Shown here in pieces: positions 1-39,444 of a stretch of 39,444 nt of DNA. The notes beneath the pieces are model-generated. The model searched no databases. It had not been told where the DNA came from and was given only the letters and a program-made list of their open reading frames with translations. The stretch's first letter is position 1, and every line of letters begins with the position of its first letter. The position numbers and the translations under genes were made by a program. This stretch comes from Herpetosiphonaceae bacterium (GTDB lineage: Bacteria > Chloroflexota > Chloroflexia > Chloroflexales > Kallotenuaceae): assembly GCA_036374795.1 (NCBI GenBank), contig DASUTC010000001.1, positions 1 to 39,444 of the forward strand, written 5' to 3'.

Positions 1-43
1 CGCGTTACCTTCGGCACAGGAGAAAGGGAGTCGTATCTACTTC

Positions 44-85
44 GTTCTCGCCCTTTGTTCTTTGTTCTTTATGCTCCGTTAGTTC
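44..85. repeat. degenerate heptad repeat just after the NRPS gene
   Basis: About six 7-base units follow each other, for example GTTCTCG, CCCTTTG, TTCTTTG, TTCTTTA. Read on the minus strand they are of the AAAGAACAAAGAAC kind. The tract begins two bases beyond the stop codon of the minus-strand NRPS gene, so it lies in its 3' untranslated region. Related tracts occur elsewhere in the window. The period was read by eye. Confidence 0.6.
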
Positions 86-87
86 CC

Positions 88-3000
88 CTACGCGACCGGC
101 TCGACGGCCCGCGCGGAGAGCACCTGGCTCTGGAAATGCAGCACGCCGCGCTCGATGAAGTAGGTCAATGCGGCCCGGATCTGCTCGGCGCTGAACGTCG
201 GGCAGACAATCGAGCTATCGGCAAGCCCCTCGATCGTATTCCGGCAATCGTAGTGCGGCATTGCGAGGAGATCGACCCAGTCTTCTTCGGTGGGCATCGC
301 CGAGAGGAAGGAGAGCAGCGGATACAGCACGTTGTCGTGCTCGCTCTGGGCGTTCGCCAGCAGCGCGGCGTACCACTGGGCGTAGGGCAGCACACGGACC
401 GGGAAGCCCGCCCGCTTCACCGCCTGCGCCAGCTCACGAAACTGGATCGGCTGCGGGTTGAGCAGGTGGAAGACCTGGCCGATCCGATCGCGCTGGAGCG
501 ACAGGTGGACGATCGCCTGCGCCACATAATCGACGGGCGCGAGATTCTCCTGCATGTCGATGTCGGGCGCGCTGCCGAGCTGCACCCAGCCGGTGATCAG
601 CCGCGCAATAAAGTCGTCGGGATTGCTCGCGCCGGTGACGCTGTGGCCGGCAATCCGCCCTGGCCGGTAGATCGACACGGGCAGGCCGCGCTCCTTAGCC
701 GCCATCACCAGATGCTCCGCCACCCACTTGGTCTGCACATAGCCGCTGTCGATGCTATCGATCGGGCCGAGCATCTCCTGCTCGTGGACCCGCCCGTCGG
801 CGCTGCGGGCGGCGGTGCTGGCGACGGCGACGGTGGAGACGTAGTGCAGCGGCTTGACGCGGCCCTGACACGCCAGGCGCAGCACTTCCTGCGTGCCCAG
901 CACGTTTGCGGCCTTGAGCGCGGCGTAGGGATAGATAAAGCTGACCATCGCGCCGCTGTGGTACACGCCGTCGATCGTATCGGCCAGCGTGGCAAAGGCA
1001 TCCTCGGAGAGGCCCAGGCGCGGCTGGCCGAGATCGCCGGGCACCGCAACGATTCGCGCGCTGAGCTGCTCATCCCACAGCCCATATGCTTCCAGCGTGG
1101 CGCGCAGCCGATCGCTGCCCTGGTCGCTGTGCTTCGCGCGGACCAAGCAGTACACATCGGCGCTCGTCTTGCGCAGCAGCTCGTGGAGCATAAAGGCTCC
1201 CAGGAAGCCGGTCGCGCCCGTCAGGAAGAGCGCCTTCGGCTCCGCAACAAACCAGTCATCGCTGGCCGTGGGGCGGATCGACAGGTCGAGCGCGGTATCG
1301 GCGATCAGATCGACCAGCAGATCAAGCGACTCATCGCTCTCGAAGCTTGGCTGCTGCACTGCCTGCACCGCCTGCGCGCATCCGGCGACGGTCGGCGCGG
1401 CGAAGAGTTCGCGCAGCGGCAGGTCGATGCCGAAGCTCGCCTTGATCTGCGCCGTGAGGCGGATCGCCAGCAGCGAGTGGCCGCCCAGCGCGAAGAAATC
1501 CTCATCGATGCCGACCTGCTCGACGCCGAACAGCTCGGCCCACAGACCGGCCAGCTGCGCCTCAAGCGCGGTGCGCGGCGCCGCCAGCGTCCGCTGCTCT
1601 GCCTGCTGCGCCCGAACCGGAGCCGGCAGCGCCAGGCGATTGACCTTGCTGTTGGGCGTGAGCGGCAGCGCGTCGAGCACCACGATCGCGCTCGGCACCA
1701 TGTAGGCGGGCAGACGCTCCTGCAAATACGCCTTAAGGCCAGGAGTCAGGGCGTCATGCTCTGTATTCTCGACCACATACGCCACAATGCGCTTATCGCC
1801 GGGAGTATCTTCGCGGACAATCACCACGCACTCGCGCACGCCGGGATGCTGCTGCATCAGCGTTTCGATCTCGCCCAGCTCGATGCGGAAGCCGCGCACC
1901 TTGACCTGGTGGTCGATGCGGCCCATGAAGGCGATGTCGCCGTTGGGCAGATAGCGCGCCAGATCGCCGGTCTTGTACAGCCGCGCGCCGGGCATGCCCT
2001 GAGGGCACCCGCTGAACGGATTGGGCACGAACTTCTCAGCCGTCAGTTCGGGCCGGTTGAGGTAGCCGCGCGCCAGCGCATCGCCGCCGATATACAGCTC
2101 ACCGGCAACGCCGACCGGCACCGGGCGGAGGTGCTGATCGAGCACGAACATCTGCGCGTTGTGGATCGGGCGGCCAATCGGCGGCAGCGCGGCCCACCTG
2201 GTGGGGCAGCCTACCAGATCATGAGCGGTGACGACATGCGTCTCGGACGGGCCGTAGTGGTTGTGCAGCGTACAGCGGCCAAGGCGCTGGATCAGCCGCA
2301 CGATCGCCGGAGTCATCTGGAGCTGCTCGCCTGCGGTGATGATCTCGCGCAGACGGCTGGGCACGTGCGCCTGCTGCTCGGCGGCCTCGGCCAGAAATTG
2401 CAGCGCGACGAACGGCAGGAAGATTCGCTCGACGCCTTCGCGCTCCAGCACGTGCAACAACTGCGCGCTGTCCTGGCGTACCTCGGACGAGATCAGCACC
2501 AGCGTGCCGCCGGAGCACCACGTCGAGAAAATCTCCTGAAACGACACGTCGAAGCTCAGCGAGGCGAATTGCAGCGTCACCGTCTGGCTGCCTGGCGTCC
2601 ACTGAGAAAGTTGCCATGTCAACAAATTGATTAAAGGACGAAGGCCCATCGCCACGCCCTTCGGGCGGCCCGTCGAGCCGGAGGTGTAGATCAGGTAGGC
2701 CAGATGATCACCTGTCGCCGCATTGGCGGTCGGCCAGGTCGGCTCGCAGGCGATACGCTCCCAATCGCTATCCAGGCAGAGCACCTGAGCGCTGTGCGCG
2801 GGCAGCATCTCGACGAGATGCCGCTGGGTCAGCAGTACAGGAGCCTGAGCATCGGCCAGCATAAACTGCAAGCGCTCCTGGGGATAGGCCGGATCGAGCG
2901 GCAGATAGACACCGCCCGCCTTGAGCACCGCCAGCACGCCGACGACCATCTCGATCGAGCGCTCGATGCAGATGCCGACGGGCACGTCCGGCCCGATGCC

Positions 3001-6000
3001 GAGGCGCTGGAGATGATGCGCAAGCTGGTTCGCCCGCCGATCGAGCTCCTGGTAGGTCAGTTGCTGATCCTCGAAGACCACCGCCACCGCGTTGGGCGTG
3101 CGCGCGACCTGCGCCTCGACCATCTCATGCAGCCGCCGATCTTCGGCATAGGCTGTGCGCGTGGCATTCCACTCGACGACGATGCGCTGCTGCTCGGTCG
3201 TCGGCAGCAGCGGCAGCAGCGCCACCCGCTGGTCGGGATTCTCGACCACGCTCTCCAGCAAGGTCTGGAGGTGGCCCAGCATCCGCGCGATCGTCGCGGC
3301 ATCGAAGAGGTCGGTGTTGTACTCGAAGGAGGTGAGCAGACCGCCGGGAACCTGGATCATTTCGAGGAAAAGATCGAACTGCGCGGTGACGCTGGTATGA
3401 GGCAGGGCTTCGACCGTCAGCCCGTCGAGCTGGACCGGCTGGCGCGGCGCGTTCTGAAGGGCGAACATCACCTGGAAGAGCGGATTACGGCTGGGATCGC
3501 GCTCCGGGTGCGCCAGCTCCACCACCTGCTCGAACGGCAAATCCTGATGCATATACGCGCCCAGCGCCATCTCGCGCACGCGGCCCAGCAGCTCGCGGAA
3601 GCTCGGATGGCCGCTCAGATCGGCGCGCAGTGCCAGCGTGTTGATGAAGAAGCCGATCAGGTCCTCGAACTCGCGGCGGCGGCGATTGGCGATCGGCGTG
3701 CCGACCACAAAATCGGTCTGGCCGCTGTAGCGCTGCAATAGTACCTGAAAGGCCGCCAGTAGGGTCATGAACAGCGTCGTGCCCTCGCGCTGGCTCAGCT
3801 CGGCGAGCGCCTGGGTGAGCGCCTGCGGCAGCACGATCGACTCGCGCGCGCCGCAGAACGTCTGCGACAGCGGACGGGGTCGGTCGGTCGGCAGGTGCAG
3901 CACCGCGCCACAGCCGGAGAGCTGCCTGGTCCAGTAGGCCGTCTGCTCGGCCAGCACCGCGCCTTGCAGCCACTTATGCTGCCACAGCGCCGCGTCGGGA
4001 TACTGGAGCGTCAGCTCGCTCAAGAGCGTTGGCTGATCGGTCAGGGCCGCCTTGTAGCAGGCCGCCAGCTCGCGCCAGAAGATCGAGAGCGACCAGTCAT
4101 CGATCACGATATGGTGCAGCGTCAGCAGCAGGACATGCTCTTCGGCGCTGAGACGCAGCAGCGTCGTGCGCAGCAGGGGACCGGCAGCCAGATCGAAGGG
4201 CCGCTGCGCCTCAAGCAGCGCAAGCTGCTGCACGCCCAGTGCCTGCTCGGCGGGATCGAGCGCCTCAAGATCGACGATCGGCAGGGAAATACGCACCTCT
4301 GGCAGGACCACCTGAACCGGCTGCTCGTCGCAGAGCCGGAAGACCGTCCGCAGCGCTTCATGACGCTGCACAATCGCGTTGCAGCTCCGCTCCAGCGCGT
4401 CGACATCCAGCGCGCCGATCAGGCGCAGCGCCTGCGGCACCAGATAGGCCGGATTACCGGGGGCGAAGCGCTCGATCATCCACAGGCGCTGCTGCGCGAA
4501 CGAGAGCGGCAGATTGCCCGATGCAGGCCGCCGGAGCTCGATCTGGGCTGTCGGCAGATCGCCTGCCAGGTCGAGGTCACAGGAGAACGTCCGACGATCA
4601 AGATACATCTGCGCCAGATTGTCGGCGATCGTCGGGCCGCCGAGCTGCTCGCTGATCGCCGCGACAACCTCGGCGACCGTCGCGTGGACGAAGAGCGTCT
4701 GCATCGACACATCGGCCTGAAACGCCTCGCGCAGCCGCGTCAGCACCTGGCCGGCCAGCAGCGAGTGGCCGCCCAGCGCGAAGAAGTTATCGTGGATGCC
4801 GATCGACGTGACACCCAGCACATCGGCCCAGATCTCGGCGACGGCGGCTTCGGCAGGCGTGCGCGGGCTAACCAGCGCATCCTCGACCACACGCGACAGC
4901 TCCGGCGCGGGCAGGGCCTTGCGATCGACCTTGCCGTTGGGCGTCAGCGGCAGCGCATCGAGCATCACGAACGCGCTCGGCACCATGTACTCCGGCAGGC
5001 GCTCCGCCAGGAACTGCCGCAGCGCCGGTATGCCGTGCTCTGCTCCTTGCTCGTTGTTCGTCACGACATACGCGACCAGGCGTTTATTGCCGGGGGTATC
5101 CTCGCGCGCCACTACGGTACACTCGCGCACGCTCCGATGCTGTTGCAGCACTGCCGCGATCTCGCAGGGCTCGATGCGGAAGCCTCGGACTTTGACCTGA
5201 TCGTCGGCGCGACCGATAAAATCGATATTGCCGTCAGGCAGATAGCGCGCCAGATCGCCGGTCTTGTACAGCCGCGCGCCGGGATCACTGCTGAACGGAT
5301 TGGGCACGAACTTTTCCGCCGTCAGATCTGGACGATTGCGGTAGCCATGCGCCAGGCCGATACCGCCGACATACAGCTCGCCGAGCTCGCCTGCCGGCAC
5401 CGGCTGCATCTGCTCGTCCAGAATATAGCACTGGGTGTTGTAGATCTCACGACCGATATGCGGCTGCGCGCCATCGGCTGCACAGCGCGCGGTCGTCGCC
5501 CAGATCGTCGTCTCGGTGGGGCCGTAGGCATTGAAGAACATGCGCCCGCATACCCAGCGTGCCACCAGCGCGCTTGAGCACGCCTCGCCTGCGACAATTA
5601 CCGTCTTCAGCGCGGGCAGCTCGGCGGGCGGCAGCGCGGCCAGCGAGGACGGCGGGATCGTAATATGAGTAATCGCCTGTTCGCGTAGCAGACGAGCCAG
5701 ATCGGGGCCTGGCAGGAGCATGTCGCGCGGGGCAAGATACAGCGTTGCGCCCACGCCTAAGGCCATCACAATTTCAAAGATAGAAGCATCAAAACTGATC
5801 GAGGCAAATTGGAGAATTCGGCTCTGGGGTCGCACATCAAAGAGATCAACCTGCGTATCAACCACATTGCCCACGCCGCGATGGGCAACCAGCACACCCT
5901 TTGGCTTGCCGGTCGAGCCCGACGTATAGATCACGTACGCCAGATTCTCTGAGCCGGTCATGCAGGCTGGCGTAGCCGCACGCTCATGTGCGAGCGTGGA

Positions 6001-6498
6001 CCAGTCCGCGTCGAGCGTGATGATCTGGACGCGCGTAACGTCAACCTCTGGCAGTTGATCGCGCAGCCGCGCCTGGGTGAGCAGCACCGGCGCCTGCGTA
6101 TCGACCAACATATACTGGAGCCGATCCTGCGGATACGCCGGATCAAGAGGGACGTAGACACCGCCGGCCTTGAGGATACCAAGTAACGCAACAATCAGCT
6201 CAAGCGAGCGCTCCATGCAAACAGCAACACAAACCTCTGGCCCGACACCGATCCTGCGCAGCATGTGCGCGAGCTGATTCGCGCGGCGATCAAGCTCGCC
6301 GTAGGTCAGGGATTGCTGCCCGAAAACCAGGGCGACGCTATTGGGATGCTGGGCTACCTGAACCTCAAACAGATGATGCATGCACGTGTGTTGGCCCGAT
6401 GTTTGGACCAATGACCATGCTCCGGGCATGGGGTTCTGCTCCATGGCAGTAAGGGGGGTAAGAAGCGCGGCCTGGCGCTCCTCGACATGTGTAAACAC
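88..6498 (-). CDS. two-module NRPS (A-PCP-C-A-PCP-R), dipeptide aldehyde synthetase
   Basis: A 2136-residue cytoplasmic peptide synthetase. Order: adenylation 1 (about 40-530; YTSGSTGKPKG, NAYGPTE), carrier 1 (FFALGGHSL, phosphopantetheine Ser579), condensation (662-1105; HHIVIDDWS at 795, Asp where the motif usually has Gly), adenylation 2 (1120-1627), carrier 2 (Ser1675) and an NAD(P)-dependent thioester reductase (from 1754; GATGFLG, YVQTK). No condensation domain precedes adenylation 1, so it is an initiating and self-contained enzyme. Pocket residues aligned to GrsA read D-A-F-T-I-A-A-I-W-K (aromatic, Phe-like) and D-V-Q-F-I-A-H-V-V-K (proline signature). There is no epimerase and no thioesterase; reductive release should give an aldehyde. 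The layout matches aureusimine synthetase (ATCATR). The start is GTG with AAGAGGAG seven bases upstream. Adenylation 2 has NSK in place of the usual NGK in core A10. Specificities are inferred. Confidence 0.95.
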   Translation of the reverse strand: MFTHVEERQAALLTPLTAMEQNPMPGAWSLVQTSGQHTCMHHLFEVQVAQHPNSVALVFGQQSLTYGELDRRANQLAHMLRRIGVGPEVCVAVCMERSLELIVALLGILKAGGVYVPLDPAYPQDRLQYMLVDTQAPVLLTQARLRDQLPEVDVTRVQIITLDADWSTLAHERAATPACMTGSENLAYVIYTSGSTGKPKGVLVAHRGVGNVVDTQVDLFDVRPQSRILQFASISFDASIFEIVMALGVGATLYLAPRDMLLPGPDLARLLREQAITHITIPPSSLAALPPAELPALKTVIVAGEACSSALVARWVCGRMFFNAYGPTETTIWATTARCAADGAQPHIGREIYNTQCYILDEQMQPVPAGELGELYVGGIGLAHGYRNRPDLTAEKFVPNPFSSDPGARLYKTGDLARYLPDGNIDFIGRADDQVKVRGFRIEPCEIAAVLQQHRSVRECTVVAREDTPGNKRLVAYVVTNNEQGAEHGIPALRQFLAERLPEYMVPSAFVMLDALPLTPNGKVDRKALPAPELSRVVEDALVSPRTPAEAAVAEIWADVLGVTSIGIHDNFFALGGHSLLAGQVLTRLREAFQADVSMQTLFVHATVAEVVAAISEQLGGPTIADNLAQMYLDRRTFSCDLDLAGDLPTAQIELRRPASGNLPLSFAQQRLWMIERFAPGNPAYLVPQALRLIGALDVDALERSCNAIVQRHEALRTVFRLCDEQPVQVVLPEVRISLPIVDLEALDPAEQALGVQQLALLEAQRPFDLAAGPLLRTTLLRLSAEEHVLLLTLHHIVIDDWSLSIFWRELAACYKAALTDQPTLLSELTLQYPDAALWQHKWLQGAVLAEQTAYWTRQLSGCGAVLHLPTDRPRPLSQTFCGARESIVLPQALTQALAELSQREGTTLFMTLLAAFQVLLQRYSGQTDFVVGTPIANRRRREFEDLIGFFINTLALRADLSGHPSFRELLGRVREMALGAYMHQDLPFEQVVELAHPERDPSRNPLFQVMFALQNAPRQPVQLDGLTVEALPHTSVTAQFDLFLEMIQVPGGLLTSFEYNTDLFDAATIARMLGHLQTLLESVVENPDQRVALLPLLPTTEQQRIVVEWNATRTAYAEDRRLHEMVEAQVARTPNAVAVVFEDQQLTYQELDRRANQLAHHLQRLGIGPDVPVGICIERSIEMVVGVLAVLKAGGVYLPLDPAYPQERLQFMLADAQAPVLLTQRHLVEMLPAHSAQVLCLDSDWERIACEPTWPTANAATGDHLAYLIYTSGSTGRPKGVAMGLRPLINLLTWQLSQWTPGSQTVTLQFASLSFDVSFQEIFSTWCSGGTLVLISSEVRQDSAQLLHVLEREGVERIFLPFVALQFLAEAAEQQAHVPSRLREIITAGEQLQMTPAIVRLIQRLGRCTLHNHYGPSETHVVTAHDLVGCPTRWAALPPIGRPIHNAQMFVLDQHLRPVPVGVAGELYIGGDALARGYLNRPELTAEKFVPNPFSGCPQGMPGARLYKTGDLARYLPNGDIAFMGRIDHQVKVRGFRIELGEIETLMQQHPGVRECVVIVREDTPGDKRIVAYVVENTEHDALTPGLKAYLQERLPAYMVPSAIVVLDALPLTPNSKVNRLALPAPVRAQQAEQRTLAAPRTALEAQLAGLWAELFGVEQVGIDEDFFALGGHSLLAIRLTAQIKASFGIDLPLRELFAAPTVAGCAQAVQAVQQPSFESDESLDLLVDLIADTALDLSIRPTASDDWFVAEPKALFLTGATGFLGAFMLHELLRKTSADVYCLVRAKHSDQGSDRLRATLEAYGLWDEQLSARIVAVPGDLGQPRLGLSEDAFATLADTIDGVYHSGAMVSFIYPYAALKAANVLGTQEVLRLACQGRVKPLHYVSTVAVASTAARSADGRVHEQEMLGPIDSIDSGYVQTKWVAEHLVMAAKERGLPVSIYRPGRIAGHSVTGASNPDDFIARLITGWVQLGSAPDIDMQENLAPVDYVAQAIVHLSLQRDRIGQVFHLLNPQPIQFRELAQAVKRAGFPVRVLPYAQWYAALLANAQSEHDNVLYPLLSFLSAMPTEEDWVDLLAMPHYDCRNTIEGLADSSIVCPTFSAEQIRAALTYFIERGVLHFQSQVLSARAVEPVA
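5035..5062. repeat. heptad repeat inside NRPS adenylation domain 1
   Basis: Four consecutive 7-base units (GTGCTCT, GCTCCTT, GCTCGTT, GTTCGTC) lie in the coding sequence. They encode part of the stretch around residues 478-490 (TNNEQGAEHG) in the loop between cores A8 and A9. The units belong to the same family as the intergenic tracts, and a longer version sits at the equivalent loop of the other NRPS at 39024-39072. Confidence 0.45.
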
Positions 6499-6513
6499 AG
6501 CTATGCTCCTCTT

Positions 6514-8108
6514 GACGACGGAAGATGTTAAGTCAGGCAGTTATCCATGCAGGTCGTATGAGCGTGTTGGTGGACCAGCCTTGCCTCATCTGAGGTTTGT
6601 GATAGAACGTGTCGTCCAATGGTGGAGCAACCGATACCCCTTTGTTACGGTTGCGTATCGCAGGGCATTCATTGGCAACATACATCCGCACAGCAACGTG
6701 GTATGCGCGCATATCGCCGGATCTGGCGGACGTGGCCCAGATCTGCATGTGTGCTGCATGCGACAAAGCGATTTCAGATGTTCGGATCGTGACGCGGTCT
6801 GCGCCTCCTTCGGTGGGCCGACTAAGTGTGTTCAGCGCTGGAGCGACCATCCGATGCGTCGTGCTCGTGGGCTGGTCGATAACGAGTGCGGGAGCGAGCC
6901 AGGTATCGCAGCGATCTGCTCGTTGAACGGCTGGCTCTTTGTCTAAAATGGTACTTCGTGTATCCATAGTGTATCGTTTGTGCGTCTACGTGGACGCTAC
7001 TGTTACTTTACGGCTTTTTATTGTCCGATATATAACGTCATCGTGGTGTTAGAGAACATGATAACCGGTACTTGACTACCTTGTTAGCAGGGTACCATCC
7101 CCGCCTTATCACGAACCTTACCATTATTTCGGCTCGAATCGGTTGACTTCTTAAGGTTCAGATCAGGCAGCCGTCTGGCCGCGTTCGGCTGTCACGCACG
7201 TAGCCCCACTGCTGGCTGTTGTAGCCCGTGCGCTACAGCCGAGTAGCCGCGCCTCAACGCCGCACGTGAGCCTTAAAGTTACCAAGAAATACAACAAATA
7301 AAGAGAAAAAGGAGCGAAAAATTCTCCTTTAATACCCCCTAATGGGATACCTTGTTTGCGTAAAAGCTCAAATACCCTCCCTTCCTGTGCGCCTTAACCA
7401 ATGAATCGAGTGTACGCGATACCGGCGATCGTGCCATATCAGCGCAGGATCGCCCCTCAGCACACGCATATCGATCGGACGTACGCGGGGGAACAAACCA
7501 GCCTTCGGCGGGGCCATGCCGCCGAGCTTTTTGCTGTGCTGCTGCGCCGCAGGCCCGTCTCATCGCGGCGCAGAAGCGACCGCGTACGTCCTGATCGATT
7601 CGCGGCACGATGCGCTTGCATCAGCCGTAAATCTTCTATACTGCATAGGGAGCGAACACATTATAAACGAGAATGGTTCTTGTTGTTACACGCCACAATG
7701 AACGCAAGAGGTGCCCTGATAGTACTATATCCACCCGACAGCGGCCTGTGGTATATGTACAATCAGCCCGGTATAGGATCCAGGTTAAGGGGACGGCTGC
7801 CGACTGTACTTCTGGCGCAGGAAGACAGGACCGACAGACGTTCAGCCCATATAGGCAATTTGCTAATCTATACGCTATCCGCAGCTTGTCGCTAGCCAGC
7901 TTCCCCCCACATTTCTTCATCGGCAGCGATTATGTTGGAAACGTTATCCTACGTTGTGTACCATTCTGTAGGCCGCACTGCCGCTGTGTTTCAGGCAGCA
8001 AACATAGTCGTGCAGATCGCTCCCGCACGTTGTAGGCAAGACTGTTTAGCAGCGATCGTATATGGAAACATCCTAGCCCTTCATCACACGACAAAAGGAG
8101 CCGCCATC
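6514..8108. other. long intergenic region without a convincing gene
   Basis: About 1.6 kb between the divergent NRPS and response regulator genes. Base composition is visibly less GC-rich than in the neighbours, and the short open frames here lack the codon pattern of the flanking genes, a good ribosome site, or any motif I recognise. It holds a possible hairpin at 7214-7240 (GGCT..GTAGC paired with GCTACAGCC) and an AAAGGAG / CTCCTTT inverted repeat at 7308-7330. It must carry the promoters of both flanking genes, but I found no clear -35/-10 pair. A decayed gene or a regulatory RNA cannot be excluded. Confidence 0.5.
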
Positions 8109-8549
8109 ATGACGACCAGCCTTGTAGACCCAAGGGAAGCCGTGGTACTGCTGGTAGAAGATAATCCAGACAATTTATTCATCTTCTGCGATATTCTGCG
8201 CGGCGACGTCGGCGTTAAGTATTGCAACGCGCGCGCGTCGGGGCGTCAGCTCTTTAAGCTGCTCAACGATAATGCCTTACGCCGCCCCGATCTGATCTTG
8301 CTCGACATCTCCATCCCCCACGAAGACGGCTTTACCGTTCACCGCAAGCTGCGCACGTTCTTTGAAGAAATGCAGTTCGATACGCAGCCGATGGTCGTCG
8401 CGATCACCGCCAACTGCATGCCGGAGACGGTCGAGCGCGCCCGGCGCGAAGGCTTCGACGGCTTTATCGGCAAGCCGATCGAGCGCTCGCGCTTTATCCA
8501 GCAGATCAACCGCATTTTGCAGGGCGAGGCGGTCTGGGAGCCGCACTAA
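8109..8549 (+). CDS. single-domain response regulator
   Basis: A 146-residue CheY-like receiver protein with no output domain. It shows the acidic pocket in VEDNPDN, the phospho-acceptor Asp in LLDISIP, the switch Thr in AITAN and the conserved Lys in GKPI, so it should accept phosphate from a histidine kinase and signal by protein contact. The start is set by AAAGGAG eight bases before ATG; the open frame continues upstream to 7932 but that part has no coding character. The large kinase-histidine kinase hybrid begins 169 bases downstream on the same strand and is the obvious partner, although a hairpin between them may reduce read-through. The family assignment is firm; the pairing is inferred. 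Confidence 0.93.
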   Translation: MTTSLVDPREAVVLLVEDNPDNLFIFCDILRGDVGVKYCNARASGRQLFKLLNDNALRRPDLILLDISIPHEDGFTVHRKLRTFFEEMQFDTQPMVVAITANCMPETVERARREGFDGFIGKPIERSRFIQQINRILQGEAVWEPH

Positions 8550-8560
8550 GCGGCGGCGCT

Positions 8561-8593
8561 GCCGTGGCGCGCAGGCAGCATCGCGCCTACGGC
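8561..8593 (+). terminator. hairpin between response regulator and kinase genes
   Basis: GCCGTGGCGCG pairs with CGCGCCTACGGC through an 11-bp GC-rich stem with one bulged T and a 10-base loop. It starts 11 bases after the response regulator stop. No T-run follows directly, so it may be a partial terminator, an mRNA stabiliser or nothing. Confidence 0.35.
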
Positions 8594-8718
8594 AGGCACG
8601 GCTTACATGATTGTATCTTTCTGAGTATCGCTAAGCTCCCGGTTATCCAGAGAACTGTCAGTGGCAGTACATCTCAACCTTCGCTTCGAAGATGGCCGGA
8701 GATATAAGGAGCAGCACA

Positions 8719-11700
8719 ATGTCCATAGCTTCTGGGTATACCATGCCTACTATTTCTGGATACAGCATATCCGAGCAGATCCACGTAGGCGCGGCGAGTC
8801 TGGTGTATCGCGCGACACGCAACTCCGATGGGAAGCCCGTTATCCTTAAGTTGTTGAACAACGAGTATCCTTCCCCCGCTGAGCTTGTCAAGTTTCGCCG
8901 CCAGTACGACATCGTCAAAGATCTGAAGCTGCCTGGCGTGGTGCAGGTGTACGCCCTGGAACACTGCAATAATACGTTAGCGCTGATTATGGAGGACTTC
9001 GGTGGCTCTTCGCTGAAGCATGCGGGCGGTACGTCGTCCTTTGATATTACGTCATTCCTCAACATTGGCATCCAGCTTGCCGACATCCTGGGGGCGATCC
9101 ACCAAAAAGGCATTATCCACAAAGATATTAAGCCGCAGAATATCATTATTAATCCGAAGACCGGGCAGGTCAAGCTCACCGACTTTGCGATCTCCTCGCT
9201 GCTCTCCCAGGAAAGCCAGCAGCCGATGACGATCCGCAACCTTGAGGGTAGCCTGCCGTATATGTCGCCGGAGCAGACCGGGCGCATGAATCGCGCGATC
9301 GATTACCGCAGCGATTGCTATTCGCTTGGCATCACCTTCTATGAGATGCTGACCGGCGATCTGCCCTTCCAGGCAAGCGATCCGATGGAGCTGGTCCATG
9401 CCCACATTGCGCGCATGCCGGTGCCGCCGCACGAGGCCAAGCCAGCCATTCCCAGGGCCATCTCCGACATCGTGATGAAGCTGCTGGCGAAGACTGCGGA
9501 AGATCGCTATCAAAACGCCTACGGCTTGAAGGCCGACCTTCAGTACTGCCTCGATCAGTGGACCTCGACCGGGCGCATCGATCCGTTTCCGCTGGGCGTG
9601 CACGATACGTCGGGGCTGTTCCATATTCCGCAGAAGCTCTACGGACGCGAGTCGGAGACTCAAGTGCTGCTTTCGGCGTTCGAGATGGTCAGCACCGGCG
9701 TTACCGAAGTGGTGCTGGTGGCGGGGCCGTCGGGCGTCGGCAAGTCGGTGCTGGTCTATGAGATCCAAAAGCCGGTCGCGCAGCAGCGCGGCTACTTCCT
9801 GGTCGGACGCTACGATCAGCACAAGCGCAACGTGCCCTATAGCGGCTTTATCCAGGCGTTTCAAGATCTGATCCGGCATATCCTCAGCGAAAGCGCCGAG
9901 CGGATCGCCGACTGGAACGCGCAGCTGGTCAATGCGCTGGGCGCGAACGGCCAGGTGATCATCGACGTGATCCCCGATGTCGAGCTGATCATCGGGCAGC
10001 AGGCGCCGGTGCCGCAGCTTGGCTTGACCGAGGCCGAAAACCGCTTCAACCTCGTGATGCAGCACTTCATCCGCGTCTTCGCCACCGATGAGCATCCGCT
10101 GGTACTCTTCCTTGACGATCTGCAATGGGCCGACCTGGCATCGCTGAAGCTATTGCAGGTGCTCGCCGCCGACCCGCAGACACAAAACCTGCTGATCGTC
10201 GGCTCGTACCGCGACAACGAGATGAGTCCCAGCCATCCGCTGATGCTCACGCTGGACGATCTGCGCAAGACCACGGCGACAGTCAAAGCGGTGACGCTCC
10301 GGGCGCTGGAGCGCAAAGATGTCAACGCGCTCGTCAGCGAAACGCTGCACAGCACGCCGGAGCAGACCGAGCCGCTGGCCGATCTGGTCTTCGATAAGAC
10401 CGCAGGCAACCCGTTCTTCGTCAATCAGTTCCTCAAATCGCTGCACGACGACGGCCTGATCGTCTTCGATAACGCCCACGGCGAGTGGACCTGGGACCTC
10501 GATCAGATCAATGAGCGCAGCATGACCGATAACGTGCTGACGTTCATGGCCGAGAAGATCCAGAAGTACGAGCCAGCCACGCAGCGCATCCTGATCCAGG
10601 CAGCCTGTATCGGGCATCAGTTCGAGATGGAGCTGCTCTCGGTGGTTTCGGGCGAGTCGGCGGCGGCGGTTGCGGCCAAGCTCTGGCCCGCGCTGCGCGA
10701 AGGTCTGATCATTCCGATCGACATCGAGTATACGTTTGCTCAGCCGGAAAACAGCGACACGACCTCGACGACGACCAGCACCAACTCGTACATCAATATT
10801 GCCTACCGCTTCCTTCACGACCGCGTCTGGCAGGCTGCCTACTCGCTGATGAACGAGGACGATAAGCAGCAGCTTCATCTCACGGTCGGGCGGCTGCTGA
10901 TGGAGACGACGCCACCTGAGCGCCTTGAAGAGCGCGCCTTCGACATCGTCAACCATCTCAACTACGGCATCGAGTTCATCACCGACGAGGCCGAGCGCAT
11001 CAAGCTGGCGTGGATGAACCTGATGGCGGGCCGCAAGGCCAAAGCCTCGACGGCCTATCCCGCCGCCCGCGAGTACCTCAGCATCGGCATGGCGTGCCTG
11101 CCCGAAAACGCCTGGGACGAGCACTATGAGCTGGCGCTCGACTTCTATAAACAGCGCTCGGAGTGCGAGTACCTGACCGGCAACTTCGATACGGCTGAGG
11201 AGTACTTCGCGGTCATTCTGGAGCGTGCCCAGTCGAACCTGGAGAAGGTCGATGTGTACATCACGCATATGCTGCTGTACACCAACCTCGCCAACTTCGC
11301 GCAGGCGACCGCCCTTGGTCGTGAGGGCTTGCGCAAGCTCTTCGGGCTGGACTTCCCCGAAGACGAGGCCGTTCTGCAAGAGGAGGTCGGCAAAGCCCTG
11401 GGAGAGATTCAGGCGCAGCTCGGCGGTCGCGCGATCGAGGAGCTGGTGGACATGCCACGGCTGACCAACCCGGAGCGGCTGGCGGAGATGAAGTACCTGA
11501 CGACGCTGATCCCACCGGCGTACAACACCAGCCCCAGCCTCATGGCGCTGATCGTACTGCGCATGGTGATGGTTTCGCTCACCGAAGGCCACGCGCCCGA
11601 GTCGTCGTTTGCCTTCAGCTCCTACGGCATCCTGTGCGCCGCAGCGTTCGGGCAGTACCAGTCGGCATACTCGTACGGCAAGCTGGCGCTTCAGCTCAAC

Positions 11701-14091
11701 GAGATCTTCAAAGCCGTCGAGCTTCAGGGCAAAGTCTATCACGTGGCGGGCTTCTTCCTCAGCCACTGGAGCGACCATATTCGCAACAGCCTGGAGTATC
11801 TCAAGCAAGCCTACCTGCACAGCCTGGAAGTCGGCGACTTCGTGTATGCCGGGCTGGCCTGCTGGGCGCGCACCGAGTACCGCCTGATGGCCGGCGGCGA
11901 GCTGAACGATCTCTTCGGCGAGATCGAGCACTACATCGCGTTTGCGCGTCAGTCGAAGAATCCGGGCCTGCTGGCGACGGCCAACCTGACGCAGAATATG
12001 ATTCGGACGCTGCGCGGAGAAAACCCGGCGCGCGATAGCCTGGACAACGACACGTTCAACGAGCAGGAGTTTGTCGCCCAGATGGAGGGTCAGGGGTTCC
12101 TCCTGATCAACCACCTGTACTATCTCTACAAGCTGATGCTCTTCAACATGTACGGCGACAACCAGCGCGCGCGCGAGATGGCGCTCAAGGCCGAGGAGAC
12201 GCTCTACACCAACGCGGGCACGTACTTCATCCCGGAGGTCGGCTTCTGGTCGGCGCTGGCGCTGACCGGGCTGTACCCGACGGCCTCTGCCGAAGAGCAG
12301 GCCGCGTACAAGGCCACGCTGGAAGAACAGGTGGCGAAATTCAAGGCGTGGTCCGAGTATAGCCCGGCCAATCATCTCTGCAAGTATTACCTGCTCAGCG
12401 CGGAGATGGCGCGGCTCAACGGCGAGCACCTGACCGCGATGGAGATGTACGACCGGGCGGTCAATAGCAGCCGCGAGCAGGGCTTCAACCACTACGAGGC
12501 CATCGCCAACGAGCTAGCCGCCCGCTTCTTCCTCAGCCGATCGCAGGAGAAGATCGCGCGGATCTACCTGGCCGACGCGCGGCATGCCTATGTCGTGTGG
12601 GGCGCTACGGCGAAGGTCCAGCAGCTTGAGGAGATGTATCAGGCGCTCTTCCCCGCCGCGCCGATGCCGTCGCGCAGCCACGACACAACGACCGTCAAAG
12701 GCTCGACGACCAGCCACCGCTACACGACGACCACCGAGCAGAACGGCTGGCTGGATGTCGTCACGGTACTCAAGGCGGCGCAGGCGATCTCCGAGACGAT
12801 CGTGTTCGAGACGCTGCTGCACACGCTGATGCATATCATGCTCGAAAACGCGGGCGCGCAGAGCGGCGTGCTGCTGATCGAGCGCGACAGCGCGCTGATC
12901 GTCGCGGCAGAAAGCCGCATGGAGCAGGAGGCCATCACCAAGCTGCCGCATATTCCGCTCAGCACCGCGCGCAACCTGGCGGCCTCGGTCGTGTACTACG
13001 TCAGCCGCACCAAAGAGGCGGTTGTGCTGCACGATGCGACACACGAGGGACGCTTCACCCGCGACAGCTACATCATGCGCAAGCAGCCCAAGTCGATCCT
13101 GTGTATGCCGCTGGTCAACCAGGGTAAGCTCGTCGGCATCCTGTACCTGGAGAACAACCTGACGACCGGCGCGTTCACGCCGGAGCGGCTGGAAGTGCTG
13201 CGGATCTTGTCGTCGCAGGCGGCGGTGTCGCTCGAAAACGCGCTGCTGTACGAGCAGCTCGAAGCGTATAACCGCACGCTTGAGGACAAGGTCGTGCAGC
13301 GTACCGCCGAGCTACAGCACATGAACCAGGAGTTGGTCGCCGCGCGCAACGCCGCCGAGGAGGCCAGCAAGCATAAGTCGCGCTTCCTCAACACGATCAG
13401 CCACGAGCTGCGCACGCCGCTCAACGCGATCATCACCATGACCGATCTGCTGGGCGCTGAGCGCAACGGCACGCTTACCGAGCAGCAGTTGTTCCTCCGC
13501 GAGCGGGTGCTCTCCAACAGCCGCCACCTGCTCGACCTGATCAACGATATGCTGGATCTTGCCAAGATCGAGGCCGGCAAGATGGAGCTTTCCAGGGAGC
13601 AGGTCCAGATCGAGGAGATCGTCCAGCAGGCGATGGAGACGGCGGCGGGTCTTACCAGGGAGAAGCCGATCGAGCTGCGCGCCGAGATCAGCCCGAACCT
13701 GCCGATGGTCGAGATCGATCGGCTGCGGATCAAGCAAGTGCTGCTCAACCTGCTCTCGAATGCGGCGAAGTTCACCGACGAGGGCTATATCCTGGTGCAG
13801 GCGATCCTCGAAGGGACGCAGGTGGTGGTGCGGGTCAAGGATACCGGCATCGGCATCGATCACGAGCATCTGCCGGTGATCTTCGAGGAGTTCCGCCAGG
13901 TCGATACGGGGACCAGCCGCCGCGCGCAGGGCACCGGCCTGGGCCTGCCGATCTGTCGGCGGCTGATCGAGATGCACGGCGGCCAGCTCTGGGCCAGCAG
14001 CGCGCAGGGCGTCGGCTCGACGTTCTCGTTCAGCCTGCCGATCACGCAGGACGTGGACCAGGAAGAAGTGGTATCGGCGGAAGCGGTCTAG
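8719..14091 (+). CDS. Ser/Thr kinase - AAA ATPase - TPR - GAF - histidine kinase hybrid
   Basis: A 1790-residue signalling protein. The N-terminal Ser/Thr kinase (about 12-280) has HKDIKPQN at 134 and an APE-like SPEQ segment, but DFA replaces DFG and the glycine loop is poor (VGAASLVY), so activity is uncertain. Next come a STAND/AAA-type ATPase (YGRE start near 310, P-loop GPSGVGKS near 336, Walker B LFLDDLQWAD), a long helical TPR-like region to about 1310, a GAF domain (about 1350-1505), a coiled coil, a HisKA domain with His1562 in SHELRTP, and an HATPase domain (NLLSNAAKF, DTGIGID, GTGLGLPI). No membrane segment is seen, so it is cytoplasmic. Multidomain kinases of this layout are known in cyanobacteria and Chloroflexota. 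The start is the ATG at 8719, with AAGGAG seven bases upstream; an in-frame ATG at 8692 has no such site. The upstream response regulator is the likely target. Confidence 0.95.
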   Translation: MSIASGYTMPTISGYSISEQIHVGAASLVYRATRNSDGKPVILKLLNNEYPSPAELVKFRRQYDIVKDLKLPGVVQVYALEHCNNTLALIMEDFGGSSLKHAGGTSSFDITSFLNIGIQLADILGAIHQKGIIHKDIKPQNIIINPKTGQVKLTDFAISSLLSQESQQPMTIRNLEGSLPYMSPEQTGRMNRAIDYRSDCYSLGITFYEMLTGDLPFQASDPMELVHAHIARMPVPPHEAKPAIPRAISDIVMKLLAKTAEDRYQNAYGLKADLQYCLDQWTSTGRIDPFPLGVHDTSGLFHIPQKLYGRESETQVLLSAFEMVSTGVTEVVLVAGPSGVGKSVLVYEIQKPVAQQRGYFLVGRYDQHKRNVPYSGFIQAFQDLIRHILSESAERIADWNAQLVNALGANGQVIIDVIPDVELIIGQQAPVPQLGLTEAENRFNLVMQHFIRVFATDEHPLVLFLDDLQWADLASLKLLQVLAADPQTQNLLIVGSYRDNEMSPSHPLMLTLDDLRKTTATVKAVTLRALERKDVNALVSETLHSTPEQTEPLADLVFDKTAGNPFFVNQFLKSLHDDGLIVFDNAHGEWTWDLDQINERSMTDNVLTFMAEKIQKYEPATQRILIQAACIGHQFEMELLSVVSGESAAAVAAKLWPALREGLIIPIDIEYTFAQPENSDTTSTTTSTNSYINIAYRFLHDRVWQAAYSLMNEDDKQQLHLTVGRLLMETTPPERLEERAFDIVNHLNYGIEFITDEAERIKLAWMNLMAGRKAKASTAYPAAREYLSIGMACLPENAWDEHYELALDFYKQRSECEYLTGNFDTAEEYFAVILERAQSNLEKVDVYITHMLLYTNLANFAQATALGREGLRKLFGLDFPEDEAVLQEEVGKALGEIQAQLGGRAIEELVDMPRLTNPERLAEMKYLTTLIPPAYNTSPSLMALIVLRMVMVSLTEGHAPESSFAFSSYGILCAAAFGQYQSAYSYGKLALQLNEIFKAVELQGKVYHVAGFFLSHWSDHIRNSLEYLKQAYLHSLEVGDFVYAGLACWARTEYRLMAGGELNDLFGEIEHYIAFARQSKNPGLLATANLTQNMIRTLRGENPARDSLDNDTFNEQEFVAQMEGQGFLLINHLYYLYKLMLFNMYGDNQRAREMALKAEETLYTNAGTYFIPEVGFWSALALTGLYPTASAEEQAAYKATLEEQVAKFKAWSEYSPANHLCKYYLLSAEMARLNGEHLTAMEMYDRAVNSSREQGFNHYEAIANELAARFFLSRSQEKIARIYLADARHAYVVWGATAKVQQLEEMYQALFPAAPMPSRSHDTTTVKGSTTSHRYTTTTEQNGWLDVVTVLKAAQAISETIVFETLLHTLMHIMLENAGAQSGVLLIERDSALIVAAESRMEQEAITKLPHIPLSTARNLAASVVYYVSRTKEAVVLHDATHEGRFTRDSYIMRKQPKSILCMPLVNQGKLVGILYLENNLTTGAFTPERLEVLRILSSQAAVSLENALLYEQLEAYNRTLEDKVVQRTAELQHMNQELVAARNAAEEASKHKSRFLNTISHELRTPLNAIITMTDLLGAERNGTLTEQQLFLRERVLSNSRHLLDLINDMLDLAKIEAGKMELSREQVQIEEIVQQAMETAAGLTREKPIELRAEISPNLPMVEIDRLRIKQVLLNLLSNAAKFTDEGYILVQAILEGTQVVVRVKDTGIGIDHEHLPVIFEEFRQVDTGTSRRAQGTGLGLPICRRLIEMHGGQLWASSAQGVGSTFSFSLPITQDVDQEEVVSAEAV

Positions 14092-14142
14092 CGCGCCTCT
14101 TTCCTCGCTTCACTTGTCGAAGAACACAGCAACAAGGAGATC

Positions 14143-14169
14143 GGGGGCAGGACGACACATCCTGCCCCC
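14143..14169 (+). terminator. strong hairpin after the kinase gene
   Basis: A perfect 10-bp stem (GGGGGCAGGA with TCCTGCCCCC) and a 7-base loop, 52 bases after the kinase stop and before the next gene. No T-run follows. The stem strength and position suit transcription termination. Confidence 0.6.
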
Positions 14170-14250
14170 TGCGCTTATGCCTGTCGCGCAGCCGGTGTCG
14201 TATCATGCGTCGTGTGGGCAGCAGGCGATTCAAGGGCCGAGGAGGTGGAC

Positions 14251-14979
14251 GTGAGTTCGGGAAAACAGCAGCATCGCGGGGCGCATCCTGAGGACCAGCG
14301 GCTATTCGCGCCGGAGCGGGTAGCGACGCTGCGGATCGCCACCGCCGAGCTATCCTGGCTGCTGAGCCGGGGCTACACCACCACGGCTGCCGTGAAGCTG
14401 GTCGGCGATCGGCATCAGCTCAACGAGCGGCAGCGCCTCGCGATCTCACGCGCTGCCTGCCCCGACACAAGCAGAGCCAGGCGGCTGGCGACGCGCGTCG
14501 AGCACCGGCAGATCGCGGGCGAGGCGCTGATCGTGGATGGCTTCAATCTGTTGATCACGGTCGAGGCCGCGCTCAGCGGCGGCCTGATCATGCTGTGCCG
14601 CGATACCTGTATCCGCGATCTTGCCAGCGTCCACGGCTCGTATCGCTCGGTGCAGGAAACCGACCGCGCGATCGATCTGATCGGCGAGGGACTCGCGAGG
14701 TTAGCGCCGCGCGAGGTCTGCTGGCTGCTGGACAAGCCGATCTCCAACAGCGGACGGCTGGCGGAGCGGCTGCGGGAGCATGCGGCGCGCTCCCAGTGGC
14801 CCTGGCACGTCGACGTCGTCTTCAATCCCGACAGCACGATCACCGCCTCCGAGCGGATCGCCGTCAGCTCAGACGCGATCGTGCTCAACGGTGTAGCGCG
14901 CTGGGTCGATCTGAATGGCTACCTGATCGGGCGCTATCTGCCAGACGCCTGGCTGCTCGACCTGCGCGACGAGCCTTAG
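14251..14979 (+). CDS. DUF434-type protein of unknown function
   Basis: A 242-residue soluble protein. The N-terminal part (LSWLLSRGYTTTAAVKLVGDRHQLNERQRLAISRAAC) is typical of the DUF434 family, followed by a conserved segment with GEALIVDGFNLLITVEAALSGG, DLASVHGSYR, LLDKPISNSGRL and NPDSTITASERIAVSSDAIVLN. The Asp- and Asn-rich motifs look like a nucleotide- or metal-binding site (VDGFN resembles PIN/NYN-type strands), but no activity is established that I know of. GTG at 14251, with GGAGG five bases before it, is preferred over the in-frame GTG at 14212. It is separated from the kinase gene by a terminator-like hairpin and is probably transcribed on its own. Confidence 0.8.
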   Translation: MSSGKQQHRGAHPEDQRLFAPERVATLRIATAELSWLLSRGYTTTAAVKLVGDRHQLNERQRLAISRAACPDTSRARRLATRVEHRQIAGEALIVDGFNLLITVEAALSGGLIMLCRDTCIRDLASVHGSYRSVQETDRAIDLIGEGLARLAPREVCWLLDKPISNSGRLAERLREHAARSQWPWHVDVVFNPDSTITASERIAVSSDAIVLNGVARWVDLNGYLIGRYLPDAWLLDLRDEP

Positions 14980-14987
14980 TCCCACCA

Positions 14988-15133
14988 TCACGATCCGACG
15001 TACATCCGCGTTACCTCGACGCAGATGCCGATCAGGACGATGGCTGCGGAGGCCCACAGCGGGATCTCGGCCAAGAAGGCCAGCCAAACACGGCGACGAG
15101 CGCGGCGGCAAAGATGATGAGCTTAATTTTCAT
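14988..15133 (-). pseudogene. frameshifted small two-helix membrane protein
   Basis: From ATG at 15133, with GAGGA about eight bases upstream, the frame encodes MKIKLIIFAAALVAV, a hydrophobic start, then becomes non-hydrophobic and stops at 15032. A second frame continues the hydrophobic pattern (VWLAFLAEIPLWASAAIVL, then an IGICVEV..RMYVGS end) to a stop at 14988. One missing base near 15085-15090 would join the two into a protein of about 48 residues with two membrane segments. It may be a decayed gene, a sequencing or assembly error, or chance. I do not recognise the family. Confidence 0.4.
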
Positions 15134-15325
15134 TGCCTGGTCCTCGATGTCGTCGGCATGATTGAGCCAGATCGCGCTGAGGTTGCCAATCCACCACGGT
15201 ACCGCCCGCCGACCGCCCACTTGCCGCACGATCGCATGCCGCGCCGGATCGATGCACATCCGGCACAGCAAAGCGCCGCAGCCAGAAGCTACGGCGCATC
15301 CGACGCGATCTTCACCCACAAGCTG

Positions 15326-15346
15326 GGAGCAGCACGGCACTGCTCC
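15326..15346 (-). terminator. hairpin after the subtilase gene
   Basis: A 7-bp stem (GGAGCAG with CTGCTCC) around a 7-base loop, 10 bases beyond the subtilase stop codon on the minus strand. No T-run is present. Confidence 0.4.
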
Positions 15347-15356
15347 GATCGACGCA

Positions 15357-17054
15357 CTAGCGATACACCCGCACAAAGCCGCTGAGCGTATTGCCGTTCG
15401 GCCAACTGTTGTAGCACGCGCCGCTGCTATCTTTCCATGATTTATTGGTCGCCGTGTACACAATCGAGCCGACCGAGCCGCGCCCATCCCACGAGCGGCG
15501 AATGCCGTCGGAGTTGAAGTAGGGCGTGTAGTAGCTCTCCTGGCCCGTGCAATCAAGACCCGTGAAGTGGCTGATGTAGGCGGCCTGCACCGGTGTAAAC
15601 TGCGTATCGCGGTAGATGCGGACAAAGCCGCTGAGCGTGTTGCCGTTCGGCCAGTCGTTGCGGCACACGCCGCTGCTATCCTTCCACGAGCGATTCGTCA
15701 CGGTGCGCAGTGTATTGCCGGCAAAGCCCTGGCCGTTCCACGAGCGGCGAATGCCGTCGGAGTTGAAGTAGGGCGTGTAGTAGTGCTCTTCGCCGGTGCA
15801 ATCGAGGCCCGTGAAGTGGCTGATGTAGGCGTTCTGGATCAGCAAGCACGACGATTCGGGACAGCCCGTGGTCGGCGGCGAGCCAAACGGCGGAACGTAG
15901 AGCAGGCGGTTGACGGTGCCCGATGGGTTGCCGCTGATCACGTTGGGCGTCGCGTTGGTGGACAGCCAATTGCTGACCGTCGCGCTGGCCGCGTCGCCGT
16001 AGACGCTCTTGTAGAGCGCGGCCACGCCCGCTACGTGCGGCGTTGCCATCGACGTGCCGCTGATCGTGTGGGTGCCGCTGTTGAGCCAGGCCGATTTAAT
16101 GGCCGAGCCAGGCGCGTATATGTCCACACACGAGCCGACGTCGCTATACACCGCCTTGGCGTCGTTCTTCTCCGATGCCGCGACGGTGTAGGCTTCCGGC
16201 GTGCCGGAGGGCGATCCATTACACGCATTGCTGCTATAGTTGTTGCCAGCGGCCACCGCCACGAAGACGCCGGAGTTCGACAGGTTCGCCACGGCGGTGT
16301 TGACCGAGGCATTGTAGCCGCCGCCCAGCGACATATTCGCCACCGCTGGCTTCTGCGCGTTGGCCCGCACCCAGTCGACGCCCGCAATCACCCCCGACCA
16401 CGAGCCGGAGCCGCCACAGTCCAGCACGCGCACGCCGCGCAGGTTGACGCTCTTCGCCACGCCCCAGGTCGTGCCGCCAACGGTGCCCGCCACGTGCGTG
16501 CCGTGGCCGTTACAGTCGTTGCCGTTGCCGCCGAACGAATCGTAGACGTTCGCGCCGCGCCCACCGAAGTCGGGGTGGTTGGCCTGAATGCCGGTGTCGA
16601 TGATGTAGGCCGTCACGCCTGCGCCCGTCGCGGTGTAGGTGTAGGTCCGCGACAGCGGCAGATTGCGCTGGTCGATGCGGTCGAGGCCCCACGGATCGCC
16701 GTTGGCATCCATGTTCTGGGTCGTGTCGAGCGTCACGGCGGCATCGTGCTCGATGTAATCCACGTTGGGGTTATGCTGCAAGGCGTTGAGCTGTCCGGCG
16801 TTCAGCTCCGCCGCGAAGCCGGTGAGCGCCGAGGTGTAGAGATGCGTCGGCTGGACGCCGCTCAGCGCGGCTACGGAGCGCGGATTGCTGCCGTCTTTGA
16901 GCACGACGATATAGCGATTGGGCAGGGTTGGCCCCTGGGCAGGCAGGATCGGGCGAGCGGCTGCCGCGTGATCGGCGGCGAAGGCGTTGGGCATGCTCAG
17001 GCACGCGCCGAGAAGCGTCAGGCACAGCGCCAGACGTTGAAAAGACAAGTTCAT
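15357..17054 (-). CDS. secreted subtilase (S8, proteinase K-like) with two C-terminal repeats
   Basis: A 565-residue secreted serine protease precursor. Residues 1-26 form a signal peptide ending in AFA. An inhibitor I9 propeptide follows (about 46-108, [17 protein letters not shown]). The catalytic domain carries Asp153 (IIDTG), His184 (GHGTHVAG), the oxyanion Asn271 (AAGNN) and Ser335 (GTSMATPH). From 409 to the end there are two copies of an 83-residue unit ([48 protein letters not shown]), each with two Cys residues that could form a disulphide. I do not recognise the unit; binding to substrate or cell surface is a guess. The ATG at 17054 has GGAG nine bases upstream and begins directly with the signal peptide; the longer frame from 17081 adds a charged stretch. 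It is divergent from the GH-A-like gene. Confidence 0.95.
15360..15830 (-). repeat. two tandem 249-bp coding repeats in the subtilase
   Basis: The DNA encoding the two C-terminal units repeats with a period of 249 bases (15564 and 15813 both start the same 18-base segment coding for AYISHF). Large parts are near identical at DNA level, which suggests recent duplication or gene conversion. Confidence 0.85.
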
Positions 17055-17226
17055 CCGTCGTTTCTCCAAAGTGCTAGTCAATCGACCGACAGATTCATCG
17101 TAGTCCGCAGGTCGTCGTGGGGGGAGCGACGGTGGAGTATGCTATGCGGCTGCACCTCCTTGTGAGCAAGGCGATCGATCCGGCGGCGATCAGCAGAATC
17201 ACCGATGGTCTTTAGCCAGGATCGTT

Positions 17227-17246
17227 TTTACCAGTTCTTTACCAGT
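17227..17246. promoter_or_regulatory. 11-bp-spaced direct repeats, candidate operator
   Basis: TTTACCAGT occurs twice with start points 11 bases apart, one helical turn, in the region between the divergent subtilase and GH-A-like genes. A related TTTAGCCAGG lies at 17211-17220. Tandem sites with 11-bp spacing are typical of OmpR/PhoB-type regulators. The identity of the regulator is unknown. Confidence 0.4.
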
Positions 17247-17356
17247 GTACTCAAGGGGCGGCGCGCGAGGCCATAGTACTTTGATACCAATTCGCGCCGG
17301 GACCAGCACCACGCACGATCGTTGGCAGGCCACCTGATGACAACATCGTGCCCGTC

Positions 17357-17385
17357 TTTACATCTTTTTACTTCCCTGCTAGAAT
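17357..17385 (+). promoter_or_regulatory. sigma70-type promoter for the GH-A-like gene
   Basis: TTTACA (17357-17362) and TAGAAT (17380-17385) are separated by exactly 17 bases, each one mismatch from consensus. Transcription would begin near 17392 and leave a leader of about 57 bases. Confidence 0.6.
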
Positions 17386-17448
17386 GGAGCCCTCCCACCC
17401 CCAGCGATCATCGCTACAGCTTGCGTACAGCGCCCAAGGAGACATGCC

Positions 17449-18576
17449 ATGACCAACCCATCGAACCGGCGACGGGCCGTAGCTGGACACTCGCTCACGA
17501 AGATTCTCCTGCTGGCGATCTTCCTGCTCAGCGCCACCTTGCTGCCCGGCGCGCGGCCCGCGCATGCGGCAGGCACCAAATCGCTTCAGTTCGGCGCGCC
17601 CGTAGACGACTACGGCAATATTCTGCTGACCGATCAGATCGCGGACCAGCTTGCGGCCAGCGGCGCGCGCTATGCCAGGGTCAACTTCCGCAATCCCTGG
17701 GGCACTGACACCGCCCAGTTCTATCAAACCTACGACACGATCGTCAATCGGCTGCGCGCGCGGGGCATAGAGCCGATCGGCCTGCTGTCCAACGAGTTCT
17801 TGAGCGGCTCGCAGGCGCAGTGGCAGGAGAACAGCTACGAGCGGTTCGGCGGCGATGGGCATAACACCTACATCGACACGTTCGGCTACCAGGCGGCGCG
17901 CGTCGCGCAGCACTTCGAGGGGCGTGTCTACTATTGGGAGATCTGGAACGAGCCCAACTGCTACGCGACATCATCGCCATGGGATGGCTATACCGGCTGC
18001 TCGTACATCTACCCGTCCAACTTCGCGGCGCTGCTGGCACATGTGTGGACGCAAGTACGCTACTACAACCAGTTCAACGTCCAGATCATCAGCGGCGGCC
18101 TCTTCGGCCATGAGATCGGCGGCATGAACCAGACCAGCGCGGGCGCGACCTACCTGCGCGAGACATACAACGTCGGGATCAATGTCGGCAGCTGGAACTG
18201 GATCCTGGGCAATGCCGGCCAGTATCCGCTCGATCACATCGGGCAGCACATCTATATCAGCCAGGGCAGCACCGTCTCAAGCTCCAGTCTGCAAACCTAT
18301 CTGGGCTGGGTCCGCAGCGCCTACACCGCCTACGAGGGCAGCAACACCTGGAAGCGGACATTCATCACCGAGATCGGCTGGCGCACCGACGCAGTATCCG
18401 AAAGCACCCAGGCCGCGAATCTGCGCACGACCTTCAACGTGTCGCAAAACACGTGGTATGTCGCCCTGACCTGCTGGTTCTTCCTGCGCGATCAGTACGG
18501 CTGGAGCGAGAAGTGGGGCCTGCTGCGCGCCGACGGCTCGGCCAAGCCCGCGTGGAACGATTTTCGTGTCCGGTGA
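17449..18576 (+). CDS. secreted clan GH-A-like glycoside hydrolase
   Basis: A 375-residue exported protein with a signal peptide (twin-Arg-like RRR, hydrophobic 17-33, cleavage near AHA at 40). The remainder looks like a TIM-barrel glycosidase of clan GH-A (GH5/GH39-like): WEIWNEPN puts the acid/base Glu at 168 and FITEIGW puts the nucleophile Glu at 308; HIYIS between them is another usual barrel motif. The substrate cannot be told from the sequence. The start has AAGGAGA upstream and a good promoter at 17357-17385. It is followed by a strong hairpin, so it is a single-gene unit. Together with the divergent subtilase it suggests extracellular polymer breakdown, possibly with shared control through the direct repeats between them. 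The exact GH family is uncertain. Confidence 0.85.
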   Translation: MTNPSNRRRAVAGHSLTKILLLAIFLLSATLLPGARPAHAAGTKSLQFGAPVDDYGNILLTDQIADQLAASGARYARVNFRNPWGTDTAQFYQTYDTIVNRLRARGIEPIGLLSNEFLSGSQAQWQENSYERFGGDGHNTYIDTFGYQAARVAQHFEGRVYYWEIWNEPNCYATSSPWDGYTGCSYIYPSNFAALLAHVWTQVRYYNQFNVQIISGGLFGHEIGGMNQTSAGATYLRETYNVGINVGSWNWILGNAGQYPLDHIGQHIYISQGSTVSSSSLQTYLGWVRSAYTAYEGSNTWKRTFITEIGWRTDAVSESTQAANLRTTFNVSQNTWYVALTCWFFLRDQYGWSEKWGLLRADGSAKPAWNDFRVR

Positions 18577-18620
18577 CGGCTCGCCTCTGGCTCCGACAAC
18601 CAGCGCCTCAACACACCGTC

Positions 18621-18650
18621 AACACCACCCAATGATGCCTGGGTGGTGTT
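18621..18650 (+). terminator. terminator hairpin after the GH-A-like gene
   Basis: A perfect 11-bp stem (AACACCACCCA with TGGGTGGTGTT) and an 8-base loop, 44 bases after the stop codon. No clear T-run follows. Confidence 0.65.
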
Positions 18651-18849
18651 GGCACATCTATCGATCGGCGAAAGCATTCATCGCCGCCCCACAGCCGCCA
18701 GATGAGCGGATGCAACCAGATTAAAACCACGTTTGTCACCAGCTCCGTCGATACTGAAACACAATGATCTCTAACCCATCGCGTACGTTTAGCGATAGGC
18801 GAATGTTGGCTGCATCCCAAACACCGACATAGATCTCAGGAGGTTCTTC

Positions 18850-20679
18850 ATGACGACCAGGCACACATTTACTGTGATTCTGCCGGTGCTTGATCCACAG
18901 GCAACAGGGCAACTTCTGCCGCTGGCGACAACGCTGGCACAGGCGCACGACGGCGTCGTGCTGGTGCTGGGAGTCGTAGAGATACCTGAGGATCAGCCAT
19001 TGAACACCAGTGTCGCCAGCGTCCGGCGCATGCGCGAAGAGCTGCTTCAGCACGCCGGCGATGGCGCAGCGCCGATCCAGACGATGGTGCGGGTTGCGCC
19101 CTCGCTCTACGCCGCGATCGTCGAGGCGGCCCGCGAGACACAAGCCGATCTGCTGGTGCTCGGCTGGTCGACCGCCACGTTTTCATCGGAGCGACTGTAT
19201 GGCCCGCCGCTCCAGCAACTGGTAGCCGCGCCGCCGTGCGATCTGGCGATCGTCAAGCAGCAGCCGACGCCGCCGCAGCGCATCTTGCTGCCGACCGCAG
19301 GTGGTCCTAATCTGCCGCTTAGCAGCGAGATCGCGGGTACCCTGGCCGCCGCAAACGCAGGCTCAGTCACCTTGCTGTCGGTCGCCGATCCGCGCTATCC
19401 GCTCGCGCCGAATGCGCGCCAGCATTTGGGCGCGCTCGAAACGCTGGCGCATGTCGCACAATGGGTGGAGCGAGCCGGACCAACATTACCCGCGCTGAAG
19501 CAGGAGGCCGTGCTCCATGATGCGATCGTGATCGGCACCACGGGTCGGCGCAGCGCTGCCGACCGAGCGATTGGGCCGCTGGCGGAATCGCTGCTGGTAG
19601 ATTATGCGGGCACGGTGATCGTAACGTGCCGCAAGCTTGCACCGCTCGAAGAGCGGGCTGTCGCGCACTTCGAGCGTCGCCGCGATCACGCCGCGATCGT
19701 CGATCGCTGGTTTGCCGAAAACACCTTCGACGGCGACGAGTTCGCCGATGTGGAGCGATTGATCGCGCTGAAGCGACAGCAGGGACTCACGATCAGCCTG
19801 GCGCTACCGGCCCTCAACGAAGCCGAAACGATCGGGCCGCTGATCGACGCGCTCAAACAGCCCTTGTACGATGCGCTGCCGCTGCTCGATGAGATCGTCG
19901 TGATCGACTCGCAATCGACCGACAACACCCGCGCGATCGCTGCCGCGCGCGGCGTTCCGGTACACATCCATCAGCAGCTATTGTCGCAGTACGGGGCGTT
20001 TACTGGCAAGGGCGAGGCGCTGTGGAAAAGCCTCTGGGCGACTCGCGGCGACATCGTGGTGTGGCTCGACACGGACATCCGCAATATTCACCCGCGCTTC
20101 GTCTATGGCCTGGTCGGGCCGCTGCTGCACGAGCCGCGTATTCAGTTCACCAAAGGCTTCTACCGCCGTCCAATCCAGGCAGGCGAGCATCTTCTGGAAA
20201 CCGGCGGCGGGCGCGTCACCGAGCTGGTAGCCCGACCGCTGTTCAACCTGTTCTACCCTGAGCTATCCGGCTTCATTCAGCCGTTGGCGGGAGAGTACGC
20301 CGGGCGGCGCGCGGTGCTGGAGCGACAGCCGTTTTTCACCGGCTACGGCGTCGAGACGGGCCTCTTGATCGATCTGCTGCACGACATCGGGCTGGATGGC
20401 ATGGCCCAGGTCGATCTGCACCAGCGGCTGCACCGCAACCAGCCGCTGCCGGCGCTATCGCGCATGGCCTTCGCGATCATCCAGGTCGTGATGCAGCGAT
20501 TGGCAACGCGCCAGCGGCTGCATCTGCTCGATCCGCTCAACCAAAGCCTCAAGCTGATCTGCGAGGCACAGGACGGCTTTCATCTTGACGTACGCGACAT
20601 CCGCGATCACGAGCGCCCGCCGATGTCAACGATCCCAGAGTATGCCGATCACCGGTCTGTCACCATCTCGGAACACTGA
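18850..20679 (+). CDS. gpgS: USP-USP-glucosyl-3-phosphoglycerate synthase fusion
   Basis: A 609-residue soluble protein. Residues 1-145 and about 150-258 resemble two universal stress protein domains; the second keeps an ATP-site-like VIGTTGRRSAADRAIG. From about 270 it is a GT-A glycosyltransferase of the GpgS (GT81) type: LPALNEAETIG, VIDSQSTDNT, GKGEALWKSL near 387, the metal-binding DTD at 407, FTKGFYRRP, and PLAGEYAGRR with GYGVETGL. GpgS transfers glucose from a nucleotide sugar to 3-phosphoglycerate, the first step to the compatible solute glucosylglycerate. The usual partner phosphatase GpgP is not in the window. AGGAGG six bases before ATG fixes the start. Fusion to USP domains suggests stress or nucleotide control of solute synthesis, which is inference. 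It converges on the histidine kinase gene with 39 bases between. Confidence 0.88.
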   Translation: MTTRHTFTVILPVLDPQATGQLLPLATTLAQAHDGVVLVLGVVEIPEDQPLNTSVASVRRMREELLQHAGDGAAPIQTMVRVAPSLYAAIVEAARETQADLLVLGWSTATFSSERLYGPPLQQLVAAPPCDLAIVKQQPTPPQRILLPTAGGPNLPLSSEIAGTLAAANAGSVTLLSVADPRYPLAPNARQHLGALETLAHVAQWVERAGPTLPALKQEAVLHDAIVIGTTGRRSAADRAIGPLAESLLVDYAGTVIVTCRKLAPLEERAVAHFERRRDHAAIVDRWFAENTFDGDEFADVERLIALKRQQGLTISLALPALNEAETIGPLIDALKQPLYDALPLLDEIVVIDSQSTDNTRAIAAARGVPVHIHQQLLSQYGAFTGKGEALWKSLWATRGDIVVWLDTDIRNIHPRFVYGLVGPLLHEPRIQFTKGFYRRPIQAGEHLLETGGGRVTELVARPLFNLFYPELSGFIQPLAGEYAGRRAVLERQPFFTGYGVETGLLIDLLHDIGLDGMAQVDLHQRLHRNQPLPALSRMAFAIIQVVMQRLATRQRLHLLDPLNQSLKLICEAQDGFHLDVRDIRDHERPPMSTIPEYADHRSVTISEH

Positions 20680-20718
20680 TCTGCTACTCGGTGGAGCGCA
20701 GGCAGTGCGGCAGCCGCG

Positions 20719-23553
20719 CTAGAAGATTGGCGGCGGGGCGATCCAGCGGCTCGGCAGCGCCACCGTAAAGACGCTGCCGCCGCCCTCGGTGCTCGTCACC
20801 GTCACGCTGCCGCCATGCAGCGACACGATCTTTTTCACGACGTACAGCCCGACGCCCAGGCCGGTAATGTGGTGCAGATCGGCGTTGGCGGCGCGAAAGA
20901 AGCGCTGAAAGAGATGCGGCAGCGCGCTCTTGGGGATGCCGATGCCCTCGTCGCGGACGAGCAGGCAAACTTTGTCGTTGCACCGCTCCACGCGCACAGA
21001 CACCTGGCCGCCATGCGGACTATACTTGATCGCGTTGGCGATTAAGTTGTGGAGCACCTGTTCCAGCCGCACCGCGTCGCCGTTCACCAGCAGCGGCTCG
21101 GCCTCACGCTCGCAGCTCAGCGCATGCTGCGGGCCGAGCGTCGGCTGCACTTCGGCAACTACCCGCTCGGCCAAGGCGCCCAGATCGAGCGGCACCGGCT
21201 GGATGCTGAGCTGCCCCGACTGAATCCGCGAGATGTCAAGCAGCGCATTGATCAGCCCGTTGAGCCGCAATACCTGCGTCTCGATCAGCGCCAGCGCCCG
21301 GTGATCGCGCTCGCCGAAGGTTCCCGTCTCCATGGAGCGCCGCTGGATCAGTTGCACGTTGCCCAGCAGCACCGTCAGCGGCGTTTTCAGCTCGTGCGCC
21401 GCGATCGACAGGAATTGGTCGCGCACGCGCACGGCTGCCTCGGCCTCGGAGCGAGCCTGCTGCTCCGCCTCGTACAGCCGCGCGCGCTCGATCGCCTGGG
21501 CGCACTGATGGGCCAGCGCCAGCATAAAGGTCTGATCGTCGGCGGTAAACGACTGGTCGGATGCAAAGCTCAGGCCGAGCACCCCGATTGGATTGGCGTC
21601 GGTTTCAAGCGGAATCGCCGCCAGCGCCGCTGTGCGATCGGTCAACATCGTCATCAGATGCGGATAGCACTCGGCATAGACCGCTCGTGAAGGAATCCAG
21701 ATCGGCTGCCCGGTTCGTCCGGCGTCAGCCAGCGGCAGCGGCGCGTCGATCGGCAGGTATTCCCACGCCTCCCACAGCTCCGAGGCATAGCCGGTCGCGT
21801 CGAGCAGCTCATAGGCCGCGCCGTCCGTGGTGCGCAGCATGATCATCCCGGCGTACGCGCCCAGCGCCGCGATGCCTTGGTGCAGCACCACCTGGGCTAC
21901 CTGATCGGGCGAGCGCGAGGCCGATAGGGCGGCGGTGATCTGTTGCAGCCGGGTGGTCCGATCCACCGCGCGCTCGGCCTGCTCCTTGGCCCGCCGCTCC
22001 GCCGCGTAGAGCCGCGCGTGGTCGATCGCCAGCGCCGCGCGGTCGGCCAGATCTTGCAGAAAGACCTCGTCGTCCGCCGTGTAGGGCCGTCCGGGCGTGC
22101 TGCGCGTCGCGCCGACCGCGCCGATGATCTGGCCGCGCACCCGTAGCGGAGCCATCAGCACGCTGTACAGGCCAACCTGCTCCAGGTAGGGCCAGAGCAC
22201 CGGCTTGATCATGGCGCGCACCTCCTCCGGCGAAAGCTCAGGGATGCGCAGCGTCTGCCCGCTCTGGATCACCTGGCCCATAAAGCCTTCGTCCACCCGA
22301 TACGGCAGCGCATTCACCGCCTCGACCAGCGGCCTCGCTGCGGGATCGGGATGGTACACTCCCATCGTCACCAGCCACGGCCCATCGTCGGCTATCAGCC
22401 GGAGCGAACAGAAATCGCCGATCAGCTCGGCCACAACGCGCGTAAACCGATCCAGCACCTCCTGAAGATCCAGGTTCGCCTCGGCAAAGAGGTGCGAGGC
22501 CATCGCCAGCGCCTGGGAGCGCCGCGCGTGCTGCTGCGTCTCCTGATGCAGGCGGGCGTTATCCACCGCCAGCGCCGCGCGCCGCGCCAGATCTTCTACC
22601 AGCGGCACATCGTCGACATCAAAGCGACGACGCGACTCGGCTGTCACCAGCGCGATGGTGCCCAGCGTGCGCCCCCGTGCGATCAGCGGCACGCAGATTG
22701 ACGAGGTGATGCCCAGCGTGCGCAGCAGGCGCAGATGCTCGGCATCGGCGGCGACGGCTTCCAGAAACGAATCGGAGATCTCCGGCACCAGCTCCGGCTG
22801 GCCGGTACGCAGCACATACGCCGTGCCGCCTGGCGCCTCCGGGTTGATCGGGTAGCGCCGCACCATGTCCCAGCCGATCGACTCCCTGGCCGGGTCGGAG
22901 TGCGCCACGACGAGCGTCTGGATCGATCCGTCGTCGGCCAGCATATCGATGATGCACCAATCGGCGAGTCGCGGCACAATCAAATGGGCGACGGTATGCA
23001 GCGTCGTGGTATAGTCCAGCGAGCCAGAGAGCAGAACGCTGGCCTCGGTCAAAAATTGATGAGCGTTCTCGGCCTGTTTGCGGGAGGTGACATCGATCAC
23101 CGCGCCGGTCATATACGCCGGGCTGCCGTCGGGATGGCAGATCAGCTTGCCGCGATCACGCAGCCAGCGGATCGTGCCGTCGGGGCGCATGATCCGAAAC
23201 TCGGCATCGTAATCGGTGTGCTGCTGAAGCGCGCGCTCGATCGCCGCGACGACCAGCGCACGATCGTCGGGCACGATCCGCTCGATGAAATCTTCCAGCG
23301 GTTGCGACGACTCCTCGGCGGCCAGACCCAGGATACGATTGAGGCTGGCATCGCGCGTATCCTGGTTGGTGCGAGCATCCCAGTGCCAGGTGCCCATATC
23401 GGCGGAGGCCAGCGCCAGGCGCAGACGCTCCTCGCTCTCGCGCAGCGCAGCGACCGCGTCTGCCGTAGCGGGCGACAGCATAGGCTGTGGAGGATCGGCT
23501 AGCGATGCGGGAGCGGGCATGATCGGAACGAGCGGGTATGCGCGACGTGCCAT
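20719..23553 (-). CDS. PAS-GAF-GAF-GAF histidine kinase
   Basis: A 944-residue soluble sensor kinase without membrane segments. A PAS domain with PAC (about 38-162; GTWHWDARTNQ, DYDAEFRIMRPDG) is followed by three GAF domains (about 165-335, 355-515, 535-695), a HisKA domain with phospho-acceptor His720 in FLSIAAHELKTP, and an HATPase domain (NLIANAIKYSP, VRDEGIGIP, GLGVGLYVVKKI). It probably senses a small ligand, light or redox state in the cytoplasm. No response regulator gene is adjacent, so its partner lies elsewhere or is the receiver protein at 8109. The start is ATG at 23553 with GAGG five bases upstream; an internal ATG at residue 12 is possible. An extended -10 element lies about 120 bases upstream. 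Confidence 0.95.
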   Translation of the reverse strand: MARRAYPLVPIMPAPASLADPPQPMLSPATADAVAALRESEERLRLALASADMGTWHWDARTNQDTRDASLNRILGLAAEESSQPLEDFIERIVPDDRALVVAAIERALQQHTDYDAEFRIMRPDGTIRWLRDRGKLICHPDGSPAYMTGAVIDVTSRKQAENAHQFLTEASVLLSGSLDYTTTLHTVAHLIVPRLADWCIIDMLADDGSIQTLVVAHSDPARESIGWDMVRRYPINPEAPGGTAYVLRTGQPELVPEISDSFLEAVAADAEHLRLLRTLGITSSICVPLIARGRTLGTIALVTAESRRRFDVDDVPLVEDLARRAALAVDNARLHQETQQHARRSQALAMASHLFAEANLDLQEVLDRFTRVVAELIGDFCSLRLIADDGPWLVTMGVYHPDPAARPLVEAVNALPYRVDEGFMGQVIQSGQTLRIPELSPEEVRAMIKPVLWPYLEQVGLYSVLMAPLRVRGQIIGAVGATRSTPGRPYTADDEVFLQDLADRAALAIDHARLYAAERRAKEQAERAVDRTTRLQQITAALSASRSPDQVAQVVLHQGIAALGAYAGMIMLRTTDGAAYELLDATGYASELWEAWEYLPIDAPLPLADAGRTGQPIWIPSRAVYAECYPHLMTMLTDRTAALAAIPLETDANPIGVLGLSFASDQSFTADDQTFMLALAHQCAQAIERARLYEAEQQARSEAEAAVRVRDQFLSIAAHELKTPLTVLLGNVQLIQRRSMETGTFGERDHRALALIETQVLRLNGLINALLDISRIQSGQLSIQPVPLDLGALAERVVAEVQPTLGPQHALSCEREAEPLLVNGDAVRLEQVLHNLIANAIKYSPHGGQVSVRVERCNDKVCLLVRDEGIGIPKSALPHLFQRFFRAANADLHHITGLGVGLYVVKKIVSLHGGSVTVTSTEGGGSVFTVALPSRWIAPPPIF

Positions 23554-23675
23554 TACGTCCTCAGGAACACACTACGCTATTCGCGCGGCTGGCAAGCAGG
23601 CGAAGAATAGACGCAGTAACACTTTTAGCTCCGATCCCAGGTGTCGGATGCTCGATGCGACTGGGGTGTGTCGGA

Positions 23676-23684
23676 AGTATACCA
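23676..23684 (-). promoter_or_regulatory. extended -10 element for the histidine kinase gene
   Basis: On the minus strand the sequence reads TGGTATACT, an extended -10 box (TGn plus TATACT). No good -35 is seen, as is usual for extended -10 promoters. The leader would be about 115 bases. Confidence 0.4.
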
Positions 23685-23721
23685 TATAAACTTTAGCGAT
23701 CAGGTAGCGGAGAACCAAGAA

Positions 23722-23771
23722 CCGGGTGCCATGCGGGTGCCCTCTGGGCCTGGCACCCGCATGGCACCCGG
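23722..23771. repeat. perfect 20-bp inverted repeat with 10-base loop
   Basis: Arms 23722-23741 and 23752-23771 are exact reverse complements; each contains GGGTGCC twice around ATGC. The loop is CTCTGGGCCT. It lies between the divergent histidine kinase and MFS genes and directly abuts a GAACCAAGAACC unit on its left. It could be a REP- or MITE-like element, a cruciform, or a transcript hairpin. Confidence 0.85.
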
Positions 23772-23817
23772 CATGGTACCCCGGCATGGGCGACCTCTGG
23801 GACCGGGATGAGGGCCT

Positions 23818-23873
23818 GGAACTTGAAACTTGGAACTCGAAACTTGGAACTCGAAACGAGAGAGAAGGAAGGT
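23818..23873. repeat. heptad repeat tract upstream of the MFS gene
   Basis: Eight 7-base units in a row, alternating GGAACTT / GAAACTT / GGAACTC / GAAACTT / GGAACTC and then drifting to GAGAGAA and GGAAGGT. The last unit provides the AAGGAAGG ribosome site of the MFS gene. A short related piece (GAACCAA, GAACCGG) is at 23712-23725. Confidence 0.75.
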
Positions 23874-23875
23874 TT

Positions 23876-25207
23876 GTGGCAACGACATCACAGGCGCGGG
23901 TTCGCTACCCGGCGCTACGCCATCGCAATTTTACGCTGATCTGGAGCGGGCTGCTGGTTTCCAACATGGGCACCTGGATGCAGAACGTCGCGCAGAGCTG
24001 GCTGATCTATAAGCTGACCGGCAACAATCCGCTCTACCTGGGCTTTCTGGGCCTCAGCTTCGCTATCCCGATGGTCGTCGTGCCGCCGATCGGCGGCGCG
24101 GTCGCCGATCGGGTCGATCGGATCAAGCTGCTGTACATCACGCAGACCGCCTCGCTGCTGCTGGCGGCGCTGCTGGCGGTTCTGACCTGGACCGACGCGA
24201 TCCGTCCGATGCATATCCTGCTGACGACCTTCGCCGGAGCGCTGCTGCTGGCCTTCGATAATCCGACGCGCCAGGCGCTGATTCCAGAGCTGGTGCCGCG
24301 CAAAGACCTGCTCAATGCGCTCTCGCTCAACTCGGCGACCTACACCGGCGCGGCGCTGGTCGGCCCTGCGCTGGCGGGATTGTTGCTCGACAGTATTGGC
24401 GCGGGCTGGCTGTTTATGATCAACGCGATCAGCTTTACCGCAGTGCTGCGCGCGCTGTGGTCGATGCGCGACCTGCCGCCACGGCACCACAGCCGCCGCT
24501 CGGTGTGGGATGCCCTGTTTGGCGGCTTCGTGTACGCCGCGCGGCACCAGACGACGTTGTTTCTGCTGCTGCTCTCGGCGCTGGCCGCGCTCTTTGCCCG
24601 CTCGTACCAGCAACTCCTGCCGGTCTTCGCCGATGACGTATGGCGCACCGGCGCGGGCGGCTACGGCACGCTGCTCTCGGCGGGCGGCGCGGGCGCGCTG
24701 ATCGGCGCGTTCGCGATGTCGTCGCTGCCCAACATCCAGCGCCACGGTCGCGTGCTGGTGCTGAGCGGCCTGCTCTTCTGTGTCGCGCTGAGCGCCTTTG
24801 CTCTGAGTCCCTGGTTCTGGGTCGGCGTGGCGCTGCTGATCGTCGTCGGCATCAGCTCCACGGTCTTCACCACGATGATCGCGACGATGATCCAGCTCCG
24901 TGTGCCGGGCGAGCTGCGGGGCCGCGTGATCAGCCTGTACGCGATCACGCTGATCGGGCTGCCGTCCCTCGGCTCGCTGGGCGTTGCCAGAGCGGCGCAG
25001 GCGCTCAGCATGCCGCGCTCCGCCGTAAGCCGCTGGCTGCTCTCGCTGCTCGATACGCTGGGCGTCTCCGGCATGACCGAGCGGCTGGGCATGAGCGCGG
25101 GCGCTCCCCGCGCGATCGTCGCGGGCGCGCTCGTGCTGCTGCTGACGCTGCTGCTGACGCTGCCGCTCTTCTTTCCTCTGCGCGCGTCGAGCGACCCGCC
25201 TGCTTGA
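23876..25207 (+). CDS. MFS exporter, EntS/MFS_3 type
   Basis: A 443-residue inner-membrane transporter with about 10-12 hydrophobic segments. HRNFTLIWSGLLVSNMGTWMQNVAQSW at the start and GGAVADRVDRIKLL after the second helix are typical of the enterobactin-exporter-like MFS_3 group, which includes efflux pumps for siderophores and other small products; LRGRVISLYAI in the second half fits too. The likely start is GTG at 23876, just after AAGGAAGG; the open frame reaches back to 23726 but that part is built of the inverted repeat and heptad repeats. Export of a peptide made by one of the flanking NRPSs is possible, but the genes are 10-17 kb away. The substrate is unknown. Confidence 0.9.
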   Translation: MATTSQARVRYPALRHRNFTLIWSGLLVSNMGTWMQNVAQSWLIYKLTGNNPLYLGFLGLSFAIPMVVVPPIGGAVADRVDRIKLLYITQTASLLLAALLAVLTWTDAIRPMHILLTTFAGALLLAFDNPTRQALIPELVPRKDLLNALSLNSATYTGAALVGPALAGLLLDSIGAGWLFMINAISFTAVLRALWSMRDLPPRHHSRRSVWDALFGGFVYAARHQTTLFLLLLSALAALFARSYQQLLPVFADDVWRTGAGGYGTLLSAGGAGALIGAFAMSSLPNIQRHGRVLVLSGLLFCVALSAFALSPWFWVGVALLIVVGISSTVFTTMIATMIQLRVPGELRGRVISLYAITLIGLPSLGSLGVARAAQALSMPRSAVSRWLLSLLDTLGVSGMTERLGMSAGAPRAIVAGALVLLLTLLLTLPLFFPLRASSDPPA

Positions 25208-25291
25208 TGCGCTTGAGCCAGTCGAGCAAGGCACCTGTCCGCGTATCATTATGCCAATAAAAGAAGGGATGCGGCGCTCACACAACGAAGC

Positions 25292-25323
25292 GGCCACACC
25301 CGGCTACAAACCGGTGTGACCGC
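25292..25323. terminator. hairpin between convergent MFS and winged-helix genes
   Basis: CGGCCACACCCGG and CCGGTGTGACCG form a stem around CTACAAA with one bulge. The single imperfect pair becomes a U-G wobble on the minus-strand transcript, so it may work mainly for the minus-strand gene. Confidence 0.5.
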
Positions 25324-25346
25324 CGATCCCTCAGGTCGACTCACGC

Positions 25347-25586
25347 TTACGGGGTGCTGCCGCGCTGGTACTCGTCGGGGAAGCGATAGGTATCCAGGCC
25401 ATCGCCGGTCTTCTCGTTCAAGATCAGGCCGTGCGACAGCAGCTCTTCGAGATGCGCCGCCAGCTCGTCGGCGGGCAGCCCGGTTTCGTCAGAGATTTCG
25501 CTCAGCGTCATCGTGACGCCAGGATTATCACGCAGCGTATTGATAATCGTTTCAGCGCGATCGGATGTGAGCTTCGGCCTCTGCAT
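25347..25586 (-). CDS. small winged-helix DNA-binding protein
   Basis: A 79-residue protein that looks like a single winged-helix domain: an N-terminal helix (DRAETIINTLRDNPG), helix-turn-helix (TLSEISDETGLPADELAAHLEELLSHG) and a short wing (LILNEKTGDGLDTYRFP), as in the ArsR/MarR/TrmB fold. It should bind DNA, probably as a dimer, but no effector site is visible. AAGGAGG five bases before ATG gives a strong start. It lies 71 bases downstream of the CaCA antiporter gene on the same strand and may be cotranscribed with it. The target is unknown. Confidence 0.8.
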   Translation of the reverse strand: MQRPKLTSDRAETIINTLRDNPGVTMTLSEISDETGLPADELAAHLEELLSHGLILNEKTGDGLDTYRFPDEYQRGSTP

Positions 25587-25657
25587 GGTTTCCTCCTTCG
25601 CTAGCTCGTGCTATGGCCTCAGGCAGCAACATGTATGCCAGCCGTGTCTGCGTTCGG

Positions 25658-26665
25658 CTACAGCGTGACGCGATAGACGACGTACATACTGCCAAGGTAG
25701 AGCACCATCAGCAGGAACGACTCCCAGCCCACCAGCCAGCGCGGCTTCTTCTCGGCGCGATAGACCAGCCCGATGATCGCCAGCGCGGTCATCAGCGCGG
25801 CGACAATCGCGGTGAAACTGTGGATCGGAGCGATCTGTGCCCACAGATCGCCGGGCAGATAAAAGAAGTCGTAGATCGCCAGCGCCGCGATATTGAAGAT
25901 ATTCGAGCCGAAAATATTCGACACCGCCAGATCGACCGCGTTCAGGCGCAGCGCCGCGAACGACGCGACGATCTCCGGCAGCGATGTGGTGATCGCCAGG
26001 AAGATCGCGCCGACAAAGCTGGTGCCCAGGCCGGTGACGGCGGTGATCGTCTCGCCGATCATTGCCAGCCACAGCCCCAGCACAGCTATCGACGCCGCCA
26101 GCAGGATGAAGCTCAGCACGGCTCGCCACAGCGGAATCGTCGCGTACTGATACACCACCGCCTCCTGGGCCAGCACCTCCTGCACGCGGCGCTTCTCGAA
26201 GAACGAGATCATGCGCACGCTGACCGCATACACCAGTAGAATGAGCAGGGTCGGCAGGCCGATCCAGCCCAGCACCAGCGGGCTGAACGTCGCGGTGACG
26301 TACAGGCCGAGCGTGACGAGCAGCAGCATGACACAGCCGAAGCCAGCCGACAGAATGTGCGACGGCTCGGCGCGGCGCAGCAGCGGCGTGCTACCAGAGG
26401 CAACATCGAGCATGCCCAGCAGCAGCAGATTGAACAGGCAGCTTCCGAGAATACCGCCTGCCGCCAGATTCACATCGTTGACGATCGCCACCGCGCTAAT
26501 GCCGGTCGTCAGCTCCGGCAGCGATGTCGCGCCCGCCAGCAGCACCGCGCCGACCCAGCTTCGGCCCAGGCCGGTTTTCTCGGCCAGAATATCGGCGTAT
26601 CGCGACAATAGGCTGCCCACGACGACGACAAGCAGCGCGCAGATCACAAATTGAAGCCAGATCAT
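25658..26665 (-). CDS. CaCA-family sodium/calcium antiporter-like protein
   Basis: A 335-residue inner-membrane protein with about 10 hydrophobic segments and the two alpha repeats of the CaCA superfamily: GATSLPELTTGISAVAI in the first half and ITTSLPEIVASFAALR followed by SNIFGSNIFNI in the second. The inserted Glu residues of the repeats bind the cation. Bacterial members (YrbG-like) exchange Ca2+ or other cations for Na+ or H+. The start is the ATG at 26665 with AAGGA upstream and the membrane segment directly after it; the open frame extends back to 26773 without coding features. A possible extended -10 (TGGTATCCT on the minus strand, 26764-26772) lies about 100 bases upstream. It is divergent from a second cation antiporter. 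Confidence 0.9.
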   Translation of the reverse strand: MIWLQFVICALLVVVVGSLLSRYADILAEKTGLGRSWVGAVLLAGATSLPELTTGISAVAIVNDVNLAAGGILGSCLFNLLLLGMLDVASGSTPLLRRAEPSHILSAGFGCVMLLLVTLGLYVTATFSPLVLGWIGLPTLLILLVYAVSVRMISFFEKRRVQEVLAQEAVVYQYATIPLWRAVLSFILLAASIAVLGLWLAMIGETITAVTGLGTSFVGAIFLAITTSLPEIVASFAALRLNAVDLAVSNIFGSNIFNIAALAIYDFFYLPGDLWAQIAPIHSFTAIVAALMTALAIIGLVYRAEKKPRWLVGWESFLLMVLYLGSMYVVYRVTL

Positions 26666-26820
26666 GACGATGTTCCTTGTCTGATGGCATGAATCGGTTG
26701 TATGACGGGCGCTCAAGCCTTTGGCATCTGCCCAGGTAGCAAGCGCTAGCGGCGCGCTCGCACAGGATACCATAGTTCGATCCTACGATGAGATGCCTCT
26801 GGCACGCCGCTTGCGAAACA

Positions 26821-26911
26821 GACGAAAGAACCAAGAACAAGGAACAAGGGAGCAACCCTGAGTCTGAACTTTGAGCCTTGAACTCGAAACCTTCAAACCT
26901 CAGAACTGGCA
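26821..26911. repeat. heptad repeat tract upstream of the CPA antiporter
   Basis: About 13 units with 7-base spacing: GACGAAA, GAACCAA, GAACAAG, GAACAAG, GGAGCAA, then more degenerate units (TCTGAAC, TTTGAGC, CTTGAAC, TCGAAAC, CTTCAAA). It fills most of the space between the two divergent antiporter genes, whose promoters must lie in or beside it. Confidence 0.7.
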
Positions 26912-26965
26912 ACTGTTTTGGGAAAACGTTGTTGATTCTGCATGAGCCGGGATACATAACCACAC

Positions 26966-28339
26966 ATGGCTGCAATCTACTGGTTTCTCACCACCGGCGT
27001 GCTGCTCGTAAGTCTGGCATTTGCCACGCCGGTGCTGCAACGCCTGCCGCTCTCAATCGGCACCGTCTATCTGGGGATCGGGCTGCTGCTCGGACCGGGC
27101 GCGCTTGGGCTGCTCTCATGGGACATCGTGCAAGAGGCGCATCTCTTCGAGCGTCTCTCGGAGATCGCCGTGATCGTCTCGCTGTTCACGGTGGGCCTCA
27201 ACATGCGCCAGTCGCCGACCGATACGCGCTGGCTGCTGCCGGTTCGTCTGGCGACGATCACGATGATCATCACGATCGCGGCCATCGCGCTGATCGGCAC
27301 GCTGCTGCTTGGTCTGCCGCTGGGCGCTGCCGTGCTGCTGGGCGCGGTGCTCGCTCCGACCGATCCGGTGCTGGCCTCGGACGTGCAGATGCAGCACGCA
27401 AGCGATCGTGACGAGCTGCGCTACAGCATCAGCGGCGAGGGCGGCCTCAACGACGGCACGGCGTTTCCGTTCGTGATGCTCGGCCTTGGCCTGCTGGGAC
27501 TTCATCCCGGTCACAAGTCCGCTCTGCTCGACGTATGGAGCGATCGATCGTTTAGCCTGTTGAGCTGGCTTGCCTGGGACATGCTCTGGGCGGTGACCGT
27601 CGGGCTGCTCATCGGCGGGATCACCGGATGGCTGGTGGGCAAGGCCGCGCTCTTTATGCAGCAGCGCATCAGCACCGCGTTCAGCCTGCACGAGTTTCTG
27701 GTGCTTGGCCTGATCGCGCTGACCTACGGCCTGGCCGAGCTGGTCTACGGCTACGGCTTTCTGGCAGTTTTTGCCGCAGGCTACGCGCTGCGCTACATCG
27801 AGCTACGGACGGCAGACCACGCGCCGGAGCCCGCCGAACTCCCGCCGGTAACGCTCGACAACAAAGAGGAGAGCCTGGAGGTGGTCACGCAGCAGCCTGA
27901 GCACGCTGCCCAGTTTCTGGCCGTATCGCTGCTGGACTTCAACGATAAGCTGGAGCATCTGCTTTCGGTCGGCACCGTTGTGCTCGTGGGCGCTGTCCTC
28001 ACGGGCGAGTACTGGGTACCGGAGGTGCTCTGGCTCGCGCCGCTGCTGTTTCTGATCGTCCGCCCGCTGGCCGTGGCGCTTGGTCTGCTCGGCAGCGGCC
28101 TGGATCGCGTGCGGAGCGGGCTGATCGGCTGGTTCGGCATTCGCGGCATCGGCTCGATCTACTACTTAATGTACGCAATCGCCTATGGCCTGGAAGAGAC
28201 GCTCGCACAGCGGCTCACCGGCATCGTGCTGTCGATCATCGCCGTCTCGATCGTGATCCATGGCATTAGCGTCACACCGCTGATGCGCTGGTACGAGCAG
28301 CGCGCGCCCCGTCGCAAGCCGCAGCAATCGCAGGTATGA
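26966..28339 (+). CDS. cation:proton antiporter (CPA1/NhaP type)
   Basis: A 457-residue inner-membrane protein with about 12 hydrophobic segments. APTDPVLASDVQ (about 130-141) and GEGGLNDGTAFPF (about 156) are the ion-binding motifs of Na+/H+ or K+/H+ antiporters of the monovalent cation:proton antiporter-1 family. A hydrophilic stretch at about 290-312 separates two membrane blocks; the C-terminal tail is short and basic, without a TrkA-type domain. ATG at 26966 starts immediately before the first helix; the ribosome site is weak, so the exact start is less certain than for its neighbours. Together with the divergent CaCA antiporter and the GpgS fusion it suggests a theme of ion and osmotic balance, which is inference. 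Confidence 0.9.
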   Translation: MAAIYWFLTTGVLLVSLAFATPVLQRLPLSIGTVYLGIGLLLGPGALGLLSWDIVQEAHLFERLSEIAVIVSLFTVGLNMRQSPTDTRWLLPVRLATITMIITIAAIALIGTLLLGLPLGAAVLLGAVLAPTDPVLASDVQMQHASDRDELRYSISGEGGLNDGTAFPFVMLGLGLLGLHPGHKSALLDVWSDRSFSLLSWLAWDMLWAVTVGLLIGGITGWLVGKAALFMQQRISTAFSLHEFLVLGLIALTYGLAELVYGYGFLAVFAAGYALRYIELRTADHAPEPAELPPVTLDNKEESLEVVTQQPEHAAQFLAVSLLDFNDKLEHLLSVGTVVLVGAVLTGEYWVPEVLWLAPLLFLIVRPLAVALGLLGSGLDRVRSGLIGWFGIRGIGSIYYLMYAIAYGLEETLAQRLTGIVLSIIAVSIVIHGISVTPLMRWYEQRAPRRKPQQSQV

Positions 28340-28418
28340 TCGCGCCATGCAAGGCGCTACCAGCAGCGCGGCATAACGCGCCGCCGCGTGCAAGAGCACT
28401 CGGCCGATCCGCGACATG

Positions 28419-28670
28419 TCAGCGGCGCTTACGAGCCTCGCGCGCCTGACGGATCGCCTGCCGCAGCGCGGCAACCCTGACCGTATTGCCATCCAGCGCA
28501 TCCGAGCCAGCATAGCGCTGCACCAGCTTGCGCATGTGCGCCTCGGATGCGCCCAGCAGATGTGCCGCTTTCGCGAGCGATATGGTGGCGTTCGGTGGCA
28601 GCGCGCGCAGCCGATCGAGCGCCGCCGCAAGCCGATACAGGCGGTAATGCCCGCCGAAGCCTGGGATCAT
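28419..28670 (-). CDS. small HTH protein of unknown function
   Basis: An 83-residue basic protein. Residues about 30-58 (TISLAKAAHLLGASEAHMRKLVQRYAG) look like a helix-turn-helix of the excisionase/MerR kind, followed by a basic C-terminal helix (LRQAIRQAREARKRR). It may bind DNA; no target is known. The ATG at 28670 has AAGGAGG five bases upstream, so it is preferred over the in-frame ATG at 28730. It converges on the antiporter gene with 79 bases between. Confidence 0.7.
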   Translation of the reverse strand: MIPGFGGHYRLYRLAAALDRLRALPPNATISLAKAAHLLGASEAHMRKLVQRYAGSDALDGNTVRVAALRQAIRQAREARKRR

Positions 28671-28792
28671 GCTCACCTCCTTCGCAATCAGCTTAACATG
28701 TTTTTTCGGGGCATGTCCAGGTGACGGCATGACCTGTCGCCGCGCTGGCGGTGTCTTGCTCGATCGGGATACAATCGGATACGCTTAAAGCG

Positions 28793-28821
28793 CACAGGGC
28801 AAGCGCCGCGCTTGCCCTGTG
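28793..28821 (-). terminator. terminator after the secreted unknown protein gene
   Basis: A perfect 13-bp stem (CACAGGGCAAGCG with CGCTTGCCCTGTG) and a 3-base loop, 29 bases past the stop of the minus-strand gene starting at 29483. It is the strongest hairpin of the window by length and GC content. Confidence 0.7.
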
Positions 28822-28850
28822 GTCGTTCGGTTACGATGACTGAGCGGAGA

Positions 28851-29483
28851 CTACTTGGTGCTCTGCGCGCCTGCCGGTGCTTCGAAGTGCTTGCTCGGCT
28901 CCAGGCCCAGCGCCAGCGACAGATACGGATCGGCGAAGTCGGCGCTCTCGACGAAGCCCTCGCGCACGACCAGGCCCGACGTGACCTCGACGGACTCGTG
29001 CTCGCCCACGGCCATCATCTCGAAGGGGAACAGACCGGCGTTGGTGCCCTTGCCAAGCACCTGATCCGCTGTCGCCTCGTCGAGCACAAAGATCACCGAG
29101 CGGAACGGCGTCGGGTTGGTCGTCATGCCGGGGCCGACCACCGAGCCTTTCTCAAGGGCGCGGGTGGGGATCTGCGCGCCCGCGCAGGCCCGCTCGATAT
29201 TCGGGATCGCGCGGCCCAGACCGGCCGGCTCCCAATCCCTATGCTGGCGGACCTTTTCGAGGCCACGGGCGAGCTGCTGGGCAATCGCGGGCGCTTTCGA
29301 CGCCAGGCCCGGCGCTGTCACCATACAGGTGCGGAGGCTGGCGCGCGTATTGACCAGCAGGCCGCTGTCCCAGGTAGGCTGCGCGCGCACGTTCTGCCCG
29401 CGCAGCGACACGATCGCCGCAAACACAAGCGCCATTGCAATCGCGTGGAGAAACACCTGGCGGTTCATCAATCGTCGCAGCAT
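28851..29483 (-). CDS. exported or membrane-anchored protein of unknown function
   Basis: A 210-residue protein with an N-terminal hydrophobic segment (about 9-26, after MLRRLMNRQ) and a signal-like VRAQ end. The rest is soluble, with two Cys residues (RTCMVTAPG, ERACAGAQ) that could pair outside the cell. I recognise no family or catalytic motif. AAGGAG lies about ten bases before the ATG at 29483; an ATG at residue 6 is an alternative. It follows the metalloprotease gene on the same strand by 66 bases, so the two may form one unit, and a strong terminator closes it. A role with the protease, such as inhibitor or substrate, is speculation. Confidence 0.75.
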   Translation of the reverse strand: MLRRLMNRQVFLHAIAMALVFAAIVSLRGQNVRAQPTWDSGLLVNTRASLRTCMVTAPGLASKAPAIAQQLARGLEKVRQHRDWEPAGLGRAIPNIERACAGAQIPTRALEKGSVVGPGMTTNPTPFRSVIFVLDEATADQVLGKGTNAGLFPFEMMAVGEHESVEVTSGLVVREGFVESADFADPYLSLALGLEPSKHFEAPAGAQSTK

Positions 29484-29549
29484 AATGTGTGTACTCCTTA
29501 ATCTTCAGGTCGGTGCAACAGCAAGCAACCTCAGCGGTTCACGCCTGGT

Positions 29550-30275
29550 TTAGCGGCCATTCATGATCGCGACAACTGAGTTGAAGTCGCCGGTGCTCGG
29601 ATACCAGTAGGGCCAGTTCGAGCAGCCATACCAGCGGTTATGCATGATGCTGCCGGGGCAATCGCCCGCGCCGTCGAGCAAGCCGAAGAGATGCCCGCTC
29701 TCGTGGTTGATGAGTTCGCGGTACTCGGTGTAGCCGCCATCGATGTGCGTCGTGACGAGATACGAGTTATTCCAGGTGTAGTGGTAGTGGCCGTACTGCG
29801 AGGTATAGATCGGCGTGTAGTGCTCGACACAGCTATACTGCGCCCAGCCGCCGCCGCATCTGCCGCTCCAGTCGTCGGCGACGCGGTACTCAAGCTCGAT
29901 CCAGTTGCGATCGGTGTAGGCGGTGCAGCGCGACGGTGTTTTCCACAGGTCCAGACGCCAGTTGCCGGTACCGTCCCAGCGCGGCGAGGCTACGACCAGC
30001 GTGTCGCGCACGCGCACGCCCGCCGTGTCGGCACTCATGCTGCCGGTCTGCGAGTCGGCGCAGTAATCCTCGTCGTTCGCGCCCTGGCTGTTGCCATCGC
30101 CGGTCGCCCAGTGGATCAACGCCTGGTGACGCTTGTACGAGCCTGTGTCGGAGTGCGTGGCGTTCGCAACCGGAGCCGACGATGCTGCGAGTGCCGCGCC
30201 GATCACCAAGAGCCAGACGACGTGGAGCCATCGAGGCGTCTTGTTCTTGCCAACGACCTGGTGCTGGTGTTTCAT
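29550..30275 (-). CDS. secreted snapalysin-like metalloprotease
   Basis: A 241-residue exported protein. A basic N-terminus and hydrophobic segment (about 17-34) form a signal peptide ending near ANA at 39. NHESGHLFGLLD supplies the zinc site HExxHxxGxxD (His191, Glu192, His195, Asp201), the form with Asp as third ligand known from snapalysin (peptidase M7), and SIMH at 209-212 gives the metzincin Met-turn. Six or more Cys residues suggest disulphides. It is rich in Trp and Tyr. No propeptide is obvious, since the first 50 residues of the mature part are short of motifs. GGGGAG is seven bases before ATG. A -10-like TATAAT lies about 110 bases upstream. The fold assignment rests on the motif only. 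Confidence 0.8.
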   Translation of the reverse strand: MKHQHQVVGKNKTPRWLHVVWLLVIGAALAASSAPVANATHSDTGSYKRHQALIHWATGDGNSQGANDEDYCADSQTGSMSADTAGVRVRDTLVVASPRWDGTGNWRLDLWKTPSRCTAYTDRNWIELEYRVADDWSGRCGGGWAQYSCVEHYTPIYTSQYGHYHYTWNNSYLVTTHIDGGYTEYRELINHESGHLFGLLDGAGDCPGSIMHNRWYGCSNWPYWYPSTGDFNSVVAIMNGR

Positions 30276-30384
30276 GTGGCATCTCCCCTGCTGTTGATGC
30301 GACTCGATCCTCCTGGGAACGATCGAACCGTGCGGATAGCCTGCGCCGCGTCCCGACGCTTGGTTAAAAAGAGGTTTAATAGGG

Positions 30385-30390
30385 ATTATA
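30385..30390 (-). promoter_or_regulatory. -10 element upstream of the metalloprotease gene
   Basis: A perfect TATAAT on the minus strand, with only a weak -35 (TTCTGA) 17 bases upstream. The rest of the gap 30276-30617 shows no gene or other structure I can name. Confidence 0.4.
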
Positions 30391-30617
30391 AGCCGCGGCA
30401 GGGATGCTCAGAAACCCGGACTTTGCTCCCAGGCATCATCAAACAGATGCATGGCGTTACTCAGGACAAACGTACCGATACAAAGAACGCATGATCTGCA
30501 TGACCATGATGCAGCGTCTCAGCAGAGCAGCGGAGATGTCCAGGCAACGCCGGGGATCTCCACGCTCTGGGTACAACACCTTGTTAGGATTTCCATGCTG
30601 CGAGAGGTTTGACTGGC

Positions 30618-31358
30618 CTAGGTCTGAAAGAGGTAGAGGCCAAAGCCGAGAGTTGCGCGGCCCCAGCGCAGGTAGCCCGCGTACCAGCGCCGAATATAGT
30701 CCCCAAACTCGGCGCTGTCGGGGTCGTCGGGGTGGGCGGCAACATAGCGCTCCACCGCGCGACAATACAGCCCCTCGTAATGATCCCACTCGTCGTCACT
30801 GCTGACAGCGCTGTACAGCGGGATCAGGCCCGCTGCCACGGCGCGCGCCACATTGCCGGCATGATCGGTCAGCTCGTCGGGCGTGGCACCGAGCAGCGCC
30901 AGGTACTCCGGAGCGGGCGGCTGTTTCCAGTAGCCCTCGCCCAGCAGGAGCGCGCCGCCGGGCCGGACCAGCGCTTTCAAGGCGGCTACCGTGTGAAGAT
31001 AATCGCCGTAGGCGTGCGTCGCGCCGATACACAGCGCGGCGTCGAATGTACCCGGCGGCGCTGCAAACTCCGCGACCGGAAGCTGGTGCAGCTCTAAGCG
31101 GTTGGCTGGCACTCGTCCGGCGGAGCGGCGCCGGGCCTCGGCCAGCGCCTCGGCGTTTGGGTCCACACCCACACCGACAACATCGTAGCGCTCGATCAGA
31201 CGCAGCAACAGCTCCGCGTTGCCGCAGCCCACGTCGAGCACGCGCGCGCCCTGTGGCAGGTCGAGCAGGCCAAGCACACGGTCGATCTTCGCCTCGCCCA
31301 CCGGATTAGCAAAGATGTGATCGCCATGAGCGATATTCGAGAACTTAACGCGATTCAT
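30618..31358 (-). CDS. SAM-dependent methyltransferase (class I), second of a pair
   Basis: A 246-residue cytoplasmic enzyme of the Rossmann-fold class I methyltransferases. Motif I is VLDVGCGNAELLLRL, followed by an acidic end of strand 2 (VGVDPNAEAL), DAALCIGATHAYG and RPGGALLLGEGYW. The family is close to proteins annotated as methyltransferase type 11/25; the acceptor is unknown. The start chosen is ATG at 31358, with AAGGAG four bases upstream. This ribosome site lies inside the end of the upstream methyltransferase gene, and the two genes overlap by 14 bases, so translation is probably coupled. The C-terminal part is rich in aromatic residues and has no membrane segment. Confidence 0.88.
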   Translation of the reverse strand: MNRVKFSNIAHGDHIFANPVGEAKIDRVLGLLDLPQGARVLDVGCGNAELLLRLIERYDVVGVGVDPNAEALAEARRRSAGRVPANRLELHQLPVAEFAAPPGTFDAALCIGATHAYGDYLHTVAALKALVRPGGALLLGEGYWKQPPAPEYLALLGATPDELTDHAGNVARAVAAGLIPLYSAVSSDDEWDHYEGLYCRAVERYVAAHPDDPDSAEFGDYIRRWYAGYLRWGRATLGFGLYLFQT

Positions 31359-32175
31359 GCCGCTCCTTGAGCAGGCCCGGACGATAGGCAGCCCAGCAGG
31401 TAAGCCACGGCGGCGCAATCGCTTTGAAGTGCTCCCAGGTGCCCGGCTGCGCCTGCGGATCGCCGCTCAGCTCCTCCCAGATACCAAGCAGCACAAAGCC
31501 TTGGCCGATCAGCCCGTTGACGATGCTGCTGAGGCTGTGGCGAAATTCACGCGGCGCCTGCACCCGCTCACGGCTGCCGTCATAGCCCTCGAAGGTCCAG
31601 TAGGGATCGTCAAAGACCACCTCGGCCCCGTCGAGATACGCGGCCCGCAGCGAGTAGCCCACGCCGTTCCAGTCTTCTTCGCTCATGCCAATGATAAAGG
31701 GGTTGTGCGACTCGATGCGGTAGAGGCCGCCGTCACGCAGCACCCGCGCGACCTCGCGAAAAACTGGCTGGATCTGCGGCACGAAGTTGATCGAAAAGGC
31801 GTGCCACACCAGATCGAAGCTGGCGTTGGCGAAGCGGCTCAGATCGCGCATATCGCCCTGCCCGATCTCGATCTGCACGCCGTAGTGCTGCGCGGCGGCT
31901 CGATCGCGCTGAAGCTGCGTCTCGGAAAGGTCGAGCACGGTGACATGCGCTCCCAGCAGCGCAAACGCTACCGATTGCTGACCGCCGCCGCTGGCAAGAC
32001 ACAGCACGTCTTTGCCGCGCACATCGCCCATCACGCCGTAGGGATCGACCAGCTTGCGGGCTGATGCCGCGTCCAGATCGAGGAAGGGTCGCGAATATCC
32101 GACATTGGCCTGAGCCAGCTCTTCCCAGCGCGCTTTATTGTAGCGAGCAATATCATCCATAGGATGAGTATGCAT
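31345..32175 (-). CDS. SAM-dependent methyltransferase (class I), first of a pair
   Basis: A 276-residue enzyme. Motif I is VLCLASGGGQQSVAF, strand 2 ends in VLDLSE, IGQGDMRDLSRF gives the adenine-contact acid, and FDLVWHAFSINFVP and VLRDGGLYRIESHNP follow. It resembles bacterial methyltransferases of the Methyltransf_11/25 type; the substrate is unknown. Two start codons are possible (32175 and 32160); neither has a good ribosome site, so the N-terminus is uncertain. The gene follows the S51-like gene by 100 bases and overlaps the next methyltransferase gene. The three probably form one unit, which could be tailoring or general repair metabolism. Confidence 0.87.
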   Translation of the reverse strand: MHTHPMDDIARYNKARWEELAQANVGYSRPFLDLDAASARKLVDPYGVMGDVRGKDVLCLASGGGQQSVAFALLGAHVTVLDLSETQLQRDRAAAQHYGVQIEIGQGDMRDLSRFANASFDLVWHAFSINFVPQIQPVFREVARVLRDGGLYRIESHNPFIIGMSEEDWNGVGYSLRAAYLDGAEVVFDDPYWTFEGYDGSRERVQAPREFRHSLSSIVNGLIGQGFVLLGIWEELSGDPQAQPGTWEHFKAIAPPWLTCWAAYRPGLLKERHESR

Positions 32176-32275
32176 GAGGTGTCAAACGAGCCGAATTTCA
32201 TGCGGCAGCGCTGTGGTGCAGAACGACAACGTGGGGGGCTGGGGGGTTTGACCAGCCGCTGATCGTGAGGTGGGT

Positions 32276-32995
32276 TTACGCGCTGGCTTCGAGTCCGAGC
32301 GGCTCCGGCGGCAGCAGGAGCGTCTGCTGGATCTGATCGTCGACCAGCGTAAACTCAAGCAGCGAGTGCCGGATCGGCTCGATCGACCAGTCGGGATGGA
32401 AGATCGCGCCGCCGCCCGCTGGAATGCCGATGCCGCGCACGCCCTCGCCCAGGGCGCGCACAACCTGCTGGAGATTCTGCCAGGCAGGCTCCTGGTGCGC
32501 GTCGACGACATAGGGCACCAGCTTGAGCGTATCGAACTGGCCGCCCGGCAGCTGCCGGTCTTCGCTCCAGCCCTTGAGGCCCAGTTGCATCGCGCCCGCC
32601 GAGATGCCGATCAGCACCGCTCCGGCGTAGTACCGCTCGATCAGCCGCTCGACCAGGCCGATCTCTTTGAAGATCGTCCAGCCGCGCCAGGGATCGCCGC
32701 CAGCCAGCAGGATCACGCTGGCCTCCGCCAGATACGCCTCATCCTCCGGCGACGGCATCGACGGAATCATGCGGCAATCCTCGATGCCGATACCCTCCAT
32801 CGCCGCGACGAAAAGCTCGTAAAACTCGCGAACATCGCCGTTCGATGCGCCGATGTACGCGGCCTTGATCGGACCGTCATACAGATCTCCGTCCAGCGCG
32901 GCACGCACCCGATCGAGCAGCAGGCGGTCGTCGCTGCGCCAGAACATGAGCTGGCTGTCGGCGAAAAGGAACATCGGCTTGATCACTGTTTCCAC
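32276..32995 (-). CDS. peptidase S51 / glutamine amidotransferase-like protein
   Basis: A 239-residue soluble protein of the class I glutamine amidotransferase-like fold, S51 (dipeptidase E/cyanophycinase) type. AAYIGASNGD, ILLAGGDPWRG and VLIGISAGAMQLG are the family motifs, with Ser132 in the nucleophile elbow. Family members cut Asp-X or beta-aspartyl bonds, but many relatives are uncharacterised, so the substrate is open. The GTG start is supported by AAAGGAG six bases upstream. It is the first gene of a minus-strand run with two methyltransferases. Peptide trimming in the NRPS neighbourhood is possible but unproven. Confidence 0.85.
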   Translation of the reverse strand: METVIKPMFLFADSQLMFWRSDDRLLLDRVRAALDGDLYDGPIKAAYIGASNGDVREFYELFVAAMEGIGIEDCRMIPSMPSPEDEAYLAEASVILLAGGDPWRGWTIFKEIGLVERLIERYYAGAVLIGISAGAMQLGLKGWSEDRQLPGGQFDTLKLVPYVVDAHQEPAWQNLQQVVRALGEGVRGIGIPAGGGAIFHPDWSIEPIRHSLLEFTLVDDQIQQTLLLPPEPLGLEASA

Positions 32996-33187
32996 ATCAT
33001 GCTCCTTTGGTAGGACACGGGCTTGTCAATGAGATGCACGAGATGGCAGAAAGCATACCACAGTCCATAAGGATGCTGAATGGCTCTCTTGGGTGCGCCA
33101 CCTAACAATACCGTGCTGCCCAGGACACGGCCTGTGGGCTTCCAGGAAGGCACGGAAGCCGAGGGCGCACGGAAACACGGGAGTGAA

Positions 33188-33272
33188 GTTTTTGCTCTTT
33201 TGCTCCTTTGTTCCCTTGTTCTTGAGCAGCGGCGAGGAATCTTCTCCTGTTCTCCCCCGGTTCTTTGGTCCT
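33188..33272. repeat. degenerate 7-8 base repeat tract
   Basis: On the minus strand the tract reads as GAACAAGG, GAACAAAG, GAGCAAAA, GAGCAAAA (8-base spacing), then a looser GAACCGGGGGAGAAC part at its other end. The units match the other tracts in content but the spacing is 8 here. Confidence 0.55.
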
Positions 33273-33471
33273 TCAAAAGTCGTATGCCAAAAGACCTGCG
33301 TTGCCACGGCGCGCAGCTCAGTTTGTCCCTGGCTTTGATAATTGGCGAGAATGCTGCTTAAGTTATAGTGAAGCGTATCGAGAGCGTATCCGACTTATCG
33401 TACAACGCCCGTCTAGGTAGAGCTACGAAGCACGCAATGGCGCTCTACTATCGCTCATAGCGCACACGCTT

Positions 33472-33483
33472 CTAAACGTTTAG
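33472..33483. promoter_or_regulatory. 12-bp palindrome, possible operator
   Basis: CTAAACGTTTAG is a perfect palindrome centred on AACGTT, of a kind bound by LacI-type repressors. It lies about 360 bases upstream of the lipopeptide synthetase promoter, rather far for direct repression. Confidence 0.25.
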
Positions 33484-33839
33484 TTGACTATTTTTGATTA
33501 CTTGTTTGACGGTCCCACAATCAGTCGATGATACACCTGGAGCCGACCATATTCTGTAAAGATTCACGCCGAACGAATGTCGCCCCTGAGCTGCCACACG
33601 ATTCCTGCCTCGCTCCAGCGCTACCCTCCAGAATCCGGAGACGTTCGACCAACAATATTCATAGCGTGAGAATGGCGCAAAAGTGCAGCATTATCCCGCT
33701 CCAACGCTTAGATCAGTTCTGTCCAAAAGTACTATCCGAAGATTGTTCCTGCATGTCGGGGCAGGATGCGGCTCAAGCGATCATGCGTCGTAAGGGCACG
33801 CCAGCGGGGATCACAAGTCGGACACAATACCGCTCTAGG

Positions 33840-33869
33840 TTGACATACGTGGCTCATCTGAGCTATAAT
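33840..33869 (+). promoter_or_regulatory. perfect-consensus sigma70 promoter for the lipopeptide synthetase
   Basis: TTGACA (33840-33845) and TATAAT (33864-33869) both match consensus fully, with an 18-base spacer. Transcription should begin near 33876, leaving a leader of about 280 bases before the synthetase start. It is the best promoter in the window. Confidence 0.75.
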
Positions 33870-34095
33870 CGGCACCGGTTACATAATTAAATATCTTCAC
33901 CTGAATGTTCAACACGCCCTCAATCCTGTGTAGCAATCAGCACGGGCCTGGACATCTCTACCTTCGTTCGATACAGGATTGAGAAGCCATCTCTCCTAAC
34001 ATAAATCGCGGAGGAGCTTCCCTGAAAGAAGAACGATGGCTGCATCTTCACAGAATTCCCTGAACACACACCAACGCTAGAGGAAGTAGCTGGGA

Positions 34096-34158
34096 ATGAA
34101 CACACAATGGTTCATGGGGCTGCCCGTGATCGAGCTTGGAGGCGTCGCGGCGCAATGA
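34096..34158 (+). CDS. possible 20-residue leader peptide overlapping the synthetase start
   Basis: A short frame starts at ATG 34096, three codons after a stop, and encodes MNTQWFMGLPVIE followed by a small-residue tail. Its stop TGA overlaps the synthetase ATG as ATGA (34155-34158). AGGA lies about 11 bases before its ATG, a mediocre site. Translational coupling is plausible, but a frame this short can arise by chance. Confidence 0.3.
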   Translation: MNTQWFMGLPVIELGGVAAQ

Positions 34159-37100
34159 GCACTTGCCTTTCTGATCTTCCGTTTGCATGCTCCACATTGG
34201 TCGATCTCCTACGCTGGAGAGCCGCTCATCAACCCGAACAGCAAGCCTATACATTCCTGACTGATGGAGACGGCGAGGCCGTTCGGCTGACATACGCGCA
34301 GCTCGATCAGCAGGCGCGTGCGATTGCGGCGCAGCTCCAAAGCGTGAGCGCGCCAGGCGACCGTGCGCTGCTGCTGTATCCGCCCGGCCTCGACTTTGTC
34401 GCCGCCTTCTTTGGCTGCCTCTACGCCGATGTGATCGCGGTGCCGGCCTATCCGCCGCATGGCGCGCGCATGGAGCGCACGCTGCCGCGCATCCGCTCGA
34501 TCGTTCATAACGCCCGGCCGCAGATCGCGCTGACCGTCGCGCCGATCATGACGCGAATCGCCCCCGCGCTGGCGCACGACCCCGACTTCCAGGCGCTACA
34601 ATGGGTGGCCTCCGACACGATCGCGCCCGAATCCGCCGCCGCATGGCGGCAGCCCGACATCACGAGCACGACCCTGGCGTTCTTGCAGTATACCTCCGGC
34701 TCGACCGCCGCGCCGAAGGGTGTGATGGTCAGCCACGGCAACCTGCTGCACAACGAGCGCATCATCAAGGCGGGCTTCGGGCACCACGGCGAGACACTGG
34801 TGGTTGGCTGGCTGCCGCTCTACCACGACATGGGCCTGATCGGCAACGTGCTCCATCCGCTGTACCTGGGACAGCCGTGCGTCCTGATGTCGCCGGTTGC
34901 GTTTCTGCAAAGCCCGTTCCGCTGGCTCCAGGCGATCTCACACTACAAGGCGACAACCAGCGGCGGGCCGAACTTTGCCTACGATCTGTGCGCGCGCAAG
35001 ATCACGCCGGAGCAGCGCGCGACGCTCGACCTGAGCCACTGGAAGGTGGCGTTCAACGGAGCCGAGCCGATCCGCGCCGAGACGATGGAGCGCTTTGCCG
35101 CGACCTTCGCCGAGTGCGGCTTCCGGCGCGAGGCATTCTATCCCTGCTACGGTCTGGCCGAGGCGACGCTCTTTGTCACGGGCGCATCATCCACAGAGCC
35201 GCCGGTCTTCCAAACGATCGACCTGACGGCGCTTGAGCGCGACCGCATCGTGACCGCCGTGCCCGACGCGCCCAACGCCCAGACGCTGGTGAGCAGCGGG
35301 CAGATCTGGCTCGACCAGACGCTGGCGATCGTCGAGCCGACCACGCGGCAGCGCTGCGCGCCCGATCAGGTTGGCGAGATCTGGGTGGCGGGGCCGAGCG
35401 TGGCGCAGGGCTACTGGAATCAGCCCGCCGAGACTGAATATACCTTCCGCGCCTACACCGCCGACACGGGGGAAGGCCCGTTCCTGCGCACCGGCGATCT
35501 CGGCTTTGTGCGCGACGGCGAGCTCTTCGTCACCGGACGGCTGAAAGACCTGATCATCATTCGCGGTCGCAACCACTATCCGCAGGACATCGAGCTGACC
35601 GTCGAGCGCAGCCACCCGGCGCTGCGTCCCGGCTGCGGCGCGGCCTTTGCGCTGAACAAAGACTGCGAGGAGCGCCTGGTCGTCGTTCAGGAGGTCGAGC
35701 GCGAGCATCGCAACACGCCGATCGACGAGATGGCGGCGGCGATTCGCAAGGCCGTGGCCGACGCGCACGAGCTACAAGTTTATGGCGTTGTGCTGCTGAA
35801 GCCCGGCGGCGTGCCCAAGACCTCTAGCGGCAAGATCCAGCGCAGCGCCGCACGCCAGGCGTTTCTGGCCGATCGTCTGGACACGATCGGCAGCAATATC
35901 TTGGAGGATACGGCTACCGAGCAGATCGGCGTGGAGCTGAGCCGCGCAAGCCTGCTGGCCGCAGAGCCAGCCGAGCGAGAGTCGCTGCTGCAAGCCTATC
36001 TGCGCTCCCAGGTGGCGCATGTGCTGGGCGTGAGCCTGGATCGCGTGGAGCCGCACCAGCCGACCAGCACGCTCGGCATCGACTCGCTGATGGCGGTCGA
36101 GCTTCAGCATACGATCGAGACGCAGCTTGAGGTCGTCGTGCCGATGGTTTCGTTCCTTGAGGAGCGCACGCTGGCGCAACTGGCGGCGGAGCTGCTCGCG
36201 CAGATCGACGCGCCGCAGGTGGAGATCGAGCTGGTCGCGGCAACCGACGAAGGAGCGGAGCAGCCGCTCTCGCACGGCCAGCGCGCGCTCTGGTTCCTGC
36301 ATCAGCTCGCGCCAAACAGCAGCGCCTACCATATCGCCAGCGCCGTCCGCATCCGCTCGGATCTGGACCTGAGCGCGCTGCGGCAGGCGTTCCAGACGTT
36401 GGTCGAGCGTCATCCCGCGCTGCGCACGACGTTCAGCGCGCGGCAAGGCGAGCCGTTCCAGCGCGTCCAGCCGCAGATGGAGCTGAGCTTCGGCGCGGCG
36501 GATGCCACGGGCTGGAGCGAGGCCGAGCTTGCGACGCGGCTGACACAGGAGACGCAGCGGCCCTTCGATCTTGAGCGCGGCCCGCTGCTGCGGATCGACG
36601 TATTTACGCGCGGCGCGCAGGAGCACGTGCTGCTGCTGGTCGTGCATCACATCGTCGCCGATCTGTGGTCGCTGGCGGTGCTGACGCACGAGCTGGGCCT
36701 GCTCTACCCGGCGATCAAGGAGAGCCGTCCGGTGGAGCTTGCCGCTCCTACGCTGCACTATACCGACTATGCGCGCTGGCAAAATACGCTGCTGGCCGGG
36801 CCTGAGGGCGAGCGCCTGGCACGCTACTGGCAGCAGCAGCTAGCGGATGCGCCCACGGTGCTCAACCTGCCGACCGATCACCCGCGACCGTCGGTGCAGA
36901 CGTACAACGGCGGCGTCCACAGCTTTACGCTCGATCCCGACGCGACGCGGCAGCTCAAGGCGGTAGCGCAGACGCACGGCACCACGCTCTTCACCACACT
37001 GCTGGCGGCGTTCCAGGTCTTGCTCTACCGCTACACCGGCCAGCCCGATCTGCTGGTCGGCTCGCCGACCGCTGGCCGCAGCCGCGCCGACTTCGCGAAT

Positions 37101-39444
37101 CTGGTTGGCTATCTGGTCAATCCGGTGGTGCTGCGCGCCAATCTGGCCGATCAGCCGAACTTCGCGGCGTTTCTCGCGCAGGTGCGGCAGACGGTGCTGG
37201 CGGCGTTCGCGCACCAGGCGTATCCATTCCCGACGCTGGTCGAGCGCTTGCAGCCGGAGCGCGATCCGAGCCGCTCGCCGCTGTTCCAGGTGATGTTCGT
37301 GCTGCAACAGGCGCAGCGCTACACCGACACCGACGTGACGGCGCTGGCGCTTGGCGATGGCGGCGCAACGCTCAACGTCGGCGGGCTCGAGCTTGAGTCG
37401 GTCGCGCTGGAGCAGCCCGTGGCGCAGTTCGACGTGACGCTGATGCTGGCGGAGACGGCGCGGGGCCTGGCTGGCGCGTGGCAGTACAACGCCGATCTTT
37501 TCGACGCGGCGACGATCGCGCGCATGGCGGGCCACTTCCAGACCTTGCTGGCAAGCATCGCGGCCAACCCGGAGCAGCCGATCGCCGAGCTGCCGCTGCT
37601 GACGGAGGCCGAGCGGCAGCGGATGTTGATCGACTGGAACCGCTCTGAGGCGGAGTATCCGCGCGACGCCGCCGTGCATACGCTGATCGAGGCCCAGGCC
37701 GCGCGCACGCCCGACGTACCCGCAATCGTCTTCGAGGGCGCGGCACTGACGTACGCCGAGCTGAACACGCGGGCGAATCAGCTCGCGCACCACCTGCGCG
37801 CGCAGGGCGTCGGTCCCGATGTGCTCGTCGCGCTGTGTGTCGAGCGCTCGCTGGAGATGATCGTCGGCATGCTGGCGATCCTCAAGGCCGGCGGCGCGTA
37901 TGTGCCCCTCGACCCGGCCTATCCTCAAGAGCGGCTTCAGTACATGTTGTCGCACAGCCGCGCGCCGGTGCTCCTGACCCAGGCCGCGCTGGTCGAGCGC
38001 CTGCCCGAACACACGGCGCAGGTGTTTTGCCTGGATGCCGACTGGCCGCTGCTGTCCGAGCAACCAACAGCGAATCCGGCGCGCGTGGTCTTGCCCGATC
38101 ACCTGGCCTACATCATTTTCACGTCAGGCTCGACCGGACGACCTAAGGGCGTGATGGTCCGGCAGCAGGGCCTGATCAATCTGGTCTATGGGCTGCGCGC
38201 CTATTTCGACGATCCGGCAGTGCAGACGACCGGGCTGATCACCTCGATCAGCTTCGACATTTCGGTCAACCAGATCTTCCCGACGCTGTTCTTCGGGCGG
38301 ACGCTGCATATCATCCCCGATCCGGTCAAGTTCAACAGCCGCGCGCTGCTGCGCTACCTGCACGAGCAGCAGGTGCATCTGCTCGACGCGGTGCCCTCCT
38401 ACATGCAGGCGGTGCTCAACGAAGTCGCGCCCTACCAGCCGCCGAACGCGCTACGCTACCTCGTCATCGGCGGCGAGAAGCTCGAACAGCGCTTGCTTCA
38501 GGCGGTCTTCGGCCAATTTGGGCCGCAGGTCGAAGTGGTCAACATCTACGGCCTGACCGAGATCAGCGACATCAATATTCTGGGTGTGCTGCGCGCCGAC
38601 GATCTTGGCAAACCGGTTACGGTGGGCACGCCGCTGCAGAACAACCGGATCTACATCCTCGACCAGCACCACCAGCCGCAGGCGATCGGGATTGCAGGCG
38701 AGGTCTGCGTCTCCGGCGAAAGCCTCTCACGGGGCTACCTCTTCCGCCCGGAGCTGACCGCCGAGCGCTTCGTGCCGTGTCCCTTCGAGGACGGCCAGCT
38801 CATGGTGCGCACCGGCGACCTTGGCCGCTGGCGCGCCGATGGGACGGTCGAGATCTTGGGCCGCATCGATCATCAGGTCAAGATCCGGGGCTTCCGCATC
38901 GAGACGGGCGAGATCGAGGCCGTGCTGGCGAAACATCCGCAGGTCAACGAGTGCGTGGTGGTAGCGCGCGAGGATACGCCGCCCGCAGGCGGGCACCCGG
39001 AGAAGCGCTTGGTGGCGTACATCGAACCAAGAACCAAGAACAAAGAACTCGAAACTCCGAGCGCGGAACTCCGCGTCTACCTGGCCGAGCATCTGCCGGA
39101 CTACATGGTGCCGAGCGCGTTCGTCGTGCTGGACACACTGCCGAAGACGCCCAACGGCAAGATCGACCGCAAGGCCCTGCCCGCGCCGGATCTGCCCGCC
39201 GCGCTAGAAGATAGCTTTGTCGCGCCGCGCACGACCGAAGAGCAGATCATCGCCGGGATCTGGGCCGAAGTGCTTGGCCTGGAGCGGGTTGGAGTCTATG
39301 ATAACTTCTTCGAGCTCGGCGGTCACTCGCTGAAAGCAACCCAGGTCATGGCGCGCGTTCAGGATGTGTTCCGCGTCGAGCTTCCACTGCACACGCTCTT
39401 TGAAGAGCCTACCATCTCACGGCTAGCACAGGTCGTAGGACACG
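34155..39444 (+). CDS. lipopeptide synthetase, FAAL-ACP-C-A-PCP (partial, runs off the window)
   Basis: At least 1763 residues, open to the window end. A fatty acyl-AMP ligase (about 1-590; LQYTSGSTAAPKG near 178, GWLPLYHDMGLIG, RTGDLGFV, GRLKDLIIIRGRNHYPQDIE) activates a fatty acid and loads it on the acyl carrier (LGIDSL, Ser644). A condensation domain (from about 700; HHIVADLWS at 831, Leu for the usual Gly) joins it to the amino acid chosen by the adenylation domain (about 1172-1677; FTSGSTGRPKG near 1321, with YGLTE rather than YGPTE). The carrier FFELGGHSL has Ser1725. The pocket code reads roughly D-I-N-D-V-G-I-D-I-K and matches no signature I know. ATG 34155 has GGAGG 12 bases upstream; ATG 34107 is an in-frame alternative. 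It is the first gene of a lipopeptide pathway continuing to the right. Confidence 0.95.
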   Translation, partial: MSTCLSDLPFACSTLVDLLRWRAAHQPEQQAYTFLTDGDGEAVRLTYAQLDQQARAIAAQLQSVSAPGDRALLLYPPGLDFVAAFFGCLYADVIAVPAYPPHGARMERTLPRIRSIVHNARPQIALTVAPIMTRIAPALAHDPDFQALQWVASDTIAPESAAAWRQPDITSTTLAFLQYTSGSTAAPKGVMVSHGNLLHNERIIKAGFGHHGETLVVGWLPLYHDMGLIGNVLHPLYLGQPCVLMSPVAFLQSPFRWLQAISHYKATTSGGPNFAYDLCARKITPEQRATLDLSHWKVAFNGAEPIRAETMERFAATFAECGFRREAFYPCYGLAEATLFVTGASSTEPPVFQTIDLTALERDRIVTAVPDAPNAQTLVSSGQIWLDQTLAIVEPTTRQRCAPDQVGEIWVAGPSVAQGYWNQPAETEYTFRAYTADTGEGPFLRTGDLGFVRDGELFVTGRLKDLIIIRGRNHYPQDIELTVERSHPALRPGCGAAFALNKDCEERLVVVQEVEREHRNTPIDEMAAAIRKAVADAHELQVYGVVLLKPGGVPKTSSGKIQRSAARQAFLADRLDTIGSNILEDTATEQIGVELSRASLLAAEPAERESLLQAYLRSQVAHVLGVSLDRVEPHQPTSTLGIDSLMAVELQHTIETQLEVVVPMVSFLEERTLAQLAAELLAQIDAPQVEIELVAATDEGAEQPLSHGQRALWFLHQLAPNSSAYHIASAVRIRSDLDLSALRQAFQTLVERHPALRTTFSARQGEPFQRVQPQMELSFGAADATGWSEAELATRLTQETQRPFDLERGPLLRIDVFTRGAQEHVLLLVVHHIVADLWSLAVLTHELGLLYPAIKESRPVELAAPTLHYTDYARWQNTLLAGPEGERLARYWQQQLADAPTVLNLPTDHPRPSVQTYNGGVHSFTLDPDATRQLKAVAQTHGTTLFTTLLAAFQVLLYRYTGQPDLLVGSPTAGRSRADFANLVGYLVNPVVLRANLADQPNFAAFLAQVRQTVLAAFAHQAYPFPTLVERLQPERDPSRSPLFQVMFVLQQAQRYTDTDVTALALGDGGATLNVGGLELESVALEQPVAQFDVTLMLAETARGLAGAWQYNADLFDAATIARMAGHFQTLLASIAANPEQPIAELPLLTEAERQRMLIDWNRSEAEYPRDAAVHTLIEAQAARTPDVPAIVFEGAALTYAELNTRANQLAHHLRAQGVGPDVLVALCVERSLEMIVGMLAILKAGGAYVPLDPAYPQERLQYMLSHSRAPVLLTQAALVERLPEHTAQVFCLDADWPLLSEQPTANPARVVLPDHLAYIIFTSGSTGRPKGVMVRQQGLINLVYGLRAYFDDPAVQTTGLITSISFDISVNQIFPTLFFGRTLHIIPDPVKFNSRALLRYLHEQQVHLLDAVPSYMQAVLNEVAPYQPPNALRYLVIGGEKLEQRLLQAVFGQFGPQVEVVNIYGLTEISDINILGVLRADDLGKPVTVGTPLQNNRIYILDQHHQPQAIGIAGEVCVSGESLSRGYLFRPELTAERFVPCPFEDGQLMVRTGDLGRWRADGTVEILGRIDHQVKIRGFRIETGEIEAVLAKHPQVNECVVVAREDTPPAGGHPEKRLVAYIEPRTKNKELETPSAELRVYLAEHLPDYMVPSAFVVLDTLPKTPNGKIDRKALPAPDLPAALEDSFVAPRTTEEQIIAGIWAEVLGLERVGVYDNFFELGGHSLKATQVMARVQDVFRVELPLHTLFEEPTISRLAQVVGH
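39024..39072 (+). repeat. heptad repeat translated inside the lipopeptide synthetase
   Basis: Seven 7-base units in a row (GAACCAA, GAACCAA, GAACAAA, GAACTCG, AAACTCC, GAGCGCG, GAACTCC) lie in frame-neutral fashion in the adenylation domain. They encode about 16 residues (EPRTKNKELETPSAEL) from residue 1624, a charged loop between cores A8 and A9. Confidence 0.75.

Follow-up and report, generated by a model that had tools for sequence, protein, structure and literature searches.

How tandem repeats with a unit of 7 bases come to lie in frame inside a conserved enzyme domain is the question raised by the 39,444-nucleotide stretch of Herpetosiphonaceae DNA analysed here, which we call the window. 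It carries two NRPS genes, and in one of them the loop between cores A8 and A9 of an adenylation (A) domain is encoded by such repeats. The first-pass annotation had reported this tract, had likened it to a shorter one in the other NRPS, and had proposed that surface loops of megasynthases gather repeats and that recombination between tracts could shuffle modules. We examined these proposals in the window, in the genome that holds it (G000; 7.75 Mb in 373 contigs), in a sister-species genome of the same genus (G001), and in A domains of other taxa.

The repeat-filled loop of the window

The tract originally placed at 39024–39072 between A8 and A9 is real. TRF finds a 7-base array at 39024–39048, a heptad HMM calls the whole of 39019–39070 with a score of 17.8, and shuffling of the tract's own loop gives a p value of about 0.001 (Table 1). 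At its 3' end the tract merges into the conserved ELR of the next helix. Its host is an NRPS adenylation domain, with an AMP-binding fold and cores A3–A10, and the A-T unit of the window, as modelled with AlphaFold2 (mean pLDDT 87.5), has the typical NRPS A-domain fold. In this model, the tract-coded residues (about 474–491 of the modelled unit) are predicted to form the end of a strand and the following loop, with pLDDT blocks of 87 and then 67. The sole stretch predicted with a pLDDT below 50 lies in the neighbouring GC-rich insert PPAGGHP, whose 12-mer family (gcccgcaggcgggc) was found again in about a dozen other G000 loops. From the end of A8 to A9 the window loop measures 65 aa and holds no extra domain; lacking a folded catalytic domain between a8 and a9, it is not an interrupted A domain. 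Folded as a single strand, the tract does not form a single long hairpin, and Rfam gave no match within the window.

The parallel with the second NRPS held only in part. A tract translated as GAACAACGAGCAAGGAGCAGAG does lie in the equivalent loop, in A domain 1 (loop segment TNNEQGAEHGIPA at 5023–5061, minus strand), but the resemblance is marginal (shuffle p of 0.07), and the HMM gives no call in this loop, which is only 59 aa long.

Elsewhere in the window, a 249-base direct repeat, present in 1.8 copies at 81%, occupies 15373–15831 within an ORF at 15360–17081 on the minus strand. The thioester-reductase domain at the end of the second NRPS is of the NAD_binding_4 type; since the other NRPS starts with a fatty-acyl-AMP-ligase-like domain, the cluster may, judging from its domain order, produce a lipopeptide that is released in aldehyde or alcohol form.

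Table 1. Repeat tracts and NRPS features of the window.
Feature	Position	Strand	Remark
Heptad-family tract just beyond the 3' end of the second NRPS gene	45..80	-	
Second NRPS ORF: A-T-C-A-T-thioester reductase	88..6498	-	
GCPQGMPG insert ahead of A7, A domain 2 of second NRPS	1987..2010	-	member of second, GC-rich repeat family
Weak, degenerate heptad remnant, A8–A9 loop of A domain 1 of second NRPS	5035..5062	-	shuffle p 0.07
Heptad-family tract upstream of likely start of transporter-like gene	23815..23870	+	non-coding context
Heptad-family tract, intergenic	26825..26851	+	
NRPS ORF: fatty-acyl-AMP ligase-like, carrier, condensation, adenylation, carrier	34107..39443	+	extends beyond window end
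AMP-binding (A core) of tract-bearing A domain	37689..38741	+	
A8 motif GRIDHQVKIRGFRIETGEIE	38859..38918	+	
GC-rich insert PPAGGHP, inverted repeat gcccgcaggcgggc	38979..38999	+	in hairpin turn ahead of loop
LVAYI strand	39009..39023	+	5' border of repeat-filled stretch
Heptad tract GAACCAA GAACCAA GAACAAA GAACTCG AAACTCC GAGCGCG GAACTCC	39019..39070	+	codes A8–A9 loop EPRTKNKELETPSAE
A9 motif LPDYMVP	39093..39113	+	

Confinement of coding repeats to the A8–A9 loop

G000 contains 131 AMP-binding matches, about 127 of which were NRPS-type on inspection. The DNA around all of them was combined with control contigs into a sample of 1.56 Mb and scanned on both strands with the heptad HMM (unit RAACNNR). 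The tract model was made after the sequence had been seen and its units were fitted by eye, a bias mitigated by shuffled and other-taxon controls. As GAACCAAG is nearly unchanged when read backwards, a reversed-sequence control was dropped and Markov-resampled sequence was used instead. The sample yielded 151 tracts with a score of 1 or more, against 1 in the resampled sequence, and no call with a score of 4 or more was obtained in resampled copies of the whole sample.

Tract density, in tracts per 100 kb, was highest inside the loop window (134), followed by intergenic DNA (46), and fell to 4.7 where ORFs had no A domain and to 1.7 in A-domain ORFs beyond the loop window. Nine tracts in A-domain ORFs fell outside the loop window; read individually, they proved to be A8–A9 loops of truncated or unlisted A domains, so that 63 of the 63 heptad tracts in A-domain ORFs of the sample sit in the A8–A9 loop. 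Of the 41 tracts in other ORFs, most were accounted for by additional truncated A domains, wrongly placed ORF starts or antisense ORFs. Coding tracts in many unrelated protein genes were therefore not found in the 1.56 Mb sample; they are essentially restricted to A8–A9 loops, about 60% of which carry heptads in G000. In 47 of the 48 loops with called tracts, the tract begins 3' of the LVAYV strand, and most tracts stop at the start of the LRxxL helix, so that both borders of the filling, at the strand and at the ELR helix, are sharp. The sister genome G001 shows the same confinement (32 of 33 coding tracts in A8–A9 loops). The pattern is thus far larger than had been claimed, and the proposal that this surface loop gathers repeats is borne out: tracts are not spread over coding regions, and the loops of the relative are filled with repeats rather than with conserved protein sequence.

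The filled loops are also long. Measured from the end of A8 to A9, the median is 72 aa in G000 (maximum 109) and 78.5 aa in G001 (with L089, a named relative described below, included), compared with 55 aa (5–95% range, 55–60) for 127 loops of other taxa, drawn from 79 named NRPS loci. Heptad scores of 12 or more were reached by 60/113 loops in G000, 22/38 in G001 and 6/127 in other taxa, where null expectations were 0.3, 0.3 and 5.3, respectively; no excess over the null was found in the 127 loops of other taxa. A pattern of LVAYVV codons followed by heptads occurred 29 times in G000 and 34 times in G001, and was absent from the 399 other genomes sampled from the phylum as well as from two more genomes of the same genus, with few A domains, that were searched apart. 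Heptads as such are common in some relatives having few A domains. Five genomes of the same order but another family (G006, G009, G015, G018 and G021) use a heptad particular to them, GAACATA (GAACATAGAACATA...), which makes a third dialect of this unit type, and LVAYVV-heptad loops were not found in them.

Our search of the openly accessible literature, with subscription papers outside its scope, found nothing relevant on heptanucleotide repeats in NRPS genes. Repeats lying in frame within protein genes have been described as Rickettsia palindromic elements (RPE) and their Wolbachia counterparts (PMC2229807). As with these, one repeat family in G000 is present both between genes and in frame within conserved protein genes, with little apparent harm. 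RPE, however, are palindromes of 105–146 bp that have terminal inverted repeats and are dispersed among many unrelated genes (PMC2229807), whereas the heptads are 7-base tandem units, not palindromes of about 100–150 bp, come in species dialects and, rather than entering many unrelated genes, fill the same loop of a single domain family in scores of modules. Heptanucleotide tandem repeats are known as STRR in cyanobacteria and as TAACTGA in Beggiatoaceae (PMC4679880). Like them, the G000 repeats are tandem 7-base units present genome-wide in many copies, with a lineage-specific consensus and a mostly intergenic location. Read forward, the known units contain stops (LITDN-stop), and they seldom occur within ORFs (PMC4679880); unlike them, many G000 units are stop-free in all frames and have massively entered NRPS genes.

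Reading frames, dialects and inserted domains

Units in the loops occupy all three codon phases (57/38/51), and loop tracts run in the same (53) or the opposite (13) orientation, with 0 in-frame stops. The encoded peptides are consequently wholly different (EQRTKNK, ELGTWNL, CSLFSVLCS), from which it follows that loop filling is a DNA-level uptake of repeats rather than a charged linker selected at the protein level. In only 100 kb of sampled intergenic DNA, 23% of loop-interior 12-mers were present, compared with 5.7% of random coding 12-mers and 2% for shuffled loops. The frames do stay open despite the period of 7, as first observed, and the cause is simple. Several units (GAACAAA, GAACTTG, AAACTCG and their reverse complements) are stop-free in every frame, and selection acts against stop-making units in frame. 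All three frames are open in 37 of 66 loop tracts versus 12 of 47 intergenic tracts, and TCG is favoured in loops where TTG, which creates TGA when followed by A, is favoured in intergenic tracts.

Each genome has its own, sharply different dialect. In G001, GAACCTAGAACCYAG (GAACCTAG units) was counted 332 times, against 0 times in G000, whereas AAACTYGRAACTYGRAACT (AAACTTG/TCG units) occurs 179 times in G000 and 0 times in G001; loop units match the dialect of their own genome. Best-match modules of the two genomes, where orthology means best hits at 75–82% nucleotide identity between fragmented genomes, have unrelated repeat-filled loops. The same holds for L089 (from Chloroflexota bacterium CP_BM_RX_R8_21), the named relative closest to the window locus, which is about 81% identical over 4.4 kb and aligns on both sides of the loop, while its loop reads EQRTKEQRTKEQSTTDSPSPAAAGEG... 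These comparisons indicate that the A8–A9 loops were refilled after the lineages parted.

Other repeats also occur as filling. Loops of L089 and G001 hold a CCCTCGCC...GGGAGAGGG element (SPSPAAAGEG), which belongs to another repeat family. A second, GC-rich family provides PEGTRPG-, GYPQGG- or CPQG-like inserts ahead of A7 in 22/100 A domains, as against 0/26 in other taxa; it is partly palindromic and lies in frame in two other turns, before A7 (including CPQGAPG) and before the LVAYV strand (PPAGGHP, GALGA).

The A8–A9 loop is the usual site at which methyltransferase and other domains are inserted (PMC11355689). Such interrupted A domains share with the heptad filling the site of insertion, and among the 13 G000 A domains with a methyltransferase-type insert, a heptad tract sits at the N-side junction in 6 and at the C-side junction in 0; the tract thus lies beside the inserted domain without flanking it, and long repeats on both sides of inserted methyltransferases were not found in these domains. 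The two differ in what is inserted, a folded catalytic domain in the one case and repeat DNA coding for 0–54 residues in the other. Four G000 loops (L041, L043, L050 and L066) contain a shorter insert of 340–354 aa with a CVFDVGANIGLF motif, FkbM-methyltransferase-like, and other inserts in G000 A8–A9 loops are of the N-methyltransferase type (GWNSSYTG motif). In two further cases (G000:C170:22559-24688 and G000:C319:10163-12289) the A domain is split mid-core by a luciferase-like monooxygenase-type domain, at a site other than a8/a9.

Origin and significance of the loop filling

Several readings of these data were weighed. An artefact of assembly, codon bias or the period-7 search can practically be dismissed, even though the unit model was fitted by eye and G000 is fragmented, since open frames of thousands of codons traverse the tracts, an independent genome shows the same pattern, the resampled sequence gave a single call against the 151 real ones, and the 127 loops of other taxa show no excess. 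Common descent, in which one ancestral A domain took up repeats once and module duplication spread them, with only divergence since, is disfavoured and in our view improbable. The NRPS repertoire has clearly expanded and a few loops are near-identical between modules, but at 85% similarity 101 of the 113 loops count as distinct, loops are unrelated across the two genomes even where the module cores are most similar, the loop dialect tracks the genome and not the module, and short unfilled loops (55–60 aa) persist among paralogs. The encoded peptides are mostly charged, and some loops with inverted tracts fold well as single strands (z of -4 to -5.4), as would be expected if a charged peptide or a hairpin of paired tracts were selected, for example for docking or translation pausing. 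Such a functional element is nevertheless very unlikely: mixed frames and orientations change the peptide completely (EQRTKNK versus CSLFSVLCS), both orientations occur in only 5 of the 48 tract-bearing loops, and 21 G000 loops are short and without repeats. Well-folding inverted pairs are found in some loops and intergenic sites; the majority do not fold well.

The remaining proposal, that tracts are kept because recombination there shuffles modules or brings in methyltransferase domains, was assessed by neighbour concordance on a codon alignment of 123 A domains. Concordance was low at A3 and over A7–A8 plus the loop, with a coherent specificity core between; no dip or breakpoint peak specific to the tract was found among the 123 domains, and the dip at A3, where there is no tract, was equally deep. 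Raw breakpoints clustered near the conserved A8, away from the tract. This peak was considered as a hotspot and rejected, being judged a product of A7–A8 conservation and loop noise; as conservation alone can reproduce it, shuffling of modules by tracts is not demonstrated. In published cases, NRPS recombination mostly exchanges Acore while Asub is retained, on the other side of the A8–A9 loop (PMC8097286), and the G000 pattern, with its low concordance at A3 and near A8, agrees with it. That exchange concerns the specificity-determining core, and a role of loop filling as its guide is not demonstrated. The breakpoint check was not wholly negative, in that one pair (C165/C363, loci L040/L078) breaks just upstream of the loop. 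Together with the broad dip and the six N-side junction tracts this speaks for a recombination handle, but the lack of a loop-specific peak, the constant absence of tracts from C-side junctions of inserted domains and the published exchange on the other side of the loop make it improbable.

We therefore favour, as the probable explanation, that the A8–A9 loop is a permissive, exposed loop that keeps in-frame copies of the genome's own short repeats. The filling is, in all likelihood, nearly neutral for the enzyme rather than a module-shuffling device. The source of the repeats would be either the intergenic pool or another loop, with copying by microhomology or short-patch gene conversion followed by replication slippage, while purifying selection would purge frame-breaking inserts and those that land in any structured part. 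In several module pairs the loops are 92–98% identical amid flanks of only about 65–80% identity (L061/L075; L036, two modules of one gene; L048), which fits short-patch gene conversion or parallel copying, and an all-pairs patch scan gave a suggestive 14 pairs, 4 of them in the loop. The anchor may be GAACT at the conserved Glu-Leu codons of the helix: these read GAACTN at the helix start in 31 of 36 heptad loops, GAACTC and GAACTG together account for about 7% of the EL pairs across A-domain ORFs, and the repeat DNA runs seamlessly into the host codons, a correlation that suggests such microhomology. A shallow search for a target duplication or a mobilising enzyme found none.

Interdomain linkers hold no tract, and tolerance alone does not account for that. 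There is some chance, albeit a small one, that the loop is an active landing site, where copying seeded by GAACT at Glu-Leu keeps rewriting the loop of every module in the species dialect and may open it to domain insertion. If this were true, genome repeats would be linked to the evolution of interrupted A domains.

Loop filling by the genome's own repeats is a clear bacterial case of intergenic repeats turned into protein. It amounts to a natural experiment in which one loop of one enzyme family has been filled in frame roughly a hundred times, with a sister species as a replicate, and comparison of modules allows the rate and route of repeat movement to be tested. NRPS engineering already uses the A8–A9 loop, and the filling marks exactly where the adenylation domain tolerates foreign sequence, which is useful for such engineering.
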